Part shown: positions 1 through 40,685 of the stretch, one piece after another
Layout of the letters: each line of letters opens with the position of its first letter
Position numbering within the stretch: the stretch's first letter is position 1
DNA from: Actinomycetes bacterium
GTDB lineage: Bacteria > Actinomycetota > Acidimicrobiia > Acidimicrobiales > Ilumatobacteraceae
Direction: 5' to 3'
DNA: 40,685 bases
Assembly: GCA_025360105.1 (NCBI GenBank)
Contig: JANYCT010000041.1
Location: 1-40,685 of the forward strand
Notes under the pieces: generated by a model
What the model was told of the DNA's origin: nothing
Database searches by the model: none
What the model saw: the letters and a program-made list of their open reading frames with translations, nothing else
Position numbers and translations under genes: made by a program

Positions 1-950
1 TGTCCACCACTGTTGGAAGTGAGCAACGCCTGCCTCGAGCGCCTTGCCCGACAGGTTCAGGAAATATCGTTCGAGATCGAGGCCCAATGACGCTGCGCTG
101 CGCAGGCCGTCGTGTCGTGACTCCAGCAATGCACGGTCCTCAAGCACGGTCTCGTCGTATGCGTCCTTGATGATCTGCGTCAACCCCGGCACGAGCGTTT
201 CCATGTCGGCGGGGAACAGATAGTGGGCGCGATTGACGTATTCGTCGGGACCCACCGGCACCACGATGGAGATGACTCGCAGCCCGTTGTAGGCCTCGAA
301 CATCAGGTTCGGATAGAGCCCGGCCCAGGCCACGGCCATCGGTGGCGTGGTTTCGCCGCGCAGCGCGTGGTACGTGTCGAGTCCGTCTCGCCGATGCCGC
401 GTGCCTCGAAGTCGGCGTCGACTCGGGCTAGGTCGGTGGCGTATTGGTCGGCACGATGGGGATCGACGGCGAAGTGAAAGCCGTGCCATGACAACAGCGG
501 GAAACTGGGCAACGCAAGCCGGCGACGAGTGGCCGCGCCCTGCTCGCCCTCGCCGAAATCGATGTCGCGACCGCCGATGAGCGAGCCATCACCGCGGAAC
601 GACCAGTCGTGGTAGGCGCACGTCACCCGAGAACGCGGCACCGGGTTGTCGTCGATGACCAATGGCCGACATGCATGCGTGCACACGTTTGCGAGCGCGT
701 GCACCGTGCCATGGTCGCGGGTGAGCAGCAGGCGAGGATCGGCATCAGAGCGTCTATGCCCGGTGGGCGGAATGAACAAGTCGTGGCCCACATAGACCAT
801 GCCGGAGGCGGGGGCGAAGAGGCGGCGCAGTTCTTCGGCGCACACCTTGTCATTGGCGTACGCATCGCCGGTGACGCCTGCGCCGCACTGGCGTCAAATT
901 CGTGACCAGGGCGGCACCAAGTGGGGAGATCGATGAGAACCGTATCAGCG
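1..950 (-). pseudogene. Rieske non-heme iron oxygenase alpha subunit, frameshifted and partial
   Basis: Product would be the oxygenase component of a Rieske ring-hydroxylating or demethylating dioxygenase. The 303-845 frame shows the Rieske [2Fe-2S] ligands as CTH, then about 17 residues, then CAYH, followed by the usual GxLxG turn. The frame is lost near 381-388. A second frame then runs to base 1 with typical C-terminal oxygenase sequence (AWAGLYPNLMFEAYNG, then IVVPVGPDEYVNRAHYLF). Adding one G to the GACGGACTC tract would rejoin the frames. Upstream, a third frame (LPTWCRPGHEF, about 905-945) looks like the N-terminus, so a second shift near 850-895 is likely. The segment that normally carries the 2-His-1-carboxylate iron ligands, between the Rieske domain and the YPNLMF strand, appears to be missing. 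The 3' end lies outside the window. Family assignment is firm; substrate is unknown. Confidence 0.78.
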
Positions 951-1059
951 GACGCACTCGACGTTGCATCGCCTGGTGCTTGCTGTCCAGATGTTGGGGT
1001 GGGGGATCGAACCCGCAGGTCGGGTATCGTCGTGGCACACAACACGAAGGATCAGTTCT

Positions 1060-1377
1060 ATGGCAATCCAGGCCAAACTCACCCCGCTCCAGGAGAGCGA
1101 AGCCCGCCGTCTCGCCGCAAAGGCCGACAAGCCCAAGCGCGCAATCTCCGAAGAAGAGAAGGCAACGCGTCGCGATCGCGTCGTCAAGGCCAAGGATGCG
1201 CTTGCGCGCTCTGTCGGCGCAAAGGGCGAGCAGGTCGCACCGGCACGTGCCGCGCTGAAGACCTACCTGCAGCGCCTGAATGAGCCCAAGCAGCCCGACG
1301 ATGCCGCGTTCGAGGCGCTCATCGAGGCTCCCTTCAAGGTTCCGCCGAAGAAGAAGACCAACGACCGTCGGTTCTGA
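1060..1377 (+). CDS. small Lys/Arg/Ala-rich hypothetical protein (105 aa)
   Basis: I do not recognise a named family. The ATG at 1060 is preceded by a purine-rich GAAGGA stretch at correct spacing, so this start is preferred over in-frame starts further upstream. The product is short, highly charged and mostly helical in composition, with a basic tail (PPKKKTNDRRF) and many Lys, Arg, Ala and Glu residues. It has no signal peptide, membrane segment or cysteine cluster. This makeup suits a small nucleic-acid-associated or ribosome-associated cytoplasmic protein, but that is inference. It stands alone, with the Rieske remnant on the opposite strand upstream and the convergent glutaminase ending 23 bases downstream. 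Confidence 0.7.
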   Translation: MAIQAKLTPLQESEARRLAAKADKPKRAISEEEKATRRDRVVKAKDALARSVGAKGEQVAPARAALKTYLQRLNEPKQPDDAAFEALIEAPFKVPPKKKTNDRRF

Positions 1378-1400
1378 TCTCGGCGCGCTTGACCCGTTCG

Positions 1401-2393
1401 TCAGGCCGGTTCGGCTGATACGAACAGGTCAAGCCCGAGTTCGCGTGACAAGTAGCGAGCCACCTTCTGGCCGCGCACGCTGTTGCCAGCGGCGTCGAGT
1501 GGGGGTGAGAACGTGGCGAGGCCACCCTTGCCGGGCGAGACCGTGACGATGCCTCCGCCGATTCCGCTCTTGCCGGGCAGGCCGACTTGATACAGCCAAT
1601 CGCCTGACGTCTCATACAGTCCGGCAATCGTCATCACCGCGAGCACGTCGTGACACGTAGATGCATCGATGACGCGCTCGTTGGTGATCGGGTTCACGCC
1701 GCCGCTTGCCAGCGTCGCGCCCATGACCGCGAGGTCTCGTGCTGTCACGCTGAGCGAACTCTGGCGCGTGTAGAGATCGACCGTCTCGGTCGGGTCCCAG
1801 TAGAGCGCGCCGAAGGATTCCAGCAGACGCGAGATGGCCTGATTACGAAAGTTCGTTGCCGTAGCCGACTGATAGACCTCGTCGTCGAGCGACAGGTCGC
1901 GGCCGGCAAAGCGGGAAAGGCCGTCGACCAGGGCGGCCCACTTTGCCTCGGCGCTGTCGCCGGGCATCAGGCTAGTCGTTGCGATGGCTCCCGAGTTCAC
2001 CATCGGGTTGGTGTGCCCACCCGGAGCTTGCTCCACGGCCGCGAGCGAGTTGAAGGCCATGCCGGTCGCGTTCACTCCGATGAGCCGTTGCATCTCGCTG
2101 GGCCCCAGCTGTTCGCAGACGAGTGCGAACACGAATGGCTTGGCAACGCTCATGATCGTGAACGGCACCTGCGTGTCACCGGCCTCGTACGACCGCCCGG
2201 CGGTGCCCACCACGCAAATGCCGAACTGGTTCGGGTCTGCTCGTTCGAGCGCTGGATACACCGTTGAATTGGCGCCGTCGGTGACGGTGGCGAACCGCTG
2301 ATATGCCTCGTCGACCAATGCCTGTACGTGCTCAGCGTCGGGAAGTGCGCCGGTGGAGACGTGGGCGTATCGGCCCTCGGTGTGGTCGTTCAT
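1401..2393 (-). CDS. glsA: glutaminase A
   Basis: Hydrolyses L-glutamine to glutamate and ammonia in the cytoplasm. The protein has the serine-dependent beta-lactamase-like glutaminase fold. The nucleophile motif is SVAK (Ser about residue 82, Lys about 85). Other family signatures are NPMVNSGAI, the GLYETSGDWLYQVGLPGKSG stretch, the glycine-rich GIGGGIV and a terminal SPPLDAAGNSV. Length of about 330 residues from the ATG at 2393 is normal; MAT-M at 2402 is an alternative start three codons upstream. The open frame extends to 2558, but that part overlaps the upstream membrane-protein gene and is not family-like. The gene begins about 40 bases after the stop of the flippase-like gene on the same strand, so the two may be cotranscribed. 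Confidence 0.93.
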   Translation of the reverse strand: MNDHTEGRYAHVSTGALPDAEHVQALVDEAYQRFATVTDGANSTVYPALERADPNQFGICVVGTAGRSYEAGDTQVPFTIMSVAKPFVFALVCEQLGPSEMQRLIGVNATGMAFNSLAAVEQAPGGHTNPMVNSGAIATTSLMPGDSAEAKWAALVDGLSRFAGRDLSLDDEVYQSATATNFRNQAISRLLESFGALYWDPTETVDLYTRQSSLSVTARDLAVMGATLASGGVNPITNERVIDASTCHDVLAVMTIAGLYETSGDWLYQVGLPGKSGIGGGIVTVSPGKGGLATFSPPLDAAGNSVRGQKVARYLSRELGLDLFVSAEPA

Positions 2394-2433
2394 CGTGGCC
2401 ATGCTAGTGGTGCTGGTTCCCGCGGCCGGAGGG

Positions 2434-4920
2434 TCACACGTACTTGGCACGCTCGAGCCAGCGCAGCGAGAAGAAGCCCCAGATGGGCGGGAGATAGAAC
2501 GTAGCGGCCCGATAGCAGATGGCTGCCGCGAAGGCGGTTTCATCGGGCATCCCGGCACGGATCAGCCCAACCGTGAGCATCGCCTCGGAGATGCCGATAC
2601 CGCCGGGCACGGGGACCAGGCCTGCGAGTAACGCGACCGACAGGTGGATCAGTAACAGATCTGCGAACGAGATCGTGTAACCCATCGAGCGGGCGAAGAT
2701 GCCGAGCGCCAGTGTGAACAGGATCTCGGTTGCGATGTTGCCGCCGAGGAGGAGAGCGAGTCGGCGTGGGGAGTGTAAGCCGCGCAGCACGGCCATTGCC
2801 TCGGTGCCGAGACGCTTGGCTTGCTCGACGATGTACTCACGCAGCTTGCGCACCAGCACCACGGCCAGCACGATGAGGCCGACGAGAACACCCACGATGA
2901 TCAACAACCGTATGACAGCGCTCCCTGTCCCGGACAAGTCGAGATCGAGCGATGCTGGCGTGAACAACAGCATGCAGCTGATGCCGATGACCTCGATGAA
3001 GAACGTGGTCATCACGTCGAGCGCACCGGCCGCAAGTGCTGCACCCGGTGGTATCGCCAGACGTTGGAAGAAGCGCACGATCACCGCAACGCGTGCGGCG
3101 TATGACGGGATCGCGATGTTCAGGTATCCGACAGCGAGCTGTAGCGCGTACACCGGGCCGAACGGCAAACGCTTCGGCGAGGCGCCGAGTGTCGACACGG
3201 CTTGTGTGACGCGGGTGACCTGCGCCACGAGGAAGCCAAGCACAAGGAGCCAGACCGTCGCAGCCGCCACCTCCTTACCAACGGCCTCGAAGTCGAGTCC
3301 GGACAGTGCTGACGTGATGGCGATGATCGCGAAACCGGGAAGAAGCACCTTGAGCAGCGAGCCGATCGTGACTCGCCTCAATTTCACGAGCTCGGGCTCC
3401 TCGACGCCGATGACCTCGGAGATGCGTTCGCGCATCTCGTCGAGTTCGATCTCTGCCGCCCTGACGTCGCGCCGTTGGCGTGCGGTGAGCGTGGCACTTT
3501 GCAGATGGGGAAGCATCGCCTGCACGCCGTCGTCGCCCAGCGCGCGCTGTGCGGAAGCGACCGCATCGGCCTCGTTGGTCAGTAGTACGGAGGTAACAAA
3601 AGCCTGCACCCGGTCGGCGTTGATCTGAGCGTCATTCACTGCGACTCCGCCGCCGCCGAAGTCGACCAGACCAGTTCGGCCATCATCGACAATGATCGTG
3701 GTGCAATCGATACTGCCGTGGTTGATGCTGCCACTGTGCAGGCCCGCGAGCATTTCCCACAGTTGGTCCACGATTGCGGCGCGGTCGATGTGATCCAGCG
3801 AGTCGAGCTCGTCGAGCGGTGTGCCCCGCCCGCGCATCACCAAGATCGCATCGTCGTCGGTTGTCGCGCCGGCAGTGACGACCTCCTCGGTGAGTACCCC
3901 TGACTGCGCGGCAAGCAACGTGACGAGCGCTTCGTGCTCCACCTGCTGCAGGCGGCCGAATCGCAACGGGGACCCAGGGTCGCGGTACCACAGCGTGTGC
4001 CACATGGTCGTCACGAGGGCCGAGTCGTGCGCGTCTCGGCCGTAGACCTTGATGACGAGGGGATTACCGTCCGAATCCTCGCCGAGCACCTCGAACAGGC
4101 CGGCGGGTTGACGACGGGCTGGGCTGAGCGACCGCGTTGGCACTCCGACATGTGCGAGCGCTCGCGCCACGTCGTCGAGGCTCGGCCGTCCTGCCGATGA
4201 TCCGAAGATGAGGTGGACGACGCTGCCCGCCGCAGCGCCGACGAGGACACCAGCGAGCGCGCCCAGCAGCGATGTGACCGACAGTGCGGTGAGGCCGATG
4301 CAGGCGAACGCAATGAGCCAGCGACCGACTCGGCGAAAGGGCCTGGTGAGATGGGGTGCTGCAGTAACGATGACGGCGACCGGCAGCGCAATTCGTAGAG
4401 ATGGGTACCACGAATAGTTGCGATCCAAGCGCAGCGAGTCCCAAACCGCAGGCCACTCGCCCTGGACCCAACGCGCTACGAGCAGCCAGATCACGATTGC
4501 CGTGGCCAGTGAAATGCACACGTCTCTGATCACGTCGAGCCTGCGGCGGATGACTCCGGCGACGAGAACAATGATGGCGAAAAGCGCGAGCAGGTCGGTG
4601 CTGATCTGCCAGACGGTGTCCAAGAAGGATGGAGCGCTTCGTAAGAAGGCCGCGAACGCAATCATGAATCCGGGTGGGGGGAAGGCGGCGAAGCTGGCGA
4701 GTACCAGACCTACGACACAGGTGAACAGCAGAATGACGTCGGTCATTCGCCGCCCACGGGGCTCGCTGGCCGACGTCGAAAAGAACCGACGTTTCCGAAT
4801 GGAACCCGTCTCCTCGGGTTCGTCGATCGAAAGCTCGGGCCCGCCGTCACTGCTCACAGATGAGATTGTGTCATTCCGAGAGCCTCGAACCGGACATTGC
4901 GGCGATTGGTCAACAGACAC
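2434..4920 (-). CDS. flippase-like (UPF0104/LPG-synthase TM type) membrane protein with degenerate kinase domain
   Basis: Large polytopic membrane protein of 828 residues. An N-terminal set of hydrophobic helices (about residues 60-260) is followed by a cytoplasmic kinase-like region (about 275-470) and a C-terminal block of helices (about 530-800). The C-terminal block has the PxPGGIGISEA signature of the lysylphosphatidylglycerol-synthase transmembrane/UPF0104 family (MprF flippase half). The kinase-like part keeps a candidate Lys (VIKVYG, about residue 291) and a DFG-like VDFGGG (about 420). Its catalytic loop reads HGSID, with Ser where Asp is expected, so phosphotransfer is doubtful. Related actinobacterial proteins are annotated as flippase-like and linked to envelope lipids or glycans; the substrate is unknown here. 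Start is GTG at 4920; an internal ATG at 4746 is the alternative. Confidence 0.85.
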   Translation of the reverse strand: MSVDQSPQCPVRGSRNDTISSVSSDGGPELSIDEPEETGSIRKRRFFSTSASEPRGRRMTDVILLFTCVVGLVLASFAAFPPPGFMIAFAAFLRSAPSFLDTVWQISTDLLALFAIIVLVAGVIRRRLDVIRDVCISLATAIVIWLLVARWVQGEWPAVWDSLRLDRNYSWYPSLRIALPVAVIVTAAPHLTRPFRRVGRWLIAFACIGLTALSVTSLLGALAGVLVGAAAGSVVHLIFGSSAGRPSLDDVARALAHVGVPTRSLSPARRQPAGLFEVLGEDSDGNPLVIKVYGRDAHDSALVTTMWHTLWYRDPGSPLRFGRLQQVEHEALVTLLAAQSGVLTEEVVTAGATTDDDAILVMRGRGTPLDELDSLDHIDRAAIVDQLWEMLAGLHSGSINHGSIDCTTIIVDDGRTGLVDFGGGGVAVNDAQINADRVQAFVTSVLLTNEADAVASAQRALGDDGVQAMLPHLQSATLTARQRRDVRAAEIELDEMRERISEVIGVEEPELVKLRRVTIGSLLKVLLPGFAIIAITSALSGLDFEAVGKEVAAATVWLLVLGFLVAQVTRVTQAVSTLGASPKRLPFGPVYALQLAVGYLNIAIPSYAARVAVIVRFFQRLAIPPGAALAAGALDVMTTFFIEVIGISCMLLFTPASLDLDLSGTGSAVIRLLIIVGVLVGLIVLAVVLVRKLREYIVEQAKRLGTEAMAVLRGLHSPRRLALLLGGNIATEILFTLALGIFARSMGYTISFADLLLIHLSVALLAGLVPVPGGIGISEAMLTVGLIRAGMPDETAFAAAICYRAATFYLPPIWGFFSLRWLERAKYV

Positions 4921-4969
4921 CTTTCTCGCAGAGGTGTTGCACTGGTGCCATCGGTGTCACATCGAAGCC

Positions 4970-5220
4970 ATGCCAACGACCCGGACCCGCCATCCCCTGG
5001 CCGAGACAGAGCAAGTAAGCGCCGCAATCGATGCCGCTGCCCCCTGTATGCCGGCCAGAACCGTGCCGACGTGCTGCGTCAACTCGTGCGTCTCGGCGCC
5101 ACAGCGATCGCAAAACAACAGGGCGCTCGCCGTTCACTGGTGCACGAGCTCGCGGGACGCTATCCGAGCCCGCTTCCGGCCCGGTATCTCGAATCGCTTC
5201 GCGATGAGTGGCCGGAATGA
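4970..5220 (+). pseudogene. VapB-type antitoxin, frameshifted
   Basis: The frame beginning at the ATG at 4970 encodes MPTTRTRHPLAETEQVSAAI, like the N-terminus of actinobacterial VapB-family antitoxins (TRTRH...TETD..A.ALD). The family continuation (NRADVLRQLVRLGATAIAKQ, ending LESLRDEWPE) lies in another frame that stops at 5220. A single shift near 5040-5055 would join the halves into a protein of about 83 residues. The stop codon overlaps the toxin ATG (ATGA), the usual coupling of such pairs. Both members are broken, so the locus is read as a decayed toxin-antitoxin module. Confidence 0.7.
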
Positions 5221-5425
5221 TCGTTGTCGATGCGACCGTTCTCATTGCGTTCCTCGATCCCCACGATGCATGTCATTCAGCCGCGATCGACGTCTTGCAA
5301 GCGCGGCGCCTCCGCTCATCGTGCACCCCATCACCGCTGCCGAGATGCTCGTTGCGCCCACACGGCACGGCGTGGCCGACAGTGTCTGGACGGACCTCAC
5401 GGCCATCGGTGTAGTTCGCGATTAA
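5217..5425 (+). pseudogene. VapC-type PIN-domain toxin, frameshifted and truncated
   Basis: The first frame begins MIVVDATVLIAFLDPHDACH, the beta1 strand and first acidic residue of a PIN ribonuclease. The frame is lost near 5305-5312. The next part (LIVHPITAAEMLVAP) is recognisable in another frame and carries the conserved glutamate region. It ends at TAA 5423-5425, only about 70 residues in, whereas PIN toxins are about 130. The C-terminal acidic residues that complete the metal site are therefore absent. The SRPBCC gene starts 17 bases later, so no room is left for the missing part. Probably non-functional. Confidence 0.7.
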
Positions 5426-5442
5426 TCAGGCGAGACTCACAT

Positions 5443-5889
5443 ATGGCCACATACCGCACCACCATCCGCACGACACGCACGGCTGACGACGTGTTTGCAT
5501 ACATGAGCGATCTGCTGAACTTCGCCGAATGGGATCCGGGAACGAAGGGTGTCGTGCAGGTAGGTGGTAACGGGCCGGGCCTCGACTCCGCCTACGACGT
5601 CACGGTGTCGGTTCCTGGTCGAGACATGGTGCTTACCTACCGAGTGATTCAGTTCGATCGGCCGCGCGTCGTCAAGGCGCGGGCCGAGTCGAAGACGCTC
5701 ATTTCCGAGGACCTCATCACCGTCGCCGCCGACGGTGATGAGGTCCTGATGACGTACTCGGCAGACCTCCGATTCAAGGGTCTGTTGCGAGTGGCCGACT
5801 TCGGCCTCTCACTTGCCTTCAAGCGCATCGGCGACAAGGCGGCCGCAGGTCTGGCGAAGTACTTGGATGGAGCCATCGTCACTCCGTAG
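5443..5889 (+). CDS. SRPBCC (START-like) ligand-binding protein
   Basis: A 148-residue protein of the polyketide-cyclase/SRPBCC class. The N-terminus (TIRTTRTADDVFAYMSDLLN, then FAEWDPG) matches the helix-grip entry typical of these proteins. An alternating beta-sheet pattern follows, and the C-terminal helix (LSLAFKRIGDKAAAGLAKYL) closes the cavity. Such proteins bind hydrophobic small ligands in the cytoplasm; nothing in the sequence identifies the ligand. The ATG at 5443 follows the broken vapC remnant. The gene is convergent with the DUF4242 gene, whose stop lies only 6 bases beyond. Confidence 0.85.
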   Translation: MATYRTTIRTTRTADDVFAYMSDLLNFAEWDPGTKGVVQVGGNGPGLDSAYDVTVSVPGRDMVLTYRVIQFDRPRVVKARAESKTLISEDLITVAADGDEVLMTYSADLRFKGLLRVADFGLSLAFKRIGDKAAAGLAKYLDGAIVTP

Positions 5890-5895
5890 ATCGGT

Positions 5896-6168
5896 TTAGG
5901 CCCCGGTTGCTGGGTTGATGATGCTGTTCACCTGCGCGACCGAGTTGGCGGGGAATCCACCGAGGCGGGCGTGTTCGCGAACGGTCTCTTCGTCGTCGGC
6001 GATGTACACGCAGTAGATCTTGTCGGCGGTCACGTAGCTGTGCTGCCACTCAGCCCGCGGTGACATTGACGCAAGTACTTCGTTGGACTTGGCAGAGATC
6101 GAGTGCAATTCGTCGGCGGTCAGTTGGCCGGCGCCAGGCAGGTCTCGCTCAATGACGTACTGTGGCAT
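5896..6168 (-). CDS. DUF4242 family protein (SCO4226-like)
   Basis: A 90-residue ferredoxin-like protein that starts MPQYVIERDLPGAG. It contains the DUF4242 pattern: VLASM...EWQHSYVTADKIYCVYIADDEETVREHARLGGFP in outline. The Streptomyces coelicolor member SCO4226 is described as a nickel-binding protein, so metal binding is possible, but the role is not established. A clear ribosome-binding site (AAGGAGCAACC) precedes the ATG at 6168, which fixes the start. The gene lies about 43 bases downstream of the BTAD regulator on the same strand and is probably cotranscribed with it. Confidence 0.85.
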   Translation of the reverse strand: MPQYVIERDLPGAGQLTADELHSISAKSNEVLASMSPRAEWQHSYVTADKIYCVYIADDEETVREHARLGGFPANSVAQVNSIINPATGA

Positions 6169-6211
6169 GGTTGCTCCTTGGGTAGGTGGTACAGCAGTTG
6201 ATGCTGCATGA

Positions 6212-8011
6212 TCACCGTGTGAGCAGGCGTGTGAGTTCGGGGTTCTCGATACCTTCCGCGAGAGAACGTGCCGCTTCGATCGCGCCGAGTTGGCCGAGGC
6301 GAGCGCGATGCAGTTGGGCTCGCGCAAGGAGCTCGCGCATGCCCCCTTGGCCCGCCACGAGCTCGAGATCGACGATCCATGTGAGGGCTTTGGTGGGATG
6401 CTGGGCACCGAGGGCAGCCAATGAATCGAGCACCTGTGCGTGGGCGAATCGCCAGGCGTCGGGTACTCGTGCCCCACGTGTGCGCGCGTCCAGCAGTATC
6501 TCGATCGCGTCGTCACTTCGACCCTCGGCAACGGCGATGAGCGCAAGGGCGCGACCGGCGGTTTCCTCCCAGCACGGATCGCTCAGCTCGCAACCCAATG
6601 CGAACGCATGGAGCGCAAGCTCGGAGGCGACGTCACAGTGTCCCTCCATCATCTCCACCTCGGCGAGCAGCGCCTCGGGCCAGGGCAGCACCGTGGTCCA
6701 GCCGATGCTTTGGCTCGTCGCAATCGCGTCTTCCAGGGCGGGCCGTGCGCGCACGGTGTCGGCGCGCAGTAGGTGACTGCGCCCAACCATGGTCTGCGCC
6801 CACGCTAGCCACCTCGGGCTGCCGGCAGAACGAGCGGTTGTCGTGGCCCGCGCGAGCTCGTGGTCGGCCGGCGCGTACTGCGCGACCTCGGTGAGGCACG
6901 CGCCGCGAATTGCGGCGATCGCGGCGACCTCGACGCTCATCGGCGAGGCGAGGTGCTCCGCCTCGTCGAGGTAACGAAAGGCCTCTTCGTATCGCGCGCC
7001 GAGAAAGGCGATGTAGCCCAGTTCGCGATGCGCACTGGCAGCCAAGGCGGGTTGTTCCACGGAGTCAGCAAGCGTGATGGAACGAAGCAGCGCGCCTGCG
7101 CCCGCCTCGTCGCGTCCGCGAAGTGCGTGGACCAACGCGTAGCCCAGCTCATATTGGGCGCTGATCTCGGTGTCGATATCGCCGGCCGCATGGCTGTTTG
7201 CGGCGGCCTCGCGAATGCGTGCGAGGCCTAGGTCCGGTGCACCTGCGCTGCAGGCGGCGACGCCGGCATCGAGCAGTGCCCGCGTTGCGGGAGCCCCAGA
7301 GGGTCTGCCTTGCACCGACGTCGTGTTGATTTCGGCGGCGAGCGCGTCCGAGGGTGGACGACCGAGTTCGCGGGTCAGCATCGCGACTGCGCTTGCGACG
7401 TGGGACGTCGCACCAGAGCGGTCCCCGTTGGACGCCATCGCGCGTACGGTCAGCACATGGGCACGTTCGTCGAGCGGTTCGAGCGCCAACAGCCTTTGTG
7501 CTGCTGTGAGAGCACCTTCCGTATCGCCGCTGACCAGTCGACCCAGCACGGCTTGGCGAAGCACGCCCGCTGATCTGGCTGCCAGGTGATGGCGCTCGCC
7601 CGACAGCCAGGCATCGAATGCCGGATTCGCCGGAAAACTCATCCCCTCGAGCAGCGTCGCCCCGAGGCCCGGCAGAGCAAGGGCTTCCACCCACGATGCG
7701 TGGGACAACACGTGCACGTCGATGATCGCATCGGGGGGCATGTCGAGTGACAGAGCGTCACCAGTGAGGCATCCGTCGACATCGACGATGCGCCGTGCCT
7801 CGGCCAGGCTCCAACGCAAGGCGCCGAGCGGGTCATTGGCCTCGCCGAACAACGCTCCCGCCAGGCGATCACGTGAGACGGGTCGCTCGGCCGCCGCGAC
7901 ATACGCAATGATGGCCCACGCCTTGCGGCCACGTGGTGGGGCCACGTCGATTCCATCACGCTCGATACGTGGTCGCCCGAGGAGGTGGATATTCGTGGTC
8001 ATGGGCACCAT
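6212..8011 (-). CDS. BTAD (SARP-like) regulator with TPR region, 599 aa
   Basis: The N-terminus (IHLLGRPRIERDG, then PRGRKAWAIIAYVAAAERPV) is the winged-helix start of the OmpR/SARP type. A bacterial transcriptional activator domain follows, with its typical end (DERAHVLTVRAMASNGDRSG, then ELGRPPSDAL). The remaining 350 or so residues are Ala-rich paired helices resembling tetratricopeptide repeats (for example ELGYIAFLGARYEEAFRYLD), a protein-interaction or sensory part. There is no P-loop NTPase domain, unlike larger SARP regulators. It probably controls the DUF4242 gene just downstream, or other genes in trans. ATG at 8011 or the ATG three codons later at 8002 could start it. Confidence 0.85.
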   Translation of the reverse strand: MVPMTTNIHLLGRPRIERDGIDVAPPRGRKAWAIIAYVAAAERPVSRDRLAGALFGEANDPLGALRWSLAEARRIVDVDGCLTGDALSLDMPPDAIIDVHVLSHASWVEALALPGLGATLLEGMSFPANPAFDAWLSGERHHLAARSAGVLRQAVLGRLVSGDTEGALTAAQRLLALEPLDERAHVLTVRAMASNGDRSGATSHVASAVAMLTRELGRPPSDALAAEINTTSVQGRPSGAPATRALLDAGVAACSAGAPDLGLARIREAAANSHAAGDIDTEISAQYELGYALVHALRGRDEAGAGALLRSITLADSVEQPALAASAHRELGYIAFLGARYEEAFRYLDEAEHLASPMSVEVAAIAAIRGACLTEVAQYAPADHELARATTTARSAGSPRWLAWAQTMVGRSHLLRADTVRARPALEDAIATSQSIGWTTVLPWPEALLAEVEMMEGHCDVASELALHAFALGCELSDPCWEETAGRALALIAVAEGRSDDAIEILLDARTRGARVPDAWRFAHAQVLDSLAALGAQHPTKALTWIVDLELVAGQGGMRELLARAQLHRARLGQLGAIEAARSLAEGIENPELTRLLTR

Positions 8012-8078
8012 ATGTTGCCAGACCGAGACCTCACTGCGCTCGAACTCCCCTCGCCACCGGCTTCACTCGGCGTTGTTG

Positions 8079-8093
8079 GGCGCGGTTCGCGCC
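8079..8093 (-). terminator. short GC hairpin after the deacylase gene
   Basis: GGCGCG and CGCGCC are perfectly complementary across a 3-base loop. The hairpin lies about 45 bases past the stop of the deacylase gene, in a 125-base gap before the next minus-strand gene. No U-tract follows on the minus strand, so an intrinsic terminator is only a possibility. Confidence 0.25.
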
Positions 8094-8136
8094 GGCGTGT
8101 GGCGCGTGTCGCGCCCGAATGGCTTTGGGGTGGGTG

Positions 8137-9834
8137 TCAGTGGGCGCCGAAGCGGACGAGGCGGCCGGGCGTGGCGCCTGTGGGCTCGCCGTCGGCATAG
8201 GTCTGCACGCCGGCCACGAACGTGGCGCGGTAGCCATCGACGCGCTGCACGAGACGGCGTCCACCTGCGGGCAGGTCGAAGATCATCTCTGGTGCGTGCA
8301 GGGTGAGCGCGTCGAGATCGACGAGGTTGATGTCGGCGCGCTTGCCTGGCTCGAGCGTTCCGCGGTCGGTGAATCCGTACACCTCGGCGGTGCGACCGGT
8401 CTGCAGGTGCACGGCTTGCTCGAGTGAGATGCGCTCGCCGCGATCGCGGTCGCGAACCCACAGCGTGAGCAATGACGTGGGCATGCTCACGTCGCAGATC
8501 AAGCCGCAGTGCGCGCCGCCATCGCTGAGGCCGAGCACCGCGTTCGGGTGCAGCATCATCTCGCGGATGGCATCGAGGTTGGTGTCCTCGTAGCTCGCCA
8601 ACGGAGCGAATAAGAACGCGGTTCCGTCGCGCTCGAGCATCCAGTCGAGCACCACCTCCTCTGGGCGTCGACCTTCGCGCTCGGCGACGGCAGCCACGCT
8701 GGTCTCGGGGGCGGGCTCGTAGTCGGGAGGATCGCCCAAGGGGAAGATGCGGCCCCAGCGCGACATCAGGTAACGCGCTACCGGGCTGTGCGTGGTTGGT
8801 TCGTCGGCAAGCAATGCTGCGCGGACCTCTGGGCGCTTCAGCTGCTCGACTCGCTGAGCCAGCGGCAACGTGCTGAGCTTGCGATATGTGGGATGAGTGA
8901 TGAACGGGTGCAGCGACGACTGCAATCCGAACATCATGCCAGTGGGGCGGCACGGCACTTGCGGAACGATAGTGAGCCCATCGGCGGCAGCGTCGGCCGC
9001 ACTTTGGAGTGCAGCGCGATAGGCGAGCGGATCAGCGGCGGTCTGCGCGAGTGAGTACGTGACAGTGGCGCCAGTACGCCGGGCGATCTCCGCCATCCAT
9101 TCGCCGACCTCACGCACGGGTGATCCGTCGTCGATGAGTTGGAACACGCCGTGTCCTGCCAAGCCGACGGCATCGCCGATCGCCATCAATTCGTCGATCG
9201 GCGCGTGCGTGCCGGGCACCAGACCGTGGCGCGAACGGTGCAGCATCGTGCGCGATGTAGAGAACCCAACAGCGCCAGCCTCGAGTGCCTCACGCGTGAG
9301 CCGGGCCATCTCAGCAATTTCGTCAGCCGTTGCGTCCTCGTGTGCGCGCTCGCCGAGAACGTATGCGCGCAGCGCTGCGTGTGGCACCTGCGCAGCGATA
9401 TCGAGCACGCGCTCGGTCATATCGAGCGCATCGAGATACTCGGGGAACGACTCCCACTGCCAGTCCATTCCCTCGTGGAGCGCAGTGCCCGGGATGTCTT
9501 CGACGCCTTCCATCAGCTCAATCAGGAAATCGTGTCCGTCGGCTCGCACTGGTGCGAATCCGACGCCGCAGTTGCCCATGACCACGGTGGTAACACCATG
9601 CCAGCTCGATGGCGTGACCTGTGGGTCCCATGTGACCTGGCCGTCGTAGTGGGTATGGATATCGACCCAGCCCGGCATGACAGCAAGGCCTGTTGCGTCG
9701 ATCTCACGCCGACCAGCGCCCTCCACAACACCGATCGCTGTCACAACACCGTTCGTGACGGCCACGTCGCCCACGAAACCATCTGCCCCCGTTCCGTCGA
9801 CAACATTTCCCCCGCGAATCACCAAGTCATGCAT
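8137..9834 (-). CDS. N-acyl-D-amino-acid deacylase family amidohydrolase
   Basis: A 565-residue amidohydrolase-superfamily protein. The N-terminal beta sandwich (MHDLVIRGGNVVDGTGADG) leads to the metal-binding HxH in PGWVDIHTHYDGQ. NCGVGFAPV follows, a hallmark of the D-aminoacylase branch, and GLSDGGAHCG supplies the conserved Asp of the (beta/alpha)8 barrel. The C-terminal part returns to the sandwich (GTLEPGKRADINLVDLD). The family cleaves N-acyl-D-amino acids or related N-acyl bonds in the cytoplasm; the exact substrate cannot be read here. The ATG at 9834 lies 34 bases after the stop of the MaoC-like gene, giving a three-gene operon with the gene beginning near 10941. Confidence 0.9.
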   Translation of the reverse strand: MHDLVIRGGNVVDGTGADGFVGDVAVTNGVVTAIGVVEGAGRREIDATGLAVMPGWVDIHTHYDGQVTWDPQVTPSSWHGVTTVVMGNCGVGFAPVRADGHDFLIELMEGVEDIPGTALHEGMDWQWESFPEYLDALDMTERVLDIAAQVPHAALRAYVLGERAHEDATADEIAEMARLTREALEAGAVGFSTSRTMLHRSRHGLVPGTHAPIDELMAIGDAVGLAGHGVFQLIDDGSPVREVGEWMAEIARRTGATVTYSLAQTAADPLAYRAALQSAADAAADGLTIVPQVPCRPTGMMFGLQSSLHPFITHPTYRKLSTLPLAQRVEQLKRPEVRAALLADEPTTHSPVARYLMSRWGRIFPLGDPPDYEPAPETSVAAVAEREGRRPEEVVLDWMLERDGTAFLFAPLASYEDTNLDAIREMMLHPNAVLGLSDGGAHCGLICDVSMPTSLLTLWVRDRDRGERISLEQAVHLQTGRTAEVYGFTDRGTLEPGKRADINLVDLDALTLHAPEMIFDLPAGGRRLVQRVDGYRATFVAGVQTYADGEPTGATPGRLVRFGAH

Positions 9835-9868
9835 GCCGAAAACCTACTCGTCGGCATCCGTCAGCCGC

Positions 9869-10591
9869 TTACGGAAGGGCGACGATCGCTTCGTGTTCGA
9901 GTGTTGCGACGAGCACCCCATTCACTTCGATGTGTACGTCGAGGATGGCCCGTTCGCCATGCGACTCGAAGCGTCGAACGACCACCGCGTGTACGTCGGC
10001 GATCGAACCAGCCGCAGCTGTGGCGTGATGGCGCACGATGCTGCGCGTGTGGATCCAACTGCCGCGGGCGACTTCGGCGTGGACCATGTGGTTTGCGAGC
10101 GCGAGCCAGACCGCCGGATGCACGATGTCGAGTTCCTCGAACAACGCAAAGTCATCTCCGGCGCGTGACCCATAGTCCGCTCCCCATTCACCGGCCAGGT
10201 GTAATCGTTTGCTGGTGAGTCGTTCGCCCGGCCCCATTGCAGTCGGCGCTCCGCCGTCGCGCACGGCCCGGAACACTGCGCGTGGCTGGTCGGGCTCGTC
10301 GGTGAGTGCCTGCACGACCACTGCGCAGCCATCTGCCGCAGGCGAGCATCGCAGTGTGTCCTGATCGAACACGGGTCGTCGGAAACGCACCTCGCCGCCG
10401 CCGCCCTGCAGCCAATCGACACCCCATGCGGCCACGATCGGATGGGTGAGATAGGCATACGTGGTGACCCCAGCGACGAGCGCTCGGGGAAACCCTGCGG
10501 CCTGCGCGCCCGCGTCTGTGTGGATCACGTTGCGCGCGTGCTCCGGCAGATTCTGCGCGGTCACGGTCCACAGCATCGGGTCGGTCGTCAC
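9869..10591 (-). CDS. MaoC-like hotdog-fold acyl dehydratase family protein
   Basis: A 240-residue protein. The hydratase-2-type segment (NVIHTDAGAQAAGFPRALVA, then GVTTYAYLTHP) has the conserved His and Asp after the first hotdog strand. A second half with similar strand pattern suggests a double-hotdog arrangement. Such proteins hydrate enoyl-CoAs or act on related acyl thioesters. The start is taken as GTG at 10591, overlapping the TGA of the preceding gene (GTGA), which implies translational coupling. A longer open frame reaches 10930, but that part lies on top of the upstream gene and looks random. Confidence 0.8.
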   Translation of the reverse strand: MTTDPMLWTVTAQNLPEHARNVIHTDAGAQAAGFPRALVAGVTTYAYLTHPIVAAWGVDWLQGGGGEVRFRRPVFDQDTLRCSPAADGCAVVVQALTDEPDQPRAVFRAVRDGGAPTAMGPGERLTSKRLHLAGEWGADYGSRAGDDFALFEELDIVHPAVWLALANHMVHAEVARGSWIHTRSIVRHHATAAAGSIADVHAVVVRRFESHGERAILDVHIEVNGVLVATLEHEAIVALP

Positions 10592-10941
10592 AACATCGCT
10601 TCCTTCACGAGCGTGCCGGCTCGATCGAAGGTTCGCCACGTGCTCACCCATGTGCCGAGCGTGAACTGACCCGTGCGCAGGAGTGATCCGGCTTTGCGAT
10701 ACCACCTCGATGCGCCGTGCAGTTCGCCGTTGCCGATGCCGCACTTCGATTGAAGAAACCCATTGCCGGAGAACACTCGCGCCTTGCCGTTGGTCACAGA
10801 GCATTCCGACTCCATCTCTAGTCCAACCGCTACGAGCTTGCGGAGCAGCGCAATTGGTGACGGCGTATCCACTGCGAATCGAAGGGTGCCGGCGTCGTGG
10901 TCGTAGCCGGCGAGCTCTGATTCGATCCATTCATCCTCCAC
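10588..10941 (-). CDS. conserved-looking hypothetical protein, first gene of the deacylase operon
   Basis: I do not recognise the family. The body is about 117 residues, starting EDEWIESELAGYDHD. It holds regular beta-strand/helix alternation and ends RTFDRAGTLVKEAML. The GTG at 10941 is chosen because the extra N-terminal part from the ATG at 11043 is basic, low in complexity and would leave only 15 bases to the divergent dabB start; the longer form remains possible. It has two cysteines, no membrane segment and no signal peptide. Its stop overlaps the MaoC-like start, so it is the leading gene of a three-gene operon and may assist acyl-CoA or N-acyl-amino-acid metabolism, by context only. 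Confidence 0.6.
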   Translation of the reverse strand: MEDEWIESELAGYDHDAGTLRFAVDTPSPIALLRKLVAVGLEMESECSVTNGKARVFSGNGFLQSKCGIGNGELHGASRWYRKAGSLLRTGQFTLGTWVSTWRTFDRAGTLVKEAML

Positions 10942-11046
10942 TGTGGTGACTGTAGTAGAGCCATGCGTGAGGTCCTGTTGCGGCCCGAGCCGCCGCGCCG
11001 CCCGTCGAGATCGCACGAAGCGAGAATGAAAACGGTATTTCAATAG

Positions 11047-11062
11047 ACATATCTGAGTATGT
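11047..11062. promoter_or_regulatory. inverted repeat ACATA-N6-TATGT at the dab operon start
   Basis: A perfect 5-base inverted repeat with a 6-base spacer sits between the divergent genes. It overlaps the first possible dabB ATG (11059). It could be an operator for the winged-helix protein encoded at the end of the same operon. Short palindromes also arise by chance, so confidence is low. Confidence 0.3.
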
Positions 11063-12600
11063 ATGGTCGGTTCATGAGTTTGTGGCCTCTCGTCGCGTTT
11101 CTCGTCATGCTTTCTCCGGTGCTGGCCGTGGGTGCTGCGTCTGTTGTCGGCCTGGCGGGAGTGGACGCGCTGCTCTCGGCTCTTGGCGTGGTTGGTGCAA
11201 TTGCGCTCGTCGTACGAGTCTCAATGCACGGTTCCGTGCAGATCACCGGTGACTTGTTCGTGGTCGATCGGGTGGCCGCCGCATGGACCGTGTTTGCGCT
11301 GGTAGTGGTTTTGGCCATTCGTATTTTCTCGCGGCGACTGCTCGCAGGTGATCCGCAGCGGCAACGTTTCCACGTCAGCAGCGCCGTCGCTGCAACCACG
11401 GGTGCGGCCTTGTTCTGCGCAAGCAATCTTGCGGTGATTGCCGGTATCGCGATGGCGACGAGCATCGCCTCGGCGGCTCTCGTGGGTTGCCGTCGCGACG
11501 GCGTGCCCGTGGCGCGACGCATGGCCATGGTGCTGCTCGGAGGCGACGCGCTACTCGCGACTGCCGTGCTGATCATCGCTCTCGACACGTCGATCACCGG
11601 GTCACGGGCGCTCGGCCAGATCACGGGTGCCCCCGCCAACATCGCCGCGACGCTCGTTGTTGTTGCAGCACTCGTGCGATGCGCGCAGGTTCCATTTCAC
11701 GCCTGGCTGCCGCGCACGCTCGTTGCTCCGACTCCCGCTTCGGCGCTGCTGCATGCCGGACTGGTCAATGCCGGAGGCGTGATTCTCATTCGCTTTGCGC
11801 CTCTGGTTGCGCGGTCGCTCAGCGCAACGATCTTGGGCATTTCTTTGGCCACACTGGGAATGGTGGTCGGAGCCGCGGTGATGCAGACCCGTTCCGAGGT
11901 GAAGAGCGGACTCGTCTGGTCCACGACGGCCCAGATGGGGTTCATGCTCGTGCAAATCCTCGTGGGCATCGGACCCGCTGCCGCGATGCACCTGATCGCA
12001 CACGGCGCGTACAAATCAAACCTGTTCCTGTTGAGCGGATCCACAATCGAGCACGACGCGGAAACGCATCCTCCAATCACCATGGTGCAGCACGTTGCAG
12101 CCCTGGTTCTGGCGGTAGTCATGGTTGGCGCTGCCGTGGCGAGCACTGGCTATCACCTCAGTGGTTTCGGGGGAGCTGCAGCGCTGATCCCTGTCTTCGC
12201 TGTCCTGACCGTGCACGCCGTATTGGCGGGTCGGATCGGTTTGCCGCGCCGCGCCGCTCGTTCCACTATTGCGCTGGTGGTCGGGCTGACCGTTGCGGCG
12301 ACCGTCTATCTGGCTCTCATCAACGGGTTCGAGTCATGGCTCCGGCTTCCTGAAGCAATCCCGAGCGGCGCGCGCATCTTGACCATTCTGGTCGTGGTGG
12401 CATCGATCCTGGGATCGGTACTGACCTCTGGCTCACGACTTGTACCAGACCAGCTGGCCATCGCCATCCGAGCACGTGTGCTCGCAGCTGGACGCCGCCC
12501 AGCGATGCAGGCTGCGACGCTCGTCAGCACAAAGGTGGCCGCGTCGGCCCATCCGCAACTCTGCGACCACGCTGTCGCGGTGCGTTCGGGAGCATCGTGA
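11059..12600 (+). CDS. dabB: DabB: NADH-quinone-oxidoreductase subunit-5-like ion channel of the DAB carbon transporter
   Basis: An approximately 513-residue polytopic protein of the proton-conducting NuoL/MrpA family. It keeps the core signature VPFHAWLPRTLVAPTPASAL, followed by LLHAGLVNAGGVILIRF and the later helix with VWSTTAQMGFMLVQI and HLIAHGAYKSNLFL. It is shorter than true NuoL and lies directly before a DUF2309 gene rather than in a complex I cluster, which identifies it as DabB. In the DAB system this subunit is proposed to couple a cation gradient to CO2 hydration by DabA. Its stop overlaps the dabA GTG (GTGA). A second ATG at 11074 (MSLWPLVAF) may be the true start, since it would leave the inverted repeat at 11047-11062 upstream. 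Confidence 0.9.
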   Translation: MYGRFMSLWPLVAFLVMLSPVLAVGAASVVGLAGVDALLSALGVVGAIALVVRVSMHGSVQITGDLFVVDRVAAAWTVFALVVVLAIRIFSRRLLAGDPQRQRFHVSSAVAATTGAALFCASNLAVIAGIAMATSIASAALVGCRRDGVPVARRMAMVLLGGDALLATAVLIIALDTSITGSRALGQITGAPANIAATLVVVAALVRCAQVPFHAWLPRTLVAPTPASALLHAGLVNAGGVILIRFAPLVARSLSATILGISLATLGMVVGAAVMQTRSEVKSGLVWSTTAQMGFMLVQILVGIGPAAAMHLIAHGAYKSNLFLLSGSTIEHDAETHPPITMVQHVAALVLAVVMVGAAVASTGYHLSGFGGAAALIPVFAVLTVHAVLAGRIGLPRRAARSTIALVVGLTVAATVYLALINGFESWLRLPEAIPSGARILTILVVVASILGSVLTSGSRLVPDQLAIAIRARVLAAGRRPAMQAATLVSTKVAASAHPQLCDHAVAVRSGAS

Positions 12601-14981
12601 CCAACACACCAAACCTGATCCATCGTGTCGACATCGCAACACTTGTCGATGTCGCTCAACGGGTGGTTCCGCCGATGTGGGGCCTCGACGGGTTCGTCGC
12701 AGTGAATCCTCTGGGGGGCTTTGAGGACCTGCCATTCGAGACTGCGGCGCTGAAGGCGGGCGATCTGTTCGGGGCCCAGTGCTACCTCGCATCGAATGTC
12801 GATCGGTCGAGCGGCTCCCCTCTCATCACTACGCCGCTGAGCCACATCGCCAGAGCCGGCCTCATCAACGCGCCACGTATGCCGTCGGTCGAGCTGACCC
12901 GCCGAGGTACCGCCCACGTGGCCGAACTCGCTGACATGTACCTCGCCCATTGGTGCGCCAGCGTTCCGTGCGGACCCCTTCATGCGCGGGCCGGGCACGC
13001 AGGTTTCTTCGCGACGTGGCGTGCTCTCGCCACGCACGATCCCGATCTCCGCCGCCTGGCAGGGCGCGAACTCGCCAACCGCGTTTGCGCGCTTCCCGTC
13101 GTCGCCGGCGAGGCTGTTGCTGTTCTCCTGCAGCAGCTCGGCATCGCAGAGGACGATGCGGTGTCGTACCTCGAGGCACAGCTGACACGTTTGCCGGGGT
13201 GGGCCGCGGTCATGGCTCGTCGCGTCGTGGGAGGCCAGCGCCATGCGATGGTCGAGTACGTGGCCGTACGGCTTGCGCTGGAGCGAATCCTCGTCGATGC
13301 CAGCCGGACGCCGAGTTGTGTCGCTACTGAACACGGTGGCGCACCGGACTTGAGCAATCGAGCCGCGCAGCAGCTCGCTGCAGAGCACGCGTATCGCGAT
13401 CACCTGTTGTCGCTGCTCGCAGCGAATGCTCATGCTCGTGAGGGCGCTGAGGTCATCAGCGACAACAATCGCCCGTCGGCCCAAGTGGTGTGCTGCATCG
13501 ATGTTCGCTCCGAGGGACTGCGCCGTCATCTCGAGGCAATTGGACCGTACGAGACCTTCGGTTTTGCAGGTTTCTTCGGCCTTCCGATCGCCGTGCGTGG
13601 CGCGACGGCGACTGCAGCAGTTGCGTCGTGCCCGGTAATCCTCGATCCGAAGGCAATGATTGCCGAATACGTGGTGACAGGTTCGCTCCCTGCACCGGAG
13701 GATCGCGACCTCGCACATCGTTCGTTTCATGCTGCCAAAGCCGGGGCCACCTCGGGGTTCGTCCTCGCCGACGCGTCAGGTTGGTTGATGGCCCCACGCA
13801 GCCTGCTGCAGGCCGCGATGCCTGGTTTCTACTCGCGCGTGCAACACGCAGCGCGAAAGCTCATGGGTCGTCGAGTGCGCACACGATTCGCGCTCGACGT
13901 CAACTCGGTCTCTGCCACCGACGGGCGCGACGGCGACGGGCTGTCGGTCGATGAGCAGGCCCAACTCGCACTGGGTGCGTTCACTGCGATGGGCCTCACC
14001 GGCGGGTTCGCGCCGATTGTCGTGCTGTGCGGGCATCGCAGCGCCAACCAGAACAACCCCTACCGGTCTGCACTCGATTGCGGGGCGTGCGGAGGACATG
14101 CAGGTGGCCCCAACGCACGCATCCTTGCCGCCATCTGTAATCGAGCCGAGGTGCGCGCTCGTCTGGCTGATCACGGCATCGTCATCGGCGAAGGCACGTG
14201 GTTCGTCGCTGCCGAACACGAAACCACCGACGACACTGTGGCCCTGCTCGATGTTGACGATCTGCCAGTATCCGCGCGCGGCCTCCTCGAAAACGTCGAA
14301 CGCGATTTCGCCCGCGCGGGTGTTGCGAACTGCGCAGAACGGGCGCTGTCGATGCCGTCGTCACCGCTTGCTTGGCGTGGGGCCAGTCGCAGCAACGACC
14401 CGGCGCAGGTGGTGCCCGATTGGGGATTGGCCCGGTGCGCCGCAATCGTGGTCGGGCCGCGCGCGTTATCTGCGGGGCTCAACCTCGAACGTCGCACGTT
14501 CCTGCACTCGTACGCACCCCTCGATGATCCCGAGGGCATCGTGCTCGAAGCGGTGATGACCGGACCGGTGGTGGTGGCGCACTGGATCTGTTCGCAGTAC
14601 TACTTCTCCACGGTCGACCCGCACGCGTTCGGGGCTGGCTCAAAGCCGTTGCACAACGTGATCGGCAGAGTCGGCGTCGGCGAAGGATTGGGGGTCGATG
14701 TTCGCATCGGCCTACCGCTTGAATCGGTCTGGTTCGACGGCCACCCGGTGCATGATCCGCTGCGTTTGCTGGTGGTCATCGATGCCCCAGCCGAACGGCT
14801 CGATGCCGTCATCGCCCGCAACCCGGTACTGCGGCGGTTGTTCGATCACGGCTGGGCAAGCGTCGCGATTTGCGACTCGAACGAACCCTCGGGTTTCCGG
14901 TGCCGCTCGCGGGCTGGAACGTGGGAATCCTGGAATTCGGTATCGCCTCCGGGCATGCATCGCCACCTACCATCACTCTGA
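12597..14981 (+). CDS. dabA: DabA: DUF2309 zinc-dependent carbonic-anhydrase-like subunit of the DAB transporter
   Basis: A 794-residue protein of the UPF0753/DUF2309 family. The N-terminus has the family motif GLDGFVAVNPLGGFEDLPF. The zinc-site motif CIDVRSEG places Cys300 and Asp302. CGHRSANQNNPY gives His480 and LDCGACGGHAGGPNAR gives Cys495. The spacing (Cys-x-Asp; His then Cys 15 residues later) equals that of the characterised Halothiobacillus neapolitanus DabA (C351, D353, H524, C539). In that system DabA with DabB converts CO2 to bicarbonate vectorially and accumulates inorganic carbon. GTG at 12597 overlaps the dabB stop. The RBS-preceded PII-like gene follows after 16 bases, so the four genes are one operon. 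Confidence 0.93.
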   Translation: MTNTPNLIHRVDIATLVDVAQRVVPPMWGLDGFVAVNPLGGFEDLPFETAALKAGDLFGAQCYLASNVDRSSGSPLITTPLSHIARAGLINAPRMPSVELTRRGTAHVAELADMYLAHWCASVPCGPLHARAGHAGFFATWRALATHDPDLRRLAGRELANRVCALPVVAGEAVAVLLQQLGIAEDDAVSYLEAQLTRLPGWAAVMARRVVGGQRHAMVEYVAVRLALERILVDASRTPSCVATEHGGAPDLSNRAAQQLAAEHAYRDHLLSLLAANAHAREGAEVISDNNRPSAQVVCCIDVRSEGLRRHLEAIGPYETFGFAGFFGLPIAVRGATATAAVASCPVILDPKAMIAEYVVTGSLPAPEDRDLAHRSFHAAKAGATSGFVLADASGWLMAPRSLLQAAMPGFYSRVQHAARKLMGRRVRTRFALDVNSVSATDGRDGDGLSVDEQAQLALGAFTAMGLTGGFAPIVVLCGHRSANQNNPYRSALDCGACGGHAGGPNARILAAICNRAEVRARLADHGIVIGEGTWFVAAEHETTDDTVALLDVDDLPVSARGLLENVERDFARAGVANCAERALSMPSSPLAWRGASRSNDPAQVVPDWGLARCAAIVVGPRALSAGLNLERRTFLHSYAPLDDPEGIVLEAVMTGPVVVAHWICSQYYFSTVDPHAFGAGSKPLHNVIGRVGVGEGLGVDVRIGLPLESVWFDGHPVHDPLRLLVVIDAPAERLDAVIARNPVLRRLFDHGWASVAICDSNEPSGFRCRSRAGTWESWNSVSPPGMHRHLPSL

Positions 14982-14997
14982 CCTCGGAGAGGACATC

Positions 14998-15339
14998 ATG
15001 ACCATTGACGAAACAGCCAACAACGGCCTGTACCGGATGACGAAAGTTGAGGTCGTCGTCAACGGCACCGACGTTCAGAGTGTGCAGAGCATCTTCGAGG
15101 AGACCGGCGTTAGCGGCTTCACGATGATCGGCAACGTGTCCGGGCGCGGGCACACCGGTTACCACGAGGGTCGATTGGCCTTCAACGATCGCGATGGACT
15201 CAGCATGCTCATCACCGTTGCTCCCGACGACAAGGCGGCGAACCTGATCGAGCGACTTCGTCGGCTGCTGGCCAACCGTCCCGGAGTGATGTTCGTGTCC
15301 GAGACCCAGGTCAGCCGACCCGACTATTTCATCGGCTGA
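14998..15339 (+). CDS. PII-like signal protein (CPII type) of the dab operon
   Basis: A 113-residue protein with the PII fold pattern. Strand 1 reads YRMTKVEVVVNGTDVQSVQS. A glycine/histidine-rich loop (GNVSGRGHTGYHEGRL) replaces the classical T-loop entry, and SMLITVAPDDKAANLIERLR plus MFVSETQVSRPDYFIG complete the ferredoxin-like repeat. The T-loop is short and lacks the uridylylated tyrosine of GlnB. PII-like proteins of this sort are known beside SbtA and DAB-type carbon transporters, where adenine nucleotides or bicarbonate are the likely signals. A strong ribosome-binding stretch (CGGAGAGG) precedes the ATG at 14998. It probably regulates DabAB by direct contact. Confidence 0.85.
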   Translation: MTIDETANNGLYRMTKVEVVVNGTDVQSVQSIFEETGVSGFTMIGNVSGRGHTGYHEGRLAFNDRDGLSMLITVAPDDKAANLIERLRRLLANRPGVMFVSETQVSRPDYFIG

Positions 15340-15659
15340 TGAGAGGGGTCTCAACCGTGGTGACGTCGAGTGAGCGGGAGAACGTTCGGTCCAGTTGGAC
15401 CTTCTTCACCAACCATGCGCATGTGCTGATCGCCCTGAGCCGCGACCCCGAACTGCGTCAGCGCGACCTCAGCCAACTCGTGGGCATCACCCCGGCGGCG
15501 GTGCAGCGCATTCTGAACGACCTCGTCGATGGTGACTATCTCCGTCGCGAGCGCATCGGACGTCGCAACCGCTACGAGATCGCGACCAATGTGGCCCTGC
15601 GCCACCCGTTGGTGGCCGACCACATCTTCGATGAGATCCTGACGTTGCTTCGCGACTGA
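15339..15659 (+). CDS. winged-helix transcriptional regulator (MarR/ArsR-like)
   Basis: A 106-residue winged helix-turn-helix protein. The sequence [20 protein letters not shown] is followed by [20 protein letters not shown] (recognition helix) and a basic wing ([15 protein letters not shown]). The ATG at 15339 overlaps the last base of the PII-like stop (TGATG), so it is translationally coupled and likely senses or sets expression of the dab operon. A GTG at 15360 is a possible shorter start. No metal-binding cysteines are present, so it is not a metal sensor. Confidence 0.82.
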
Positions 15660-15765
15660 ACCGTTCGTCGCATCGGTGACGCGGATGCTGTGCGCGGGCT
15701 GGCAGCATCGGACAACTCAACCATTGCTACGGTCAGGTCGAGCGCGGATCAACTCAGGGGGAACC

Positions 15766-16308
15766 ATGTCGAAGGCCAAGGGAACGGCGCCATCGGGGGC
15801 AGGGTCGGTCGGTGAGCCGATGCCGGTGATCGGGCCGCGGCTCGGCAGGCGTCGCCGCATCGCCCTCGTTGCTCACGACAACATGAAGCGCGACCTTCTG
15901 GAGTGGGCGCGCTTCAACAGCGAGGTACTCGCTGAACACGACCTGTACGGCACCGGCACCACCGGGGGAATGATCGCACGTGAACTCGGACTCGAGGTTG
16001 CTCTGTTCAAGAGCGGGCCGCTTGGAGGTGACCAGCAGCTCGGCGCGAAGATCGCCGAGGGGGACCTCGATCTCGTGCTGTTCTTTTGGGACCCGCTCGA
16101 GCCGCAGCCACACGATCCCGACGTGCGCGCGTTGCTGCGCATCGCAGTCGTCTGGAACATTCCCATTGCCTGCAACCGTGCGACGGCCGATTACCTCATC
16201 TCGTCGCCGCTACTCGACAGCGATTATCAGCCCGTGAAACCCGACTATGGAACGCCTCGGATCGACGAATCCGGACGTGGCACCTACGCCGATGAACACA
16301 CGCTCTGA
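15766..16308 (+). CDS. mgsA: methylglyoxal synthase
   Basis: Converts dihydroxyacetone phosphate to methylglyoxal and phosphate, a bypass of lower glycolysis. The 180-residue protein carries an N-terminal extension of about 30 residues before the core. Catalytic landmarks are ALVAHDNMK (His37, equivalent to E. coli His19), SGPLGGDQQ (Asp89, equivalent to Asp71) and [12 protein letters not shown] (His116, equivalent to His98), followed by [13 protein letters not shown]. The ATG at 15766 has a strong AGGGGGA Shine-Dalgarno. It stands about 100 bases after the dab operon and may have its own promoter. Confidence 0.93.
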
Positions 16309-16343
16309 CGTCTCTCTGTGACCTCCGCGGGTGACTGCCGCGT

Positions 16344-16373
16344 TTGACTGCTGGCAAGTTGTGGCGGTATCTT
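16344..16373 (+). promoter_or_regulatory. sigma70-like promoter before the DUF2855 gene
   Basis: TTGACT (16344-16349) and TATCTT (16368-16373) are separated by 18 bases, with five and four matches to the -35 and -10 consensus. The element lies about 50 bases upstream of the ATG at 16422, a fitting distance. Assigned by eye only. Confidence 0.4.
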
Positions 16374-16421
16374 TGCCAAAACATTTGGCCGAGCGTACGG
16401 GCAACTTTGGGAGAGTCACGG

Positions 16422-17522
16422 ATGGACATCGAGGTCGCACACGGTGACCTGTCGAGGGTTCGCATCGTCGAGGACCCGCCGACCCAGTTGCTGGCAGGGC
16501 ATGTCCGAGTGCGAGTCGACACGTTCGCGCTCTCGTCGAACAACATCAGCTATGCCGTGTTCGGCGACATGATGCGCTACTGGCACTTCTTTCCGGCTGC
16601 TGCGCCCGACGCGGGCGAGTCCACTGTGTGGGGTCGCATTCCCGTGTGGGGCTTCGGCGACGTGGTCGAAACCCGATCGGCCGATCTCGCGGTGGGAGAG
16701 CGGTTGTTCGGCTACTTCCCGATGGGCTCGGATCTGGTGATCGAATGTGGCCGTGGAGACGATGCCGGCGTCACCGACGTGTCAGCCCATCGTTCGGCAT
16801 TGGCCTCCGCGTACAACCGCTATGTCCGCTGCGAAACGGACCGTTCGTATCACCGAGATCGTGAGGACCATCAGGCTCTACTGTTCCCGCTGTTCTTCAC
16901 CTCGTTCGTGGTCGATGATGTGCTTCTCGACAACAGCGACTTTGGGGCCGAACAGATCATCGTGTCGAGTGCATCCTCGAAGACATCCATCGGCGTTGCC
17001 TTTCAGGTCCGCCAGCGCGGTTGTCACGTCGTGGGCCTCACCTCGCCAACCAACGTGGCCTTTGTCGAGAGCCTCGGCGTCTTCGACGAAGTGCTTGGCT
17101 ACGACAGCGTCGCGTCGATCGCGACTGTGCCATCGGTATACGTCGACGTGGCCGGTGACCGTGTGGTGCGCTACAACGTGCACTCCCAACTCGGCGGCCT
17201 TCTGGCCCACTCGATGATCATTGGCGGCACACATTGGGACAGCCCCGATCACGGCGGCGATGCCAAGTTACCCGGGCCGACGCCGACGTTCTTCTTCGCG
17301 CCGAGCCAGATCTCGAAGCGATCGAAGCAGTGGGGCCGGTCCGGGCTCGACGAGCGCGTCGGTGAAGCCTGGGATCGCTTTGCCGAGTGGGTTGATGGGT
17401 GGATCGAATTTCGACACGCTGTCGGCGCAGGTGTTGTGTCCGCGGTGTATCTCGATCTGCTCGCGGGCCACGTGGACCCACGGATTGGTCACATGTGTTC
17501 GCTGCAGGTCACGACTGCATGA
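16422..17522 (+). CDS. DUF2855 family protein (MDR-like)
   Basis: A 366-residue protein resembling medium-chain dehydrogenase/reductase enzymes of the DUF2855 family. The N-terminal part (VRVRVDTFALSSNNISYAVF, then WGRIPVWGFGDVVET) is the GroES-like half. The middle segment (IIVSSASSKTSIGVAF) is the nucleotide-binding entry, with Ser/Ala in place of the usual Gly-rich turn. The tail holds PTPTFFFAPSQISKR, typical of the family. No zinc ligands are evident. The catalysed reaction is not established for this family. The ATG at 16422 follows GGGAGAG. The stop overlaps a small open frame by ATGA. Confidence 0.85.
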   Translation: MDIEVAHGDLSRVRIVEDPPTQLLAGHVRVRVDTFALSSNNISYAVFGDMMRYWHFFPAAAPDAGESTVWGRIPVWGFGDVVETRSADLAVGERLFGYFPMGSDLVIECGRGDDAGVTDVSAHRSALASAYNRYVRCETDRSYHRDREDHQALLFPLFFTSFVVDDVLLDNSDFGAEQIIVSSASSKTSIGVAFQVRQRGCHVVGLTSPTNVAFVESLGVFDEVLGYDSVASIATVPSVYVDVAGDRVVRYNVHSQLGGLLAHSMIIGGTHWDSPDHGGDAKLPGPTPTFFFAPSQISKRSKQWGRSGLDERVGEAWDRFAEWVDGWIEFRHAVGAGVVSAVYLDLLAGHVDPRIGHMCSLQVTTA

Positions 17523-17656
17523 GAACTAGGGCCATGTTCTTCGGCCGTGCCGCCGAGTTGCTCACGGGCGCCACGCGTATGGCGATTCGGCCTCACCATA
17601 AGCGTATGGAGCTCGTCTACAGCGCCGACTCGCTCCGCAGCATCCTCGGAACCTGA
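17519..17656 (+). CDS. small open frame coupled to DUF2855 gene (doubtful)
   Basis: A 45-codon frame whose ATG overlaps the DUF2855 stop (ATGA). The sequence (MRTRAMFFGRAAELLTGATR, then MAIRPHHKRMELVYS) is basic and unlike any family I know. Only its coupling and its fit in a 160-base gap support it; it may equally be spacer. Confidence 0.25.
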   Translation: MRTRAMFFGRAAELLTGATRMAIRPHHKRMELVYSADSLRSILGT

Positions 17657-17681
17657 ACTCATTCGCTGAAAGGACTACAAC

Positions 17682-18392
17682 ATGTCTGATCGCCCCAAGA
17701 TCCGCTACGGCACACCGAACTTCGAGATGATCCGCGGTTGGCTGAGCATGCCGGCCGAGCAGGACGGTCCTTTCTGGGCCGTGAACCTGATGAAGTATCG
17801 CGAGGTCGCCGACTATGGCGACGGAACCACCGCCACACGCTCGGGTCGCGACGCCGATGACGAGTACTCGCCGTTGGGTCCGCTCGCAGCCATCGGCGCG
17901 ATCGTGGTGATGGCTGCCACAGTTACATCGCAACTGGCCGGGGAGCCAACGTGGGACCGTGTTGCGATCGTGCGCTACCCCAGTCGGTCAGCATTTATGG
18001 CGATGCAACAGCGCGACGACTTCAAGAGCAAGCACGTGCACAAAGAAGCGGGCATGGAGTTCACGATCGTCATGTCGTGCTTGCCGCAGTGGACCAGTGA
18101 CGCGGCCCCCATCGCTAAAGGGTCGTATGTGATGCGCGTCAGCCGCTTTGCCGAAGGCGACGCATCGCCGACCGACGTTGCGGGCGTTCGACCGCTCTCG
18201 CGTTTCGCCGTGGAAGGTGTGATCGTTGGCGACGAGCGCCGCTTCACCGAGGTGCGGTTCGACTGGGTGGACGACGATCTGCTGCCCGATCTCGTGATCG
18301 CGAGCACCGCAGTTGAGGAGTTTGTGATGACGTTGCGTCCCGCCATCGACAAGCTCGTCACGTCAGTAGCCACTGCGCCGAAGGCGGGTTGA
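17682..18392 (+). CDS. dimeric alpha/beta-barrel protein (DUF1330-like)
   Basis: A 236-residue protein. FWAVNLMKYREVADYGDG, then SRSAFMAMQQRDDFKSKHVH, is the pattern of DUF1330-like dimeric alpha/beta-barrel (ferredoxin-like) proteins. The core is interrupted by a hydrophobic stretch (GPLAAIGAIVVMAATVTSQL), which in this fold is a buried strand-helix rather than a membrane span. The second half repeats a beta-rich pattern (GSYVMRVSRF, then VEGVIVGDERRFTEVRF), so a tandem of two such domains is possible. Function unknown. GAAAGGA at about 17668 serves the ATG at 17682. It is convergent with the GrdB-related gene, with 12 bases between the stops. Confidence 0.75.
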   Translation: MSDRPKIRYGTPNFEMIRGWLSMPAEQDGPFWAVNLMKYREVADYGDGTTATRSGRDADDEYSPLGPLAAIGAIVVMAATVTSQLAGEPTWDRVAIVRYPSRSAFMAMQQRDDFKSKHVHKEAGMEFTIVMSCLPQWTSDAAPIAKGSYVMRVSRFAEGDASPTDVAGVRPLSRFAVEGVIVGDERRFTEVRFDWVDDDLLPDLVIASTAVEEFVMTLRPAIDKLVTSVATAPKAG

Positions 18393-18404
18393 GCGGTGTT
18401 TGAG

Positions 18405-19559
18405 TCAGCGCTGCCCGGGTGTCATGTAGAACCAGATCGCGAACTTCGCCCCGGCGTCGCGGATCGCGGCACGTGCGCCGAGCATTGTCTTGCCCGCCTC
18501 GGTCTGTTCGAAGAACCAGTCCTCCATCGCTCGACCTCCAGGAAGCGGACCATCAACGAGTTCGAGCGCCGCTTCCTCGTAATAGGTACGAATGTCGTGG
18601 CACACCGCCACGGTGTTGCCGCCCGGGATGCCGGCTGCGGTCCATTCGGCGCCGTTGGCGATGGCGTGCAGTACACCGATTGCGTGCGGTACTTCATCCG
18701 CGCTGACGGCGCGGCCAACCGAGGTGACTCCGCGTCTCGCCAGCGCACGGTCGTAGGCCTTGCGCAGGCCACGGGCTTCATCGACCGCTGGCGGTAACGA
18801 GGGATCGAACCGGGGCGGCAATGCGCAGGCCACCGGTTGGTCGTCGGCTTCGATGACCTCGGGGTGGTCCACCAACACCGGTCCCGATGAAGCGTCGAGC
18901 AGAGCGAACGCGCGCGCCAGAAGGTCGTGTTGGAACTCGGGGTCCGACGGCTTGCCCAATGGCCGGCCGAGCGGGAACTCGCAGTGCAGTGCTCGTGGGG
19001 GAGCGACCTTCACGGCCACTTCACGCACCGACGACAACACGATGGTGGCGATTCCTGCTGCTTCGAAGACATGGGCGAGCACACTCACGGTGCGCGTGCA
19101 CAGCGGTCAAACGGGCGTGAGGATGACCACGTCCACGCCGTCGGCGCGCAGCGCAGCGGCCGCTGCCGGGCCCGTGTCGAGGCGAATCGTGGCAACGTCG
19201 TCGGGTTGGTTACCGGCGAACGACACGTGGCGTCGAGCCACGGCGCCGATGATGCCGCGCTCGGCAAGTTCTTCGAGTCGATCGATGGGGTACACCACGT
19301 TGAGGTCCATCGCGACGCCGGTGTGATCGAAGTTCGGGCTCCAGTGGCCCAACACCAGATCACGACGATCACGCTCGATGAACCGGTAGCCCGTGTCGGC
19401 GTTCGAAAAGCCATCGTCGCCAACGGCGTAGAGCGCGGCGGATGTGACGATGGCGACGGTGCTCTGCGCGAGCGGCTTTGGAGTGACCCACGCCGGGTTG
19501 GGGAACTCGGGTGCGGGCAGTGTCGCCGCATGGGCCCGCATCATCTGATCGCCGGTCAT
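18405..19559 (-). CDS. candidate selenoprotein: GrdB-related reductase-family protein with in-frame TGA (U-P-L-C)
   Basis: Two open frames, 19559-19110 and 19106-18405, are in the same register and separated only by TGA at 19107-19109. Read through as selenocysteine, the product has 384 residues with Sec151 and Cys154: VVILTPV-U-PLCTRTVSVL. The flanks belong to the glycine/sarcosine/betaine/proline-reductase selenoprotein B family. The TGA precedes PLC exactly where clostridial GrdB has UxxC and where, from memory, aerobic relatives have a CPxC motif. Downstream, APPRALHCEFPLGRPLGKP and the C-terminal IPGGNTVAVCHDIRTYYEE are family-like and undamaged. A hairpin suited to a bacterial SECIS follows the TGA. 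Annotation tools would report two genes (the second starting at GTG 19088). Known GrdB forms part of a substrate-reductase complex; this standalone form may be a thiol/selenol oxidoreductase. The alternative is a nonsense mutation of a Cys codon. Confidence 0.72.
19075..19099 (-). promoter_or_regulatory. candidate bacterial SECIS hairpin after the in-frame TGA
   Basis: Counting from the base after TGA, bases 12-17 (GCGCAC) pair with bases 23-28 (GUGUGC) as six base pairs with one G-U. They enclose a 5-base loop, CGUGA. Two more pairs (bases 8-9 with 31-32) flank a 2x2 internal loop. The second loop base is G, 18 bases after the TGA. This fits the bacterial SECIS pattern as I recall it: a hairpin just downstream of UGA with a guanosine in the first two loop positions, roughly 16-37 bases away. 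It lies within coding sequence, as bacterial SECIS elements do. Confidence 0.55.
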
Positions 19560-19639
19560 CGCGTCAGAGTAATCATCTGTGTCACGTTGTGCCGCATGCA
19601 CTGACACGAGATTGTGGGTCCGTGTAGGCGGCCGACGCA

Positions 19640-20319
19640 TCGGGCTCCGAGAAATTGTGGACAGTGGAGCACGTCGTTGCGCCTTCCGACTACGAATCGG
19701 CGTACCCGTACGACCCGTCGGGCAAGATGCCTGGTGGCGAGGATTCCCCTATTCCCTGATCCATTGATCTGGTTGGCGTTCATTGCGTCGGCGAGTTCGT
19801 TGTTGGCAGGTGCTACGGACGCGACGTATCGGTCGGGTCGCACGATGACGGCACCCCCGGGCGGCAGCGCATGGTCAACGATGCCCCGCTCGACACGATC
19901 GAGCTTCCACGCGAGTTTGGCGGCATCGCGCAATGCCCGCACACAGTCCCTGTCCTAACAACGGTTGCGTCTGGTGGGCAGCGTCGCCCGCAACGAAGAT
20001 CCTTCCGGCATGCGCACACTCAGCCACGTGTGCATGGAAGCGGTAGATGACCGCCCGGGTAAGGACTGCATCCTCGCTCGTGATCCATGGAGCCAACAGT
20101 TCTCAGACGCGCTGTGGTGATGGCGTCGAGTCCCTCGCTGGGTCCGTTGTTCTGGAACACGCGCTGGACCTCGTCGTCCATCACGATTGCTCGAGGTAGG
20201 TCGTAGATCTTCGGCGCGTTCTCGAGCACCCGAACGTGGAGGCCGCGCTGCAAAAGCAGCAACGCAATCATCAAGCCAACAGGGCCTTCGCCGACAATCA
20301 ACACATCAACGTCAGTCAT
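19640..20319 (-). pseudogene. MhpA-like FAD-dependent aromatic hydroxylase, internally deleted remnant
   Basis: The frame from ATG 20319 begins MTDVDVLIVGEGPVGLMIAL, the Rossmann FAD motif, and continues RAIVMDDEVQRVFQNNG as in 3-(3-hydroxyphenyl)propionate hydroxylases. It then jumps to LAPWITSEDAVLTRAVIYRF and FVAGDAAHQTQPLLGQGLCA (the second FAD motif), in another frame. RDAAKLAWKLDRVERG and finally HALPPGGAVIVRPDRYVA, the C-terminal end, lie in a third. Intact family members have about 500-600 residues; here about 220 are left, so at least two large internal deletions and two frameshifts have occurred. Its start overlaps the end of the TetR remnant by a few bases, showing former operon structure. 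Confidence 0.8.
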
Positions 20320-20795
20320 GTCGTGTGCCTCCATCGGGTGCAAGGAACATGAGCGCCAGAGCGTCCACATGGGCACCGACGGAGCGCTCGTCGAGCGGTT
20401 CGAGTACGAGCAGGCGAGCCTCGGGTGCATTCACGCATGCCAACGATGCCGCCCCGATGAGCGAGAAGTACGCGACGATCTCGGCGATGTCATGCACCTG
20501 CCCGCTCTCGCGCAGGCAACGCCAATTCTCGGTGACGAGATCGAAACGCGACCGGGTGTGCCGCTCGACGATCCACTCCAGCCGATCGGATTCGATGGTG
20601 GCTTCTTGCACCATGATGCGGTTCAGTTCGGGGAGGCCGGCCGCAGCGCGTCTTTGGACTCGACGTGGTAGTTGATTTGCGGTTGATGCGTACCTGCTCG
20701 TGCGGCGATGGTTCGCGTCGAGGCGCCCTCGCCAGGCCGCAAGGATGTGGCGCCCGGGTCAGCGAAGGTGTCGGGTACTCGGCGCCCGTGGCCGG
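20312..20795 (-). pseudogene. TetR-family regulator remnant
   Basis: One frame holds the helix-turn-helix ASTRTIAARAGTHQPQINYH with ESKDAL, the classic TetR recognition helix. It then stops at 20623. The ligand-domain part (LPELNRIMVQEATIESDRLE, then WIVERHTRSRF) resumes in another frame to a stop at 20312. Compared with the usual 190-210 residues, roughly 50-60 residues between the two parts are gone, with a frameshift. The 5' boundary is approximate. It probably once controlled the adjoining aromatic hydroxylase gene. Confidence 0.65.
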
Positions 20796-20863
20796 GCCGA
20801 CCGATCATTCGTTCAATCGCCCTTCGGGCAACGAGCGTTTCGACGTGCCGGCGCCGAGTGTGA

Positions 20864-21031
20864 CGAGCAGCGATTGCGTTCCAGCACATGGTCGAGGCCG
20901 ACCCCGCGCGTCACCTGTAGGGCGTCGTCCGCCACGCGACCGGATCGAACTGGTTCTGGTACCTGTGCGACCCGAGTGGCACGTTCGTCGAGTACTCCGC
21001 CGACATGGTTGAGCTCATCGCAACGAGCTGA
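20864..21031 (+). pseudogene. extradiol dioxygenase (VOC) C-terminal remnant with a nonsense codon
   Basis: One frame reads AFQHMVEADPARHL, TAG, then GVVRHATGSNWFWYLCDPSG and TFVEYSADMVELIATS, ending at TGA 21029-21031. It matches the last strands of type I extradiol dioxygenases (HxWGxGRHxxGSNxFxYxxDPxGxxxEY), including the iron-binding Glu of the VEYSADM segment. The TAG at 20918-20920 stands exactly where the family has Trp, so TGG to TAG is the likely change. The rest of the gene upstream is absent. A remnant of a meta-cleavage pathway together with the two neighbouring pseudogenes. Confidence 0.7.
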
Positions 21032-21032
21032 A

Positions 21033-23435
21033 TCAGGTTGCCGCGGTGTCGGGTTTCTCGGCGGCCTTGCGGTGGAACTGCTCGCTGACCCAACTGCCCA
21101 ACACCAGCAGTGGCCATGCCGCCGCGATGAATGCTGCCCCCATCGCGTACGCCCACGCGTGGGTGAGCGGAAGTTCGAAGATGCGCCGCCCGATCGGCAG
21201 CACGAAGGCGAGACCGAACAACGCGATCATCGTCACGATCAAGACCCGTCGGAGGTGGTTGAGTGGTTGCGCCACACGGAACAGGTTCATCAGCGCCACA
21301 CCGCCTGCGACGAGCACGGCCACCGTGCGGGCGTGGTCTTCGTCGATGCTGGTATCGAGCCGAGCGATCGCAAAGGCGCCCATTGTTGCACCCGCAATGA
21401 CTGTTCCGGCTGGAATCGCTCGACCGAGGACGCGTTGCAGGAAGTGGGGCTTCACGAGGTGGTCGTTGGGTTCCAGCGCCAAGAAAAACGCAGGAATGCC
21501 GATGGTGAACCAGCTCAGAATCGAGAGGTGAATCGGCCGCAGGGGGTACGCCAGAGCGAAGACGCCGGTGAGGATCGACAGGATCACCGAATAGGTGGTC
21601 TTCGCCAGGAACAGGCTGGCGACGCGCTCGATGTTGTTGATCACCCTGCGGCCCTCGGCCACCACCTTGGGTAACGCGGAGAAGTTCGAGTCGAGCAGCA
21701 CCAACTGCGCCACAGCGCGGGTGGCCTCGCTGCCGCTCGCCATGGCAACACCGCAGTCGGCGTCTTTGAGCGCGAGCACGTCGTTCACGCCGTCGCCTGT
21801 CATGGCAACGATGTGACCGCGGCTCTGCAGTGCCTGCACCATCGCCCGCTTCTGGTGTGGGGTCACGCGACCGAACACGGTGGATGCCATCACGGCATCG
21901 GTGAACTCCTCGGTGTCGATGGGCGGCATCGTGGTGGCATTCACGTTGTCGGCCCAACCCTGCAATCCGGCACGCCGCGCGACCGCGCCAACTGTGACGT
22001 TGTTATCGCCGCTGATGACCTTCACGATCACACCCTGATCCGCGAAGAACTGCAACGTCTCGGGCGCGTCGGCACGCACGATGTCCTCGAGCAATACGAG
22101 GGCGATCGGTTGCACAGTGGGCAACTCGGCATCGTTGGCCTCGGCGAACACTGCGGCGGTTGACGCCAGCAGCAACACTCGTTGGCCATTCGCCGCATGC
22201 GACTCGACCTGTTCCAACAACGCTCCGGTGTATGCCGATGTGAGCACGTTCTCGGGTGCGCCGAACACCCAGTTGCCGTTGTTCGCGAAGCTCATCGCGC
22301 TCCACTTACGAGCCGAAGAGAACGGCACGCGACCGGTGACGGTCCACGTGGTCGGTTCCGTGTAATGGGACTTCAATGCGAGCGATGTCGCGTTGGGATC
22401 GGGGTCGAGATGGGCGAGCGCGGTCAGGACTGAGTTGACCGTGTGGGCATCGACGCCATTGAGCAGCTCTACCTCGGCAACCTCCAACGCGCCCTCGGTG
22501 ATGGTGCCTGTCTTGTCGGCGCACAACACGTCGACTCTGGCGAGTACTTCGATCGCAGGGAGTTCCTGCACCAGGCATCGCCGCTTGGCGAGATGCACGA
22601 CACCCACCGCGAACGCAACGCTCGTGAGCAGCACAAGGCCCTCTGGCACCATTCCGATGAGGCCGGCGACGGTGCTGATGATCGACTGTTGCCACGTCTC
22701 GTCGCGGCGCAAGTACTGGCTGGTTGCCAGCAACACGCCGACGGGGATGATGATCCATCCGACCCAGGTGACGATTCGGTTCACGTCGTTGCGGAGCGGC
22801 GAATTGATGAGCGTGAACCGGCGCGCTTCCTCAGCCAGTTGGGCTGCGTAGTTCTCGGCCCCCACCTTGGTGACCACCATGCGCCCTGTGCCGGCGACGA
22901 CGGCGCTACCGCTCATTACGGGATCACCATCGACCTTCACCACTGGGTCGGCCTCGCCAGTGAGCAGCGATTCGTCGATTTCCAGGTTGTCGTGCGTGAC
23001 GATGCTGCCGTCGGCGACCACCTGCGCGCCGGCACGCAGTTCGACGATGTCGTCGAGCACCAATTCGTGCACGAGTAGCTCGCGAACCTCGCGATCGCGC
23101 ACGGCATGAGCTCTGGGAGCGCTGACCACGCTGAGTTGGTCGAGCACCTTCTTGGCTCGGAGCTCCTGATACACACCGATCACGCTGTTGGCGACGATCA
23201 CTCCACCGAACAGAGCGTCCTTGGGTGAACCGGCCACGATGACCAACGCGGCGAGGATGCCGACGACCAGGTTGATCGGCGTGAGCACGTTGCCGCGGAT
23301 GATTTGTCCGACCGTGCGTGTGGGTGCCGTGGGCACCGCATTGGTAAGGCCCCGGGCGACTCGATCGGCGACTTCTGTGGCGGTCAGGCCGGTACGGGGA
23401 TCAGTGGTGGTCAGTACGGTCGCCGGCTCAGTCAC
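21033..23435 (-). CDS. CtpE-like cation-translocating P-type ATPase
   Basis: An 800-residue P-type ATPase. Actuator motif LTGEADPV, phosphorylation motif CADKTGTIT with Asp307, TM4 motif GMVPEGLVLL and hinge MTGDGVNDVLALKDADCGVAM are all present, so it should be active. It lacks N-terminal heavy-metal binding domains and CPx. The PEGL form and overall sequence resemble the mycobacterial CtpE group, for which calcium transport has been reported; that substrate is an inference here. Two membrane segments flank the actuator domain and a six-helix C-terminal part follows the P domain. The GTG at 23435 lies 24 bases after the VOC gene's stop on the same strand, so they are likely one transcript. 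Confidence 0.9.
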   Translation of the reverse strand: MTEPATVLTTTDPRTGLTATEVADRVARGLTNAVPTAPTRTVGQIIRGNVLTPINLVVGILAALVIVAGSPKDALFGGVIVANSVIGVYQELRAKKVLDQLSVVSAPRAHAVRDREVRELLVHELVLDDIVELRAGAQVVADGSIVTHDNLEIDESLLTGEADPVVKVDGDPVMSGSAVVAGTGRMVVTKVGAENYAAQLAEEARRFTLINSPLRNDVNRIVTWVGWIIIPVGVLLATSQYLRRDETWQQSIISTVAGLIGMVPEGLVLLTSVAFAVGVVHLAKRRCLVQELPAIEVLARVDVLCADKTGTITEGALEVAEVELLNGVDAHTVNSVLTALAHLDPDPNATSLALKSHYTEPTTWTVTGRVPFSSARKWSAMSFANNGNWVFGAPENVLTSAYTGALLEQVESHAANGQRVLLLASTAAVFAEANDAELPTVQPIALVLLEDIVRADAPETLQFFADQGVIVKVISGDNNVTVGAVARRAGLQGWADNVNATTMPPIDTEEFTDAVMASTVFGRVTPHQKRAMVQALQSRGHIVAMTGDGVNDVLALKDADCGVAMASGSEATRAVAQLVLLDSNFSALPKVVAEGRRVINNIERVASLFLAKTTYSVILSILTGVFALAYPLRPIHLSILSWFTIGIPAFFLALEPNDHLVKPHFLQRVLGRAIPAGTVIAGATMGAFAIARLDTSIDEDHARTVAVLVAGGVALMNLFRVAQPLNHLRRVLIVTMIALFGLAFVLPIGRRIFELPLTHAWAYAMGAAFIAAAWPLLVLGSWVSEQFHRKAAEKPDTAAT

Positions 23436-23459
23436 CCGCCTGACGCTACCGCGTGACGA

Positions 23460-23852
23460 TCAATCTTCGGGGCAGAACACGATGGGGTAGCCGTCGTGGT
23501 CGACAAAGGTGACGGCGTCTGTGCCGGCCCAATACGGGTTCGGGTGGTCGATCGGCTCATGGCCGGTCGAGACCATGTGGTCGGCGAGGGCGGCCACGGA
23601 TGCGCGGGGCATGTACAGCACGAGGAGGTCCTCAACTGTCGGTGTCGGCGTGTGGTGCTCGTGCTGAGTGAACTCGATGTGCCACGACGCGCCATCGATA
23701 CCCACGAAGCAACCGCTGTAGCCATTGTGATCCGTGAAGCCACCGAGGTGGCTGAGGCCGAGGTCTTCTACGTAGAACGCAATGACCCGGGCGAGCGATG
23801 ACGTGGGTCGTGCGATTCGTGCAGAGGAAACGGTGGACAGGAGGTGGTTCAT
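23460..23852 (-). CDS. VOC (glyoxalase/bleomycin-resistance fold) protein
   Basis: A 130-residue VOC protein: ARPTSSLARVIAFYVEDLGL in the first beta-alpha-beta-beta-beta unit, WHIEFTQHEHH in its last strand, and NPYWAGTDAVTFVDHDGYPIVF in the second. This is the arrangement of the YycE-like group. Metal ligands are not complete in an obvious way, so substrate and activity are open. It sits between the DinB-like gene (39-base gap) and the P-type ATPase (24-base gap) in a minus-strand operon. Confidence 0.85.
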   Translation of the reverse strand: MNHLLSTVSSARIARPTSSLARVIAFYVEDLGLSHLGGFTDHNGYSGCFVGIDGASWHIEFTQHEHHTPTPTVEDLLVLYMPRASVAALADHMVSTGHEPIDHPNPYWAGTDAVTFVDHDGYPIVFCPED

Positions 23853-23891
23853 GACGCTCAGAATCTACGTGGCCACTGCCGAGGGTCGCCG

Positions 23892-24734
23892 TCAACTCGA
23901 AGGTGGCTCGGACTCGAAAACCTCTGCGAGTCCGCTGAGTATCCAGCGCGATTCCGGCGGAACGGTCTGCGCAAGGGGTACGCGGATGCTGAGTGCCTCG
24001 ACGAGTTGCACGGCGTCGCCGCTGAGCGTGAGGGCCGCATCGGCTGTGCCCTGGCGAACAGCGGCGTGCTCACCGATGTCAACGACGAAGTCACATCCAG
24101 GATTCTCCACGCTGACGGCCAACGCACCGACGCTGGCGGTGCTGTTGGTGATAGCGAATGCAGGTCCGAGGACCGCCGCGTAGCGCAGGCATGCTGAAAC
24201 CTCATCGGCCTCGATATCGGGGGTGATGCCCAGGGGGAGCATGATGTCGCGCTCGTGTACCCATGCGTCCCACAAGGCGTGGTGGGCGAGCGCGCTGACA
24301 CTGATGTGGCCGGGCGGTGCCTCAGCCAGTGTGTTCCATCCGTCGGCGTCGAGTGCCTCCATCGCGCTCACGAGCGCCTCGGTGGACGCCGTGAACCGAT
24401 CAAGGACTTCGGCCGTCGTGCTGATGTCTGAACCGGCCACCAGTTGCGCCGGCGAGGCCACGGGGTCGAAGGTGGCGAGGAACTGCGTTGGTTCGCCGCG
24501 CAATCCTGCTTCTATCGAGAAGGTCCAGAACGTGTTGGTGCTGTCGAGATGCACGATGACATCGCGGTTCGACCAACCGGCGCAGCGGCTCGGGTGCGCC
24601 CACTGCTGCTCGTCGAACGAGGCAAGAGTGCGAGCGAGTCGGCGGCGCTGGCGCACCACGGGCGCAAGGATGTCAGACGGCCTACCGTCGAGCGTGATGA
24701 CCGGATCCGTTCCATAGCGTGGGCGCAGTTGCAT
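23892..24734 (-). CDS. DinB-like/mycothiol-dependent maleylpyruvate isomerase family protein
   Basis: A 280-residue protein with the N-terminal four-helix DinB-type domain of the actinobacterial maleylpyruvate-isomerase family. WAHPSRCAGWSNRDVIVHLD carries the first metal-binding His. ALAHHALWDAWVHERDIMLP carries the HxxxH-like pair that completes the site. The C-terminal half (about 150-280) is an SCP2-like beta domain (CDFVVDIGEHAAVRQG, TLSGDAVQLVEAL). Such enzymes typically use mycothiol or act as thiol S-transferases. ATG 24734 is preferred; an in-frame TTG at 24818 would add 28 residues unlike the family. Confidence 0.83.
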   Translation of the reverse strand: MQLRPRYGTDPVITLDGRPSDILAPVVRQRRRLARTLASFDEQQWAHPSRCAGWSNRDVIVHLDSTNTFWTFSIEAGLRGEPTQFLATFDPVASPAQLVAGSDISTTAEVLDRFTASTEALVSAMEALDADGWNTLAEAPPGHISVSALAHHALWDAWVHERDIMLPLGITPDIEADEVSACLRYAAVLGPAFAITNSTASVGALAVSVENPGCDFVVDIGEHAAVRQGTADAALTLSGDAVQLVEALSIRVPLAQTVPPESRWILSGLAEVFESEPPSS

Positions 24735-24918
24735 GCCCGCAGCCTGCCACAGCGGCTCAATTGCATCGGTGCCGGTCGGTGCTCCGGTCGCTTCGCCGCC
24801 CGTCGACCGGGATTGCAACCCATCTGCAAGCGGCGCGACCTTCTGGCGTTGTGACTGTTGTCGAGTTGCAACCCGACTCGTTCATGGTGATGCCACCACC
24901 AAACGAATCGGAGTACTC

Positions 24919-26415
24919 ATGCGTCATCGAAACACCACTACGGGTCTAACCATCGCCCTTGCGTTGGTCATGGCCGCTTGCAGTTCGGGCGGCTCGTCGT
25001 CGAGCCCCCAAGCAACAGTCCCAACAAGTCCCAACGGCACCACCGCGGTCAGCAGCGCGCCAACGACCGCCGCGAGCACGACGACAACTATGGCCGCCGC
25101 ACCCGCCGTGGCAGTGGCGGCCACGTGTCCCGACGGGGCGGCCAGCAGCCTCAGCTGTTTTACCGTCGCCGTGCCGGTCGATCCGGCTGCAGGAGCAACG
25201 CCCGCTGTCAACCTGGCGGTCACTGTTCGCCGGGCCGACGCCACCACATGGACGGCACCGGTGCTGTCCATCCTTGGTACCGCTCCGGCTTTTTCATGGA
25301 CCGACCCCAGCGCCTCGACGGTCTTCACCGGCCACGACGTGATCTGGATTGATCAGCGCGGCGCCGGCCGCAGTGACGGCGTCACAACCTGCCCCGATGT
25401 GGTGAAGTATCCCGGCGACTTCCACACCGACAACTTGTCGCCCGAAGCCGTCGCAGCGTTTGCCGCGTGCTTTGCCAAAACGAAGAGCAGCGTCGTGCCT
25501 TTCGCCTCGATATTCGACCACGCACTGGTTGCCGCCGACTTTGAGATCGTCCGTCGGGCGCTCGCCATCGACAAATGGGCCCTCTATGCCGGGAGTGCTG
25601 GGGCAGACATCGCGCTGCACCTCGTGGACGAGGCCCCGGCTTCTGTGTCGGCGCTCGTGAGTCGCACACCCACGGCGATTGGCGCTGGTGGAAGCATGAA
25701 CGATCTGGCCGCAGCTTTTAACCGGTTCGCCGATGATTGTGCTGCGGCCCCGAAGTGCTCGGCCAAGGGAGACCTGAAGCAGGTGCTTGCCGCGGTGTAC
25801 CAACGCGACGTCAACCCCGTCACGACCAAGACCGTGGACCCGGGCAGCGGCCGCCCGATTGTGCTCGACCGTCACACCTTGATCGACAGCATGCATGCGA
25901 TCGGCAGCACCGCACTCGCGACCCTGGTGCCAGAGTTCCTGCCGGGTGGCGTCGATGGATCGAGCGATGAACAGGTGGCGCAGGCGTTTATCTCAAATCC
26001 GATCGACCCTTTTGCGTGGGAGTTCGTCGGACACTGCCAGAACCTGGATTACACGTTTCCGGGCTTGGTCACCACGTCCAACGATCAGGCGGGTATCTTC
26101 GCGGACTACACGCCGAAGCGGTTCTGTGATGCAGTCGGCCCGCTTCCGCAATACTCACCACGGGCCACGCCCACCAGCGATATCCCCGTGCTTGCGGTGC
26201 TGCCGTCGTATGACCCACGCAGCAGCGTGACCACGCTGAAGCATCTCTTCAGCGGATTCGCGAACACCACCATCGTGGAGGTGCCGAGGATCATCGACCC
26301 CATCTCGCAGTTGCGTGACTGCTTCTTCGCGACGGCGAACGCGTTCCTTGCGGCCCCGACGGCAACGTTGGACACGAGTTGCCTTACGTCGCCTGCGGTG
26401 GCCACGCTCTCGTGA
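24919..26415 (+). CDS. alpha/beta-hydrolase-like lipoprotein (tripeptidyl aminopeptidase type), catalytic residues altered
   Basis: A 498-residue exported protein. A signal peptide with lipobox LVMAAC anchors it to the membrane, and a Ser/Thr-rich linker of about 50 residues follows. The core resembles SlpD/E-like tripeptidyl aminopeptidases: VIWIDQRGAGRSDG (oxyanion region), KWALYAGSAGADIALHLVDE (nucleophile elbow) and LAVLPSYDPRSSV (Asp). The elbow is AGSAG instead of GxSYG. The segment expected to carry the catalytic His (usually G-H-G) reads RIIDPIS, so the His is missing. It may be a pseudo-hydrolase serving as a binding or sensor lipoprotein. The TGA overlaps the FHA-cyclase GTG (GTGA), which suggests joint function. 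Confidence 0.8.
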   Translation: MRHRNTTTGLTIALALVMAACSSGGSSSSPQATVPTSPNGTTAVSSAPTTAASTTTTMAAAPAVAVAATCPDGAASSLSCFTVAVPVDPAAGATPAVNLAVTVRRADATTWTAPVLSILGTAPAFSWTDPSASTVFTGHDVIWIDQRGAGRSDGVTTCPDVVKYPGDFHTDNLSPEAVAAFAACFAKTKSSVVPFASIFDHALVAADFEIVRRALAIDKWALYAGSAGADIALHLVDEAPASVSALVSRTPTAIGAGGSMNDLAAAFNRFADDCAAAPKCSAKGDLKQVLAAVYQRDVNPVTTKTVDPGSGRPIVLDRHTLIDSMHAIGSTALATLVPEFLPGGVDGSSDEQVAQAFISNPIDPFAWEFVGHCQNLDYTFPGLVTTSNDQAGIFADYTPKRFCDAVGPLPQYSPRATPTSDIPVLAVLPSYDPRSSVTTLKHLFSGFANTTIVEVPRIIDPISQLRDCFFATANAFLAAPTATLDTSCLTSPAVATLS

Positions 26416-27392
26416 CCGAGTCCGCCTCGGAACTCGCAGCGGTGAGGTCGGCTCCGGCCGGCTTCACCGCTGGGGCGCCAACGGTCGTCGTGACCGAGCC
26501 GGGCCGCAGCGTGTTGACGCTCGTGGTCACCGCGACCCTCGACGTTGGGCGGGATTGCAGCGGTCTCATCTTGCTCGACGCGGCGATTTCGCGTCGGCAT
26601 CTTGCCGTCAGCCCGGCGGGAGACACCGTGGTGGTAACCGACCTCGGGAGCCTCAACGGCACCACCGTGGATGACAAGCCGCTCGAGGAACCGCAACGGC
26701 TTGCGGCGGGTCAGATCGTGCGCTTCGGTGCCTGCACGTTGGAGCTCGTATCCAGGCAGCGTCACTCGCCGGCCCGACCCGGGGTGCTGACTGAACTCGG
26801 CTCGCGCGATGTTCGCTCGACCTCCATCGGACTCCTGGCCGACGCAGTACTCGACCTCGGAACCACGTCGGCCCAACCCAGCGATGCAGGCACCGTGACC
26901 ATCGTCTTTTCCGACATCGAGGGATCAACCGTGCGAGCGGTCGAGTTGGGCGACCTGCGCTGGCACGAGGTGTTGTCCGTGCACAACACGATCATGCGGC
27001 GCATGCTCGCTCGTCATCACGGCACGGAGACGCATTCACTCGGTGACGGCTTCATGATGTGCTTTCGCAGCGCTCGCAGCGCACTCGCGTTCATCGTCGA
27101 CGCACAGCGCGCGCTTGCGGCATACGGCGCGGCCAATCCGTTGGCCGGATTGAGCGTGCGCGCCGGTGTGCACACCGGGGAGGCAGTGCTCGCCGATGAC
27201 GGTGATCTCTTCGGGCGACACGTCGTGATGGCGTCGCGTATCGCAGATCAGGCCCGAGGCGGGGAGATTCTCGTGTCGTCGCTGGTGCGCGAGATCGTTG
27301 AGCCGCGCGGTGACATCGTGTTCGGCGAGTCGAGGACCGCCGTCCTCAAAGGCCTGCACGGAGAACACCTGCTGCACCGAATCGTCTACTGA
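26412..27392 (+). CDS. FHA domain-class III adenylate/guanylate cyclase fusion
   Basis: A 326-residue protein. Residues about 30-110 form an FHA domain: LDAAISRRHLAVSP then TDLGSLNGTTVDDKPL hold the Arg-His and Ser-Asn residues that bind phosphothreonine. Residues about 155-320 are a class III nucleotide cyclase: VTIVFSDIEGST (first metal Asp), HSLGDGFMMCF (second Asp) and the dimer segment VVMASRIADQARGGEILVSS with the catalytic Arg. The usual Asn of the VNxAAR motif is Met, so activity is likely but should be tested. Coupled by GTGA to the lipoprotein gene. It lies 45 bases before the kinase-containing giant regulator, whose phosphorylated product could bind the FHA domain. Confidence 0.88.
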   Translation: MTESASELAAVRSAPAGFTAGAPTVVVTEPGRSVLTLVVTATLDVGRDCSGLILLDAAISRRHLAVSPAGDTVVVTDLGSLNGTTVDDKPLEEPQRLAAGQIVRFGACTLELVSRQRHSPARPGVLTELGSRDVRSTSIGLLADAVLDLGTTSAQPSDAGTVTIVFSDIEGSTVRAVELGDLRWHEVLSVHNTIMRRMLARHHGTETHSLGDGFMMCFRSARSALAFIVDAQRALAAYGAANPLAGLSVRAGVHTGEAVLADDGDLFGRHVVMASRIADQARGGEILVSSLVREIVEPRGDIVFGESRTAVLKGLHGEHLLHRIVY

Positions 27393-27437
27393 TGACGTTG
27401 CAACCGACATGCACTCGATGATGCGTACTCTCTGCTG

Positions 27438-30400
27438 ATGGAATTCCGGATCCTGGGACCGCTCGAGGTAGTCGGTGACCTTGGCGCGATCAGTCTGGGC
27501 GGCCCCCAGCAACGACGCGTCCTCGCGGCGCTGCTGTCTGACCCCGGCTACGTACTCACCTACGAGCGACTCGTAGAGGTGCTGTGGCCCGACGATGACG
27601 CTCCGATCAATGCTCGACGATCGGCCATCACGTACGTCTCACGACTTCGTGCGGCACTCGGCGACGGGGTGATCGAGACCACCGACGCCGGCTATGTCCT
27701 CGATGCCTCGACGTCGAGCATCGACGCCGAGCGTTTCGTCGCGTTGGTCGACCACGCGGCAACCGTGCCGGCGGAGCGTGCCGTCGACGTGCTCGACGAG
27801 GCCATGTCGTTGTGGCGAGGGCCGGTCTTCGGAGACCTCAACAGCGAGTGGTGGGCACGTCCGCTCGTAAAGAAGCTAGAGGAGCTTCGCCTCAACGCCC
27901 TGGCCAGCCGCGTGGACGCCATGACCGTCGGTGGTTGGAGTGGTCGCTCGATTGCCGAGATCACCTCACTCGTCGATGCGCATCCCCTGCGTGAGCAGTT
28001 CGTCGAGAAGGCCATGCGTGGGCTGCACTCCATCGGCCAGACAGCCGACGCTCTACGCGCCTTTCATCGCTATCGAACCGAACTTGCCGACCAGACCGGG
28101 CTCGATCCGTCGCCGGCCCTACGCGACCTCGAGTCGTCGATGGCAACGGGCTCGACACTCGAGCCGACCTTGGCCGATGTGGCCCGTCCTCTGCGCGGAT
28201 ACGTGCTGCGCGAAACGATCGGCGAAGGGTCCTTCGGCGCCGTGTACCGGGCGACGCAGCCGGGCGTGGACCGTGATGTTGCCGTCAAGGTGATTCGCCC
28301 GGAACTTGCCGATGACCGTTCGTTCGTGCTTCGTTTCGAGGCCGAGGCACAGCTCGTGGCTCGACTCGAGCATCCCCACATCGTGCCGCTGTACGATTTC
28401 TGGCGTCAGCCGGGTGGGGCATTCTTGGTCTTTCGCCTCATGCGCGGTGGCAGCGCCGACACGCTGATCGCGCGTGACGGTCCGCTGTCGCTGGAGCGTG
28501 CCGGAGCTGTGCTCGAACAGATCGGTGGGGCGCTGTCGGCAGCGCATGCTGAGCGCGTGGTGCACCGCGATGTGAAGCCGGCGAACATCTTGTTCGACGA
28601 TGCCGGGCTTGCGTACCTCGCCGACTTCGGGATCGCTGCCTCGTTCGGCGATGAGCCCGCGATACCGCAACGATGGTCGGCGGGTTCGGCGCTCTATGCG
28701 AGTCCTGAACAACTTCGTGACGGTGTCGAAGATGCGCGTGCCGATCAGTATGCGCTTGCTGCCACTGTGTGGGAGCTCCTCGCGGGTCGGGCTCCGTTCG
28801 GCGGCAGCGATGCGTCCTCCGTTGTCGAGACCAAGTTGCGCGAGCCGCTCGGTGCGCTCGACGCCGTTCGGCCCGATGTGCCACCGTCGCTCGCGGCCGT
28901 GCTCACCCGCGCCGGAGCGGTGCATCCCCTCGATCGATACCCCACCGTTGCTGATTTCGTCGTGGCGTGGCAGAGCGCCTTCACTGGGGTGGCGGCTGGG
29001 GACACGGCGCCCGCCGGTGTCGTGGCAGATGCCGCAACGCGGTCGGCCGCGTCGACGATGGCCGCAGCCGGACACGCGGTGCCCAATCCGTACATGGGTC
29101 TGCGCCCCTTCGGCGAGGGCGATGTCAACGACTTCCGCGGCCGCGCAGCGCTCGTCGATCGACTCGTCGCAGAGGTCGCGTCGCGTCCGTTTGTTGCCGT
29201 GGTCGGCCCCTCGGGCTCCGGCAAGAGTTCGCTCGTGCTCGCCGGATTGGTTCCACGTCTGCGTCAACAACGGTGTCTCGTTGCGATCATGACCCCGGGT
29301 GAGAGTCCCTTCGCCTCGCTCTCGGCTGCGTTGAGTCAACTCGCAAAGCACGATCAGGCCGATCTGCTCTCACCGGCAGCGATGCGGCGGACCGATGGCT
29401 TGCGTGAGCTGATCCAAGCAATCGTCGTCGACGACGAGCTCGTCATCGTGATCGATCAACTGGAGGAACTCTGGACGCTCACTGGCGAGGACGAACGGCA
29501 GCGGTTCCTGGCAGGACTCGCAGATCCTGTGCGGGCCGGTTTCGTGCGCGTGATTGCCACAATTCGCGCCGACTTCTTCGACCGGCCACTCGCCGATGCG
29601 GTGCTCGGTCCGCTCGTGTCGGCGGGCACATTCGGCGTCACCCCGATGACGACGACTGAACTGCACGATGCAATCACGGCTCCGGCAGAAGGTCTGGGCG
29701 TACGCTTCGAGCCGGCACTCGTCTCGCGCCTCGTTGCCGAGACGGTAGATCAACCAGGCAGTCTTCCGCTGCTGCAGTTCACGCTCGCGGAGCTGTTCGA
29801 GGGACGTCACGGCGCGGTGATCACCGCAGAGTCCTATGACGAACTCGGCGGTCTCGCCGGATCGCTGAGCCGACAGGCCGACGAAATTTTCAACAACTAC
29901 GACGCTGCGGATCGCGCATCGGTACGCCGTTTGTTCTCCCGGCTCGTTACTCCCGGCGAAGGCAATGAGGACACGCGTCGCCGGGTGGTCGTCTCCGATC
30001 TTGCGGGGGTGCCGCAACGGGTGATTTCGGCATACGTGGATCGCCGGTTGCTCACGGGCGACCGTGATCGACTCACGCGCGAGCCAACCGTCGAGGTCGC
30101 CCACGAGGTGCTGCTGCGTTCGTGGCAGCGGCTGCGCGGCTGGCTCGCCGAAGACCGCTCATGGCTCCGCGAGCTCCGCGCAATGTCGGCCGCTGCTGCG
30201 CAGTGGGACAGCGGTGGATGCGACGACGATGACCTCTACGGGGGCGCGCGACTCGCAGTCGTCAGCGAGTTAGTCACGGCCCACCCCGACGCGCTCACTG
30301 AACTCGAACAACGTTTCCTCGATCAGTCGCTCGATCAGTCAGCGGCCAAAGAGGGCGAGGCTCGGCGCCGCCTCGACGACAAGATCCGTCAGAACAAGCG

Positions 30401-32732
30401 GCTACGGAGGTCGTTGATCGGCATCGGCGTGGTGCTCGCGATAGCGATCGTCGCGAGCGTCTTGGCCGTCGGGCAGCGACGCAATGCCGATCAGCAGCGC
30501 TCTGATGCGCTCGTGGCGAAAGGCAAGGCGCAGCAGTCCGAAGCCGATGCTCGTGCCGCGCAGACAGCGTCCGAACTTACGACACTCGCGGCGACATCGT
30601 TATCGATACGCGCTTCACAACGCGATCTCGCTGCGCTGCTCGCTGTGGAGTCATGGAAGCGTTCGCCAACTGCCACGTCGAAGTCGGCGTTGTTCGGTAC
30701 CTTCACGTTCGATCCGGGGTTTCTCGGATACGTGCGTTTCGACGGTGCCGTCGGGGTGCAGGGCCTCGCGATCCCGGGCACGACACACATGCTCGTGTCG
30801 ACCTTCCCGCGAGATGGATCGGCATCGGCGCCACCGCAGGTCATCGACGCGGTGTCGGGGCGGACCGTCTTGCAGCTCGACCGTGCCACCGATCCGATGG
30901 CCGGCGACATCGAGCTCCAAACGAGTCCAGATGGTCGTTTCGGGGCAGAGTGGGCAGCCATCGATCTGGGCAAGGCGTCGGTGCTCGCCGTCTACGATCT
31001 TGCCACCGGGACGGTGGTGGGCGAGCCGCTCCACCTCGCACAGCTTCGCCAGCCATTTGCCATCGATTCCACCGGCTCGCGCGTGGCGGTCGAGGCGGAC
31101 GGCCGGGGTGCCGTGTCCGTGTACGACGCGCACGACGGCCATCTCGTCGCATCGATCCTGGCCGCGCCCGACGCTCCGCCAGCGAGTGGTGAGTCCGCGG
31201 CCAGCGCCATCACTTTCGGACCCGATGGTCGGTTGTACGTCGGCTCGAAGGGGCAACACCTCCGAGTGTTCGACGCGACCACGTTCACGTTGGTCGATGA
31301 CATCGCGGTTCCGCCGTTGTCGACGGTGGGATTGATGCGGCTTAGCGACGACGCCACGTCACTCGTCGTGCGGAGCGTGCACGATGACCCGCAGGACGGA
31401 ACTCAACTCGGTTCGATCATGCGCATCGACCTCGCCTCGGCCCGGGTCATGTGGCAGGTCAGCGGTGCGGAGTACGAATTCGGTGAGTGCTCGTCGTTCG
31501 CCTTCTCGGCGGCAGCTGACCAGCTCTGGTGCGGCAACTACTTCGGGCGCGTACGCGAGCGATCGTTCACCACGGGCGCCCGCACCGGCAGGGTGCTGCA
31601 GAACCAGAAGGGATCGGCGACACACCTCGACCTCATCTCGGTTCCCGGTGGCACCATGCTTGCCGCAGCGGGGAACAACGATGGCGTGGTCAGTCGTTGG
31701 ATCGTTGATGGTGGCGGCCCGATCCAGCGTTTGGTCGCCAAGGGCCACATCATCGTGGGCGCCTTCCCCGATGGGACGACCCTCTTGGTGGCCAAGCCCA
31801 ACGGTGCCGCGCCGCCGTTCGACCTCAGCTACACGCTGTGGGACATTGCCACCGATTCCGAAGTGCCGGGCCTGCCTGAGTTCATCTATGCCAACGTGGC
31901 GGGCGAGACCGTTACTGGGGTGTTCTCCGACGTGACCATTGGTTCGTATAACCTCTCGACCAAGCAACGCACAGTGTTGCCGATCAGCCTCGTGCCTGTG
32001 CCGACAGCCCAGAGCTCGAGCAACGATGGCACGGTGTTGTTGCTCGGCTACCCCGACGGTCACGTCGACGAACGCAGCACGCAGACGGGCGAATTGCTGC
32101 AACGCGTTCAGTTGCCCGCAGCTGCAGACTCGACGGTCAACGCAGTGGGGACCATCGCGATCAGCAACGATCATCGCCGCATCTATGTCACCGGTGATGG
32201 CTTGGTTTCCTTCGATGCAGCCTCAGGTCAACTGTTGACGCGTCGGCCCGACTTGGCGGTCGCGAACGTCGCCGTCAGTCCCGGCGGAGAACTGGTGGCT
32301 GCGTCGGCGGATGGCACGCTCGGGATCTACGACAGCGAGTCGCTCGCCAAGACGGCCTCGCTGCCCGGCGCGCGTGGCTACATCCAAAATATGTTCTTCT
32401 CGGCCGATGGCGCCACGTTCGTCGCCGCCGGAAACGATGGGTCGGTGTCCATCTACGACCTCGCGAGTAGAACCCGGCTCGGCGATGCGATCGACATGAA
32501 CCGCAATCAGGGCGGGCGCACCGCACTTCGTGCCGACGGCGGCGTGGTTGCGATCGATACTCCTCGAGACGACGGCATCGAGTTGTGGGATCTCGATCCG
32601 GCTCGATGGCAGGCGGCTGCATGCGCGCTCGCCGGCCGCAACCTGACTCGTGAGGAATGGGATACCTACCTCGGTGCGCTCGGTTCGTACGAGACCACGT
32701 GTCCCGACTACCCACCTGCTCCGAAGAACTGA
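27438..32732 (+). CDS. giant fusion: BTAD regulator-Ser/Thr kinase-P-loop NTPase-TM-WD40-like propeller (1764 aa)
   Basis: Domain order: SARP-type winged helix (MEFRILGPLEVVGD) with BTAD helices (about 1-240). A PknB-type Ser/Thr kinase follows (about 253-515) with VAVKV Lys284, HRDVKPAN (Asp378) and ADFGIAA (Asp396). An NTPase of the STAND type follows (about 549-985) with Walker A VGPSGSGKSS (590-598) and Walker B LVIVIDQLEELW (668-679). Then one membrane segment (LIGIGVVLAIAIVASVLAV, about 993-1012), a helical linker and a beta-propeller-like C-terminus (about 1085-1750). Kinase residues are intact. The membrane span separates a cytoplasmic DNA-binding/kinase/NTPase part from an outward propeller, so it could sense envelope signals. 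ATG 27438 is clear; no frame damage over 5.3 kb. Confidence 0.9.
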   Translation: MEFRILGPLEVVGDLGAISLGGPQQRRVLAALLSDPGYVLTYERLVEVLWPDDDAPINARRSAITYVSRLRAALGDGVIETTDAGYVLDASTSSIDAERFVALVDHAATVPAERAVDVLDEAMSLWRGPVFGDLNSEWWARPLVKKLEELRLNALASRVDAMTVGGWSGRSIAEITSLVDAHPLREQFVEKAMRGLHSIGQTADALRAFHRYRTELADQTGLDPSPALRDLESSMATGSTLEPTLADVARPLRGYVLRETIGEGSFGAVYRATQPGVDRDVAVKVIRPELADDRSFVLRFEAEAQLVARLEHPHIVPLYDFWRQPGGAFLVFRLMRGGSADTLIARDGPLSLERAGAVLEQIGGALSAAHAERVVHRDVKPANILFDDAGLAYLADFGIAASFGDEPAIPQRWSAGSALYASPEQLRDGVEDARADQYALAATVWELLAGRAPFGGSDASSVVETKLREPLGALDAVRPDVPPSLAAVLTRAGAVHPLDRYPTVADFVVAWQSAFTGVAAGDTAPAGVVADAATRSAASTMAAAGHAVPNPYMGLRPFGEGDVNDFRGRAALVDRLVAEVASRPFVAVVGPSGSGKSSLVLAGLVPRLRQQRCLVAIMTPGESPFASLSAALSQLAKHDQADLLSPAAMRRTDGLRELIQAIVVDDELVIVIDQLEELWTLTGEDERQRFLAGLADPVRAGFVRVIATIRADFFDRPLADAVLGPLVSAGTFGVTPMTTTELHDAITAPAEGLGVRFEPALVSRLVAETVDQPGSLPLLQFTLAELFEGRHGAVITAESYDELGGLAGSLSRQADEIFNNYDAADRASVRRLFSRLVTPGEGNEDTRRRVVVSDLAGVPQRVISAYVDRRLLTGDRDRLTREPTVEVAHEVLLRSWQRLRGWLAEDRSWLRELRAMSAAAAQWDSGGCDDDDLYGGARLAVVSELVTAHPDALTELEQRFLDQSLDQSAAKEGEARRRLDDKIRQNKRLRRSLIGIGVVLAIAIVASVLAVGQRRNADQQRSDALVAKGKAQQSEADARAAQTASELTTLAATSLSIRASQRDLAALLAVESWKRSPTATSKSALFGTFTFDPGFLGYVRFDGAVGVQGLAIPGTTHMLVSTFPRDGSASAPPQVIDAVSGRTVLQLDRATDPMAGDIELQTSPDGRFGAEWAAIDLGKASVLAVYDLATGTVVGEPLHLAQLRQPFAIDSTGSRVAVEADGRGAVSVYDAHDGHLVASILAAPDAPPASGESAASAITFGPDGRLYVGSKGQHLRVFDATTFTLVDDIAVPPLSTVGLMRLSDDATSLVVRSVHDDPQDGTQLGSIMRIDLASARVMWQVSGAEYEFGECSSFAFSAAADQLWCGNYFGRVRERSFTTGARTGRVLQNQKGSATHLDLISVPGGTMLAAAGNNDGVVSRWIVDGGGPIQRLVAKGHIIVGAFPDGTTLLVAKPNGAAPPFDLSYTLWDIATDSEVPGLPEFIYANVAGETVTGVFSDVTIGSYNLSTKQRTVLPISLVPVPTAQSSSNDGTVLLLGYPDGHVDERSTQTGELLQRVQLPAAADSTVNAVGTIAISNDHRRIYVTGDGLVSFDAASGQLLTRRPDLAVANVAVSPGGELVAASADGTLGIYDSESLAKTASLPGARGYIQNMFFSADGATFVAAGNDGSVSIYDLASRTRLGDAIDMNRNQGGRTALRADGGVVAIDTPRDDGIELWDLDPARWQAAACALAGRNLTREEWDTYLGALGSYETTCPDYPPAPKN

Positions 32733-32735
32733 CAA

Positions 32736-32763
32736 GGCCCGCCCCTCGACGGAGGAGCGGGCC
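32736..32763 (+). terminator. stem-loop terminator between convergent genes
   Basis: GGCCCGC pairs with GCGGGCC. A further CCTC/GAGG pairing lies inside, with one mismatch, across a GACG loop. It begins three bases after the stop of the giant regulator gene and before the convergent DUF11 stop. No long U-run follows, so it may act in both directions or as a mRNA end-stabilising hairpin. Confidence 0.6.
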
Positions 32764-32786
32764 CGGCCAATTCGAAGCAGGTCTGC

Positions 32787-33737
32787 TCAGAGCGGACCAG
32801 GTGTGGTGGCGGTTGTGGAACCGGTGCTGAGCACCGTGCCCGATGAGTCACGAACCGTGAAGGTGACGCTGTAGGTGGTGCTGTAGGCAGCGAAGTCGTT
32901 GTCGAGCACGATGCCGCTGTTCTGGCCGGCGACCAGGCTCATCGGATAGGTGATGTCGTAGTCGACGGAACCGGTGGCAACGTTTGTCTCCTGAACCTGC
33001 ACGGTGACGGCCTCGCTACCGGTCGAGCAGCTCTGGATCGTGTAGGTGTTCCAGATTGCGGCCCAGATCGAGTAGTAACCAACGGGTGCGCTGACAGCGG
33101 TGAGTGTTGCGCAGGGGGCGGCAATCGGCGCCGGAACCGTGTCGCAGATACCGCCCTTGCAGACGCCGCCGGTTGGCGCTTTCACCGTGACGCTCACGGC
33201 GGCGGTGTTGTTCAGCGTGTTGGGGTCGGCGGTTGCCGAGGTCACGGTGGCGGTGTTGTTGATCGTCGCTGCTACCTGAGGCGCTGTCACGCTCACCACG
33301 ATGTTTGCGCTTGCACCCTTGGCGAGGGTGCCGATGTTGCACTGCACGGTCGAGCCCCCGGTTGGATCACCGACGTTGAAGCACGGCAGTGTCGACCCAT
33401 TGAGCGTGGCGTAGTTCGGCGTCGTCCGTGCGGGCGTCGGGTCGGCGAAGACAACCGATGAAGCACTGGATCCGCCGCTGTTCTTGATCTGGAACGAGTA
33501 CGTGAAGACGGCGCCCGGGTCGGGTGAGCGAATGCTCGCCGACGCGGTGAGTTGCAGGTCGGCGCTCGGCGTCGACACACCGCCTCCACCGCCGCCGGTG
33601 TTGCCGCCCTGAGCGCTGGCGGTTCCCGAGCCGCCGGCAATCGCGGCGGTGAGCCCGGCGAACACGACGGCCGCGGCTACCGCCGCTCGACGTGCGGTGT
33701 GCTGCTGGCGAATCAGGCTGAGTCCCGTGATGTGCAT
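32787..33737 (-). CDS. secreted DUF11 (Ig-like repeat) surface protein
   Basis: A 316-residue exported protein. The signal peptide (RRAAVAAAVVFAGLTAAIAG, cut near GTASA-QG) is followed by a Gly-rich linker. One DUF11 domain follows: DLQLTASASIRSPDPGAVFT, with NTATVTSATADPNTLNN as its hallmark ending. A second beta-rich part carries Cys residues spaced as disulfides (VCKGGICDTVPAPIAAPC). It lacks an LPXTG or lipobox, so it is probably secreted. A good RBS (AAGGAACC) precedes the ATG at 33737. DUF11 domains occur in bacterial surface or adhesive proteins; partner unknown. Confidence 0.82.
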   Translation of the reverse strand: MHITGLSLIRQQHTARRAAVAAAVVFAGLTAAIAGGSGTASAQGGNTGGGGGGVSTPSADLQLTASASIRSPDPGAVFTYSFQIKNSGGSSASSVVFADPTPARTTPNYATLNGSTLPCFNVGDPTGGSTVQCNIGTLAKGASANIVVSVTAPQVAATINNTATVTSATADPNTLNNTAAVSVTVKAPTGGVCKGGICDTVPAPIAAPCATLTAVSAPVGYYSIWAAIWNTYTIQSCSTGSEAVTVQVQETNVATGSVDYDITYPMSLVAGQNSGIVLDNDFAAYSTTYSVTFTVRDSSGTVLSTGSTTATTPGPL

Positions 33738-34016
33738 GTGTGGTTCCTTGTGTGTTCGTTGGGGTGACTTGCCCCCATGACACGCACCGCACGTCGCGCA
33801 GGTTTGGCGCGGAACACAATTGCCGAAAGATATGTGGACCGACCCGGAGGAGCTTCGTCTCGATGGCCGCGCGGTGCTCGCGGGCCGGGCGCCCGCGGCT
33901 GCCACGGTGCTCGTGTGTCGGGCAGTCCGCACCATCACCCGAGGGCGCGTCGTCGGCAAATCCTGAAGGAATTCTGGAGATGAATGCTCAGTAGTTCCTC
34001 TTGCCCATTCCGTACG

Positions 34017-34997
34017 ATGACGCGCATGTTCTCGCGCAGTACCCACCCTTTCGGCTCCCGCCTCCTGATCCCCACGGCGACCCTTCTCGCCGCAGCCATG
34101 CTGATCGCCTCCTGCGGCGACTCCGCGAAGAACGCCTCCTCGGGCACGGAGGCTCCGGCAACGACGACCGCGACCTCGGCAACATCGGCGACGGCGGCGA
34201 CATCCACGCTGGCGGCCGCGACGACTGCGTCGACCGCGACAGCGACGGCTTCGGACTTGGGCGCCGGTTACGCCAAGGCCTCGTGGGCGTCGAACGTAAC
34301 CGTCACCTACGAGAACGGTACGTTGCATTACAAGTCCGACGGTTTGCCGAACCACGCTCGTAACGCCGAGTACGCGGTGCCGACCGCCGGGGTCAAGGTG
34401 CCGGATGCATCAACGGCTGTCGCCGCGGCCGACCCCACCAAGGCGCAGAGCTATGACTACTCGATCCCGTTGACACCGAAGAAGGCCGACACCACCACAT
34501 CGACAAGCCTCGGAGTGATCGGCGTGATGATTTCGGGAGCTGCGCTGTTCAATCCATACGAGGGCGACAACGCGACCGTCGCCACAAAGTCGAACTTTTC
34601 GGTCAAGGACGCGGCTGGCAACGACGTGTACTTCCTCGACAGCTGCAACGGCCACCCGACGCCGATGGGGCAGTACCACTACCACGGTCTCCCCACCTGT
34701 GTGACTTCCACCGTCGATCAGACCGACGGTCCCTCGCACATCATCGGTATTGCGTTCGACGGCTATCCCATTTACGGCGACCGTGATGTCAACGGCAAGC
34801 AACTCGCTGCGTCCGACCTTGATGCCTGTAACGGCATCACGAGTGCGACCCCAGAGTTCCCGGGCGGGGTGTACCACTATGTGCTGCTGAACGTGGCTGA
34901 CTCGACCTCGTCGATCCGCTGTTTCAGTGGGGTCGTCGACGCGTCGTTGGTGTCGATGAACGGGATGATGATGGGTGCTCCGCCAGCCAAGCCGTGA
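34017..34997 (+). CDS. YHYH-domain lipoprotein
   Basis: An approximately 326-residue lipoprotein: signal peptide with lipobox LIASC, a long Ala/Thr/Ser-rich linker (about 35-85) and a YHYH domain. The signature YHYH lies at about 220-223 in GQYHYHGLP. The family-typical HIIGIAFDGYPIYGDRDVNG and YHYVLL follow. The His/Tyr-rich motif suggests metal (often copper) or oxidative chemistry outside the cell, but the family has no proven activity that I can state. Start is ATG 34017 or 34026 (three codons apart). The gene diverges from the DUF11 gene. Confidence 0.85.
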   Translation: MTRMFSRSTHPFGSRLLIPTATLLAAAMLIASCGDSAKNASSGTEAPATTTATSATSATAATSTLAAATTASTATATASDLGAGYAKASWASNVTVTYENGTLHYKSDGLPNHARNAEYAVPTAGVKVPDASTAVAAADPTKAQSYDYSIPLTPKKADTTTSTSLGVIGVMISGAALFNPYEGDNATVATKSNFSVKDAAGNDVYFLDSCNGHPTPMGQYHYHGLPTCVTSTVDQTDGPSHIIGIAFDGYPIYGDRDVNGKQLAASDLDACNGITSATPEFPGGVYHYVLLNVADSTSSIRCFSGVVDASLVSMNGMMMGAPPAKP

Positions 34998-35048
34998 GAG
35001 CGAACGGGGAATTTCGAGGTCGCGCCGAACCGCTATGGTCGGCAATCA

Positions 35049-38000
35049 GTGCATGGTCTTCGATCAAGAACTACTACCGTCCAGGCCCGTGAGCCGGCGA
35101 GCCGTCGCTGGGCCTTCCTCGGGTCTCTCGCATTGATCGCATTGGTTGCAGTGACTGTCAACGCCTTGCATCCATCGCCGACGCTTGCCGACGATGGCTA
35201 CGACCCAAGTGGTCAATGGTTGGGTTCCGTACCCGCGATCTGTTCGGGAGCCAAGTGCATCCAGTCTGACGGAAAGGGCGATGGCGAAGGCACACTCACG
35301 ATTGACAGTTGGGATCCGGCGTCGGGGGTCCTCGGAGGCACGTTCGAGGACGGAACACCGTTCACCGGACAGATCTCCGGTTCGTCGGTCACCCTGGCGG
35401 CGGAATCGGATGGGATTCGCCTGGCTGCGGAGATGTCCATCTCGGCCGATGGTTCCACGTGGTCCGGCGGGGTGCGCTACATCGAGGCCGCGACGAACAT
35501 CGAAATCACGGGCGACCTCACGATGACCCGTCTCGGGCCTGCTCCCGGTTCTGACGCCACGGCAGATCCGGTGTTCACGTTGTTGGAAATTCTGGGACCC
35601 GGGTGGAGCGCTGCGACGTCGGACAAGCCGTTGTGCGACTGCGGCGACCCCGTGAACCCTGCGAGTGGGAACCTCTCGTTACAGCAGACGGACGCGACAG
35701 TTCCGGGGTTGGGGATTGGGCTCGAGCTGCAACGCACGTACAACTCAATGGCAGCGGCCAAGACCGGTCGTTTTGGCGCGGGTTGGACGGACTCGTATGC
35801 GGCGCACCTGTCGACCACGGGGCCGTCGGTCACTGTGTGGTTGGGGTCGGGGGCCTCGGTGCCGTTCATGGTGTCCGGCGATGGATTCACGGCCCCGGCC
35901 TGGGTGACTGCTTCGTTGGCGCACGGCGCGGATGGCGGATGGGTCGTCACGTTCGCCGATCGCAGCGCGATGACGTTTGACGTCGCCGGCCATTTGATCT
36001 CTCTCTCGGACCGCACGGGGGAGTCGACCACGCTCGGCTATGACACCAATGGATTGCTGGCGTCGGCCACGGATCCTTCCGGGAGGCTGATGTCGTTTGC
36101 ATCCGATGCCCTCGGTCGCATCACGGACCTCACCGACCCGGCCGGCCGAACCGTGTCGTACAGGTACGACGATGCGGGGGACCTCGCCGAGGTGACCGAC
36201 GTTGCGGGTGGCATTACGCGTTACGGCTACGACGTCCAGCACCGGATGACATCGACTACGGATCCAGCGGGACGAACTGCGACCACGTCATACGACGATG
36301 CGGGGCGAGTCATCGATCAGGTCGATCCCGCGGGCCACCATCTTGGATTTGCATACGCGGGGGCGTTCCCCGATCTGTCGACAACAATCACCAATGGCAA
36401 CGGTGTGAACGACGTGTTTGCCTACCACGGTGGAGTGCTGGTCTCCGCGACGCGGGCGGCGGGTACATCGGCCGAGGGGACCACGAGATATACCTACGAC
36501 CCGCACCTCGCGTTGGCGTCGGTGACCGATCCCAACGGTCACATGTGGACCTTTGCCAACGACGCGGCCGGCAACGTCACCTCGGCAACCGATCCGCTCG
36601 GCCGCACGACAACTACGACGTACAGCCAACTCAACGACCCGACGAAGATCACGGATCCGGCTGGCGTCGTCACGACGGTCGACTACGACAGCAACGGTCT
36701 CGCGATTAGAACGGTTCGCGCCGTTGGCACCTCGGCGGAGGCGACGATCCTCATCCGGCGCAACGACCCAAAGCACCCGGGCGAGGTGACCGGAGTTGTC
36801 GATCCAGTCGGAGCCGCTACCACCTATCGATACAACCCGTTCGGCAACATCGTGGGCGAGACTGATGCGGCAGGCGGAGTATCGACGGCGACGTACGACC
36901 AACTCGGGCGGGAGACATCGACAGTCGGGCCACTCGGCAATATGCAGGGGGCCGATCCGTCATCGGACCGAACGACATATACCTACGATGCCTACGGATC
37001 GGTCACCACCGTTATCGACCCGCAGGGCCACACGGCCACCGCGGCCTACGACGACGTTGGAAACCTGACCTCGTCGACCGACGCCGCTGGGCACGTCACC
37101 AGCGTCGTGTACGATTCGACAGGTCGCCCGACGTCGACGACGTATGCGGATGGCACCTCATCCGCGGTCGCCTACGACGCAGTCGGCAACGTACTCAGGC
37201 AGGTCGACACGGCGGGCACCACGACCACGTTCGCATACGATCCGCGGGACCGGTTGGCAACGCGCACCGATGCTGCTGGCCACGTATGGACCCGCGGGTA
37301 CGATCCGGCTGGAAACGTCGTCGCCGTGACCGACCCGATGGGACGAGCGACCCACTTCGCCTACGACCCCGCAGGTCAGCTCACGGGCATCAGCTACGAC
37401 GACGCGGCAACCACGCCCGTCACCTATAGCTACGACGCGCTTGGACGCCGCAGCTCGATGACCGACGCTTCGGGCACCACGCGCTATCGATACGACGAGC
37501 AGTCGCGCCTCGTCGCCGTCACCGACGGTGCCGGGCGCACGGTGGCTCGCACATACGATCCTCGCGGCGACGTGACCACGATGACCTACCCGTCCGGATT
37601 GAAGGTCGGCCACACCTACGACCCGGTCGGACGCCTCGCCGTCGTGGGTGATGGCCTCGGCCACGACAACACCTTCACCTACGACGCAGCTGGCAATATG
37701 ACCGGTGCCGCGCTCGGCGACGGCACTCACACGAGCCTGACCTTTGACCGTGATGGTGCCGCTCTGTCGCTCATCGATGCCACCGCGAGCGGTAGCCGGT
37801 GGGCATCGTTCGCGGTCACTCGCGATCCGATCGAACAGATCGCAGCCGTGGTCGACACGATGCCCGGCTCTGCCGCTGGTGGATCGGTCGCCGCCACGTA
37901 CGACGCACGTCAGCACCTCACCAAGTTCGCAGTTCAAGCGTACAGTATCGACCGCAGCGGTTGGCTCACCGGAATCGGTGCACGCACCCTCGCACATGAT

Positions 38001-39437
38001 CCACTCGGTCAGCTCACCAACGATGGCACGAGCACGTATGCGTTCGACCCCAACGGGCGCCGCACCACGGCCACCGGGCCAGCCGGAGTGACGACCTACG
38101 GATTCGACCAAGCTGGCCGGCTGGTTGCGCTGGCGATTCCTACTGCCTTGACCGCTGCGTCGGACACCGCCGCAGCACGTTCGGCGAACGGGAACGGCGG
38201 AGGAGCCACAATCCTGATCTTGGTGCTTGCATCAGTAGCTGCTTTCGCCGCTGCCGCTGTGTTCATCGCTCGCCGAAAGCGGTCTCGATCCGTGAGCAAC
38301 ATCGGCATGATCCTGCTGCTGACCCTCGCATCGGTCTCCGTGATGGCGCGCACGGCCACCCCGACGCATGCCGTCGCCACGACGCCCGACGGCGCGACGG
38401 CCGCGGCCACGTACACCTACAACGGCGACGGCTTACGCGTCGGCACCGTCAACACCGACAAGACCACGGCGACCTTCACATGGGATCAGGTCGATACTCA
38501 ACCGATTTTGCTCGGCGACGGAACCGACCAGTTCATCGTTGGTCCGGCAGGTATGCCGCTCGAACAAGTTGACTCGACTGGAACGCCCACGTGGCTGCAT
38601 GCCGACCTGCAGGGGACGGTGCGTGCGCTCACCGATGCCAGCGGAACCGTGATCGCCACGTACACCTACGACACCTATGGCCAACTCGTCGCGCACACCG
38701 GCCCGGCGAACTCTCGCATTGGTTGGCAGGGCCAGTATGCAGATGCCGGTACGGGGCTGCACTATCTGATCGCCCGTTACTACGACCCCAACACGGCGCA
38801 GTTCCTGACCTCCGATCCACTCGCCGACAGCACGGGGCAGCCGTACAACTACGCAGCGAACAACCCGCTCAACTCCTCCGACGCCGCGGGCTTGGCGCCA
38901 ACCCCTTGGTTTCCCGTGTCTGCCGCGAAATCGTCCAGCCCCTGGTATTCGCCCACCGCAGATGTGCTCATGCCGTTCACCGTGCTCGCCGGCCACGGCA
39001 CGATGAATGGCGACACATTCAATGTTCCCGATGGAACGTGGGTGCACTTCCACGCGCCGGCGGGCTCAACGATCACCGACCGATTGGGTGTCGCGATTGA
39101 GTCGGGACACCCCACTCAGTACAACGAAATCTATGGTCCAGGCGATCTTGTTGATGAACACGTCCTTGGGCCACCATATGGTCTCGATGTGCTGCTGACA
39201 TCTACGACGGTGAAGTCAAATTCGCGCATGAGTGCGTTACTCAAGCCGAACCAGGGTCATGTTCATTGGGCCGCTTGCCGACAGACATATTTCAAGACCG
39301 AGACTCCCGGAAGCGAAGCCCTGAGGGCTCGTCTTGCAGCACGGGGGTACGCTGGGTCGAGTTGGCACACGACCGGTCCTGTGTGGCGCGATCACAACGA
39401 CCCCCGCTACTACCACGTTGGTGGACCTCGCCAATAG
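35049..39437 (+). CDS. RHS/YD-repeat surface protein with internal hydrophobic insert and variable C-terminal tail (1462 aa)
   Basis: An N-terminal signal or anchor helix (WAFLGSLALIALVAVTVNAL) precedes a beta-rich domain and about 700 residues of YD repeats (for example TYDDVGNLTSSTDAAGHVTS). The RHS core closes with ARYYDPNTAQFLTSDPLADS and AANNPLNSSDAAG (near 1255-1282). A unique tail of about 180 residues then begins. The tail has AGHGTMNGDTFNVPDGTWVH and a later HVHWAACRQ segment; it resembles a putative Stv-type adhesin domain, tentatively. Between repeats, residues about 1053-1103 hold two hydrophobic segments (ATILILVLASVAAFAAAAVF and MILLLTLASVSVMA) around a basic stretch RRKRSRS, unusual for an RHS shell. 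No immunity-like gene follows; the neighbour is a pseudogene. GTG at 35049 is the start. Confidence 0.87.
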   Translation: MHGLRSRTTTVQAREPASRRWAFLGSLALIALVAVTVNALHPSPTLADDGYDPSGQWLGSVPAICSGAKCIQSDGKGDGEGTLTIDSWDPASGVLGGTFEDGTPFTGQISGSSVTLAAESDGIRLAAEMSISADGSTWSGGVRYIEAATNIEITGDLTMTRLGPAPGSDATADPVFTLLEILGPGWSAATSDKPLCDCGDPVNPASGNLSLQQTDATVPGLGIGLELQRTYNSMAAAKTGRFGAGWTDSYAAHLSTTGPSVTVWLGSGASVPFMVSGDGFTAPAWVTASLAHGADGGWVVTFADRSAMTFDVAGHLISLSDRTGESTTLGYDTNGLLASATDPSGRLMSFASDALGRITDLTDPAGRTVSYRYDDAGDLAEVTDVAGGITRYGYDVQHRMTSTTDPAGRTATTSYDDAGRVIDQVDPAGHHLGFAYAGAFPDLSTTITNGNGVNDVFAYHGGVLVSATRAAGTSAEGTTRYTYDPHLALASVTDPNGHMWTFANDAAGNVTSATDPLGRTTTTTYSQLNDPTKITDPAGVVTTVDYDSNGLAIRTVRAVGTSAEATILIRRNDPKHPGEVTGVVDPVGAATTYRYNPFGNIVGETDAAGGVSTATYDQLGRETSTVGPLGNMQGADPSSDRTTYTYDAYGSVTTVIDPQGHTATAAYDDVGNLTSSTDAAGHVTSVVYDSTGRPTSTTYADGTSSAVAYDAVGNVLRQVDTAGTTTTFAYDPRDRLATRTDAAGHVWTRGYDPAGNVVAVTDPMGRATHFAYDPAGQLTGISYDDAATTPVTYSYDALGRRSSMTDASGTTRYRYDEQSRLVAVTDGAGRTVARTYDPRGDVTTMTYPSGLKVGHTYDPVGRLAVVGDGLGHDNTFTYDAAGNMTGAALGDGTHTSLTFDRDGAALSLIDATASGSRWASFAVTRDPIEQIAAVVDTMPGSAAGGSVAATYDARQHLTKFAVQAYSIDRSGWLTGIGARTLAHDPLGQLTNDGTSTYAFDPNGRRTTATGPAGVTTYGFDQAGRLVALAIPTALTAASDTAAARSANGNGGGATILILVLASVAAFAAAAVFIARRKRSRSVSNIGMILLLTLASVSVMARTATPTHAVATTPDGATAAATYTYNGDGLRVGTVNTDKTTATFTWDQVDTQPILLGDGTDQFIVGPAGMPLEQVDSTGTPTWLHADLQGTVRALTDASGTVIATYTYDTYGQLVAHTGPANSRIGWQGQYADAGTGLHYLIARYYDPNTAQFLTSDPLADSTGQPYNYAANNPLNSSDAAGLAPTPWFPVSAAKSSSPWYSPTADVLMPFTVLAGHGTMNGDTFNVPDGTWVHFHAPAGSTITDRLGVAIESGHPTQYNEIYGPGDLVDEHVLGPPYGLDVLLTSTTVKSNSRMSALLKPNQGHVHWAACRQTYFKTETPGSEALRARLAARGYAGSSWHTTGPVWRDHNDPRYYHVGGPRQ

Positions 39438-40528
39438 TTCGTGGCGAGCTGTCGGCCATAGTGGGATGGCGACGAAGCCAGGTTGACGCAAGATATTCCC
39501 GCTCCACACCGTGCGCGTCGCCACACCGCGGGCTTCGAGGAATTCCTGCGCCTGGGTGCCATCGAAGCCGGCGCCGTCGTTGATAGTGAAGCACGAGCGC
39601 ATCCACGTGGTGGCAGATTCCGGCGTGGTGACGGAGCGGCCGACCCTTTCGAATGCGCCGAAGAAATCGTCGACACGCTGCCAACTGTCGCGTCGTTGTT
39701 GGTTGAACAACGGCAGCTTGTAGCGTTGCACCTATGCATAGGCTGCGCCGATCTCGGAGGGCTCGAAGTTGTAGCCGATGGTGTCGAATACGAACACCAA
39801 GTCGTACGGCATGCCGTCGGCGAGGGTGCTGAACCGGTCGGTCTGTCCCTCGCGCGATCCGAACAGGTAGGACTCGCCGCGCCATCCCCAGCGTCGCTGC
39901 GACACGCATTGGTCGAGCAGGTCGAGGTTGTCGATAGCGAAGAGTCCGCCGGTGCCGGCCGCAGTCATTGCGCGCGATCGGGCGAAGCTCGTGACGGAGA
40001 TGTCGCTTCGTGTGCCCGTGCGCGTGCCGTGAGCGACGAATCCAGAACGTCGCACGAGTCCTCGACCACCATCAGGGCATGCTGATCGGCGATCACGCGG
40101 ATCGCATCCCAATCGGCCACGTTGCCGCACAGGCTCGGCGCGAGAATAGCCTTGGTGCGAGGGCCGGTCATGTCGGTGATCTTGGCGGCGTCGATCTTGG
40201 TGACGTCGATCTGGTAGGTGGACGGATCGACGTCGATGAAGACCGGGATGAGGCCTGATCACACCATCGGCGCGATGTCGGTGGAGAACGTGAGCGGTGA
40301 GGTGATGATCTCGCCGCGGGGCTCGAGCCGAAGCAGGTCGATAGCCGGGCGCAGTGCCGAGAACCCGGAACTGACCGTCACCCCGGGCTGTTTGGCGAGA
40401 AGTGCAGCGCCGCGCTGTTCGAACTCGGCGACCGCCGGACCGATGTCGAGTTGGCCGCCGCGGAGCACTGCGAGAACCGCTTCGATCTCGCGCTCGTCGT
40501 GTACGGCGCCTGCTGGTGGGAGCTTCAC
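39430..40528 (-). pseudogene. DegT/RfbH-type PLP aminotransferase/dehydrase remnant
   Basis: The N-terminal frame (MKLPPAGAVHDEREIEAVLA, SSGFSALRPAIDLL, IITSPLTFSTDIAPMV) stops at TGA 40259-40261. The same frame continues LIPVFIDVDPSTYQIDVTKI, ILAPSLCGNVADWD and VVEDSCDVLDS, so a single nonsense codon is involved (probably CGA to TGA). A frameshift near 40020-40035 leads to DISVTSFARSRAMTAAGTGG and FDTIGYNFEPSEIGAAYA. TAG 39732-39734 then interrupts the frame before RYKLPLFNQQRRDSWQRVDD. The 3' end runs into the RHS gene and lacks the family ending. Intact proteins of this class make 3-deoxy or amino sugars for surface glycans. SFARSR carries Arg where, from memory, relatives have the cofactor-site His. 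Confidence 0.82.
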
Positions 40529-40616
40529 AAAGTCACCTCTGGGGATCGGACGAAGATGTTGATTCAGTCAAGACTAAGCCGGTAATGTGGCTCAGGCAAG
40601 CCGAACGGAGCAGTCT

Positions 40617-40685
40617 GTGGTGAACACCGAGAAGTACACGATCATCTCTGTCGATGGCCACGCCGGTGGAAACGCCGAGCAGTAC
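40617..40685 (+). CDS. amidohydrolase family protein, N-terminal fragment cut by window end
   Basis: Only 23 codons are inside the window: VVNTEKYTIISVDGHAGGNA, then EQY. The TIISVDGHAG motif is the first metal-binding strand of amidohydrolase-2 (TIM-barrel) enzymes, in which the Asp-x-His pair binds metal. A GGAG six to nine bases upstream supports GTG 40617 or GTG 40620. It is transcribed away from the DegT remnant. Nothing more can be said. Confidence 0.65.
   Translation, partial: MVNTEKYTIISVDGHAGGNAEQY

Follow-up and report, generated by a model that had tools for sequence, protein, structure and literature searches.

An in-frame UGA very probably encodes selenocysteine in a PrdB-like protein with an additional C-terminal domain from Acidimicrobiia

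The closest described relatives of the protein analysed here are selenoproteins assigned to PrdB. In the portion of the Sargasso Sea survey at hand, a selenocysteine (Sec)-containing 'proline reductase PrdB' is among the most abundant selenoprotein families, represented by 42 sequences with a UxxC motif (PMC1088965), and the corresponding portion of the survey of the GOS data equates the PrdB selenoprotein with pfam07355, again with UxxC, and counts 235 Sec and 110 Cys sequences (PMC2398784). As these marine surveys already list Sec, its occurrence in the PrdB family is not new. The proteins described below share with the marine family the combination of UxxC and Sec, the assignment to pfam07355 (GOS) and environmental abundance, a likeness that is drawn from labels alone; in the excerpts at hand, both surveys report neither subfamilies nor a C-terminal domain (PMC1088965, PMC2398784). 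Similarly, the accessible portions of the literature on acidimicrobial selenoproteins, on PrdB- or GrdB-like selenoproteins and on DUF2855 yielded no description of a longer UPLC branch as separate from PrdB.

The gene in question lies in a stretch of 40,685 nucleotides, hereafter the window, from a genome of 3.89 Mb in 105 contigs that is 96.9% complete. Its central features are these:

18405-19559, minus strand: the whole probable selenoprotein gene, 384 codons plus a TGA stop (ATG at 19559, stop at 18407-18405)
19107-19109, minus strand: the in-frame TGA, codon 151 (probable Sec), aligned with the internal TGA of two annotated PrdB genes
19098-19100, minus strand: the codon of Cys154, which completes the U-P-L-C motif and does not vary in an alignment of 50 rows

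Codon 151, which is followed by Pro-Leu-Cys154, is the sole interruption of a frame of 384 residues, and the protein obtained by reading through it resembles its relatives along its full length in the alignment. Thus the view, reached from the letters of the DNA by an earlier sequence-only reading, that one continuous protein of 384 residues spans the TGA is borne out; the strand, on which that reading was silent, is the minus strand. Its warning that automatic annotation would split the gene was also well founded, as gene calling with table 11 yields two false frames at the TGA, 18405-19088 and 19107-19640. The gene has one match in its own genome, and among named relatives the closest are MAGs titled, for example, Actinomycetota, Acidimicrobiaceae or Ilumatobacteraceae. 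In the family, genome, PDB and plasmid searches the query protein carried one extra residue, the terminator being written as C. The proposal that the TGA encodes selenocysteine is supported by four lines of evidence, namely the conservation of the TGA column, a covarying SECIS hairpin, the presence of selA, selB and tRNA-Sec, and the co-occurrence of the gene with selA. On these grounds the gene is identified as that of a selenoprotein, and we put at about 0.93 the probability of an intact bacterial selenoprotein gene that encodes a PrdB-like variant.

The sequence-only reading had raised the question of whether relatives carry Cys or TGA in this column. Codon-by-codon reading of 101 homologous loci, the window included, returned TGA in 100 and TGT (Cys) in one. 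The loci comprise 71 from one public collection and a further 30, the window among them, from genomes of the order; the two sets overlap and hold duplicates, and they reduce to 82 distinct contexts, 81 of which have TGA. Because none of the peptide patterns used to fetch the 71 loci spans residue 151, there was no selection for TGA among them. The relatives range from 88% down to 40% identity to the window protein, and the retention of TGA across this range indicates that it is old and maintained. The sole Cys orthologue (L086, titled SAR92) has the motif C-P-L-C and, together with a paralogue that carries CPAC (L121), demonstrates that Cys forms exist, which to that extent agrees with the CPxC relatives that had been mentioned at the outset. 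One of the loci (L081), from a MAG titled Akkermansiaceae, has a Sec gene that is 69% identical to that of the window, with a best aligned piece of residues 140-384 only; the partial alignment suggests a frame break in the gene, and the contig is possibly mis-binned.

It could be argued that the TGA arose by nonsense mutation of what was once a Cys-type gene, and that the window copy is a pseudogene. A Cys codon needs a single base change to become TGA, and there is gene debris next door; indeed the caution expressed earlier about broken neighbours was justified, since out-of-frame pieces at 19.75-20.75 kb appear by eye to be remnants of an FAD-monooxygenase and a TetR-like gene. The remainder of the frame is, however, intact, and the TGA is kept in all but one of the loci down to 40% identity, in the company of a covarying hairpin and of Sec machinery. 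A pseudogene is thus an explanation to which we attach almost no weight.

The evidence that we rank above both the machinery and the TGA column is a hairpin downstream of the UGA, for which the sequence-only reading had not looked:

19079-19095, minus strand: candidate SECIS hairpin with a 6-bp stem (19095-19090 with 19084-19079), a 5-nt loop, G at loop place 2 and 17 nt from the UGA to the loop

According to the part at hand of the paper that describes it, the bSECIS model allows a loop of 3-9 nt, a stem of 4-16 bp, G in the first two loop places, a spacing of 16-37 nt and a minimum free energy (MFE) of at most -7.5 (PMC13188914). Numbering from the U of the UGA as 0, bases 14-19 of the selenoprotein genes pair with bases 25-30 around a loop of 5 bases. 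All six pairs are formed in 79 of the 81 distinct Sec contexts and five pairs in the remaining two, loop place 2 is G in every one of the 81, and the MFE of nt 3-45 does not exceed -7.5 in 80. With its loop of 5 nt, stem of 6 bp, G at loop place 2, spacing of 17 nt and an MFE within the limits in those 80 contexts, the element shows no difference in type from the bSECIS model. The stem exceeds what the coding sequence would provide: the mean number of stem pairs is 5.98, whereas 1000 synonymous-codon shuffles give a mean of 4.14 and at most 4.52, and the mean MFE over 26 nt is -9.98 as against -5.84 in 100 such shuffles. Folded alone, the hairpin of the window is not more stable than its shuffles (z 0.10), and the support for the structure is thus comparative. 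When the hairpin is treated in this way a second register is slightly favoured; that register forms 6/6 pairs in only 35 of the 81 contexts, as against 79 for the main register, and was rejected.

The pairing partners also change together. At the pair 17-27, the 80 Sec rows placed on a tree comprise 40 with C-G, 39 with U-A and one with C-A, and at least 10 changes of state are required on a quick tree from which the hairpin columns were left out and in which 24 of the 78 inner branches are starred. Restricting the analysis to well-supported branches leaves 4 independent pairs, concordant in 3.9 of 4 cases on average, with a median p of 0.125, a sample of four that cannot reach 0.05; among the control positions listed, trait b was mostly without difference. 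The change at base 27 tracks residue 160, for the most part Thr (ACG) or Val (GTG); the structure of the RNA thus constrains the protein. A covarying hairpin that is tied to Thr or Val at this position provides a clean natural example of a coding sequence shaped by recoding.

The hairpin is degraded in the Cys orthologue (4/6 stem pairs, MFE -2.7), and the Cys paralogue retains 2/6 stem pairs. Eight distant Sec paralogues were also folded; 6/6 pairs were obtained in five, which use other stem sequences in the same register, four pairs in L135 and two pairs in L136 and L137. The last two are short proteins with the motif U-P-D-C-C, in which the TGA is kept and the common register is lost (2/6 pairs); their SECIS elements may be differently shaped.

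The machinery for selenocysteine insertion, a search for which had been proposed from the outset, was found in the genome that carries the gene. The selA (389.3 bits, cut-off 267.9) and selB (282.8 bits, cut-off 242.25) genes are neighbours on contig C60, a tRNA-Sec with the anticodon TCA scores 64.3 bits on contig C25, and selD is present as its 3' part only, truncated where contig C14 begins and scoring 82.9 bits versus the 125 needed. A second match to tRNA-Sec (L013), barely above the cut-off, is a tRNA-Gly according to ARAGORN and was discarded. These genes bear on a further explanation, in which TGA stands for an ordinary amino acid in an altered code, or is a plain stop that is read through. 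Such an explanation accounts for a frame that is open when TGA is read as U. The terminator of the same gene is, however, itself TGA, and the presence of tRNA-Sec(TCA), selA and selB, together with a SECIS-type stem after the UGA, renders it scarcely credible. As judged from the sequence, UGA codon 151 would instead be decoded as Sec by SelB and tRNA-Sec, under the direction of the hairpin, the stem of which begins 14 nt downstream of the U in this codon.

Across the 298 genomes of the order, selA occurs in 87 of the 90 that have a listed TGA homologue as against 92 of the 208 others (Fisher p ~1e-20), and the three TGA-homologue genomes in which it is missing are 78-84% complete. In this comparison selA was counted at E <= 1e-40, giving 179 genomes, 175 of them above the family cut-off, and six weak matches (G021, G180, G210, G226, G246 and G256) were left out. 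The family search matched 114 genomes; the 22 with only unlisted rows were counted among those without a TGA homologue, as were G173 (Cys) and G189 (TGA, frameshifted). Of 14 genomes behind loci obtained from elsewhere, 12 contain selA. No match to selA was obtained in the 1.3-Mb genome of the Cys orthologue L086, in that of the Cys paralogue L121 (G173), or in the Akkermansiaceae-titled MAG of L081, although a TGA homologue is present in the last. Cys at the Sec place is thus found in relatives without a match to selA, encoded by TGT in L086 and by TGC in L121.

The protein is divided into two domains:

18906-19514, minus strand: PrdB-like alpha/beta domain that includes Sec151 (residues 16-218), delimited by an NCBIfam match and the predicted model
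18408-18848, minus strand: additional helical domain at the C-terminus (residues 238-384), which the two PrdB proteins compared lack

The sequence-only reading had placed the protein in the GrdB family. This holds at the level of Pfam, where PF07355 (GRDB) is matched with 25.3 bits versus a gathering cut-off of 22, over profile positions 222-345 of 347 and hence the last third only; the nearest family is, however, PrdB, as the best NCBIfam model is TIGR04483 (121.9 bits, residues 16-218). Similarity to GrdB, GrdF and GrdH (PF07355, TIGR01917, TIGR01918, NF040794 and NF040795) is weak but significant around the Sec motif; the NCBIfam models of these types score 38-47 bits, including 38.3 of 602.2 and 44 of 65.45 bits required for the GrdB models TIGR01917 and TIGR01918. 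Only the later part of the profiles is matched, and every NCBIfam cut-off is missed. The same five NCBIfam models are matched by all 50 rows of the family alignment. From a plasmid collection a protein search returned 24 records, all of which fall short of 80% coverage of the query; the best 10 of the 24 are PrdB- or GrdB-type matches over about half of the query, one of them without a listed gene.

These matches raise the possibility that the protein is a true PrdB, which cleaves D-proline together with PrdA. The alpha/beta domain is homologous to PrdB, TIGR04483 is the best family match, and identity to the clostridial PrdB of Peptoclostridium acidaminophilum is 33% over 219 columns; both have UxxC and their Sec codons align. 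Indeed the TGA coincides with that of two PrdB genes, each of which is annotated across the TGA as a single gene. The score is, however, far below the equivalog cut-off of 300, the window protein has 384 residues whereas the two PrdB proteins have 237 and 241, the motif is UPLC rather than UGTC, and there is an added C-terminal domain of 147 residues. In addition, a tblastn search with one PrdA detected prdA near both PrdB controls (L141 and L142) but neither in the 40.7-kb window nor in the other 140 loci, of which 101 are family loci with flanks of up to 3 kb per side. In both control records prdA is upstream of prdB, with one small gene between them in L142, and the prdA of L141 lacks a gene entry in its record and was detected by tblastn. 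TIGR04480, used as a PrdA search, had no match in the genome of the window, nor in any control genome; the same is true of PF04723 and PF09338 (GrdA- and GrdE-type). By the PrdB criteria tested, the window protein is not a D-proline reductase subunit, and a role as true PrdB is very unlikely. If the branch falls under the marine 'PrdB' label, with which it was compared by label only, the proline-reductase function implied by that label is probably wrong for the branch, because the protein is longer, the motif differs and no prdA was found nearby.

The AlphaFold model of the whole protein has a mean pLDDT of 93.5. The C-terminal domain of about 147 residues is conserved (30 rows) and is predicted to be helical with a pLDDT of 91.4. 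A sequence search of the PDB with the protein revealed no relative at E up to 10, and the three matches obtained when the alignment was used as the query (E 0.13 to 3.3) were taken as chance. Fold searches against PDB chains identified no clear relative of the whole model (best Z 7.7, rmsd 3.2, 138 aligned residues, Rossmann-type arrangement) or of the C-terminal domain (best Z 2.9, rmsd 4.0, 75 aligned); for these predicted models neither a new fold nor its absence is shown.

Two genes on the opposite strand lie beyond the 3' end of the gene:

17682-18392, plus strand: convergent gene of 236 codons, with relatives in L021, L024 and L073, all of which have DUF2855 and the Sec gene
16344-17522, plus strand: DUF2855 gene; of 100 other loci, 15 have a relative of it close to the Sec gene

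The order in the window is thus Sec gene, convergent 236-codon gene and DUF2855, and on the upstream side gene debris followed by a P-type ATPase; in L020 an ATPase of the same kind directly adjoins the Sec gene. The debris (19749-20750, minus strand, several frames) includes, as identified by eye, FAD-monooxygenase-like pieces at 20242-20319 and 19932-20006 and a TetR-like piece at 20498-20676. The relatives of the 236-codon gene in the three DUF2855 loci are clear (about 40% identity), and weaker ones occur in L048 and L084. A PDB relative of its product is RPA0582 (3hhl; E 2.7e-06, residues 26-130). From its position, the DUF2855 protein is a possible functional partner of the Sec protein. 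No DUF2855 copy occurs in 90,530 bases taken from other loci, where about three would be expected at the same rate, and its enrichment near the Sec gene is thus not proven.

Clustering of the neighbours in 100 loci places AMP-binding synthetases (18), sulfatases (17), TetR-like regulators (16) and DUF2855 (15) as the commonest groups, counts that are not independent events because loci from the two collections are duplicated. The clusters are named from one representative each, and that of the TetR-like group is under the Pfam cut-off. In other lineages the neighbours are acyl-CoA synthetase, sulfatase, enoyl-CoA hydratase, GST, metallo-beta-lactamase-fold and TetR-like genes. The flanks vary between lineages and the clustering revealed no universal partner gene; as far as gene content is a guide, the theme of the neighbourhood looks catabolic. 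Elsewhere in the window, at 11059-14981 on the plus strand, there is a DabA-type inorganic carbon transporter (PF10070, 695.6 bits), preceded by an overlapping frame of 513 codons that, by position, would be DabB. COX1 (PF00115) had no match in the genome of the window, which is about 97% complete, and as a control was matched in 8 of 14 genomes; the lack of a match is unexpected if the relatives are aerobic.

How such a protein might act can be suggested by analogy with related families. The PrdB-like alpha/beta domain with its U-P-L-C redox pair is fused to the predicted helical domain at the C-terminus. The selenolate of Sec151 may attack an electrophilic organic substrate or remove a group from it; Cys154 would then resolve the intermediate by forming a selenenylsulfide, which a thiol reductant would recycle. 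In proline reductase, PrdA contributes a pyruvoyl group. Since no prdA was found beside the gene, we infer that this role of PrdA may fall to the C-terminal domain or to the substrate itself. The resulting proposal, a selenol-based reduction of an activated organic compound without PrdA, is a conjecture that we hold tentatively and would sooner doubt than affirm.

Its main rival is a selenoprotein that serves as a thiol-disulfide or peroxide reductase in general redox protection, which we likewise regard as a serious but doubtful candidate. The UxxC pair is in keeping with such an activity, and the marine survey, in the table at hand, places the PrdB family among the thiol-dependent redox selenoproteins (PMC1088965, Table 3). 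It should be emphasized, however, that all five matched NCBIfam models are named for substrate-cleaving reductases, and that the flanks are of a catabolic type (acyl-CoA synthetase, sulfatase, enoyl-CoA hydratase, GST and DUF2855), though diverse. A more elaborate version of the conjectured reduction of an organic compound, which we consider rather unlikely as a whole, is a self-sufficient selenoenzyme, in which a PrdB fold freed of PrdA and furnished with a new helical domain would use reduction to break an activated bond of an organic substrate from the environment. This enzyme would be found in many Acidimicrobiia and in some Gammaproteobacteria-titled MAGs, encoded in or beside variable catabolic clusters and sometimes accompanied by the DUF2855 protein.

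The order also contains paralogues of the gene. Of 20 paralogue regions that were read, 19 have TGA and one TGC, and one of the TGA regions (L122) is frameshifted after the TGA; among the paralogue rows listed, two contain further stops, one TAG in G214:C30, and a second TGA with a TAG in G070:C461. Some genomes of the order hold several TGA members of the superfamily, as in G214, where there are four listed places, one of which also has the TAG. The forms seen in the superfamily (L123-L140, G214 and others) include the long UPLC form, a second with an identity of about 35-40%, and a short one whose motif is UPVCHQ or similar. One short Sec paralogue (L134, G166:C65) has U-P-L-D, with Asp in place of the usual resolving Cys.
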